Of a stretch of DNA of 34,283 nt, positions 1-34,283 are shown piece by piece. The stretch is from contig JALVIB010000030.1 in NCBI GenBank assembly GCA_027028725.1, positions 1 through 34,283 of the forward strand. Reading direction: 5' to 3'. The first letter of the stretch is position 1, and each line of letters begins with the position of its first letter. This DNA comes from Candidatus Altimarinota bacterium (GTDB lineage Bacteria; Patescibacteriota; Gracilibacteria; UBA4473). The notes beneath the pieces were generated by a model. The model had not been told where the DNA came from and ran no database searches. It was given only the letters and a program-made list of their open reading frames with translations. A program made the translations under genes and the position numbers.

Positions 1-405
1 AAGTTCTCAGCAGAAAAAACAGGAACAAAAAAAACAATAAAAAACTTTCCTTTGGCTCCCTCTTTTTTGAAAGAGGGCGGGGGGTGATTTTCCTTTTTCG
101 CGGGATTTTGCTACTTCTTTCTAAAAATCCCCCTCAGTCCCCCTTTGAAGAAAGGGGGAGTGCTCAGCAAGGGAAACAGAAGAAGAAAAAAACAATAAAA
201 CACTTTTCCTTTTGGCTCCCTCTTTTTCTAAAGAGGGCGGGGGGTGATTTTCCTTTTTTCGCGAGATTTTACTGCTTCTTTTTAAAATCCCCCTCAGTCC
301 CCCTTTGAAGAAAGGGGGAAGTTCTCAGCAAGAAAAACAGGAACAAAAAAACAATAAAACAGTTCCTTTTGGCTCCCTCTTTTTCTAAAGAGGGGTGGGG
401 TGATT
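1..405. repeat. Tandem GC-rich repeat, about 160-bp unit, 2.5 copies
   Basis: The phrase GGCTCCCTC recurs at 54, 214 and 371, and the hairpin-forming block AATCCCCCTCAGTCCCCC with its complement GAAAGGGGG recurs at about 125-160 and 285-320, so the unit is about 160 bp. Each unit has two C-run/G-run inverted repeats separated by A-rich spacers (AACAGGAACAAAA and similar). One copy carries the iterated TCGCGGGA motif at 98 and the next carries a mutated TCGCGAGA. The short reading frame 84-308 is only repeat translated and is not called as a gene. A relative of the block lies inside the prepilin gene at 15284-15428. Confidence 0.8.
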
Positions 406-423
406 TTAAAAAAATAAAAACAC

Positions 424-456
424 AAAAAAACCCCCTCACTCGCGTGAGGGGGTTTT
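424..456 (-). terminator. Intrinsic terminator of the S-layer gene
   Basis: A perfect nine-pair stem (CCCCCTCAC at 431-439, GTGAGGGGG at 444-452) has a TCGC loop, an A-run on the left and a T-run on the right. Read on the minus strand it follows the S-layer stop codon by about 90 bases and ends in a run of seven U, a textbook Rho-independent terminator. The symmetrical flanks would also stop transcription on the plus strand. Confidence 0.85.
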
Positions 457-464
457 AAATTATC

Positions 465-492
465 AAGTCCGGACTTCGGAAAGTCCGGACTT
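465..492. repeat. Paired 12-bp palindrome AAGTCCGGACTT
   Basis: Two copies of the perfect palindrome AAGTCCGGACTT (465-476 and 481-492) are separated by CGGA. The same palindrome occurs, mostly in pairs, at 8637/8671, 14702/14733, 31228/31262 and singly at 27243. Here it lies between the S-layer stop and its main terminator. Confidence 0.85.
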
Positions 493-546
493 AAGATAAT
501 TTTTTGAACTTTTGAAGAGTTCTAACTTTTTACAGCAATGACGCCA

Positions 547-3500
547 TTACTGTTCAGAAGCACCAGCCAAAGTGCCGCTAGGAATAGTTAACTCGTATCC
601 ATTTAAGAATGGATAAGCACCAGTATTATCTGACCGATCAGACCAAACAATATCAGCTGGGGCAGCAGCAGTAACAGGAGTATCTAACACTCCGTCACCA
701 TTACCATCAGTCCCCGCACCAGCATTATCTGTAGCATCAACTGTTTCGTAAGCTGCAGCAGCTGTTGCTTCGTTAACAAATGAGAATGAAAGAGAATCAA
801 CCCCATCTGTTGTGTTAAGAGGGTCTTTAGTTCTTAATTCATAATAGTTAGTATTTTCAATTAAGTCACTAAATCCATCAAATACAAGAGCATCGTATGT
901 TCCAGCTCCGGCAGAATCTAATATAGCTACAGGATTACCTGTGTAACCAGAATCTGCAAATTTAACTAAACTCCAATTTGTGTCTGTGAAATCAGCTGAT
1001 GTATCGTATACATTAGTTGAAGAAGATGTCACAGAGAATGTTAATCTGTTAATGTTAGCATCTCCTGCAGCATCAGTAGAAATAGAGAATCTGAAAACAG
1101 CTTTATCACTTCCACCAGCAGAATCAGCAGTAAATACTGGTTGAGTTGATTTTGGAAGAGCGTTTATTGTTATCTTTGTTTTGTAAGCAATAAATGCATC
1201 ACCAGTAGCTGGTGCACCAGCAATACTTGTTTGGCTAACATCAGTTCCAGTAGCACCTGTTAGCGCCTCAATTCCAGTGCTAGTTGTCCCCGGTATAGAA
1301 GGCATTGTCGTATCTAGTTCTAATTTTAACTGTTTAGCAGTTCTAGCTGCATCGTTAATGTTTCTGACCTTAATTTTAACAGTTACGTCTGCACTACCAT
1401 CCTTCGGAACAATAATCTTATTGGCGTTAAGTTCAAAATGAACTTTTCCGTTTGTCATTTGTTCTGTCCCTAGCAACTGACCAGCTTCGTTGTATAACAT
1501 AAAGTCAGCATGACCATCAAAGTCAGTTCCTATTGCATTAGTTAGGTAAAGATCTTTAACTTGAATTTCATCATATTTAGATTCTAAACGCAATTTCCAT
1601 ACCTCAGCAGTTTGATTTTCAACTAGAACAGTTGATGGATAGATACCTTCTTGTGAAACAGTTAGTGTTCCAGAAGTTGTAAATGTGAATTCTGCTCCAC
1701 ATAAGTAGTTAGGTGTATCTAATGATCCGTCACAAGCACCTGTTAGATCGCCTGGACCAGCCGTATCAGTACCACCTAATAGATCACCAGCTTCGTAAAC
1801 TTTAACACCACTACCATTTTCAGCATTATCAGCATCAACTGCTGTAACTGCCATTCGGATAGTAGATCCACCTGGTGCTTCAGTAACGGCTGTCCCTACT
1901 GGGACTTGTGCACCAAATTCACCAGAATTATTAACAGTTCCTTCATTATTTTTACATGTAACTGTGTTTCCTGTAACATCTTCTACCACACATGTTTCTG
2001 CACCAATAGTTAGAGTATCTCCATCAGAAATGTTATTTGCACTAGCAACAGTAAATCCGGATGAAGCCGCACCAACTGGGTATTCTCGTGAAACGCTATT
2101 AATATCCTGTCCAGTATGATCAACATCAACAGTAGATGGATCAACAACGATAGCTGTAGCTCCAGTACCTGCATCTGCTGTAACAATAATAAAGTCACCA
2201 TTCATTTCAATAACATCTCCTGCTTTTACATCAGCAGTAATACCACTAGTACAGTTAACTGGAGAAGTTGAGTTTGTAGCTGACGCATCAGCTGCTGGAC
2301 AAATAGCCCCTCCTACAACATTTGTTGTACTTGTTCCGTCGTCAACTACAGTTGTATTAGCCAAAGCCTCAGTAGCAACTGCTTCAATAGTATCCATCAC
2401 AACAGTAAATTCTTCTTGTCCTGCTGATGGAATTACAACTGCAATGTCGTTAAAGGCTGCAGTTCCTTTAATTGAAGCATCTGACGAATTATCAAGAGTT
2501 TTACTTGATCCGATTTGTTGTCCGTCCACAAACAATGAAGCTGTGAAGTTTGAGTAGTTAGATTCAGCCGCACCTGTTCCCAATCCTTTGATTGTGATTG
2601 AAGTAATGTTTACATCTCCTGAATCATTGTTGTCTAGAACGAATTTCATAAATGTAGCATCTTGAATACCAGCAACAGCTACCTCTGAAGTAAAGCTATC
2701 TGTTCGTGTAATTGTTAGAACTGATTCCTCAACTTCAACTTTTGAAGCCAATGCTGAACCCAAAAGATCATTTTCTACTACTGTATCCCCTGAAGAAATG
2801 TATTCTGGAGAATCAAAGTCTTTGGCATATAATGCAAATTTAACCCATGATCCTGTAGTAGCTTCATCTTTGATGTTCATTACAAGTTTCATTACTGAAG
2901 CACCTGTAATTTCAAATTGAGAAGAATAATCTAGGTAAGGAGCTGCATCAGTTCCTGATAAAGTGTTTTCTGTATCAACTAGATCGTCGTTCAAGTACAA
3001 TCGGAAGTTGTCGAAGTAGTTGTTCAATGTTGTAAGACTGTGTTGGTCTCCTGCAGTATCTCCATCAATGTCGTATGAATCAACTTTAATTTTAACTCCG
3101 TCAACCATAATTGGTTGTGAAACAACAACTCGTGCTGTCATAGCTACAACATCGTTAGATCCCGGAGCGTATTCTTGGTTTCCTAGAGAGTTAGGGTCTC
3201 GAGAAACATTAATGTCTCCTGAATCAATTGTGTATTTAGCCAAAGTAGCGTTAGCGTCTTCAGCGTTGTTTCCTGATGGGTCAACTGTTTTAACACCGAA
3301 TGCTGTACCGATTTCGATACCTACAATGTCTTCAAAGTTATCAACTTTGAATTCGATGTAATCATTAGCTTCTGCTGAAACAACATCAGCTCGCATTGAG
3401 AAGATTCGAGAATCTCCGTCTTCAATAACATATCCTCCTGTAACTCCGTTATCTAATCGGAATGTTACATAGTCTCCGTCAATAATAGTTTCTGCAGAAA

Positions 3501-4830
3501 CTTGTTCTCCTGAAACATATAGAGCGAAGTTTTCTAGGTCGTTAGCTAGTTCAGCTGTACCTGTGTTTTTGAAAGTAATAGCTCTCAACTCAATATCTTT
3601 GTTTGTAGTTGAAGAGTTTAACATTCGGAATTTACCTAATTCTACAAAAGAATCACCAACATTAACTGTTGTATTTGATCCCAAAGTAGTCATAGTAAGT
3701 TGTGAAACTTGGTAATCAGCAACTTCCATTTCTTCACCTTCAATAGGGAAGTTTCCTACAACATTAGCTGCTGTAGATACGATGTCGTCAGCTGAAACAA
3801 CTGCGAATCGGTTGTGGTGTCCGATGTTACATCCTTCAGCACCAGATGCGTAACAAGTACCATCAGCTGCCAAAGTGTATTTGTTAGAAGCAACAACATC
3901 AGCAACCAAAGTTTGTCCCGCAGGAACTACAATTGGTGGGTTGAATCGTAATTCAACGATATCGTCGTTGTTAACAGATCGGTCGTTTCCAACTTTGAAT
4001 CCGTCAATTTCTAACCAAACTTTGTCGAAATCATCTGAATCACCAAGACCCAAACGAGTCAAAGTAATAGCTGAAATTTCAACATCGCTGTCATCAGAAG
4101 CTGTCAAATCAAGAGTTGTGAAAGGAACTGAAGTAGCATTGTAAGGAATGTTTGTTCCTCGTGGTGTATCAGCAGATAGAGAAACTTCTAGAGTTCCTGC
4201 TGCTGGATTAGTCGCTTCAGTAGCTGCCAGTAAACCTTGGTAAACAACAACTGCTGCTTCAGCACGAGTAACAGTATTTGCTGGTGCAAATGTACCGTCA
4301 CCGTAACCTAACATAATTCCGTGAGCTTTAACTGTTTCTACATATGGGTAGAACCAATCAGCTGGGTCAACATCGCTGAAGCTTGGTCCGTTATCAATTT
4401 CTTCTAATTCGAAGGCATTAACAACTTCTTTAGCTATTTCAGCTCGGTTGATTAGGTTGGCTGGTTTAAATGTACCGTCTGGATATCCGTCGATCCATCC
4501 GTAGTTGTACATTGTTTCTACATAATCGTAGAACCAGTCACCTTCTTGTACATCAGGGAAGTGTGCACCTCCTGTTGTGTCAATAGCTACATCAGCTGCA
4601 AGTACAATAATTTTTGATACTTCAGCACGATTTAGCTCTCTGTTTGGAGCAAAAGAACCATCATCATTACCAGTCATCACATTGATAGCTGCTAATTCTG
4701 AGATAGCCTCGTCTGCCCAAGATGGAATCTCTGCATCGTCAGTGTATGCAAAAGCTGTCGTCGTAACGAAAGCTAGTGCCAAAAATGACAATAGAGCGAC
4801 TCCTTTTTTAATTTTTGATAAAAAATTCAT
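547..4830 (-). CDS. SLH-domain S-layer-like surface protein, 1427 aa
   Basis: Very long secreted protein. Residues 1 to about 28 form a signal peptide (KIKK, a hydrophobic core, then TTAFA before YTDD). Three SLH repeats follow at about 36-85, 92-145 and 150-205, each with the family pattern (FxDV, WFYxYVE, GYxDGTFxPxxxxxRAE). SLH domains anchor surface proteins to cell-wall polymers. The remainder consists of tandem beta-rich modules with a recurring pattern (NFxLYVxGxxV and similar), and a stretch at about 815-1070 with four pairs of cysteines. It is therefore probably the S-layer subunit or a major surface protein. The gene contains no copy of the iterated TCCCGCGA motif in 4.3 kb. The ATG at 4828-4830 has no Shine-Dalgarno sequence. 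The stop is TAA. Confidence 0.9.
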   Translation of the reverse strand: MNFLSKIKKGVALLSFLALAFVTTTAFAYTDDAEIPSWADEAISELAAINVMTGNDDGSFAPNRELNRAEVSKIIVLAADVAIDTTGGAHFPDVQEGDWFYDYVETMYNYGWIDGYPDGTFKPANLINRAEIAKEVVNAFELEEIDNGPSFSDVDPADWFYPYVETVKAHGIMLGYGDGTFAPANTVTRAEAAVVVYQGLLAATEATNPAAGTLEVSLSADTPRGTNIPYNATSVPFTTLDLTASDDSDVEISAITLTRLGLGDSDDFDKVWLEIDGFKVGNDRSVNNDDIVELRFNPPIVVPAGQTLVADVVASNKYTLAADGTCYASGAEGCNIGHHNRFAVVSADDIVSTAANVVGNFPIEGEEMEVADYQVSQLTMTTLGSNTTVNVGDSFVELGKFRMLNSSTTNKDIELRAITFKNTGTAELANDLENFALYVSGEQVSAETIIDGDYVTFRLDNGVTGGYVIEDGDSRIFSMRADVVSAEANDYIEFKVDNFEDIVGIEIGTAFGVKTVDPSGNNAEDANATLAKYTIDSGDINVSRDPNSLGNQEYAPGSNDVVAMTARVVVSQPIMVDGVKIKVDSYDIDGDTAGDQHSLTTLNNYFDNFRLYLNDDLVDTENTLSGTDAAPYLDYSSQFEITGASVMKLVMNIKDEATTGSWVKFALYAKDFDSPEYISSGDTVVENDLLGSALASKVEVEESVLTITRTDSFTSEVAVAGIQDATFMKFVLDNNDSGDVNITSITIKGLGTGAAESNYSNFTASLFVDGQQIGSSKTLDNSSDASIKGTAAFNDIAVVIPSAGQEEFTVVMDTIEAVATEALANTTVVDDGTSTTNVVGGAICPAADASATNSTSPVNCTSGITADVKAGDVIEMNGDFIIVTADAGTGATAIVVDPSTVDVDHTGQDINSVSREYPVGAASSGFTVASANNISDGDTLTIGAETCVVEDVTGNTVTCKNNEGTVNNSGEFGAQVPVGTAVTEAPGGSTIRMAVTAVDADNAENGSGVKVYEAGDLLGGTDTAGPGDLTGACDGSLDTPNYLCGAEFTFTTSGTLTVSQEGIYPSTVLVENQTAEVWKLRLESKYDEIQVKDLYLTNAIGTDFDGHADFMLYNEAGQLLGTEQMTNGKVHFELNANKIIVPKDGSADVTVKIKVRNINDAARTAKQLKLELDTTMPSIPGTTSTGIEALTGATGTDVSQTSIAGAPATGDAFIAYKTKITINALPKSTQPVFTADSAGGSDKAVFRFSISTDAAGDANINRLTFSVTSSSTNVYDTSADFTDTNWSLVKFADSGYTGNPVAILDSAGAGTYDALVFDGFSDLIENTNYYELRTKDPLNTTDGVDSLSFSFVNEATAAAAYETVDATDNAGAGTDGNGDGVLDTPVTAAAPADIVWSDRSDNTGAYPFLNGYELTIPSGTLAGASEQ

Positions 4831-4890
4831 CTTAGTTTTTATTTAGTAAATAAAGAAAATATTCCCCAAAAAGGGGGCTTTCTTGGGTTT

Positions 4891-4941
4891 GATTTACCAA
4901 TACAAAAAGCTCGCGAAAAAACACGAGAAAATTGGTAAATC
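4891..4941 (-). promoter_or_regulatory. Stem-loop in the 5' leader of the S-layer gene
   Basis: GATTTACCAAT at 4891-4901 and its exact complement ATTGGTAAATC at 4931-4941 form an 11-pair stem with a 29-base loop. It lies 60-110 bases before the S-layer start codon and just downstream of a candidate promoter, so it would be at the 5' end of the mRNA. Stabilising leader structures are known for abundant surface-protein mRNAs; that role here is inferred. Confidence 0.55.
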
Positions 4942-4969
4942 GATATATAAGGTAGTTGAAAAAACTCAA
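4942..4969 (-). promoter_or_regulatory. Candidate sigma70-type promoter of the S-layer gene
   Basis: On the minus strand TTGAGT (complement of 4964-4969) is followed after 16 bases by TATATC (complement of 4942-4947). Transcription from here would give a leader of about 105 bases containing the 4891-4941 stem-loop. Confidence 0.35.
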
Positions 4970-5087
4970 TATTAAGTTTTCTCATGGATATTCCGCAGAA
5001 TCCCGCGAAAAAATCCACTAAAAGGATTATTTAAATCCCTTAAAAAATTTCTAGAAAGACTATCATTTCATCTTTCCGGCCGTCTTT

Positions 5088-5222
5088 TCAAAGATCAAGG
5101 TCATTTGGCGATCCATTACTGGAGCGGGATAAGAGGACACACTCGTCCAAGTTATCCAAACCTGCGCGAATTGTACCTACTTGTCTCCAGAAAGTCAAAC
5201 TTTCGTGATTTTCTAGACACAT
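5088..5222 (-). CDS. Possible 44-residue ORF, unrecognised
   Basis: An ATG at 5220-5222 opens a 44-codon frame ending in TGA at 5088-5090. The peptide begins MCLENHESLTFWRQVG and ends SNGSPNDLDL. Amino-acid composition is plausible for a real protein or the tail of a lost gene, and the stretch is free of dispersed repeats, but there is no recognisable domain and no start signal. It may be chance. Confidence 0.18.
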   Translation of the reverse strand: MCLENHESLTFWRQVGTIRAGLDNLDECVLLSRSSNGSPNDLDL

Positions 5223-5568
5223 TTAATACAATGCAAGTAGTTAAACGAATTTCGCGGGATTTTGTTACAAAAAAACTTAGATTACGAGTTCACAAGATTA
5301 CAATAAATTCCCGCGAAAATTTACCATCTTCGTCATTGCGAGGAGCGAAGTATGAGCGACGCGGCAATCTACTTCCTTATTTTCAAATCCCCCTTAATCC
5401 CCCTTTCTCAAGGGGGAAATTTAAGGAATTATTTAAAAATCCCGCGAAATCTTCGCAAAAAATGTAGGGACGCCCTTTATAGGCGTCCAAAAAAAATGAA
5501 TTCCAAATTATCGGGCGACCACAAGGAATCGCCCCTACGAAAAATTTCGCGGGATTTTCCAACAGGGG

Positions 5569-5643
5569 TGGTGGAGCCAAGGAGAATCGAACTCCTATCT
5601 CTGCATTGTCAAGATGAGTATTTTACCATTAAACTATGACCCC
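5569..5643 (-). tRNA. tRNA with atypical anticodon arm, anticodon unresolved
   Basis: Read on the minus strand: acceptor GGGGTCA pairs with TGGCTCC, followed by A and an encoded CCA. The D-arm is GTTT..AAAT with a GG loop, and the T-arm AGGAG/CTCCT has loop TTCGATT. The molecule is 72 nt without CCA. The anticodon arm is abnormal: CTCAT can pair with ATG-AG only if one C is bulged, giving loop CTTGACA (anticodon UGA with C37, but no long variable arm as in tRNA-Ser). Reading the loop as TTGACAA gives GAC (Val), but then the stem is mostly mismatched. A 14-base inverted copy of this arm lies at 5698-5711. The gene may be degenerate. Confidence 0.7.
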
Positions 5644-5665
5644 GACTCCACCAGCGCGGAGTATA

Positions 5666-5697
5666 TAAAAAAAGCTCGCCACAGCAAGCTCTTTTTA
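5666..5697. terminator. Bidirectional hairpin terminator
   Basis: AGCTCGC and GCAAGCT pair (seven pairs including one G-U) around a four-base loop, with an A-run on one side and a T-run on the other, so it can terminate transcription in both directions. It overlaps a possible tRNA promoter on the minus strand (TTGCTG, complement of 5682-5687, 16 bases, TATACT, complement of 5660-5665), so both roles are possible. Confidence 0.5.
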
Positions 5698-6280
5698 TTG
5701 ACAATGCAGAGTGGGCCATAACTTTGGCACTCATCACTGGGATAATACCCATTCTTGTTTTATTTGTCAAAAAAAATCCCGCGAAAATTTACCATATTCG
5801 TCATTGCGAGGAGCGAGGTATGAGCGACGCGGCAATCTACTTCCTTATTTTCAAATCCCCCTTAATCCCCCTTTCTCAAGAGGAAAAACTAAGGAATTAC
5901 AAAAAAATCCCGCGAAATCTTCGCAAAAAATGTAGGGACGCCCTTTATGGGCGTCCAAAAAAAGTTAGATTACAAGTTCACGAGTTTACGAGTTCACAAG
6001 ATTACAATAAATTCCCGCGAAAATTTACCATCTTCGTCATTGCGAGGAGCGAGGTATGAGCGACGCGGCAATCTACTTCCTTATTTTCAAATCCCCCTTA
6101 ATCCCCCTTTCTCAAGAGGAAAAACTAAGGAATTACAATAAATTCCCGCGAAAATTTACCATCTTCGTCATTGCGAGGAGCGAAGTATGAGCGACGCGGC
6201 AATCTACTTCCTTATTTTCAAATCCCCCTTAATCTCTTTCTCAAGGGGGAAAACTAAGGAATTATTTTGAAAATTTCGCG

Positions 6281-6315
6281 GGATTTTCAAAAGGACAGGT
6301 CACGACCTGTCCTTT
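6281..6315 (-). terminator. Intrinsic terminator of fusA
   Basis: AGGACAGG and CCTGTCCT (within 6292-6313) form a strong stem. On the minus strand the stem is followed by TTTTGAAAATCC, about 25 bases after the fusA stop. The iterated TCGCGGGA motif at 6276 adjoins it. Confidence 0.7.
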
Positions 6316-6339
6316 CTTGTTATCTTATAAACTCGTAAA

Positions 6340-8421
6340 CTATTCCCCGTTTCGTTCAGCGATAATTTTTTCTTCAACACTTTTTGGAACTTTCGCGTAA
6401 TCCGCGAATTCCATTGAATAACTGGCTCGTCCTTGAGTCATTGAACGAAGTTCTGTCGCGTATCCAAACATCTCTCCTAGTGGGATTTTGGCTTTAACAA
6501 AGTTGTTTAGACCGCGTGTCCCAGATTCTTGAATAATTCCTCGTTTTGAAGAAATGTTTCCCATAACATCTCCCAAATAATCTTCCGGAGTAATGACTTC
6601 CACATTCATAATTGGTTCAAGAATTGCTGGATCAGCGCGTTTTCCTCCGTCTTTGAAGGCTTGTGCCGCCGCAATCTTAAAGGCTAATTCAGATGAATCC
6701 ACATCGTGGTAGTTACCATCAACTAGTTCAACTTCCACATCAACTACTGGATATCCCGCGAGAATTCCGCGAGAAGTTGCTTCGTTAAATCCTTTTTCAC
6801 AACCTGGAATATACTCGTTTGGAATTGAAGCTCCTTTAATAGAGTTGATGAATTTAAATCCTGATCCCGGTTCTCCCGGACGAATTTTACAAATAACATG
6901 CGCGAATTGTCCACGACCACCTGATTGTTTCTTGTGAATGTATTCTGCATCAACTTCTTTTTGAATAGTTTCGCGGTAAGCAACTTGTGGTTGCCCGATA
7001 TTCGCTTCAACTTTGAATTCTCGTTTCAAACGATCAACTAGAATGTCTAGGTGAAGTTCTCCCATTCCCGCGATAATTGTTTGTAAAGTTTCTTCGTCAG
7101 TCCAGACTTTGAAAGTTGGATCTTCTTCGGCTAATTTTTGTAGAGCCAATCCCATTTTTTCTTGGTCAGCTTTTGTTTTTGGTTCAATTGAAATCGAAAT
7201 AACCGGTTCTGGGAACTCAATACTTTCTAGCAAGAACTCTTTCCCCATATCACACAAAGTGTCCCCTGTTTTGGTCGCTTTCAAACCAACAACCGCTCCA
7301 ATGTGTCCGGCTTGAATTTCTGGAATTTCTTCGCGGTGATTGGCGTGCATTTGTAATAATCGTCCCACTCGTTCTTTTTTCCCAGAATTAGCGTTGTAGA
7401 TATAAGATCCGGATTTCAAAGTCCCAGCATAAACTCGCACGAAACTAAGTCGTCCCACATACGGATCAGTGGCAATTTTGAAAGCCAAAGCCGCCAAAGG
7501 TCCGTCTTTGTCCGGAGGACAAGCCGTTTTCTTTTCTGGATCATTAACATCTTGCGCCTCAGCTGGTGGAATATCTTTTGGTGAAGGTAGTAATTCGCAA
7601 ACTTTGTCTAACATTGGTTGCACTCCTTTGTTTTTCAAAGCCGTTCCCGTCATAACCGGTACAAATTCTCCGGCAATAACTGCTCGTCGCATTCCCGCGA
7701 TAATTTCTTCTTCGCTCAATTCTTCTCCGTTCAAGTATTTTTCCATCAAAACTTCGTCTGACCCAGCTACCGCTTCCAGCATTTTTTCACGCCATTCTGC
7801 TGCTTCATCAGCCATATCTGCCGGAATATCAACAACATTAATATCCTTTCCAAGATCATCGTTGTAAACAGTCGCTTTCATTGCAATCAAATCAACAATT
7901 CCTTTGAAATCCGCTTCATTTCCGATTGGCAACTGAATTGGGAAAGCGTTTTTGGTCAATCTTTCGACAATTGAGTCATAACTTCGCCAAAAACTAGCTC
8001 CAGTTCGGTCTAGTTTGTTGATAAAACACATTCGCGGAACATTATATTTGTCAGCTTGTCGCCAAACTGTTTCTGATTGTGGCTCAACTCCCGCCACACC
8101 ATCAAAAATACAAACCGCTCCATCCAAAACTCGCAAAGATCGTTCCACTTCCACGGTAAAATCCACGTGACCAGGTGTATCGATAATGTTAATTTGGTGT
8201 CCTTTCCAGAAAGCAGTTGTCGCTGCCGAAGTAATGGTAATACCTCGTTCTTGTTCTTGTTCCATCCAGTCCATAGTAGCTTCACCTTCGTGAACTTCTC
8301 CTAATTTGTGAGATTTCCCAGTATAGAACAAAATTCGTTCTGTTACGGTTGTTTTTCCAGCGTCGATATGGGCAATAATTCCAATATTTCGGACTTGCTC
8401 CAGAGGTAAGATTTTAGTCAT
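6340..8421 (-). CDS. fusA: Elongation factor G, 693 aa
   Basis: The translocation GTPase of the ribosome. It is full length for the family. The G domain shows the P-loop AHIDAGKTT (residues 17-25), the switch region [18 protein letters not shown] and NKLD. Domains II-V follow, with the conserved GMGELHLDI and the GAxYxxxxYRxMTQGRA-type C-terminal signature (here [18 protein letters not shown]). The start ATG has an A-rich leader and no Shine-Dalgarno sequence. A promoter and terminator can be assigned, so it appears to be monocistronic. Three motif cores (6754, 7066, 7693) occur at conserved residues such as SRGILAGYP, so there the motif arose by codon choice rather than by insertion. Confidence 0.98.
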
Positions 8422-8448
8422 TTTTTAATAATTAATATATCGCGCGAA

Positions 8449-8476
8449 ATTTTAGAAGTAGCGCCAAAAAAGTCAA
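8449..8476 (-). promoter_or_regulatory. Candidate promoter of fusA
   Basis: On the minus strand TTGACT (complement of 8471-8476), a 16-base spacer and TAAAAT (complement of 8449-8454). The start codon is about 28 bases beyond the -10 box. Confidence 0.5.
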
Positions 8477-8515
8477 ATGGATTAAAATCCCGCGAAAAAT
8501 TGTTTTTTTGTTTTT

Positions 8516-8598
8516 GTCATTCTGGCTTGTCCAGAATCAGAAAATCTTTTTGATTCTCGACGAAACTTAAATTACACCTTGATTTTGGCGAGAATGAC
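8516..8598. repeat. Palindromic intergenic element GTCATTCT...AGAATGAC
   Basis: GTCATTCT at 8516-8523 and AGAATGAC at 8591-8598 are perfect inverted ends. Inside are further inverted pieces (CTGGCTTGTCCAG; AGAATCAG versus TGATTCTCG). It lies in the 348-base gap between the divergent fusA and protease genes, which otherwise holds three motif cores, an AAGTCCGGACTT pair and the two promoters. Confidence 0.6.
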
Positions 8599-8636
8599 GC
8601 ACTAAAAATCCCGCGAAATTTTCAAAAAGAAAAAAC

Positions 8637-8682
8637 AAGTCCGGACTTAACACAGGATAAAAAGCATTTAAAGTCCGGACTT
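8637..8682. repeat. Paired AAGTCCGGACTT palindromes
   Basis: Perfect 12-bp palindromes at 8637-8648 and 8671-8682, 22 bases apart. They belong to the same family as 465-492. Confidence 0.8.
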
Positions 8683-8711
8683 AAGTTTTTTCACAGAAAA
8701 TTTCGCGGGAT

Positions 8712-8739
8712 TTGCCAAAAAAAGCAAAACAAATAAAAT
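8712..8739 (+). promoter_or_regulatory. Candidate promoter of the S41 protease gene
   Basis: TTGCCA (8712-8717), 16 bases, TAAAAT (8734-8739), giving a leader of about 24 bases to the ATG at 8770. A copy of the iterated motif (8703-8710) abuts the -35 box. Confidence 0.4.
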
Positions 8740-8769
8740 TTTCGCAGTTTTCTTTTTAAAACAAATAAA

Positions 8770-10164
8770 ATGCCTCATTATAAACGAAATATTCGCTTCT
8801 TGCTTTTTCTGATTATCCCAATTCTTTCTTTCTTATTGGGATGGAGCTTGAATCAGCAACAACACAAAGAAACTTATTCTCAGCTAGTTGCGGAAAATCC
8901 CGCGAAAAAAAAGAATAATTTTTTTGAAAACATTAAACTTCACCGCAAAAGTGATCCTAAAGATGTTAATCTAAGTTTATTTTGGGAAACTTGGAACACT
9001 CTGGATTCAAATTTTATCTATAAAGATCGTTTTGAAGACCAAAAACAAGTTTACGGAGCAATTAAAGGTTTGGTGAAATCAGTTGACGATCCTTACACCG
9101 TTTTTTTCACACCAGAAGAAACCGCCGAATTTGAAAAATCAATGCAGGACGAGGTTTTTACAGGAATTGGTGCAGAAATCGCGGTTAAACACGGAGTTCT
9201 GACAATTGTTTCACCGCTCAAAGGTTCGCCTGCAGAACTCGCGGGATTGCGCGCCGGAGACAAAGTTTTTTCTATTGATGAAGAACCAAGTTTAGAAATG
9301 TCGGCTGAGGAAGCGGTGACCAAAATTCGCGGACCAAAAGGCGAGCCGGTTGTTTTGGAAGTTTTGCGAGACGATGAAACCAAACCAGTTAAAATCACAA
9401 TTGTTCGCGACGATATTGTGAATAAAAGTTTAACTTGGAAAATGGAGGACGACATTGCAGTAATAGAAATCACGCAATTTGGAGAAGATTTAGAAGCACT
9501 TTTTGCTGAAGCCGTGCCAGAAATTTTACTTAAAAAACCGCGCGCGATGATTATTGATTTACGAAACAACGGCGGAGGGCTTCTCGACACGAGTGTAAAA
9601 CTGATGAACGAATTTTTTGATAAAAAAGTTTTGGTAACAACCAAAGGTCGTAAAGTTGGAGAAACTGGCGATTTAGAAAGTGATAACGGCGGAGCGTTTT
9701 TGGATATTCCAGTCGTGATTTTGGTAAACAAAGGAACCGCTTCGGCTTCGGAAATTTTCGCGGGAGCTTTCCAAGACTACGATCGCGGAGTGATTATCGG
9801 TGAAAAAACTTTCGGAAAAGGAGTTGTCCAAAACCTAATTCCGTTGTCTGGTGGAGCAACTCTGAAAGTTACGATTGCCGAATGGCTGACGCCAAAAGGT
9901 CGTTCGATAAACGATGACGGAATTTCGCCAGATATTGAGGCCGTACGGACAATGGAAGATTACGATAACGACCTTGATCCTGTGATGGACGAGGCGTTTA
10001 GAGTTTTGAATAATGACGGAGCTTACGAGCAGGTTTTTCAAGATAAACAAGAAAAAGCTGACAAATCCCGCGAAATTAGCGAAAATGAGACTGATGAAAA
10101 AATTGTGGACGAAAATTCAGAACCTGTGGAAGAAGATAATTCCGAAACAGAAACAAATGAGTAA
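8770..10164 (+). CDS. S41-family C-terminal processing peptidase (CtpA-like), 464 aa
   Basis: A membrane-anchored periplasmic/extracytoplasmic serine protease that trims or degrades proteins from their C-terminus. An N-terminal transmembrane anchor spans about residues 8-26. A PDZ domain spans about 115-200 (GIGAEI, GLRAGDKV), followed by the S41 core with DLRNNGGG. The Ser-Lys dyad is visible: Ser325 in TASASE and Lys350 in EKTFGKG, 25 residues apart as in CtpB. The last 45 residues form an acidic, Glu/Asp/Asn-rich tail, probably disordered. The iterated motif is translated as ENPAKKK near residue 43, LAGLRAG in the PDZ domain, EIFAGAF after the catalytic Ser, and KSREIS in the tail. The gene overlaps the next one by 8 bases, suggesting coupling. 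Confidence 0.93.
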   Translation: MPHYKRNIRFLLFLIIPILSFLLGWSLNQQQHKETYSQLVAENPAKKKNNFFENIKLHRKSDPKDVNLSLFWETWNTLDSNFIYKDRFEDQKQVYGAIKGLVKSVDDPYTVFFTPEETAEFEKSMQDEVFTGIGAEIAVKHGVLTIVSPLKGSPAELAGLRAGDKVFSIDEEPSLEMSAEEAVTKIRGPKGEPVVLEVLRDDETKPVKITIVRDDIVNKSLTWKMEDDIAVIEITQFGEDLEALFAEAVPEILLKKPRAMIIDLRNNGGGLLDTSVKLMNEFFDKKVLVTTKGRKVGETGDLESDNGGAFLDIPVVILVNKGTASASEIFAGAFQDYDRGVIIGEKTFGKGVVQNLIPLSGGATLKVTIAEWLTPKGRSINDDGISPDIEAVRTMEDYDNDLDPVMDEAFRVLNNDGAYEQVFQDKQEKADKSREISENETDEKIVDENSEPVEEDNSETETNE

Positions 10165-10804
10165 AAATCCCGTGAAAAAATCAACCTCACCCCAACCCTC
10201 CAGAGAACTCGGGACTAGAAGGAGAGGGAGGAAAAAAGGAAAGATTTTCTTTATTTCTGGTCCGTCAGGAGTGGGCAAAGGTACACTTATCTCGGCACTT
10301 CGCGAAAGACATCCCGACTGGGCATTCCCGCCGAGTTGTACAACTCGTGATCCGCGAGCGGGCGAGGTTGATGGAATTACTTACTATTTTATTTCGCGGG
10401 AAAAATTCCGCGAAAAAATTGAAGCCGGTGAGTTTCTGGAATACGCCGAAGTTCATCAGGGGAACCTTTACGGGACTTTGCGCGACAAACTCTTAAATCC
10501 CGCGAAAAATGGGAAAATCGTTATTCGTGAATTTGATGTGCAGGGATTTGACCAAGCCCGCCGGAAACTAAATCGCGAAGATTATATTTCGATTTTTCTG
10601 CAAACCGAAGGTGGAGTTGAGGAATTGGTAAAACGCATCACTTCTCGCGCGCCAATTTCTGAGGAAGAACTCGCGCACCGTATTGAATCGATGAAAAACG
10701 AGTTCGCCCACGCGAAATTGTACGACTATATCGTTTTTTCGCGGGAAAATAAAATTCAGGAAATGGTGGAGGAAGTGGAAGGAATTATTGCGGAAAATAG
10801 CTAG
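10157..10804 (+). CDS. gmk: Guanylate kinase, 215 aa
   Basis: Phosphorylates GMP to GDP in nucleotide metabolism. The P-loop GPSGVGKGT, the CTTRDPRAGEVDG GMP-binding segment and YAEVHQGNLYGT are clear. I chose the ATG at 10157, inside the end of the protease gene, because the upstream in-frame ATG (10013) would read 48 residues of the protease tail in another frame. Residues 2-26 (STSPQPSRELGTRRRGRKK) are a translated dispersed repeat (CCTCACCCCAACCCTCC with AGGAGAGGGAGG), an in-frame extension ahead of the enzyme. Without it, length is about 190-200, normal for the family. Two intact motif cores occur within the enzyme at 10394 and 10498 and one at 10739. Confidence 0.93.
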   Translation: MSKNPVKKSTSPQPSRELGTRRRGRKKGKIFFISGPSGVGKGTLISALRERHPDWAFPPSCTTRDPRAGEVDGITYYFISREKFREKIEAGEFLEYAEVHQGNLYGTLRDKLLNPAKNGKIVIREFDVQGFDQARRKLNREDYISIFLQTEGGVEELVKRITSRAPISEEELAHRIESMKNEFAHAKLYDYIVFSRENKIQEMVEEVEGIIAENS

Positions 10805-10828
10805 GAATAGTTCACAAACTTGTAGGGA

Positions 10829-10913
10829 TCCCGAGTACTCGGGACGACCTGTCCACAAAAATCCCGCGAAATTTTGAAATTATTCCTTAATTTTCCCCCC
10901 GCCTTGCGGGGGG
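10829..10913. repeat. Hairpins between convergent genes (terminator-like)
   Basis: A 16-bp perfect palindrome TCCCGAGTACTCGGGA (10829-10844) is followed by GACCTGTCC, also seen at the fusA terminator. At 10895-10913, CCCCCCGC pairs with GCGGGGGG around CTT. The CCGC-CTT-GCGG core is the same as in the 21-bp inserts at 11076, 12946, 19508 and 22191. The gmk gene and the unknown minus-strand gene converge here, so these may end both transcripts. Confidence 0.6.
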
Positions 10914-10960
10914 ACGAGATGCAAGATGAAAAATTAAGGGGGATTTATTTAAAATCCCGC

Positions 10961-10973
10961 GCCCCCCTACACC
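10961..10973. repeat. 13-bp insert in an iterated motif, supplies a stop codon
   Basis: AAAATCCCGC (10951-10960) and GAAAAAA (10974 on) are the two halves of a motif, separated by GCCCCCCTACACC. On the minus strand this insert contains TAG, the present stop of the gene ending at 10967. If removed, the frame would read on through SRDFK to TAA. Confidence 0.6.
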
Positions 10974-11767
10974 GAAAAAACATCACAAATTTTCAATTTC
11001 CTCTGCAAAATCTGCTCGGCGCGTTTTTTGGTGAAATTGAGATCGTCGTCCGTGGCAATTTGAAAACTTTTTTTCGCCACCGCCTTGCGGGGCACAGCGG
11101 GATTTTTTTCTACCTCACCCCCGCCCTCTCCTGCTAGAAGAGGGAGTAAAGGAGAATCCTTTAAGTCCGGATTTTGGTCGGAAATCCCCCCAACCCACTT
11201 TATCAAGGGGGAGTTATCGGTAAGTAAATCTGTTAAAAAATAAACTTTCAACTGCGTGCCGGCGAGTTTTTGTAAAATTTGGCGCGTTCTTTTTTCCGCG
11301 AAAATTCCTTCGAGAAAAATCAGCGAATCCACGCGCCAAGTTTTGGCTCGGCGGATGTGTTTCCGTGCTAAACGGCGAAATTCTACGGAGTCGGCTAATC
11401 CTTCGTTCGCCATTTCTCGTAAAATCTGTGTTTCCAAAATGGAAAATTTCGCGGATTTTTCCGCACGCGGATTTTTTTGTCTGTAAGCGAAATTTTGTTT
11501 TGCAAGTTTATTGCAAAAACTCCGCGCATCCTTATTTTTTCTATCAAAAACAATTCCAACTCGTCCGAACTTAGTTTTTTCTTCAACAATTTTTTTAACT
11601 AACAGAAACCAGAAATCTTTTTCTGAAATAGCGTCTTTTTTATCAAAATCCCGCGATTTATTCTCCGAAGCTTTAGCGCAGGAGGAAATTTTTATCCAAA
11701 TTTTTTCCGCCGGATAATTTTTCGCCAAGGCGATTATTCCGAAGTCCGTTCCAACGAATTTTTTCAT
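10967..11767 (-). CDS. Unknown protein, 266 aa, with several in-frame repeat insertions
   Basis: I do not recognise the family. The N-terminus MKKFVGTDFGIIALAK is followed by alternating helices and strands. The middle is basic (FDRKNKDARSF, RRLARKHIRRAKTWRVDS). At least three dispersed-repeat peptides interrupt it: SCAKASENKS at about residues 29-38 (30-bp insert), LLPLLAGEGGGEVE near 213-226 (a C-run/G-run hairpin repeat), and PAVPRKA near 225-231 (21-bp insert). The stop codon comes from a further 13-bp insert. Ancestral length was perhaps 235-240. It is transcribed against the flanking gmk and pilus genes. No transmembrane segment is evident. It could be tolerated debris or a real cytoplasmic protein with tolerant loops. 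Confidence 0.6.
   Translation of the reverse strand: MKKFVGTDFGIIALAKNYPAEKIWIKISSCAKASENKSRDFDKKDAISEKDFWFLLVKKIVEEKTKFGRVGIVFDRKNKDARSFCNKLAKQNFAYRQKNPRAEKSAKFSILETQILREMANEGLADSVEFRRLARKHIRRAKTWRVDSLIFLEGIFAEKRTRQILQKLAGTQLKVYFLTDLLTDNSPLIKWVGGISDQNPDLKDSPLLPLLAGEGGGEVEKNPAVPRKAVAKKSFQIATDDDLNFTKKRAEQILQRKLKICDVFSV
11076..11096. repeat. 21-bp in-frame insert in an iterated motif
   Basis: TTTTC and GCGGGATTTT, the halves of a motif, are separated by 21 bp with core CCGCCTTGCGGGGC. The insert adds seven codons to the unknown gene on the minus strand. Near-identical inserts are at 12946, 19508 and 22191. Confidence 0.85.
11655..11684. repeat. 30-bp in-frame insert in an iterated motif
   Basis: AAAATCCCGC and GAAATTTT flank a 30-bp sequence containing TCTCCGAAGCTTTAGCGCAG. 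Removing it restores the frame K-I-S-R-D-F and an exact motif. It adds the peptide SCAKASENKS to the unknown protein. Confidence 0.8.
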
Positions 11768-11791
11768 TTCCCCGCGAAATTAGCAAAAAAT

Positions 11792-11821
11792 TTGTCAAAA
11801 AGCCAATCTTTCCTTTACAAT
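11792..11821 (+). promoter_or_regulatory. Candidate promoter of the pilus operon
   Basis: TTGTCA (11792-11797), 18 bases, TACAAT (11816-11821). The ATG at 11836 is only 14 bases after the -10 box, so the leader would be about seven bases, nearly leaderless. Confidence 0.5.
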
Positions 11822-11835
11822 TACAAAAAAACAAA

Positions 11836-12369
11836 ATGAATATAGATTTAGCCGATACAAAATACCAAAAACCAGTTTCTAAAACCACGAAAAATTCGCG
11901 GGATTTTTTGAAAACTTTTCTAATTCTCGCTTTTTTGGGAATTTTGGTCTGGTTTGGAATTCTTTTTTATCAAAAAACCACTTTAGAAAAGGAAAATGCA
12001 CGCTACCAAACTTCAATTGAAACGACAACAGAACGAGTCAAAAAGCTACTTAATTCAGATAATCCCGCGAAAAAAATCGCCGTTGCCAAGACTTTAAACA
12101 AATTAGAAAAAAGACGAATTTTGTGGTCCGAAGTGATGGCGAAAATTATTAAATTAGAAATTCCCGGAATTACTTTTCGTGATTTTTCTGTCGGCGACAA
12201 AGGGCAAATTTCAGCAACTGTTTCCGCGCGAAGTTTCAATTCTGTTCAGCAGTTCGTCAAAAAATTAAATTCCGATGAAAATGTGTCGCAAGTCGTTATC
12301 AATTCGATTCGTTTGGATGAAGCGACTGCGGGCTTGCTGGTGGATTTAAATTTTAACTTTAAATACTAA
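11836..12369 (+). CDS. PilN-like type IV pilus assembly protein, 177 aa
   Basis: Inner-membrane platform protein of the type IV pilus/pseudopilus machine. A short cytoplasmic N-terminus (MNIDLADTKYQ) is followed by one transmembrane helix at about residues 25-46, a coiled region (KTTLEKENARYQ), and an alpha-beta domain typical of PilN (RRILWSEVMAKI..IPGITFRDFSV). Identification rests on this architecture and on the PilO- and PilC-like genes that follow. No PilM precedes it, which is unusual. The motif is translated as SRDFL at the membrane entry and DNPAKK in the coil. The stop TAA shares one base with the next ATG. Confidence 0.75.
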   Translation: MNIDLADTKYQKPVSKTTKNSRDFLKTFLILAFLGILVWFGILFYQKTTLEKENARYQTSIETTTERVKKLLNSDNPAKKIAVAKTLNKLEKRRILWSEVMAKIIKLEIPGITFRDFSVGDKGQISATVSARSFNSVQQFVKKLNSDENVSQVVINSIRLDEATAGLLVDLNFNFKY

Positions 12370-12890
12370 TGAAAACTTGGAAAATTTTATTCATTGTGAT
12401 TTTGATTAGCGCGATTGGGTTTGGAGTTTTTCCTTTGCGGAAAAAAATCGCGGGATTACGAACAGAAAACCAAAAACTCGCCAAAATTCGCGAGCAAAAA
12501 ATCGCGGAATACGAAGAACTTACTAGCAAGATGCAAAATCCTGATCAAGGAATTGCTGATCCCGAATTAAAAATCCCGCGAAAATTAGCGCAAACGGAAT
12601 TATTGATAGATTTACAAAAAATCGCTTCTCAAACTGGAATTGAATTGCCAGATTCGTGGTCATTTTCCGTCACCAAAGATGCTGATTTGGATATTTCTCA
12701 GTTGGGCGTGTCTTTCTCGATCAAAGGAAGTCGCGGGAATATTTATAAATTTTTACAACTTGTCGAGCAAAACGAAAGATTTATGGATGTCGAAAGATTG
12801 GCTTTGCGGACTTTTTCTGATAACGGAGTACCAACGATAGAAATGCCAATTAATTTAACTGCTTATGCACAAGAAATTGTCGAAAAATAA
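12369..12890 (+). CDS. PilO-like type IV pilus assembly protein, 173 aa
   Basis: A single transmembrane helix at about residues 5-24, then a coiled coil (RKKIAGLRTENQKLAKIREQ) and a ferredoxin-like domain with the PilO-style segment GSRGNIYKFLQLVEQNERF. PilO pairs with PilN in the membrane platform. The start overlaps the pilN-like stop by one base, so translation is probably coupled. Three motif cores are translated as IAGLR, KIPRKLA and SRGNI. Confidence 0.78.
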   Translation: MKTWKILFIVILISAIGFGVFPLRKKIAGLRTENQKLAKIREQKIAEYEELTSKMQNPDQGIADPELKIPRKLAQTELLIDLQKIASQTGIELPDSWSFSVTKDADLDISQLGVSFSIKGSRGNIYKFLQLVEQNERFMDVERLALRTFSDNGVPTIEMPINLTAYAQEIVEK

Positions 12891-12902
12891 TCCTGTGGAC
12901 TA

Positions 12903-14087
12903 ATGAATTTGAATTTTAAAATCTCTCCCAAGAATAAAATCCCGCTGCGCCCCGCAAGGCGGCGGCGAAAAATTATTTACGGGGTGACTGATCGGTCAAA
13001 TGATTCTTTGTGGCAAAAAATAAACGACTTTTTAATCGATAATTCACCAATTACCAAGAAAGAAAAAATGGTTTTTTTTAATTCCCTTAAACTTTTAGTC
13101 ACTTCGGGAGTTAATTTTACCAAAGCCATTCACATGATGGCGGAGCGGAGCAAAAATGAGCATTTGAAACGAATTTTACATACCATTGAATACGATATGT
13201 TGAACTCGGGGATGAGATTTTCTGAAGCAATGGCAAAATATCCGCGAGTTTTTAGTGTTTCAGAAATGAAAATGATTTATTCTGGAGAAATCGCGGGGCG
13301 GTTAGAAGAAGTTTTGGAAGCAGTAGCAACGCGAATTCAGAAAAATATCGAAATGGAAATTCGCGTGAAATCGGCGATGATGTATCCGATTACGGTTTTT
13401 ATCGCGATAATTTTGGCGGGAATAGTGGTGATGCTTTTTGTCGTGCCAAAATTTGAAGCAATGTTCGCGAGTTTTGGGAGTGATTTGCCGATTGCGACCA
13501 AAATTATGATTGGAATGTCGCGCTTTTTTCAAGACTACTGGTGGTTTTTGTTATTAATTTTAATTAGTGCTTGGGTAATTTTCCAAAACTGGAAAAAAAG
13601 CGAAGACGGAAAATATCAATGGGACGAGTTTTTATTGAATTTGCCGGGGATTGGTCCATTAATTCGCGATATTCAAACTGCAAAAATCGCGGGAAATTTT
13701 TCCACTCTCTTGGAGTCTGGAATTCCGATTGCCAAAGCGATTCATGTTTTGGGAGAAATTATTGATAACGATGTAATTTCGCAGGTTTTACTGCAAATTG
13801 AACACGAAGTTCGCAAAGGAAAACAAGTTCACGAAGCTTTTGCAGAACACCCAGAACTAGACCCGATTCTGGCAGAAGTGATAGAAATTGGGGAACAATC
13901 GGGAGCAATTCCGCAAGTTTTGCATAAAGTTGGAATGCAGTATGATTTAGAAGTTGACGCGCAGTTGAAAAATTTATCGGCGATGATTGAGCCACTGGTG
14001 ATTTTAATTGTAGGGCTGGCGGTCACCTTTATGGCGTTGGCGATTATGACACCAATTATGAAAATGCAATCGCTTTTTGCCGGCTAA
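12903..14087 (+). CDS. pilC: PilC/GspF-family platform protein, 394 aa
   Basis: Polytopic inner-membrane protein that couples the assembly ATPase to pilin insertion. Two T2SSF domains are visible (about residues 55-180 and 255-380), each with the conserved FxxxLxxLxxSGxxxxxA pattern, and hydrophobic segments near 165-190, 210-230 and 365-390. Its N-terminus is extended by a 21-bp repeat insert giving RPARRRR at about residues 15-21. No PilB, PilT or prepilin peptidase gene lies in the window, so the operon depends on genes elsewhere. Start 12 bases after the PilO-like stop. Confidence 0.92.
   Translation: MNLNFKISPKNKIPLRPARRRRKIIYGVTDRSNDSLWQKINDFLIDNSPITKKEKMVFFNSLKLLVTSGVNFTKAIHMMAERSKNEHLKRILHTIEYDMLNSGMRFSEAMAKYPRVFSVSEMKMIYSGEIAGRLEEVLEAVATRIQKNIEMEIRVKSAMMYPITVFIAIILAGIVVMLFVVPKFEAMFASFGSDLPIATKIMIGMSRFFQDYWWFLLLILISAWVIFQNWKKSEDGKYQWDEFLLNLPGIGPLIRDIQTAKIAGNFSTLLESGIPIAKAIHVLGEIIDNDVISQVLLQIEHEVRKGKQVHEAFAEHPELDPILAEVIEIGEQSGAIPQVLHKVGMQYDLEVDAQLKNLSAMIEPLVILIVGLAVTFMALAIMTPIMKMQSLFAG
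12946..12966. repeat. 21-bp in-frame insert in an iterated motif (pilC)
   Basis: AAAATCCCGC is parted from GAAAAATT by TGCGCCCCGCAAGGCGGCG plus GC. Removal would restore an exact motif and the peptide KIPRKI. The insert is the inverted form of those at 11076, 19508 and 22191, with one base difference. Confidence 0.85.
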
Positions 14088-14089
14088 AC

Positions 14090-14123
14090 ATAACCCCTAA
14101 ATCCCCTTATCAGGGGACTTATC
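14090..14123. repeat. Hairpin repeat AACCCCTAAATCCCCTTAT-CAGGGGACTT before a prepilin gene
   Basis: The same repeat, with an adjacent motif, recurs at 15913-15940 in front of another prepilin gene. In both cases an inverted relative (CCCCCTGAYAAGGGGG) lies just inside the following gene, where it encodes part of the prepilin leader. The two together could form a long stem over the start codon. Confidence 0.65.
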
Positions 14124-14155
14124 CAGAAAATCCCGCGAAATTTATAAGAAATAAA

Positions 14156-14785
14156 ATGAGTAGTAATTCTAAAAAACAAACTCAAAATAAATTTCCCCCT
14201 GATAAGGGGGTCAGGGGGTTAAATTGTGGATTTACTTTGATTGAATTATTGGTAACAATGTCAATTATCGCGATTTTATTCGCGGTGGGAATGCCGGCGT
14301 TTTCAGATTTTCAAAAAACTTCTCGACTCAAAGAATCCGCGGAAACTTTGGAAACAGCTTTTGGCGAAGCTTTTTCGAGCGCGCGTTCCCGACCGGAATG
14401 TTTTGTGTTTTCGGGATCAGGGAATTCTTTGAAATTAGAAAGTTTTGATAAAACTTGCGAAGGAAATGCAAAAAATTCCCGCGAAATTTCTCTAAACCCT
14501 GGAGTGGAAATTTCTGAAAATTTTAAGATTAAATTCAAACCACCATTTGGTGATTTGGAGCTTGTTGAAGGAGATCTTGAAGATGAAAGTGATGAATTAA
14601 AAATAAAACTGTGTAATAAAGATTGTGTGAATTTTGTGGTTTATCAAAAATCGGGATTGTTGACGAGAAAATCCCGCGAAATTTCGGGGGAGAGTGTTTC
14701 CAAGTCCGGACTTAAAGTCCTGAGTTTTGTCTCAAGTCCGGACTTAGAAAAACACTCGGGAAATTCTAACCACTCAAGACAATGA
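14156..14785 (+). CDS. Type IV (pseudo)prepilin, GspH/FimT-like, 209 aa
   Basis: Leader of 25 residues ending NCG, cleavage before FTLIELLVTM with Glu5 present, then the hydrophobic pilin helix (residues 26-47) and a globular domain with three Cys. The leader residues KFPPDKGVRGLN are encoded by the GC-rich repeat CCCCCTGATAAGGGGG-TCAGGGGG, making it longer than the usual 5-15. Near the C-terminus two AAGTCCGGACTT palindromes (14702, 14733) are translated as KSGLK and SSPDL. Three motif cores precede or lie within it. It overlaps the next gene by four bases (ATGA). Confidence 0.85.
   Translation: MSSNSKKQTQNKFPPDKGVRGLNCGFTLIELLVTMSIIAILFAVGMPAFSDFQKTSRLKESAETLETAFGEAFSSARSRPECFVFSGSGNSLKLESFDKTCEGNAKNSREISLNPGVEISENFKIKFKPPFGDLELVEGDLEDESDELKIKLCNKDCVNFVVYQKSGLLTRKSREISGESVSKSGLKVLSFVSSPDLEKHSGNSNHSRQ
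14702..14744. repeat. Paired AAGTCCGGACTT palindromes inside a prepilin gene
   Basis: Copies at 14702-14713 and 14733-14744 in the C-terminal coding region. They are read in frame and do not interrupt the gene. Confidence 0.8.
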
Positions 14786-15258
14786 GAACGAAACAAAAAG
14801 GATTTGCTTTAATTGAAGTGATTGTTTCCATTGTGATTTTGTCGCTGGTTTTGGTAGCTGCGGTGGGACTTTTGTATTCCGTGGGACAAGCGGTAGAAAC
14901 CAACCGCGACCGCTTAACCGCGACTTATTTAGCGCAGGAGTGTTTGGAACTAGTCCGTAACGCCCGCGATACTTCTTGGAAAAACTACGAGCCATGGGAT
15001 TGCGCATGGAAAGAAACAACGCCTTGTGAGGGAAAACAGATTGTAAACCTGATTAAACAAAATCCAGTAATGATAAATGAAGAAAGTACAAAATTTTCGC
15101 GGGATTTTCAGGTAGAATCAATTGAGAATGTTTTGCAAGCACAAAGAAGCAGAACCTTATCGAATTCCGAAGAAGTGAAAATAACTTGCACCGTCTCGTG
15201 GGGCGAGAATTCCAAACTATCCATTTCGGAAATACTTACTAACTGGCGGAAAAGATGA
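14782..15258 (+). CDS. Type IV (pseudo)prepilin, GspI/PilV-like, 158 aa
   Basis: Canonical short leader MRTKQKG, cleavage before FALIEVIVSIV with Glu5, a hydrophobic helix, then ATYLAQECLELVRNARDTSW, a segment typical of minor pseudopilins of the PilV/GspI type. ATGA overlaps with both neighbours suggest tight translational coupling in a minor-pilin operon. One motif core at 15097 is read as FSRDF. Confidence 0.87.
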   Translation: MRTKQKGFALIEVIVSIVILSLVLVAAVGLLYSVGQAVETNRDRLTATYLAQECLELVRNARDTSWKNYEPWDCAWKETTPCEGKQIVNLIKQNPVMINEESTKFSRDFQVESIENVLQAQRSRTLSNSEEVKITCTVSWGENSKLSISEILTNWRKR

Positions 15259-15914
15259 GAAAAATTTGGGAAAAAGTTTTTGGTAAAATCCCCCTCAATC
15301 CCCCTTTAAAGAAAGGGGGAGGCTCGCAGCAGGTGAAACAGGATGAAAAAAATAAAAAATTTTCCTTTTTCATCCCCCTTTTTTCAAAGGGGGACAAGAA
15401 GCAGGGAATAAGGCAAAGGGGGATTTTAATCAGAAATTTCGCGGGATTTTCCCTCATCGAATTGCTGGTGGCAATGACCATTGGTGGCGTGATTTTGACC
15501 GCAGTGATGACTAGTTATGTGGCAATGACCAAGACGAGTTTGCGACTGGATTTGGCGCGCCAGATGCAGAAAGAAACAAATTTCGCGGTAATTCGAATGG
15601 TGGATAAAATTCGGAATTATCCGATTAAAAATTGTGATGAGAAAAAATTAGTTTTGCAAAACAGACAAGGACATGAAATTACTTTTAAATTTTTGTTAGA
15701 AAATAAACAACAATTAACTCTCAATGAACAACCGCTTTTTTCGGAAAATATCGCGGTCGATGACGGACATTTTGATTGTAAAGGACTTGATGATGAAGAA
15801 AATCCCGCGAAAATTCAGCCCCGCGTGCAGATTTATCTCCAAGTTTCCGCGAAAAAAGATCCCGAAATCACCAACCGCGTGCAGACGACTATTTCTTCAC
15901 GAATTTTTAACTAA
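15255..15914 (+). CDS. Type IV (pseudo)prepilin, GspJ/PilW-like, with 64-residue leader, 219 aa
   Basis: The mature protein begins at FSLIELLVAMTIGG with Glu5 and a hydrophobic helix. The reading frame opens at the ATGA overlap (15255), giving a 64-residue leader instead of 5-25, because a C-run/G-run repeat (15284-15428) sits in frame between MRKIWEKVFGKI and RNFAG. An internal non-ATG start nearer the cleavage site cannot be excluded. The iterated motif at 15439 itself encodes the cleavage site (NFAG/FS). Placement between PilV-like and PilX-like genes supports the GspJ/PilW role. Confidence 0.83.
   Translation: MRKIWEKVFGKIPLNPPLKKGGGSQQVKQDEKNKKFSFFIPLFSKGDKKQGIRQRGILIRNFAGFSLIELLVAMTIGGVILTAVMTSYVAMTKTSLRLDLARQMQKETNFAVIRMVDKIRNYPIKNCDEKKLVLQNRQGHEITFKFLLENKQQLTLNEQPLFSENIAVDDGHFDCKGLDDEENPAKIQPRVQIYLQVSAKKDPEITNRVQTTISSRIFN
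15284..15428. repeat. C-run/G-run hairpin repeat inside a prepilin leader
   Basis: Contains AATCCCCCTCAATCCCCC with GAAAGGGGGAGG, then A-rich spacer and CATCCCCC...AAAGGGGGAC. It is the same family as the tandem repeat at 1-405 (shared CAGCA, GAAACAGG and TTTTCCTTTT pieces). It is open in the prepilin frame. Confidence 0.7.
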
Positions 15915-15967
15915 CCCCTAAATCCCCTTATCAGGGGACTTTAAAAATCCCGCGAAAATATAAAAAA

Positions 15968-16939
15968 ATGAATAAATTAAAAAAACGAATACGAAACATC
16001 TTCCCCCTGACAAGGGGGCGAGGGGGTTTGAAAAACAACGGAATGGTAATCCTCTTGCCGACAATTATTTTATCAGGACTGATTTTGGCGGTAGGACTTG
16101 GTTTGTCGCGGGTTTTGATGACGGAACTAGAATTTTCCGCGGATTTGTTGTTTTCCGAAAAGGCGTATTTCGCGGCGGAATCTGGAGTAGAAAAATCTCT
16201 TTTGGCGCTCAAAGATAAACCGCTTAACTATGTTTCCGAATCGGATAAAGAAGTGGGAACAGGCGCGACTTATGATTTGGAAATTGCTAACTCGGTAAAA
16301 GAATTTCCGTTCGTTTTAGACGAAAACGAAACTATTAAATTCCGCTTGGGAGTGGATACTAATGAGAGTTTCGCGGGATATTCCGTGCGACCGATTACAA
16401 GTTTCAAAGTAGATAATTTAGTGGGAATAAAAAGAAATCTGCACTGGAAAATCCTTTGTTTAGTTGATAGCGGAGGAAATCCCGCCCTTCAACGAAGTTC
16501 AGGGCAAGCCCATCGGCAGAGCTCAGGGCAAGCGAAAAAAACGGTAGCCTTGTCAGGGACAGGAGATAATTTTACCAAAGGAAATTATGATGATGGAGAG
16601 AATGAGATTACAACTGAAACTATAGTGAACTTTTTAGGTAGATATAATTCAGAGGGAAACCCTTGTTTTATGTCGTTATCTAATTTTTCTGAGATAAATG
16701 AAGGAAATTCTAGTCGAACCAACCCTTCAACATTTAACTCACAACAAACTAATAATTCAAAAATTCGCGGGATTTTTAAGCCAATAATTCCCGAAACAAT
16801 CGCTCCAGCAAAAGTGAAAATCACCGCCACGGGAAAAAGTTTTTCCCGCGAAAAAATTGTTTCCTTTGATTATTGGCAAAAGAATCTATCCGCGGTTTAT
16901 GATTTGGGGTTGTATTATACGAAAGATTTAACAGAGTAG
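15968..16939 (+). CDS. PilX/GspK-like pseudopilin, 323 aa
   Basis: A 25-residue leader ending NNG is followed by MVILLPTIILSGLILAVGL and the segment FSEKAYFAAESGVEKSLLAL typical of PilX/GspK. There is no Glu at position 5, as in tip pseudopilins of the GspK type. The leader part FPLTRGRGGL is a translated GC-rich repeat. Residues about 173-188 (LQRSSGQAHRQSSGQA) are a 48-bp insertion that splits a motif. Last gene of the pilus operon. It converges on the U32 gene with a gap of 19 bases that holds only the iterated motif. Confidence 0.8.
   Translation: MNKLKKRIRNIFPLTRGRGGLKNNGMVILLPTIILSGLILAVGLGLSRVLMTELEFSADLLFSEKAYFAAESGVEKSLLALKDKPLNYVSESDKEVGTGATYDLEIANSVKEFPFVLDENETIKFRLGVDTNESFAGYSVRPITSFKVDNLVGIKRNLHWKILCLVDSGGNPALQRSSGQAHRQSSGQAKKTVALSGTGDNFTKGNYDDGENEITTETIVNFLGRYNSEGNPCFMSLSNFSEINEGNSSRTNPSTFNSQQTNNSKIRGIFKPIIPETIAPAKVKITATGKSFSREKIVSFDYWQKNLSAVYDLGLYYTKDLTE
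16486..16533. repeat. 48-bp in-frame insert in an iterated motif (two 24-bp half-repeats)
   Basis: AAATCCCGC (to 16485) and GAAAAAA (from 16534) flank two imperfect 24-bp copies ending CTCAGGGCAAGC / TTCAGGGCAAGC. Removal restores the frame G-N-P-A-K-K-T and an exact motif. It adds the repetitive peptide SSGQA-HRQ-SSGQA. Confidence 0.85.
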
Positions 16940-16958
16940 AGAAAAATTTCGCGGGATT

Positions 16959-18326
16959 TTACTTAACCTTTTGTCGTAAAAAGACGCCTTTGGGAATTTC
17001 TCTGTCGCATTTCATACTCGCTACTTTGTTATTATTTCCGCCGTGCAAAACCTGTACTTTTTCGTCTCCAAACATTAAATCCCCTGCTTTGAAAGAGAAA
17101 TCGTCCGCGATTTTCGGCATAACTACTTCAATTTCGTTGCCTTCCTGAATTCGGTTTTTGACCATAATCTCAACTCGTCCGTTTCCGCTTTTCAGCACAA
17201 TTCCGCAAAATTCTTTATCTGAAACTGACCGATTCGCCTCGTATTGAATGTCTCCTTCGCGCGGTTTTCCGTGCAAAAATCCCGGAAAAAATCCCCTGTT
17301 GGCAGTAGCGTGAAGTTCTTTCCAAAGCTCGGGATTAAACTTTTTTCCCGCGAAAATATCGTCCAAAGCTTGCCGATACGCTCGCCCAACCGTTGCTAAA
17401 TAATAAGCGGTTTTATTGCGTCCTTCAACTTTTAGCGAACAAACTCCCGCCTCAATAATTTCGTCTAAATACTCAATCATCGCCATATCTCGCGAACTCA
17501 TGATGTGTGTCCCGTGGAAATCTTCCTCAACTTTAATCAGTTCGCCTTGTCTTTTTTCTTCTTCAATTAAGTTTTCGGTTTCAAACTCGTGAATTTCGCG
17601 GGATTTTCCTTCTTTCGGTCCACAACAACCAGCTTTGGCATCGTAATGTTCTGTCACATCAACTTCGTTTTCGCCATCATAAACGCGATAATTCCAGCGA
17701 CAAGTATGATTACAAGTTCCGCGATTGGCGTCTCGTCCTCCCGTAAAATTAGAAAGCAAACACCGCCCCGAATACGCCATACAAACTGATCCATGCACGA
17801 AATACTCAAACTCCATATCCGGAATAAGTTTTTTAATTGTCGCCACTTCTTTAATCGACATTTCCCGCGCCGTAATAATCCGTTCCACGCCTAATTGTTG
17901 CCACATGCGAATAGCAGGCTCGTTCATGGTTGAAGTCTGCACGGAAAGATGTTTGGGAATATCTGGACAAATTTTATTCGCCAATGCTAGCACTCCCCAA
18001 TCGGCAAAAATAATCCCGTCTGGCTTAACTTCGTTTAAAAATTCTAAATGTTTTTTGGTCGCCCCAATCGCAAACTGATGCGGAAAAGCGTTCAAAGTCA
18101 CATAAACTTTCTTTCGTTGTCGTCCGTTGTTTTTTTCTTCTGGTAAACCACGCACATACTCAATAATTTCGCGGATATTATCCTCGGTAAAGTTGTTTTC
18201 GCGAGTTCGCAAAGAGAACATCGGGCACCCGCAGTAAATCGCGTCTGCTCCGTACCGAAAAGCCGTGTAAGCTTTCTCAATTGATCCCGCCGGCAAAAGT
18301 AATTCCGGTAACTCCTTTATTTTCAT
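16959..18326 (-). CDS. Peptidase U32 family protein, TrhP/YegQ-like, 455 aa
   Basis: Family signature around EFEYFVHGSVCMAYSGRCLLS and NRGTCNHTCRW, with the conserved Cys residues of the U32 group. The N-terminus LPELLLPAGSIEKAYTAFRYGADAIYCG is the usual TIM-barrel opening. Members of this group (TrhP, formerly YegQ) take part in 5-hydroxylation of tRNA U34; others act on 23S rRNA. Whether this copy is TrhP is inferred from length and the C-terminal beta domain (about 375-455). It lies downstream of adk on the same strand, with a 77-base gap holding one motif. Motif cores are read as FAGKKF and KSREIH. Confidence 0.88.
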   Translation of the reverse strand: MKIKELPELLLPAGSIEKAYTAFRYGADAIYCGCPMFSLRTRENNFTEDNIREIIEYVRGLPEEKNNGRQRKKVYVTLNAFPHQFAIGATKKHLEFLNEVKPDGIIFADWGVLALANKICPDIPKHLSVQTSTMNEPAIRMWQQLGVERIITAREMSIKEVATIKKLIPDMEFEYFVHGSVCMAYSGRCLLSNFTGGRDANRGTCNHTCRWNYRVYDGENEVDVTEHYDAKAGCCGPKEGKSREIHEFETENLIEEEKRQGELIKVEEDFHGTHIMSSRDMAMIEYLDEIIEAGVCSLKVEGRNKTAYYLATVGRAYRQALDDIFAGKKFNPELWKELHATANRGFFPGFLHGKPREGDIQYEANRSVSDKEFCGIVLKSGNGRVEIMVKNRIQEGNEIEVVMPKIADDFSFKAGDLMFGDEKVQVLHGGNNNKVASMKCDREIPKGVFLRQKVK

Positions 18327-18403
18327 AGTAAAAAATTATTTCAAGCAGGCGGAATATAGCGAAAAAGCTAAAAAACTCAAAAGTAAAAAAATCCCGCGAA
18401 ATT

Positions 18404-19042
18404 TTATTGTACTTCCTTTAATTTAGAAAAAATCTCTTCACTAACTTCTTCTACGCTTTGCTCCCCATCAACGGAAATAAGTTTTCCTGCTTTTTCCCAT
18501 TCTTCCAAAAGTGGATAAGTGTATTCATCAAAGTTTTTTAGACGATTCATAATAGCGTCTGGATTGTCGTCTTTTCTTCGCGAGATATTTTCTGATCCAC
18601 ACACTGGACAAAGATCTTCGGGACTCCCGAAATTTGCCCCACAATCATTACATTTCGCGCGAATTAAAAGACGATTTAACGCTTCCTCATTGCTTAATTT
18701 GATTTCAATTACCACAAAATCCCGCGAATTTTTTGCCAAAAGTGCTTCCAAAGTCTCTCGTTGCACTTCTGATCGCGGAATTCCGTCAAAAATAACTGGT
18801 GTATTATTGTCTAAAGTTTTCAAGAAGTTTTCCACAATTTTCATCACAATATCGTTGGAAACGAGGTCTCCCCGACTGGTAATATCCAAAACTTCTCGCC
18901 CTAAATCTGTATCCTGCTGAGCAATCTCTCGTAAAGCCGCTCCTGTTTCAAAAATCTTAAACCCCAATTTTTTCGCGAGAATTTTCGCTTGTGTTCCTTT
19001 TCCCGAACCTTGTTTCCCGACGAGGATGATGTCTTTATGCAT
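18404..19042 (-). CDS. adk: Adenylate kinase, 212 aa
   Basis: Interconverts ATP, AMP and ADP. P-loop GKQGSGKGT at residues 9-17, AMP-binding FDGIPRS, and a LID domain with four Cys (CNDC and CPVC) that bind zinc in the family's zinc-type members. Full length. The start ATG (19040-19042) follows an A-rich leader. It lies 66 bases after the tRNA-Lys gene on the same strand, so both may share a transcript. A motif core at 18720 is read as KNSRDFV. Confidence 0.96.
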   Translation of the reverse strand: MHKDIILVGKQGSGKGTQAKILAKKLGFKIFETGAALREIAQQDTDLGREVLDITSRGDLVSNDIVMKIVENFLKTLDNNTPVIFDGIPRSEVQRETLEALLAKNSRDFVVIEIKLSNEEALNRLLIRAKCNDCGANFGSPEDLCPVCGSENISRRKDDNPDAIMNRLKNFDEYTYPLLEEWEKAGKLISVDGEQSVEEVSEEIFSKLKEVQ

Positions 19043-19082
19043 TATGTAGTTTTAAGATATTTACGCCGCCAAGAATGGCACG

Positions 19083-19111
19083 CCATCCGAAGCTCGCAGA
19101 GCGAAGGATGG
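19083..19111. repeat. Palindromic repeat CCATCC...GGATGG fused to the tRNA-Lys 3' end
   Basis: CCATCCGAAGCTCGC and GAGCGAAGGATGG form a near-perfect hairpin. Its last bases are the CCA terminus of the tRNA gene read on the minus strand, so the repeat abuts or overlaps the tRNA end. Confidence 0.7.
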
Positions 19112-19183
19112 TGGGTCGGGAGAGGATCGAACTCTCGGCCAACTGGTTAAGAGCCAGATGCTCTACCACTGAGCTACCGACCC
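19109..19183 (-). tRNA. tRNA-Lys (CTT)
   Basis: On the minus strand: acceptor GGGTCGG/CCGACCC, D-arm GCTC-AGTGGTA-GAGC, anticodon stem TCTGG/CCAGT with loop CTCTTAA (anticodon CTT), T-arm GAGAG/CTCTC with TTCGATC, discriminator A, and an encoded CCA. 72 nt without CCA. Confidence 0.95.
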
Positions 19184-19236
19184 ACGCACTCGCATTTTGT
19201 CTTTTTTTCAAAAATTTTCAAGAAAATCCCGCGAAA

Positions 19237-19265
19237 TTTTGAATATTTCTCAATTCCGCTATATT
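19237..19265 (+). promoter_or_regulatory. Candidate promoter of the rhomboid gene
   Basis: TTTTGA (19237-19242), 17 bases, TATATT (19260-19265). The ATG at 19273 begins seven bases after the -10 box, so the transcript would start at or next to the start codon (leaderless). A motif core lies at 19227. Confidence 0.4.
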
Positions 19266-19272
19266 GCCAAAG

Positions 19273-19836
19273 ATGAATTCTGAATATCTGCAAAAATACG
19301 CGCGAAATTTTCCCATCACGACAATTCTTTTGCTGATTAATCTGGTTATTTTCTTTCATAATCAAGTCAGTTATCCCTTTGTGGCGATGCCCGGAGTGAT
19401 TAATTTAAACTCTTTTTTGGCAAACTTTTCACACATTGGGCTAATGCACTTTGGATTTAATATGCTGGTTTTATGGCAAATTTCCCCACTCATTGAAGTA
19501 AAATTTCGCCACCGCCTTGCGGGGCGCAGCGGGATTTTCTATGCGGGAATAATTTTGGCAATTGCGAGTTTGATAACTTTGGGGGTGGCGAAATTTTCTA
19601 ATTATCCGACGCTGGGTTTTTCGGGAATTGGACTGGGAATGATGATTTTCGCGGGATTTTTGTACTGGAAAAATAAACATATTGCCAAACAACTTCTCGG
19701 CTGGGCAGTAGCAAATATTGTATTGGGATTGACTCCAGGGATTTCTTTTGCCGGACATTTCATCGGTGCTTTGGCTGGAGCTTTAATTTTTGGGGTTATT
19801 TATTTTGTTTTTCCCAAAAACGAAAAATCATTCTAA
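19273..19836 (+). CDS. Rhomboid-family intramembrane serine protease, 187 aa
   Basis: Cleaves membrane proteins within or near the bilayer. The HxxxN motif (MHFGFNM) is in the second helix, the catalytic Ser117 in GFSGIG, and the catalytic His162 in GHFIGALAG. About six hydrophobic segments are visible. I chose the ATG at 19273 rather than an upstream TTG (19264) because the candidate -10 box overlaps the TTG. A 21-bp insert adds HRLAGRS at about residues 80-86, in the loop between two helices, where it replaces K-F-R-G-I-F by a longer loop without touching the active site. Confidence 0.88.
   Translation: MNSEYLQKYARNFPITTILLLINLVIFFHNQVSYPFVAMPGVINLNSFLANFSHIGLMHFGFNMLVLWQISPLIEVKFRHRLAGRSGIFYAGIILAIASLITLGVAKFSNYPTLGFSGIGLGMMIFAGFLYWKNKHIAKQLLGWAVANIVLGLTPGISFAGHFIGALAGALIFGVIYFVFPKNEKSF
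19508..19528. repeat. 21-bp in-frame insert in an iterated motif (rhomboid gene)
   Basis: AAATTTC and GCGGGATTTT flank the insert with core CCGCCTTGCGGGGC. Removing it leaves an exact motif and an open frame. Confidence 0.87.
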
Positions 19837-19849
19837 AATCCGCTCCTTT

Positions 19850-20037
19850 TTTGTTCTCCCCCTAGCAGGGGGAGAGCGAGGAGGTAGAAAAAAATATTAA
19901 GAAAGAATCTATAACATACCCCTCCTAACATCCCCTGCAAGGGGAGGAATTCAAGCCCCCACAATTTAGAAAGAATAAACTAGAAAATCCCGCAATTTAA
20001 GTTTTATTCCACGAAGAATGAGTGGCTAAATAAAACT
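19850..20037. repeat. Intergenic hairpins between rhomboid and mscS genes
   Basis: CTCCCCCTAGCAGGGGGAGAG (19853-19873) and CCCCTCC...GGGGAGG (about 19919-19949) are GC-rich hairpin repeats of types seen elsewhere in the window. At 20000-20037, AGTTTTATT-CCAC pairs with GTGG-CTA-AATAAAACT, a long stem with a nine-base loop, which may end the rhomboid transcript. No gene is visible in 19837-20136. Confidence 0.55.
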
Positions 20038-20079
20038 AATGCCGATTTAAAAAGAATGAAATTAAATTCTCGGTAAATT

Positions 20080-20108
20080 TTGACTTTCCCGCGAAAAAAA
20101 AAGATAAT
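20080..20108 (+). promoter_or_regulatory. Candidate promoter of mscS, with the iterated motif as spacer
   Basis: TTGACT (20080-20085), 17 bases, GATAAT (20103-20108). The motif core 20087-20094 lies inside the spacer. Leader of about 22 bases to the ATG. Confidence 0.6.
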
Positions 20109-20136
20109 TTAGTTGTAATTTAAAAAAAATACAAAA

Positions 20137-20955
20137 ATGAATATTGATCTAGATTTTGCGAAATATAAAGAACTTTTTATTGAAGGTGCTATAAACTATT
20201 TACCAAAACTTGTCTTGGCTTTTTTGGTGCTATGGCTTGGATTTAAAATCATTAAAATTATCATCAAAGCGCTACATAAATTGATGATTAAACAAAAAAT
20301 TGATGTAGCGGCACGCGGATTTTTGGAAAGTCTGATTTCAATCACTCTCAAAATCATTGTTTTCATTATTTTCGCGGGAATTTTAGGTATGCCGATGACC
20401 TCTTTTGTAGCGATTTTGGGGGCGGCTGGTTTGGCAATTGGTCTGTCTTTGCAAGGAAGTCTCGCGAATTTTGCGGGAGGGGTTTTGATTTTGCTTTTTG
20501 AGCCATTTAAAATCGGGGATTATATCGCAACAAGCTCCCACAGCGGGATAGTGGAGAAAATCACGATTTTTAATACTACTTTAGTCACCCTAGATAATAA
20601 AAATATTATTATCCCCAACGGAGATTTGTCGAATAAGGAAATCACCAATTATACTGCTAAAAAAACGCGACGAATTGATATGGTTTTTGGCGTGAGTTAT
20701 GATGACGATTTGGCAAAAGTTCGCGGGATTTTGGAAAAAATCATCAAAGAAGATAAACGAATCCTCAAAGATCCTGAACCGATGGTTGTGGTGGGGGAAC
20801 TCGCGGATAGTTCAGTTAATTTTTTCGTCCGTCCGTGGTGCAAAACTGATGATTACTGGGATATCAAATTTGATTTTATTGAGAAGGTCAAAAACGAATT
20901 TGATAAAGCTAAAATCACCATTCCGTATCCGCAGATGGATGTGCATATGAAATAA
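20137..20955 (+). CDS. mscS: MscS-family mechanosensitive channel, 272 aa
   Basis: Opens on membrane tension and releases solutes in hypo-osmotic shock. Three transmembrane helices: about residues 20-45, 58-85 and the pore helix near 95-115 (GAAGLAIGLSLQGSLANFAGG). The conserved beta domain follows (FKIGDYIATSSHSGIVEKI..IPNGDLSNKEITNY), then the C-terminal alpha-beta domain. Length is normal for a small MscS. Motif cores are read as FAGILG in helix 2 and VRGILEK in the C-terminal domain. The pilin-LamG gene follows after 14 bases that are mostly motif. Confidence 0.95.
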   Translation: MNIDLDFAKYKELFIEGAINYLPKLVLAFLVLWLGFKIIKIIIKALHKLMIKQKIDVAARGFLESLISITLKIIVFIIFAGILGMPMTSFVAILGAAGLAIGLSLQGSLANFAGGVLILLFEPFKIGDYIATSSHSGIVEKITIFNTTLVTLDNKNIIIPNGDLSNKEITNYTAKKTRRIDMVFGVSYDDDLAKVRGILEKIIKEDKRILKDPEPMVVVGELADSSVNFFVRPWCKTDDYWDIKFDFIEKVKNEFDKAKITIPYPQMDVHMK

Positions 20956-20969
20956 AATCCCGCGAAATT

Positions 20970-21752
20970 ATGAAAAAAAATAATGCTTTCACTCTTATTG
21001 AATTACTAGTAGTGATTGTCATTATCGGGATTCTGGCAACGATTTCTGTTGTTGCTTATGGCGGATATCAAGAAAAAGCCAGAATTGCAAAAGCCCAAGC
21101 TTTTGCTAAAGATTCCAATATACAAATGCTGGCTGCTCATACGGAAAAGGAATCTTCCATGTTTGGGCATTGGAATTTTGATGGGAGTGATCCAAATGTC
21201 GCCATTGATTATTCTGGAGAAGGACATAATTTAGTTAAAAACACCACAAATATAACATTAGCAGAAAGAGTCTTAGATACTCCAACAGGGATTGGACTTG
21301 CTACTCGAGCTATTTCTAATTATTATGTTTACCACGATCCAAGTGGTACTACTTTTAATGTAGCAGATGGTGGCGGAGTAACATTAAATGGTTGGTTTAA
21401 GGTAGAAGATTTTTCCTCCGCATCTTCCATTCTATTATTTGCAAACAACAAATATCATCTACGCATATATAATAACGGAGTTATTAAGTTTGGAGTAAAT
21501 ACAGAAAATGGCTTAAAGGATATAACTACCCCGTCTAATTCTTTTAAACATAATAAATGGTACTTTGTTTTGGCTACTTATGATGAAGATAGAGGATTAA
21601 TGAAGATATACCTTGATGGAGAATTAGTAAAAAAAGACACACACTCAGGAAAAATTATAGAATTCCCAGGAACAAACCTTGCCTACACTTACGGAAATAC
21701 GTTGTTATTCGATGACTTTTACAAATGGACAATCCCTTATCGTTCCAAATAA
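20970..21752 (+). CDS. Type IV pilin fused to a LamG/concanavalin-like domain, 260 aa
   Basis: N-terminus MKKNNA/FTLIELLVVIVIIGIL is a type IV prepilin signal with Glu5; position -1 is Ala rather than the usual Gly. After the pilin helix (to about residue 50) comes a beta-rich domain of the LamG/jelly-roll type: MFGHWNFDGSD, VTLNGWFKV, KWYFVLATYDEDRGLMKIYLDGEL, and an ending LFDDFYKW. Such domains often bind sugars or proteins, so a pilus-borne adhesin is plausible (inference). It contains no iterated motif although flanked by one on each side. It sits after mscS and probably shares its transcript. It converges on the permease gene. Confidence 0.82.
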   Translation: MKKNNAFTLIELLVVIVIIGILATISVVAYGGYQEKARIAKAQAFAKDSNIQMLAAHTEKESSMFGHWNFDGSDPNVAIDYSGEGHNLVKNTTNITLAERVLDTPTGIGLATRAISNYYVYHDPSGTTFNVADGGGVTLNGWFKVEDFSSASSILLFANNKYHLRIYNNGVIKFGVNTENGLKDITTPSNSFKHNKWYFVLATYDEDRGLMKIYLDGELVKKDTHSGKIIEFPGTNLAYTYGNTLLFDDFYKWTIPYRSK

Positions 21753-21767
21753 TTTCCCGCGAAATTT

Positions 21768-22760
21768 TTACAAAAAGATATTAAAAGCGTAACCGATAAT
21801 AATTATTCCCAAAGTTACAATTCCAAAAAATATCGCGAGAAGTTGCCATTTCAGAACTTTTTTGAGAATAAACGCTTCCGGTAAAGAAATCCCAACAATC
21901 GCCATCATCAAAGCCAAAGCCGTCCCCAGCGGAACTCCTTTCGCGACTAATGACTGAATAATCGGAATAACTCCACTGGCGTTGGAATACAGCGGAACGG
22001 CGAGTAAAACCGCGAGCGGAACTCCCCACCAACCGGCTTTTTGTAGATATTTTTCAAAAAATCCCTGCGGGACAAAGCCGTGAATAAATCCTCCCAAAGC
22101 GACTCCGCCCAGCACATACCACATAATTTTTCGCGTGATTTCAAAAGCTTCCGCTGATATTTTTTTCCAGACTTGGCGAAACAAAATTTCGCCACCGCCT
22201 TGCGGGGCGCAGCGGGATTTTGCTTTTTTGTGTTCAGAATGAACTTTCCAGACAAAATCTGCCACATATTTTTCTAAATTTAGTTTTCCCATAATAAATC
22301 CGCCCAACATTCCGATGAAAATTCCCGCGAAAATATACGCCAAAGTTATTTTCAAGCCGAACATTCCGATGAATAAGGCAATCGCGACTTCGTTAATCAG
22401 TGGCGAAGTTATCAAAAACGCAAAAGTCACGCCGAGCGGAATCCGCGCTTCGATAAATCCCATAAATAATGGAATCGACGAACACGAACAAAACGGCGTA
22501 ATCGCCCCAAAAATTGTCGCGAGAAAATAATCTAGTCCGTAAAATTTGTGCTTGGAGAGAAAATCTCGGAGTTTTTCAATCGGCAAATAATACCGCATCA
22601 AACTCATTAAGTGTGTGATGATAATTATCAGGAACAAAATTTTCAGCGAATCGTAGATGAAAAAATTCAACGCCTCAGCGAGATGCGTCCCTTTTTCGAG
22701 AGCAAACAGGTCAAAAGTTAGGTAATTCGCCAGCCATTCAAACGGATAAAAGATATTCAT
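21768..22760 (-). CDS. ArsP-like permease (DUF318 family), 330 aa
   Basis: Polytopic membrane protein with eight or so hydrophobic segments and the family motif TPFCSCSSIPLFMGF, plus a second GVIPIIQSLVAKGVP half-repeat. Members include organoarsenical exporters (ArsP); most are uncharacterised. It follows the CDF exporter gene by 18 bases on the same strand, suggesting an operon concerned with metal or metalloid export. A 21-bp insert adds CAPQGGG in the cytoplasmic loop near residue 190 (KSRCAPQGGGEILF). The gap to the convergent pilin-LamG gene is 15 bases and is nothing but the iterated motif. Confidence 0.88.
   Translation of the reverse strand: MNIFYPFEWLANYLTFDLFALEKGTHLAEALNFFIYDSLKILFLIIIITHLMSLMRYYLPIEKLRDFLSKHKFYGLDYFLATIFGAITPFCSCSSIPLFMGFIEARIPLGVTFAFLITSPLINEVAIALFIGMFGLKITLAYIFAGIFIGMLGGFIMGKLNLEKYVADFVWKVHSEHKKAKSRCAPQGGGEILFRQVWKKISAEAFEITRKIMWYVLGGVALGGFIHGFVPQGFFEKYLQKAGWWGVPLAVLLAVPLYSNASGVIPIIQSLVAKGVPLGTALALMMAIVGISLPEAFILKKVLKWQLLAIFFGIVTLGIIIIGYAFNIFL
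22191..22211. repeat. 21-bp in-frame insert in an iterated motif (permease gene)
   Basis: AAAATTTC and GCGGGATTTT flank the insert, which matches 19508-19528 exactly by eye. Without it the protein reads KSREIL. Confidence 0.87.
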
Positions 22761-22778
22761 GGGTTATTTTTTTAAAAA

Positions 22779-23675
22779 TTAATTACAGTGATGACAATTA
22801 GAAAATTTCGCGGGATTTTGAGGAACAATTTGTATGGTTGTATGTTTAATCTCGTAGTTCTTATGAAGTAAATTTTGAGCTTTTGCTAAAATTTCTTCTA
22901 AATCTCCCAAATTTTTAATTTGCAAATGAACTGAAAGCATCGGCAAATGCGAACTTTCCAACCAAATATGCAAATCACTAACTTTTTCTACTCCTTTAAT
23001 ATTTTCTAAATCTTTTCGTACTTTTTCATAATCAATATTTTCCGGCACAGAATCGATTAAAGCGTTCACCGTTTCTTTAATTAAGTGATAAATACTTTTC
23101 GCGAGAAAAAGAGAAATAAAAATAGAAATAATCGGATCAATAATATTCCAACCAGTAAAATGAATAATAATTGCGCCAACAATAACGCCCAAGGACAGCA
23201 AGGCATCTTGTAAAGAATGTAGCCAAACCGCTTTCATGTTTGTATTATTTTGAGAATCCCGCAAAAGAATCCAAGTTGCCAAACCATTCCCAAGTACTGC
23301 TACAATTCCTACATAAAACATCTGCGAACTAATAACTTCGGCTGGACTAAATAATCGCAAAACTCCTTCATAGAAAATATAAATAGTTGCCAACATTAAA
23401 ATGAGTCCATTCACAAAAGCGGTCACAAATTCTATTTTTTTATAACCATATGTTTTTGTATTATTCGCGGGTTTTACCGCTGTTTTTTCTGAAATATAGC
23501 CCAAAACCATAGAAGAAATATCTGTGATATTGTGAAAGGCATCTGAAATCAGTGCCAAACTATTTGATAGAATTCCTAGAATAATTTCAAAAATCACAAT
23601 TCCGATATTGATAACAATCGCCAGAATTAAACGAGAAAGTGTTTTGGGAGTTTCGTGAGTGTGCGAATGAGACAT
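22779..23675 (-). CDS. Cation diffusion facilitator (Zn/Cd/Co exporter), 298 aa
   Basis: Six transmembrane segments with the metal-site motifs DAFHNITD and HSLQD. A His-rich N-terminus (MSHSHTHE) and a cytoplasmic C-terminal domain (DLHIWLESSHLPMLSVHLQI) are typical of CDF exporters of the CzcD/ZitB type. It ends NCHHCN, a possible extra metal site. Two direct copies of the iterated motif, 20 bases apart, lie just upstream (23702, 23722) and may overlap its promoter. One motif core near the C-terminus is read as QNPAKF. Confidence 0.95.
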   Translation of the reverse strand: MSHSHTHETPKTLSRLILAIVINIGIVIFEIILGILSNSLALISDAFHNITDISSMVLGYISEKTAVKPANNTKTYGYKKIEFVTAFVNGLILMLATIYIFYEGVLRLFSPAEVISSQMFYVGIVAVLGNGLATWILLRDSQNNTNMKAVWLHSLQDALLSLGVIVGAIIIHFTGWNIIDPIISIFISLFLAKSIYHLIKETVNALIDSVPENIDYEKVRKDLENIKGVEKVSDLHIWLESSHLPMLSVHLQIKNLGDLEEILAKAQNLLHKNYEIKHTTIQIVPQNPAKFSNCHHCN

Positions 23676-23717
23676 AGTATTTTTTTAAGAATTTAATTTT
23701 TTCGCGGGAATTTTAAT

Positions 23718-23742
23718 AATTTCGCGGGATTTTGGAATTTAA
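23718..23742. repeat. Left copy of a 25-bp direct repeat flanking the BRO-N cassette
   Basis: AATTTCGCGGGATTTTGG followed by AATTTAA. An identical 25-bp copy is at 24806-24830. The repeat is an extended iterated motif, and the 1.06 kb between the copies holds the MITE-like element and the BRO-N gene but no other motif. Confidence 0.8.
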
Positions 23743-23802
23743 GCTATTGATTTTCTGTTTTTCCAGAAGAAGAAAGGAAATTGAACATTTACAAGAAATT
23801 AG

Positions 23803-23988
23803 TATAGGAAACTCTGATAAATAAAAAATCTATGCGATAAAAGAATGTTATAAGCGCTTCATCTTTTTGGTTAATTTTCCCTCGAAATAGCGATTTCCGT
23901 AGCCCGCTACGAAAATCAATTTCTCGAAAAAATTATCTCAAAAATCTTAAAATTTTTTGTTTTGCGTTATTTATCAGAGTTTCCTATA
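23803..23988. mobile_element. MITE-like element, 186 bp, 21-bp terminal inverted repeats
   Basis: TATAGGAAACTCTGATAAAT plus A at 23803-23823 and its exact complement at 23968-23988. It has no coding capacity. Flanking TA/TATA bases may be target duplication. A third copy of the terminus with about 28 inner bases matching the right end stands alone at 29790-29838 before ftsK. The inner sequence includes an imperfect hairpin (CGATTTCCGTAGC-CCGCTACGAAAATC). No transposase is in the window. Confidence 0.8.
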
Positions 23989-23990
23989 TT
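23962..23990 (+). promoter_or_regulatory. Outward promoter formed by the MITE right end
   Basis: TTGCGT (23962-23967), 17 bases, TATATT (23985-23990), reading towards the BRO-N gene at 24018 with a leader of about 20 bases. The same arrangement in a second copy precedes ftsK. Confidence 0.55.
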
Positions 23991-24017
23991 TAAAATGTAA
24001 GATTTTAACTCAAACTT

Positions 24018-24794
24018 ATGATTAAAAAAGGTAATTCTATAGTTCTTTTTCACGAAAAACAAGTTCGTCGTTATTGGGATGAGGAAAAAGAACTTTGGTA
24101 TTTTTCGGTTATTGATGTAATTGCGATTTTGACAGAAAGCACAAATCCAAGAAAATATTGGAGTGTCCTAAAAACAAGGCTTAAAAAAGAAGGAAGTGAA
24201 GTGGCTACAAATTGTAGCCGTTTGAAATTGTTAGCAAGTGACGGAAAAATGAGAATGACCGATGTTGCTGATACGCAAACGCTTTTAAGGCTTATTCAAT
24301 CTATTCCGTCTCCTAAAGCTGAACCTTTAAAAATTTGGTTAGCACAAGTTGGGTATGAAAGAATAGAAGAAACCGAAGATCCAGAACTTGCTTTTGAAAG
24401 GGCAATGCGAACTTATTTACAAAAAGGATATTCCAAAGAATGGATAAATCAGAGATTAAAAACAATCGAAGTTCGTAAAGAACTTACAGATGAATGGAAA
24501 GAGCGAGGTGTAAAAGAAGGATTAGAATTTGCAATTCTTACAAATGAAATTACAAAAGCATGGTCAGGAAAGTCTGTAAAAGCATATAAAAAATTTAAAG
24601 GACTTAAAAAAGAGAATTTACGAGACAATATGACAAATCTTGAATTGATTCTAAACATGTTAGCCGAAGCTACAACAACAGAAATTTCCAAAAAGAAACA
24701 ACCCAAAAATTTTCAGCAAAGCAAAAAGGAAACTAAAATAATTCTACAAACCAAGGAAACTCTGATGGAAATCACCCCATCAAAATTTCCTTAA
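24018..24794 (+). CDS. BRO-N domain protein (phage antirepressor-like), 258 aa
   Basis: N-terminal BRO domain (QVRRYWDEEKELWYFSVID, NPRKYWSVLKTRL) and the usual following region (RMTDVADTQTLLRLIQSIPSPKAEPLKIWLAQVG). The second half matches long BRO-N proteins of bacteria (TNEITKAWSGKSVKAYKKFKG, NMTNLELILNMLAEATTTEI). The last 35 residues (after NFQQSKKE) look unlike the family's usual end and the DNA there contains AGGAAACTCTGAT, the MITE terminus word, so the tail may be altered. BRO proteins bind DNA and are common on phages and mobile DNA. The gene is motif-free and lies in the cassette between two direct repeats, consistent with acquisition. Confidence 0.78.
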   Translation: MIKKGNSIVLFHEKQVRRYWDEEKELWYFSVIDVIAILTESTNPRKYWSVLKTRLKKEGSEVATNCSRLKLLASDGKMRMTDVADTQTLLRLIQSIPSPKAEPLKIWLAQVGYERIEETEDPELAFERAMRTYLQKGYSKEWINQRLKTIEVRKELTDEWKERGVKEGLEFAILTNEITKAWSGKSVKAYKKFKGLKKENLRDNMTNLELILNMLAEATTTEISKKKQPKNFQQSKKETKIILQTKETLMEITPSKFP

Positions 24795-24805
24795 CTTAAG
24801 ATAAA

Positions 24806-24830
24806 AATTTCGCGGGATTTTGGAATTTAA
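24806..24830. repeat. Right copy of the 25-bp direct repeat flanking the BRO-N cassette
   Basis: Identical to 23718-23742. It could be a recombination or integration scar, or simply an extended motif context. Confidence 0.8.
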
Positions 24831-24942
24831 ACTCTTGCATTTGAGAAAAATATAAAATAGTATTCACCTGACTAAGAACTATTTAAAGTTTGGATAAATT
24901 CTAGTTATCGGAAATAAATTTTATTCTTACAAATATCTAAAT

Positions 24943-25365
24943 ATGAACATTTTCATTCAATACTTTTTAGCCCCAATAACTACAGGAGTGATTATATTCA
25001 TCGCTCAATTCTTTTTACTTCCAAAACTTGAGAGAAACAAAGTTGCTCAAGTTGAATTATGGAGAGAGAAAAAAGATGTATTTATTAAGTCAGTTGAATT
25101 AATAGACGAAAAATATCAGTCTCTTGACTTTGGAAAGGGACACAAAACCACTTTCAGCAAACCAATGGAAGTTAACAAGATATATACAAGATTGCTTATA
25201 CTAAGTGAAAATCAGAAAATACCAGATAAGTTTTGGAAATTTTTTGATAATTCTGTTTTAAAATACACTCCTGCTGAAAGAGGTGAGTTTATTCTACTTC
25301 TTCAAAAAGAACTGGGGCTAAAAAGCGATACTAGACCTAATGAGATTCCTTATATATTCGAATAA
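24943..25365 (+). CDS. Unknown single-pass membrane protein, 140 aa
   Basis: A hydrophobic N-terminal anchor at about residues 5-28 (FLAPITTGVIIFIAQFFLLP) is followed by a charged helical cytoplasmic domain (RNKVAQVELWREKKDVFIKSVELIDEK). I do not recognise the family. The gene is AT-rich and motif-free, like the BRO-N gene before it, and is followed by a structured 124-bp element (25385-25508). Together these suggest a small accessory patch. No function is proposed. Confidence 0.6.
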   Translation: MNIFIQYFLAPITTGVIIFIAQFFLLPKLERNKVAQVELWREKKDVFIKSVELIDEKYQSLDFGKGHKTTFSKPMEVNKIYTRLLILSENQKIPDKFWKFFDNSVLKYTPAERGEFILLLQKELGLKSDTRPNEIPYIFE

Positions 25366-25384
25366 AATTTACATCCGATAACAA

Positions 25385-25508
25385 AGTATATGAGGTTCAA
25401 GAAAAAGTGCGTTAATAATTTTCAAAGGTTGCGCTTTTTCTTTTACCCAAATTTCGCCTCCTTTTATGATAAACTTAATAAGGAAGTCGGCGAAACTTCT
25501 CATATACT
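25385..25508. repeat. 124-bp structured element with 10-bp inverted ends
   Basis: AGTATATGAG (25385-25394) and CTCATATACT (25499-25508) are exact inverted ends. Inside are two hairpins: GAAAAAG..CTTTTTC (about 25401-25440) and TTCGCC-CTTTTAT..ATAAGGA-GGCGAA (about 25452-25495). It follows the unknown gene and may be its terminator or a non-autonomous mobile element. The purH 3' end lies beyond, with a TTATCTCGTGAGCTTGTGAA repeat and one motif. Confidence 0.6.
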
Positions 25509-25573
25509 GAAACGTTAAATTTCCCGCGAAATTTCTTGTTATCTCGTGAGCTTGTGAACTCGTAAACTATTTT

Positions 25574-27073
25574 TTAGTGTAAAAAACTTCGTGTTCCGGT
25601 CAAAACCATTTTAATTCCTAATTCGTCAGCTTTGGCGAAAACAATTTCGTCATTTCGTGAACCTCCCGGCTGAATAATCGCGGAAATTTTCGCTGCTCCC
25701 GCCGCCTCCACCGCGTCCGGAAAAGGAAAGAAGGCATCAGAGGCAAGAGCTGCTCCCGCGGCTTTTTCTCCCGCTTGGGCAATAGCATTTTTCATCGCAT
25801 CAACCCGCGAAGTTTGCCCTCCGTTTGCGCCGATTAAAGCGCCGTCTTTAACAATCGCAATGGCGTTTGATTTCACCATTTTGACGATTTTCCAAGCAGT
25901 CAAAAGATCAGTAATTTCTGCTTCGGAAGGCGCTTCTTTGGTCACTGTTTCCAAATTTTCGCGGGAAATTTCCTTCAAATCAATTTCTTGCATTAGTGTT
26001 CCCCCACGAACCCGTTTTAGAGCGAAATCCGGCTCCACTTTATCCATATTTGATACTTCCAAAACTCGTAAATTTTTCTTGGTCCGCAAAATTTCCAATG
26101 CGTCATCATCATACGCCGGCGCCATCACCACTTCGTTGAAAAAGGAGACAATTTGCTCGGCTGTCGCTTTATTTACCTTGCGATTCAGCGCAATAATTCC
26201 ACCAAAAGCCGATAACGAATCACCCATTTCGTAAGCCCGCGAAAAAGCATCTTCAATGGTTTCACCAATCGCCGCACAACATGGTGAAGCGTGTTTGATA
26301 ATGCAGGCAAAAGGTTCTTGGAAACTAATCGCCAATTCCAACGCCCCAGTCGAGTCTCCGAAATTATTGTAAGAAAGCGGTTTCCCGTTTAAAACTTTAG
26401 CTTTAACTAAATTCACTCCTTCCACAAACGGATCTTCCAAAATTACTGCCGATTGGTGCGGATTTTCTCCGTAACGAAGTGGCATTTTTTCGGCATTCTC
26501 CACCCAAAATTTCGCGATTAATAGATCGTAGTGCGCGGTCATTTCAAAAACTTTCGCCGCCAATAATTTTCGTGTTGGCAAAGAAATATCACCTTCTTGT
26601 TTCAATTCCGCGATAATTTTCGCGTAATCTGCCGGATCGACAACTGGCGCACAAAATTCAAAATTTTTCGCCGCCGCCCGAATCATTGACGGACCTCCGA
26701 TATCAATTTGTTCCACTTTTTCGCGGAAATCTTTGGATTCGTCTAGATAATTTTTCTTGAACGGATAAAGATTAACCACGACCATATCGATGTCTTCTAA
26801 ATTATTTTCCGCCATAAATTTCTCGTGAAGCTCGTTTTCGCGCAAATACAAAATTCCCGCGAAAATTTGCGGTGTCAGGGTTTTAATTCGTCCTTCCAGT
26901 CCTTCTGGAAACTTTGTAAAATCAGCAACTTCTTGAAGTTGTTCAATCCCGGCTTCTTTTAGTTTACGGAAAGTTCCGCCCGTGGAAAGAATGTTGTAGC
27001 CAAGCTTTTCCAGCTCTTGGGCAAATTCCACGATACCTGTTTTGTCTGAAACCGAGATTAGTACATTTTTCAT
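25574..27073 (-). CDS. purH: Bifunctional AICAR transformylase / IMP cyclohydrolase, 499 aa
   Basis: Catalyses the last two steps of IMP synthesis. The N-terminal MGS-like cyclohydrolase domain (LISVSDKTGIVEFAQEL, ILSTGGT, EGRIKTLTP, VVNLYPF, IDIGGPSMIRAAAKN) and the C-terminal transformylase domain (LRYGENPHQSA, KHASPCCAA, FGGIIALNR, QPGGSRND) are both complete, ending in the usual TGTRSFLH. No other purine genes are near, although gmk and adk lie in the same window. Motif cores are read as QIFAGILYL and EISRENLE. The leader is A-rich and lacks a Shine-Dalgarno sequence. Confidence 0.97.
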   Translation of the reverse strand: MKNVLISVSDKTGIVEFAQELEKLGYNILSTGGTFRKLKEAGIEQLQEVADFTKFPEGLEGRIKTLTPQIFAGILYLRENELHEKFMAENNLEDIDMVVVNLYPFKKNYLDESKDFREKVEQIDIGGPSMIRAAAKNFEFCAPVVDPADYAKIIAELKQEGDISLPTRKLLAAKVFEMTAHYDLLIAKFWVENAEKMPLRYGENPHQSAVILEDPFVEGVNLVKAKVLNGKPLSYNNFGDSTGALELAISFQEPFACIIKHASPCCAAIGETIEDAFSRAYEMGDSLSAFGGIIALNRKVNKATAEQIVSFFNEVVMAPAYDDDALEILRTKKNLRVLEVSNMDKVEPDFALKRVRGGTLMQEIDLKEISRENLETVTKEAPSEAEITDLLTAWKIVKMVKSNAIAIVKDGALIGANGGQTSRVDAMKNAIAQAGEKAAGAALASDAFFPFPDAVEAAGAAKISAIIQPGGSRNDEIVFAKADELGIKMVLTGTRSFLH

Positions 27074-27242
27074 TTTTTAAAGAAAATTGTCGCCCGTATT
27101 TTGTTTTTTTAATGAAAAAAATCTAGCAAAAATCCCGCGAAATAAAATGACACTCTACGAGCTTGCGAGTAGTTAGTGGAATTTTACCCTGAGCGACAAA
27201 TTCTTTTTGAAAATCAGAAGTCGAATGGGTCTCTCTTGTGCC

Positions 27243-27254
27243 AAGTCCGGACTT
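27243..27254. repeat. Single AAGTCCGGACTT palindrome with T-run
   Basis: CAAGTCCGGACTTG followed by TTTTT, so it can act as a plus-strand terminator. The surrounding TCTTGTGCCAAGTCCGGACT matches the copy at 31262. The 333-base gap 27074-27406 also holds motifs at 27133 and 27269, a TTATCTTGTAAACTCGTAAA repeat and the ftsK remnant. Confidence 0.75.
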
Positions 27255-27304
27255 GTTTTTCTAAAATTTCGCGGGATTTCTTATTATCTTGTAAACTCGT
27301 AAAC

Positions 27305-27337
27305 TTATTTAATTACTTTCACTTGTTGTCCATAAAT
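27305..27337 (-). pseudogene. Displaced C-terminal tail of ftsK
   Basis: In one frame the minus strand reads NIYGQQVKVIK then TAA, whereas the intact ftsK ends REIYGQQ then TAA 70 bases earlier. The DNA TTGTTGTCCATAAAT (27323-27337) and CTGCTGTCCATAAAT (27410-27424) match at 13 of 15 positions. The simplest reading is an insertion that duplicated about 15 bp and cut off the last residues VKVIK. Confidence 0.5.
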
Positions 27338-27409
27338 ATTAGGCAACCACAAAGGATCGCCCCTACAAAAAATTATTAACTTTTAATTGTTAACTATTAA
27401 TTTTCTTTA
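27338..27409. repeat. Dispersed repeat inserted at the ftsK 3' end
   Basis: Contains GGCAACCACAAAGGATCGCC-CCTAC, the same repeat as GGGCGACCACAAGGAATCGC at 5512-5540, and an AT-rich TTAACTTTTAATTGTTAACT palindrome. It is bounded by the 15-bp near-duplicates described for the ftsK tail. Confidence 0.6.
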
Positions 27410-29779
27410 CTGCTGTCCATAAATTTCGCGGGGTTTGGCACCGCGACTTGGTCCGATAATTCCGCGTTCTTCCATTTGGTCGAGAATTCGTGCGGCGCGG
27501 GCATAACCAATTTCCAGTCGGCGTTGCAGGAACGAAGCCGATGCTTTTTTATTTTGCAAAACAACTTCCACCGCTTTGGAATAAAGTTTATCCAAATCAG
27601 CATCATCCGTTTCGCGTTGCGGTAAACCAGCCGTCAAAACTTTCCCTTTCGCCATTCCTTCAATGGATTGCTCGGTAATTTCATCGTTTCCAATCGCTTC
27701 CGGGAACTGTAATTTAAGGAAATTCACTAACCGCGAAACTTCTTCGTTAGAAATATAAATTCCTTGCACGCGCGTTAAATTTCCTGAATTTCCGTCGAGA
27801 TACAACATATCTCCTAGACCGAGCAAACTTTCCGCTCCCATTCCATCAATAATTGTCCGCGAATCGATCTGCGAAGAAACCTTGAAGGCAATTCTCGCGG
27901 GCAAATTTGCTTTAATCAAACCAGTTACGACATCAACCGAAGGTCTTTGTGTCGCGATAATTAAATGCATCCCGACCGCTCGCGCCAGCTGCGCAATTCG
28001 GACAATCGCCGCCTCGACATCTTTCCCCGCGACCATCATTAAATCCGCCAACTCATCAACAACAATCACAATCCGCGGTTCCTTTTTTTCCGCGAATTTT
28101 TCGTTGTATTGATCTATATTTACCACTCCGACTTCCGCCAGCATTCGATAACGACGATTCATTTCCGCCACCGCCCACGCCAGTGCGGAAACGGATTTTT
28201 CCGGTTCAACAATCACCGGTGTCAAAAGATGCGGAAGCCCTTTATAACGGCTTAATTCTACGCGTTTCGGGTCTATTAAAATTAGTTTCAAATCTTCCGG
28301 CGAATTATTCCAAAGCAAGGAACACAAAAAAGCGTTCATTCCGACCGATTTCCCCGATCCTGTTTTCCCCGCCATCAGCAAGTGAGGCATTTTCGCGAGA
28401 TTTACAACTACCGGTTTCCCCGAAACATCGCGTCCCACCGCCAATTTCAACGGATCTTCGGATTTTTCCCACGCTTCGGATTCCAAAATTTCGCGCATAC
28501 TGACATTGGCGCGCTTGGCGTTCGGGATTTCAATTCCCACCAAACTTTTCCCACGAATCGGGGCTTCAATTCGGATATTTTCAGCTGCCAAAGCGAGCGC
28601 TAAATCGTTTTTGAGTGAAGTAATTTTGGTTAATTTTACGCCCGCCGCCGGTTCTAGCGTAAATTGCGTGACGGTTGGACCAACATGCACTGATTTCATG
28701 GTTACTTCAATTCCAAACTGGCTTAATTTCTCGCGAATTTTTTCGGCATCGGCGCGCAGTTTTTTCTCGTCTGCAACCACTTTGGATGGCTTGTTTTCCA
28801 ACAAATCCAAAGTTGGCGGTTCCCAAGTTCCCTGCAATTTTTGGTGCATTTTTTCCTCAATTTTTTCCTCGCAAGATTTTTCGCGGGATTTTATAACTTG
28901 TTTTTTCTCGTTCGCATCAACTATTTCCAGCTCATTCTGAAACCGCGAACTCGTTTTTTTCGCGGATTTTTCTTTGGCAATTTCCGCTTTCGCTTCGTCT
29001 AAAATTTTCTTCTGCACCGCTCCGGTAGTATCTTCTATCTTTAACTCATCCTTCTGTCTACTTCCTTTTCGCGCCTGCCCTCCGAAGCCTTGGCGGAGGA
29101 GGGAAAAAATTTCCGACCAATGAATTCGAAACCCAATTGTCGCTGTAATCCACGCCAAACCGAGCAAAAAAACCGCCGTCACCATATCACCAAAAAATTC
29201 GCGGATAAAAAAATCAATCGTAAAGCCCAGCGCTCCTCCGCGTGTTGCCGATAAAGCCAGCGACTCGTTTTGCGGAAGGGATAAATTTATCAGTCCCAAA
29301 ATCGCAGCAAAAAAGACTATCAGTGACAAAATCCGCACCGGTGACCATTCGTAATAAAAAGGATGTTTTTGGTCATCGGGATTTTTGGTGAAAATAAAAA
29401 TTCCCCCAATGGCGATAAAAATCAATGGCACAATCCACAACCCAATCCCGAAAAGCCAGCGAAATCCCGCGAAAATTTGGCGAGAAAGTTCGGCGGAACT
29501 GAAAAAAATCGCTAACAAAATTATCCCCAAACTAATCCAACTCCACCCGACAATTTCCTTATAAATCGGTGTATTTTTGAATTCCGCCACTTTTTTTTCG
29601 CGGGATTTTTGTCTTTCAATTTTCGCTTTGGCTTTGGCCTTGGCTTTTTCACGCAAAGCTTTGGCGCGCTCTTTCTTTTTCTCCGCTTCAAGCATTTTTT
29701 TCGCGGCTTTTTGCGCCTCTTTCCGCAAAACACTGGCGGGAATTCGCACGGTCGGCGATTTTTTCTTTTTTCCAAACAT
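27407..29779 (-). CDS. ftsK: FtsK/SpoIIIE-family DNA translocase, 790 aa
   Basis: Pumps chromosomal DNA through the division septum and aids dimer resolution. A charged, K/A/R-rich N-terminus (1-70) is followed by four transmembrane segments (about 75-215), a linker, and the motor with Walker A GKTGSGKS, Walker B IVIVVDELADLMM and ATQRPSVDVVTG. The C-terminal gamma winged-helix domain (LDKLYSKAVEVV..RILDQMEERGIIG) normally reads orienting sequences. A 27-bp dispersed repeat adds LRQGFGGQA near residue 227 in the linker. The C-terminus appears shortened by a repeat. The promoter seems to come from a MITE end and to give a nearly leaderless mRNA. Confidence 0.96.
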   Translation of the reverse strand: MFGKKKKSPTVRIPASVLRKEAQKAAKKMLEAEKKKERAKALREKAKAKAKAKIERQKSREKKVAEFKNTPIYKEIVGWSWISLGIILLAIFFSSAELSRQIFAGFRWLFGIGLWIVPLIFIAIGGIFIFTKNPDDQKHPFYYEWSPVRILSLIVFFAAILGLINLSLPQNESLALSATRGGALGFTIDFFIREFFGDMVTAVFLLGLAWITATIGFRIHWSEIFSLLRQGFGGQARKGSRQKDELKIEDTTGAVQKKILDEAKAEIAKEKSAKKTSSRFQNELEIVDANEKKQVIKSREKSCEEKIEEKMHQKLQGTWEPPTLDLLENKPSKVVADEKKLRADAEKIREKLSQFGIEVTMKSVHVGPTVTQFTLEPAAGVKLTKITSLKNDLALALAAENIRIEAPIRGKSLVGIEIPNAKRANVSMREILESEAWEKSEDPLKLAVGRDVSGKPVVVNLAKMPHLLMAGKTGSGKSVGMNAFLCSLLWNNSPEDLKLILIDPKRVELSRYKGLPHLLTPVIVEPEKSVSALAWAVAEMNRRYRMLAEVGVVNIDQYNEKFAEKKEPRIVIVVDELADLMMVAGKDVEAAIVRIAQLARAVGMHLIIATQRPSVDVVTGLIKANLPARIAFKVSSQIDSRTIIDGMGAESLLGLGDMLYLDGNSGNLTRVQGIYISNEEVSRLVNFLKLQFPEAIGNDEITEQSIEGMAKGKVLTAGLPQRETDDADLDKLYSKAVEVVLQNKKASASFLQRRLEIGYARAARILDQMEERGIIGPSRGAKPREIYGQQ
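29070..29103. repeat. 27-bp in-frame repeat insert in the ftsK linker
   Basis: TTTTCGCG and GGGAAAAAA flank CTGCCCTCCGAAGCCTTGGC plus GGAGGA, a hairpin-forming sequence. It is open in frame (LRQGFGGQA). The joint is next to a motif-like TTTTCGCGGGGAAAA but not at exactly the position used by the other inserts. Confidence 0.6.
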
Positions 29780-29787
29780 CGTGCAAA

Positions 29788-29816
29788 ATTATAGGAAACT
29801 CTGATAAATAACGCAA
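29788..29816 (-). promoter_or_regulatory. Promoter of ftsK formed by a MITE end
   Basis: On the minus strand TTGCGT (complement of 29811-29816), 17 bases, TATAAT (complement of 29788-29793), then only eight bases to the ATG. The -35, spacer and most of the -10 lie in the 21-bp MITE terminus at 29790-29810 and the adjoining inner bases. Confidence 0.65.
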
Positions 29817-29838
29817 AACAGAAAATTTTGAGATTCTC
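29790..29838. mobile_element. Solo end of the MITE-like element
   Basis: The 21-bp terminus is identical to that at 23803-23823, followed by about 28 bases (ACGCAAAACAGAAAATTTTG...) that match the right-end interior of the 23803-23988 element with a few differences. No second end is found nearby; 29839-30009 holds one motif and no gene. Confidence 0.75.
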
Positions 29839-30009
29839 AGAGAAGTCAAAAAGACCAAGAGCATAAAAGCTTAAAAGCAAAAATCCCGCGAAAATTAGGT
29901 GACAGACAAAAAGTTAAAAAGTCGAAAAGATAAAGAGCCAAAGGACGCGCTAGTTTTTATTTTCAAGATTAAAGTACTGGAAAAGCTTTTAATCTTGTGA
30001 GCTTTTTGA

Positions 30010-30282
30010 CTAACGAAAAAGATCCGAATGCGAGCCGGTTCTTTCAAAAATTACAGATTTTTCTTCTAATTTGTAAATCAAAATCCAGTCCGGAGCAAGA
30101 TGTAATTCTCGTCGGTTCTTAAATTTTCCTAATAGTTTATGATCTTTAAATTTTTCATCCAAAACTTTGCCTTTTGCTAACATCTCAACAACTTTTTTAA
30201 ATTCTGTGAAATCTTTGCCAGACTTTTTTTGTTTACGAATGTCTCTTTTAAATTGGGTACGATAAACAACTTTTCGCATCAA
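30010..30282 (-). CDS. yafQ: YafQ-type mRNA interferase toxin, 90 aa
   Basis: Ribosome-dependent endoribonuclease of the RelE superfamily. The family residues are all visible: DHKL, RELHLAPDW and the C-terminal RTGSHSDLF, matching the catalytic His/Asp/His/Phe positions of E. coli YafQ. It follows the DinJ-like antitoxin with a four-base ATGA overlap, so the two are translated together. It is very probably active. Confidence 0.92.
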   Translation of the reverse strand: MMRKVVYRTQFKRDIRKQKKSGKDFTEFKKVVEMLAKGKVLDEKFKDHKLLGKFKNRRELHLAPDWILIYKLEEKSVIFERTGSHSDLFR

Positions 30283-30539
30283 ATTCCTAATTCTTCAAAT
30301 AATTTCGCGGGATTTTCAACATAATTTAAATCTTTTCCTTGATCTGTTTCCCTCAAAACTCGTTCAGTTTCAGCATTAGGAATATTTCTAGTGGGAACAA
30401 CCGTGGCGATTTGAATCCGCCCTGAAGCAAAATCGTTCAAAAGAATTCGCGCTACTGCCGAGACACTCATATCATATTTTTTCGCGACTTTTTGAGCGCG
30501 AGCTTTGGTTGATTTTGGAATTGAAATAGTTGTATTCAT
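30279..30539 (-). CDS. dinJ: DinJ/RelB-family antitoxin, 86 aa
   Basis: Begins MNTTISIPKSTKARAQKVAKK, a ribbon-helix-helix DNA-binding N-terminus of the RelB/DinJ type; the C-terminal part (ETDQGKDLNYVENPAKLFEE) should wrap the toxin. The motif core at 30305 encodes part of this tail (ENPAKLF). It probably represses its own promoter through the repeats at 30551-30583. Confidence 0.88.
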   Translation of the reverse strand: MNTTISIPKSTKARAQKVAKKYDMSVSAVARILLNDFASGRIQIATVVPTRNIPNAETERVLRETDQGKDLNYVENPAKLFEELGI

Positions 30540-30550
30540 GGAATTTGTTT

Positions 30551-30586
30551 AATGAAATCTAATGAAATTATACATTTTTCATTATA
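30551..30586 (-). promoter_or_regulatory. Promoter/operator of the dinJ-yafQ pair
   Basis: AATGAAA (30561-30567) and TTTCATT (30577-30583) form an inverted repeat around a minus-strand TATAAT (complement of 30567-30572). A direct copy AATGAAA lies at 30551-30557, and a second TATAAT at 30581-30586. Overlap of operator repeats with the -10 box is typical of self-regulated toxin-antitoxin operons. Confidence 0.55.
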
Positions 30587-30614
30587 AACCGGCAAGGAAA
30601 AATCCCGCGAAATT

Positions 30615-30887
30615 TTACAGCCCTAATTCTGAATGCGTCCCAATATTTTCTAAAACAGCCTTACTGTTATCTTTATCAATCCGCACAATAATTCGCAAAT
30701 CTCCACCGATTTCCAGTTCCTCATACCCAATAAACCTTCCCCTTAATTTTTTTCGATAACAATTTGCTTGCCGTCCTAATTTAGAAAAATCTATCAAAGC
30801 TTTATTTATTTTATCTTTTAAATTCTTTCTAGATTCTACTAATTTTCGCGCGTTTTTTTGGAATTTTTTAGAAAAAATTAACTCCAT
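30615..30887 (-). CDS. RelE/ParE-superfamily toxin, 90 aa
   Basis: Short basic protein with the superfamily outline: helical hairpin (FSKKFQKNARKLVESRKNLKDKI), then strands ending DLRIIVRIDKDNSKAVLENIGTHSELGL. The end GTHSEL resembles the GSHSDLF of YafQ, so an mRNA-interferase activity is likely, though the ParE branch is not excluded. It overlaps the preceding antitoxin gene by ten bases. Confidence 0.8.
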   Translation of the reverse strand: MELIFSKKFQKNARKLVESRKNLKDKINKALIDFSKLGRQANCYRKKLRGRFIGYEELEIGGDLRIIVRIDKDNSKAVLENIGTHSELGL

Positions 30888-31138
30888 AATGTTTTGTTTA
30901 ACAAATCTTCGGTGATTTCTTCTTGGTTAGGATTTACAGAAACATAATTGTTATTTTCGCCTTTCAGAGACTTTTCGACATTATCCCAATAAATTTTATC
31001 CGCCTTTGCCAAGAAATCCTGTTTATCAAAATACATTTCCAAGGCTTCGTTTATAACACGGCTTTTATTTTTAAATTTAGACAAAATATTCCACAAAGGT
31101 TTTTGCAAAGAAACGCTTGTTTTGACGGTTGTAGTCAT
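30878..31138 (-). CDS. Antitoxin partner of the second toxin-antitoxin pair, 86 aa
   Basis: N-terminal TTTVKTSVSLQKPLWNILSKF and SRVINEALEMYF suggest a ribbon-helix-helix domain; the rest is acidic and probably binds the toxin. Overlaps the toxin gene by ten bases and has its own strong promoter. No close family assigned. Confidence 0.75.
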   Translation of the reverse strand: MTTTVKTSVSLQKPLWNILSKFKNKSRVINEALEMYFDKQDFLAKADKIYWDNVEKSLKGENNNYVSVNPNQEEITEDLLNKTLWS

Positions 31139-31163
31139 TTTTATTTGGTTATAATCCAGGCAA

Positions 31164-31192
31164 ACTATAAAGTATTACTTGGTAGTAGTCAA
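31164..31192 (-). promoter_or_regulatory. Promoter of the second toxin-antitoxin pair
   Basis: On the minus strand TTGACT (complement of 31187-31192), 17 bases, TATAGT (complement of 31164-31169), about 25 bases before the ATG. A motif lies immediately upstream (31201). Confidence 0.6.
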
Positions 31193-31227
31193 TTAAAAAA
31201 TCCCGCGAAATTTTTGAAGAAAAACCT

Positions 31228-31273
31228 AAGTCCGGACTTAGACAACTTTTTATCTTGTGCCAAGTCCGGACTT
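31228..31273. repeat. Paired AAGTCCGGACTT palindromes, terminator-like
   Basis: Copies at 31228-31239 and 31262-31273. The first extends to the 18-bp palindrome CCTAAGTCCGGACTTAGG and on the minus strand is followed by TTTTTC, so the pair can end the large membrane-protein transcript. Motif copies flank it on both sides (31201 and 31294). Confidence 0.75.
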
Positions 31274-31304
31274 GTTTTTTTAAATGCAAAATTTCGCGGG
31301 ATTT

Positions 31305-33917
31305 TTAGTTTTGATTTTGAGAACTACTAGATCCATTATCTGTATCTGCACCCGTACTACCGCTGCCAGTATTGGAATCAGGGGTGATACCATAATCTGT
31401 TTGTAACATGTTTTTGAAATTGCTCTCAGTCATACCTATTTTTTGTATTACGGTTTTTTGTTTATCTGTCAATTGAGGACTATTTATTATTATTTGAGCC
31501 TGTTCCTTAGTTAATTTACCATTACTATTACCACCAAATTCACTCATATCAAGTGGAGCCCCATTCCTTCTATCAGCGAGATAAACTGCTTGAACCTTGT
31601 TATCATTGTCTTTTTCTTTAAAGACTATTTTATTGCTGTCTACAGTTGTATCCATGCTGTCTCTATTTTTTACACCTGTTAAATCTACTCCATACATTGA
31701 TTTAGCGTATTTTGAATATGATTTAATCAATTCTTCTTCGGATAAATTACTATTCTCCTTCTTGGCAAATGTAGTTAACAACGCCATATCTGTTTTTGAA
31801 AAATCGGCATTCTTTGCTGCTATTTTTAAATTCTCATTATCCTTAATATCAAGATCTTTATTTTTAATTCCAGAATACTCTCCAACAGTAGAATCATTAT
31901 CCTTAATAGTAACACTATTTGGATCAATTTTCGTCTCATTTTCAGGTTTATCATCAGTGCCACTGCCAGAACTCTTATCAATTCCTTTAAAGAAGTCCTT
32001 ACCATTATTGATTTCTCCCTTATGATAAGCCCCTGATGTAAGATATTTAAGCCCTTCTGTTCCTGTGGCATATTTATCAAATCCCTCTGCAACCCCATGT
32101 TCTTCTATGGCTTTCTTTAACCCAGGTGCCCAAGCGGCAGTTGATCTCTCTAACATGTCAATAACCTGACTTTTATGATGTTCTGCATCCGCCTTACTAT
32201 CAAATTTGGTCAAAATATCGTCTTTAAATTTTTCTAATTTATCATCATGTCCAAATTTAGTATCATGTAACAATTTTACTATTTCTGGAGTTTCAAATCC
32301 CAAAGCTTTTCTCAAATTTTCGCGACCTTTATTTCTTACTTCTGCTTGATGTGTCCTAAATAAATCTGGTGCTGCCAAAATATTAGACATAGAAAATTTA
32401 TTATCACTACCTCCTGTTCCAACTGAAAAGATTTGGCGATCAATTGTAGCGGCACGAGCGGCAACTTCTCCTAATGCCTGTGCTCCTGTAAAGATTTTAT
32501 CCGTAATATCATGAGCTAAGTTGCCATCAATTGCCCATTTGGCAGCCATCCAAAATAGGACAATTGTCGCCATTTGCCATAAAAATCCGTATTCCTCAAT
32601 TCCTAAATTTGATAAAGCTGGACCAAAAAGGAAGGCGTCTCCCTGCTGAACAACTTCAAACTCAATCATTCCTGACATCATTACAAATCCTACCGCAAAA
32701 GCAGCCGCGATTTTTAGCGGCATAATTAAATTCTTAACTAGTTGGTCAACTGCTTCTCCGGCTTTCCCTTCACCAAATCCCATAATTGAAGCGGCAATTA
32801 AAAGTGGCGAAAACACCATCGCAATCCACAGCACAATAACCCGCGACAAAAGCGCAATAAATATCGCTACCAAAACAACAACATAAGCAATTCCTAAAAT
32901 TGCCGAGAAAAGCGTATTTAAAAGAACTCCGTTTAGACTATTAATTTTAGCCGCTAAGGCGGGAAGGCGTTCCAAATGCATAAAATTTGTCCCAAAAGCC
33001 ATAAATAAATTTTGTCCCGGTTCATCATCAGGACTCAAAAGTGATTTAAAAGTGTTCTTTTTTAGAACAAACAGACAATCGTCATCTAATTTCTCTTCTT
33101 TAGTATTAGGATCATCATATCCATTTTTTTCCCAGCCGGCACAAAACAAATCATTTACCTGACTACGAAAATTACGACAAGCGTAATAGCGAGTCTTTCC
33201 ATCGACTGATTTAGTAAAAGTTAATACTCCACTAGCATTTCCTATTTGATCTTTATGTTCTTTAGAACAACTTTTCCCGGCTTTAACGCTCTCCTTGTCT
33301 TCTGTATCAAACTCTTTTTTATTTTTTAATTTTTCATAAGACTTTTCTGGCAACATTACCCATGTTTTTGCACTAATCATGGCGTCCTGCTGTTCCGGAT
33401 TGTCAACATCCAGACGAGAGTCGGCAATTCCCAAAATTGCCACCGTTCCTACATTTACCGCATCAATTACTACTCGAAAAGCCAATAAAGAAAAATTTAT
33501 CGCCACCAAAGCAATAATGACTTTTGGTAATTTTTCTTTAATCGTCCAATTTCCACCATTTTCGCCTGAAAAACTCGCGAAAAGATTAGAAAAAGCCAGC
33601 CCAACTAGCACAATTACGAACAGAATATTAGTTAAATTTCGCACCCACACCCACATCGGAGTTAGTGACTGCATAGCTTCTGGCCCCGTTATCATATTTG
33701 TCCCCATCAACTGCCCAAAAAACTTCATCATCAAAAGCGACAAAAAGGTTAAAACACTAATTAAAACTCCTAGAAGTTCCGCTAATGATTCCAAAACTCC
33801 TTTATCACTTGAAGTAGCTGCAAAAGCCATATCCGGAGCGACTATCTGAAAGGCTAAAGCCAGTAAAAACAAAGCCCAAAGCCCGCGAAACGAGAACAAT
33901 TTTTTAAGTAGTTGCAT
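31305..33917 (-). CDS. Large polytopic membrane protein, VirB6/TrbL-like, 870 aa
   Basis: Signal-like N-terminus (to about residue 33), hydrophobic segments near 45-70, 92-115 and 130-165, a soluble extracytoplasmic loop of about 170 residues with several Cys, then hydrophobic segments near 330-385, 395-420 and 445-470. The last 400 residues are hydrophilic and end in a Ser/Gly/Asn-rich tail. This layout resembles VirB6/TrbL channel proteins of type IV secretion systems, but I see no diagnostic motif, so the name is provisional. There is no iterated motif in 2.6 kb. It may form an export channel with partners outside the window. Confidence 0.6.
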   Translation of the reverse strand: MQLLKKLFSFRGLWALFLLALAFQIVAPDMAFAATSSDKGVLESLAELLGVLISVLTFLSLLMMKFFGQLMGTNMITGPEAMQSLTPMWVWVRNLTNILFVIVLVGLAFSNLFASFSGENGGNWTIKEKLPKVIIALVAINFSLLAFRVVIDAVNVGTVAILGIADSRLDVDNPEQQDAMISAKTWVMLPEKSYEKLKNKKEFDTEDKESVKAGKSCSKEHKDQIGNASGVLTFTKSVDGKTRYYACRNFRSQVNDLFCAGWEKNGYDDPNTKEEKLDDDCLFVLKKNTFKSLLSPDDEPGQNLFMAFGTNFMHLERLPALAAKINSLNGVLLNTLFSAILGIAYVVVLVAIFIALLSRVIVLWIAMVFSPLLIAASIMGFGEGKAGEAVDQLVKNLIMPLKIAAAFAVGFVMMSGMIEFEVVQQGDAFLFGPALSNLGIEEYGFLWQMATIVLFWMAAKWAIDGNLAHDITDKIFTGAQALGEVAARAATIDRQIFSVGTGGSDNKFSMSNILAAPDLFRTHQAEVRNKGRENLRKALGFETPEIVKLLHDTKFGHDDKLEKFKDDILTKFDSKADAEHHKSQVIDMLERSTAAWAPGLKKAIEEHGVAEGFDKYATGTEGLKYLTSGAYHKGEINNGKDFFKGIDKSSGSGTDDKPENETKIDPNSVTIKDNDSTVGEYSGIKNKDLDIKDNENLKIAAKNADFSKTDMALLTTFAKKENSNLSEEELIKSYSKYAKSMYGVDLTGVKNRDSMDTTVDSNKIVFKEKDNDNKVQAVYLADRRNGAPLDMSEFGGNSNGKLTKEQAQIIINSPQLTDKQKTVIQKIGMTESNFKNMLQTDYGITPDSNTGSGSTGADTDNGSSSSQNQN

Positions 33918-33940
33918 AATTTTTTTAAATTAATCCCTAC

Positions 33941-33969
33941 ATTATACCGAAAATCCCGCGAAATTTCAA
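33941..33969 (-). promoter_or_regulatory. Promoter of the large membrane protein, with the iterated motif as spacer
   Basis: On the minus strand TTGAAA (complement of 33964-33969), then the 17-base spacer TTTCGCGGGATTTTCGG, then TATAAT (complement of 33941-33946). The spacer is essentially one full motif. Leader of about 17 bases. Confidence 0.65.
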
Positions 33970-33985
33970 GCAAAAATCCCCTTAA

Positions 33986-34114
33986 CTACTCCGGCAATTT
34001 TCCTCTCTCTGCAAGATATTTGCGGGAACGTAGTTTAAAGAAATTTTCTACCGCCCTTTCGTGCTCTCCTGCAAATGAATTTTTTCGCGGGATTTTAATA
34101 TAAACAAAAAGCAA
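33986..34114 (-). CDS. Possible small protein or gene remnant, 42 aa
   Basis: From TTG at 34112-34114 the frame reads IKIPRKNSFAGEHERAVENF then FKLRSRKYLAERGKLPE and TAG. Composition is protein-like (amphipathic, charged helix), but there is no ATG. The AGGAGG upstream belongs to a hairpin repeat. It may be the C-terminal remnant of a lost gene or a small protein with a TTG start. Confidence 0.28.
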   Translation of the reverse strand: MLFVYIKIPRKNSFAGEHERAVENFFKLRSRKYLAERGKLPE

Positions 34115-34121
34115 GGAGTCT

Positions 34122-34142
34122 CCCTCTCCTCCTAGGAGAGGG
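34122..34142. repeat. GC-rich hairpin repeat
   Basis: CCCTCTCCT-CCT-AGGAGAGGG, a nine-pair stem followed by TGGGGGTGAGG. Related C-run/G-run repeats with CCTCACCCC are at 10186, 11113 and 19853. Confidence 0.6.
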
Positions 34143-34255
34143 TGGGGGTGAGGTGAGAAAATCCCGCGAAATTTTGAAAAATTTCATAAATTCATAAAAA
34201 TATGCTAAATTCTCCGCGCTTGTCCTCCGAAGGATAAAATGTCACCAAATATATT

Positions 34256-34283
34256 ATGAAAATTACTGCTTCTGAACTTCGCG
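34256..34283 (+). CDS. Start of a gene cut by the window end, possibly alanyl-tRNA synthetase
   Basis: ATG at 34256 opens the frame MKITASELR and runs off the end. The opening (short lead, then xELR) resembles the N-terminus of AlaRS, where SEIR or similar precedes the FLxFF segment, but nine residues are too few to be sure. The leader is AT-rich as for other starts in the window. Confidence 0.35.

Follow-up and report, generated by a model that had tools for sequence, protein, structure and literature searches.

The window analysed here, a stretch of 34,283 nucleotides from a Candidatus Altimarinota genome, contains type IV pilus genes. Its gene order runs from a T2SSF/PilC-like gene through three N_methyl pilin genes to an open reading frame (ORF) of 323 aa, and of 19 relatives from the same family, 16 have an ORF similar to the latter. 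An earlier note on this DNA had called the product PilX-like. This name is positional only; a Pfam search of the ORF itself (15968–16939) returned no family. Within the ORF lies an in-frame insert of 48 bp that is composed of two direct 24-nt units with a spacing of 24 and 18 of 24 identical positions (75%). The features are as follows, with the unit family designated family A.

15968 to 16939, plus strand: host ORF of 323 aa without a Pfam match, pilin-like (called "PilX-like" from its position)
16477 to 16484, plus strand: left part of the split motif, AAATCCCG
16485 to 16508, plus strand: family A unit 1, CCCTTCAACGAAGTTCAGGGCAAG, 24 bp, 8 codons; an identical unit lies on contig C17
16509 to 16532, plus strand: family A unit 2, CCCATCGGCAGAGCTCAGGGCAAG, 24 bp, 8 codons
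16533 to 16541, plus strand: right part of the split motif, CGAAAAAAA

Two 24-bp units sitting in frame inside a motif had been described from the sequence before, and both points were confirmed. The copies occupy 16485–16508 and 16509–16532, each unit contributes 8 codons to the peptide ...NP-ALQRSSGQ-AHRQSSGQ-AKK..., and the flanks AAATCCCG and CGAAAAAAA, when joined, restore one copy of the motif TCCCGCGAAA that is split by the 48 bp. In the best ortholog alignment of the ORF, with relative G015, a gap of 16 aa lies opposite the insert. Two landmarks could be found in 12 orthologs, where they are 5–10 residues apart, versus 27 here. A conserved SSGQA segment in orthologs that lack the motif, named in the earlier note as a refuting observation, was looked for in 16 family orthologs and was absent from all of them, so the insertion reading was not refuted.

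The interrupted motif belongs to a hyperabundant class of words. TCCCGCGAAA is present in 1,851 copies (933 forward, 918 reverse) in the genome of 1,041,106 bases, i.e., at a density of one per about 560 bp, compared with a single copy of a reversed control; 18 same-family genomes contain 0–16 copies and 12 same-class genomes contain at most 19. Relatives nearly lack the word, which by itself is uptake-sequence- or HIP1-like. The consensus AAAA-TCCCGCGA-AAWTTTT was derived from 680 sites within a sample of 360 kb, which includes the window and covers about a third of the genome. This consensus is merely near-palindromic, with a palindromic CGCG core and flanks that are not. The window itself holds 31 sites of CCCGCGAAAA.

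When 113 motif sites were aligned to G015 orthologs, 100 of them (88.5%) had no gap nearby, compared with 94.7% of random positions, which corresponds to gaps near 11.5% of the motif sites versus 5.3%. Identity to the G015 orthologs was 44% at motif codons and 58% elsewhere. As judged from these alignments, most copies of the word originate through base substitution in variable regions, which is also how uptake sequences arise. Because motif sites are mostly ungapped in orthologs, the inserted units would have entered motif copies that already existed. By analogy we hypothesize that the motif could serve as a DNA-uptake word. A ComEC domain was found in the genome (E = 7.8e-50), but 10 of the 14 control genomes also gave a match in this search, which makes it weak evidence for competence. 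Natural competence has been demonstrated in Saccharibacteria (PMC10633639); a search of the open-licence PMC literature for uptake sequences together with Patescibacteria gave no match.

Genome-wide pattern searches combined with reading of the flanks gave 19 family A units at 14 loci. The earlier note had proposed looking for the unit alone and in longer arrays, and both exist: ten loci are singles (among them C17, Fmt, PGI, an RNase J-like gene and TsaD), three are dimers (C30 and C6 twice) and one, in C60, is a trimer. Insert length is always 24n bp, up to 72, and all 14 loci lie in open frames; by inspection, the unit has four stop-free reading frames. The joined flanks score 12–14 of 14 motif positions, with at least 13 at 12 of the 14 loci, versus 2.2% of random 24-bp windows that reach 13 and 7.8% that reach 12. 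At the weakest loci, C79 and C6:32828, the score is 12 of 14, the level met by 7.8% of random windows. Relative to the motif, ten loci are forward and four reverse. A further match on C82 without motif flanks was left out as chance. The nested sequence TTCAGGGCAAGC occurs five times in the genome and its reversed control not at all; this, together with the 14 loci with 24n inserts in the motif, argues that the nesting is not due to chance. No nested family A units were found among 59 relatives, and a 29-nt family A pattern occurs elsewhere only in one Anaerolineae and one Acidobacteria MAG, in both cases outside the motif. Since the units alone fold only into weak hairpins, a hairpin-recognising mechanism is unproven for family A.

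Furthermore, a second family surfaced among left halves of the motif that had no right half. Its unit, CTGYGCCCCGCAAGGCGGTGG, comprises 21 bp and is unrelated to family A; we refer to it as family B. Exact copies of a 17-nt core of this unit number 76 in the genome, whereas 59 relatives contain none. Every one of the 35 copies sampled is located in the motif when one mismatch is allowed, and 30 match it exactly; of random intervals, 295 of 4000 (7.4%) pass with at most one mismatch and 32 of 4000 (0.8%) exactly. No exception to the motif location was met among the tested sites of family B (35) and family A (14). In a scan of the spacing between motif halves, repeated inserts stand out only at 21 and 24n. 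Four family B units in the motif were located in the window:

11077 to 11097, minus strand: family B unit in motif
12945 to 12965, plus strand: family B unit in motif, close to where the PilC/T2SSF gene starts
19509 to 19529, minus strand: family B unit in motif, within the rhomboid gene 19264–19836 and in frame with it (RHRLAGRS)
22192 to 22212, minus strand: family B unit in motif, inside an open frame of 331 codons

A wider pattern gave 37 family B copies in the sampled third of the genome, and these fall into three registers, TCCCG/CGAAA (19), TCCCGCG/AAA (15) and TTTCGCG/GGA (3), in which the slash marks the unit. Unit subtype and register are linked: CTGC goes with TCCCG/CG and CTGT with TCCCGCG/A (Fisher p = 0.0004), which could mean that units spread along with motif halves and speaks against the insertion reading. 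One motif direction accounts for 34 of the 37 copies. ORFs contain 29 of the 37, compared with 65% of intact motifs. The unit can fold into an 8-bp stem with one bulge (−8.7 kcal/mol including flanks), with a z of only −1.2, and by inspection all six reading frames are stop-free. We looked at both families for a GTAG or CGTC tag at the unit ends, for target-site duplication and for long terminal inverted repeats; there was no tag, the only possible duplication was 2 bp of ambiguous origin (GC or CG), and no long terminal inverted repeat was seen.

Empty counterparts of the inserts were found in other proteins as well. A 7-aa gap was seen in the ortholog alignment of ORF q176, and the insert of an ABC-F protein faces a 7-aa gap in the solved homolog YbiT. 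Solved homologs of PGI have a 7-aa gap opposite its RRRLAGHS insert, those of Fmt a 9-aa gap and those of TsaD a 10-aa gap. ABC-F, Fmt, PGI, TsaD and the pilin-like ORF thus carry in-frame inserts that their orthologs lack; at some family B sites the ortholog alignments are ungapped or messy. We also considered that the motif halves might be part of the element. This was rejected because the ortholog gaps equal the unit length or exceed it by 1–2 residues, which places the halves outside the inserted piece. The PGI gene (G000:C87) carries one family A insert, the family B-type peptides HRLAGHS, RRRLAGHS and STALRGTAR, and a peptide of another dispersed repeat, PHPLLEGEGAIR. In TsaD, segments other than the family A insert are also extra relative to solved homologs, e.g., PHPTPLLEGEGAIR adjoining NPAKF, which is a translation of the motif.

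How arrays of units arise can be addressed by comparing their members. From the two units in the window, the earlier note had suggested that inserted units duplicate in place. Exact 24-bp multiples do exist, and GGCAGGC is common to both units of the dimer at C6:27341, as would be expected from slippage or unequal exchange producing arrays of one to three. However, units from different arrays are on average as similar (17.9/24) as units of one array (18.2/24; shuffle p = 0.70). The E-value and shuffle controls take sites as independent, although the copies of a family share descent. Unit 1 of the window matches the C17 single at every position, yet shares only 18 of 24 positions with its own neighbour. 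Of the four arrays, three have a unit of the TCGGC...CTCAG type in second place, and none has one in first place (chance about 0.05, hand count). Because of these identities and positions, in-place duplication found no support and appears very improbable to us. Arrays rather look like separately derived units that were joined, or like a dimer copied as a block, and repeated insertion or dimer-block copying is favoured over local slippage.

The location of the units, their fixed lengths, their specificity for the motif and the empty sites in orthologs are direct observations. We consider it probable, if by no means certain, that the insert in the pilin-like ORF represents a REP-like mini-repeat of 24 bp in dimeric form, inserted at the CG/CG centre of a pre-existing motif copy (AAAATCCCGCGAAAWTTTT) without detectable target-site duplication, and that family B uses the same site. 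Insertion at this centre would be site-specific and carried out by a putative nuclease or transposase. At least two unrelated families, A (24 bp, one to three units) and B (21 bp), would share the landing site, and arrays would grow by repeated insertion or dimer copying rather than by slippage. An insertion into an ORF would add 8n (A) or 7 (B) residues and would be tolerated because the units are multiples of three and have several stop-free frames. We may further speculate, but only tentatively, that this is a motif-addressed system in which an uptake-like word acts as landing pad for frame-neutral 21/24-bp mini-elements that extend conserved proteins by 7 or 8n residues, with a dedicated putative enzyme acting at the CG/CG centre.

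Alternatively, conversion between motif copies could spread the units, a filled copy overwriting an empty one with about nine motif bases per side as homology. The donor DNA would perhaps be taken up from siblings, and no transposase would be needed after a few founders. Two unrelated families that occur only in the motif and without duplication would fit such a process, as would the link between family B register and subtype, the 34 of 37 family B copies in one motif orientation, and the presence of ComEC and type IV pilus genes. Homology of about 9 bp per side is, however, short for RecA, and at least five founder arrangements would be required (A forward, A reverse and B in three registers), each of which would itself still have to be inserted into a motif. 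Weighing these points, we regard conversion as rather unlikely. IS200/IS605-type insertion proceeds without duplication and at a short target, so the enzyme might also be of this kind, namely a RAYT-like Y1 transposase on which A and B would depend as non-autonomous REPs, with single-strand transposition targeting the motif. The sole Y1_Tnp/RAYT-like gene that we found (C87:7241–7480) has an HFH motif that looks intact and, downstream of it, a tyrosine, and single-strand Y1/HUH transposition would agree with the absent duplication and the short target (for the IS200/IS605-type family, see PMC2817692). In contrast, the palindromes that flank this gene, GCGCGGTCACGTGACCGCGCCTAC and GTAAGCGCGACGGCGCCGTCGCGCCTAC, belong to another, GTAG-type family, which is never found in the motif (0 of 19), and A and B carry no GTAG tag. 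Mobilisation by this enzyme hence seems quite improbable, and we have not assigned the gene to A or B, since its own flanking palindromes differ from them and avoid the motif. The GTAG-type palindromes lie mainly outside ORFs (3 of 19 inside). Those at L047:1417–1446, 1751–1788 and 2044–2071 (G000:C87) flank the RAYT-like gene, with one in frame inside its ORF.

Insertion at the motif as proposed here has partial parallels in known systems. Conserved proteins that contain repeats inserted in frame have been described from Rickettsia (PMC2229807) and, with REPs as inserts, from several genomes (PMC3733652). Rickettsia palindromic elements (RPEs) and other protein-coding palindromes resemble the present units as short in-frame repeats in conserved housekeeping proteins that are apparently tolerated (PMC2229807; PMC3733652), but RPEs measure 105–146 bp (PMC2229807) versus 21 bp or 24n up to 72 here, and the units here are confined to one hyperabundant motif. 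REP-like RPE-4 and RPE-6 exist, too (PMC3733652). REPs are GC-rich imperfect palindromes of 20–40 bp; with REP/RAYT systems the units share small size, many copies and also dimers, and perhaps the palindromic form, and intragenic and dimer REP inserts have been described (PMC3733652; PMC2817692). They differ in that A and B carry no GTAG/CGTC tag, in that the RAYT-like gene is flanked by a different palindrome, where a REP would flank its RAYT gene in inverted orientation, and in that REPs are mainly extragenic, whereas A (14/14) and B (29/37) lie in open frames. REPs nested in target repeats, i.e., insertion inside another repeated sequence, are found with T. roseum GTAG-23, A. variabilis GTAG-15 and H. 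neapolitanus CGTC-1, and T. roseum has hundreds of REP target copies (PMC3733652). Their target is an ordinary palindrome, whereas the target here is a 10-mer with a direction that is as dense as an uptake sequence, lies mostly within genes and is common to two unrelated insert families. A MITE would have terminal inverted repeats and a target-site duplication; for A and B, an ambiguous 2 bp and no long terminal inverted repeats were seen.

Words of such abundance have been described as uptake sequences and as HIP1 (PMC4390886). DNA uptake sequences are lineage-specific words of about 9–12 nt that occur far above chance, about once per kb, on both strands. At the sequence level, the motif resembles DUS (Neisseria), USS (Haemophilus) and cyanobacterial HIP1 in density, in equal strand use (933/918) and in an origin largely by substitution in genes. 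HIP1 is a palindrome with a cognate methyltransferase; the consensus of the motif is near-palindromic, as the flanks of its CGCG core are not palindromic. In the open-licence literature we found no report of such a hyperabundant word in such a genome and none of unit insertion into DUS or HIP1, and open-licence PMC yielded no paper with the family A or B unit sequences. Fixed-length, frame-neutral units confined to an uptake-like word thus are apparently new, as no report was found in the open-licence literature. Hyperabundant uptake-like motifs and mobile mini-repeats, usually separate subjects, here meet at one site. Should an enzyme drive the insertion, it would be a machine for small inserts that is addressed by sequence and yields products with an intact reading frame. 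The inserts also provide a natural data set on where conserved proteins tolerate 7 or 8 extra residues.

Other dispersed repeats are present in this genome. A CCCCCTT..AAGGGGG family was considered as motif-nested and rejected; 21 of 35 copies passed in a loose test but none exactly, and its own letters resemble the motif. Three pilin-like ORFs (14156–14785, 15255–15914 and 15968–16939) have a repeat of this type after the start codon and ahead of the hydrophobic pilin segment, which places it in the leader expected to be removed by cleavage. The 12-bp palindrome AAGTCCGGACTT has 46 copies in the 360-kb sample, often as close pairs and none in the motif; in the window it occurs at 464–500, 8636–8690 and 14701–14750. 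Finally, window positions 5300–6264 form a mosaic of CGTCATTGCGAGGAGCGAAG, a CGTC-type repeat, and CCCCCTT..AAGGGGG repeats, in which several blocks begin near a motif copy.
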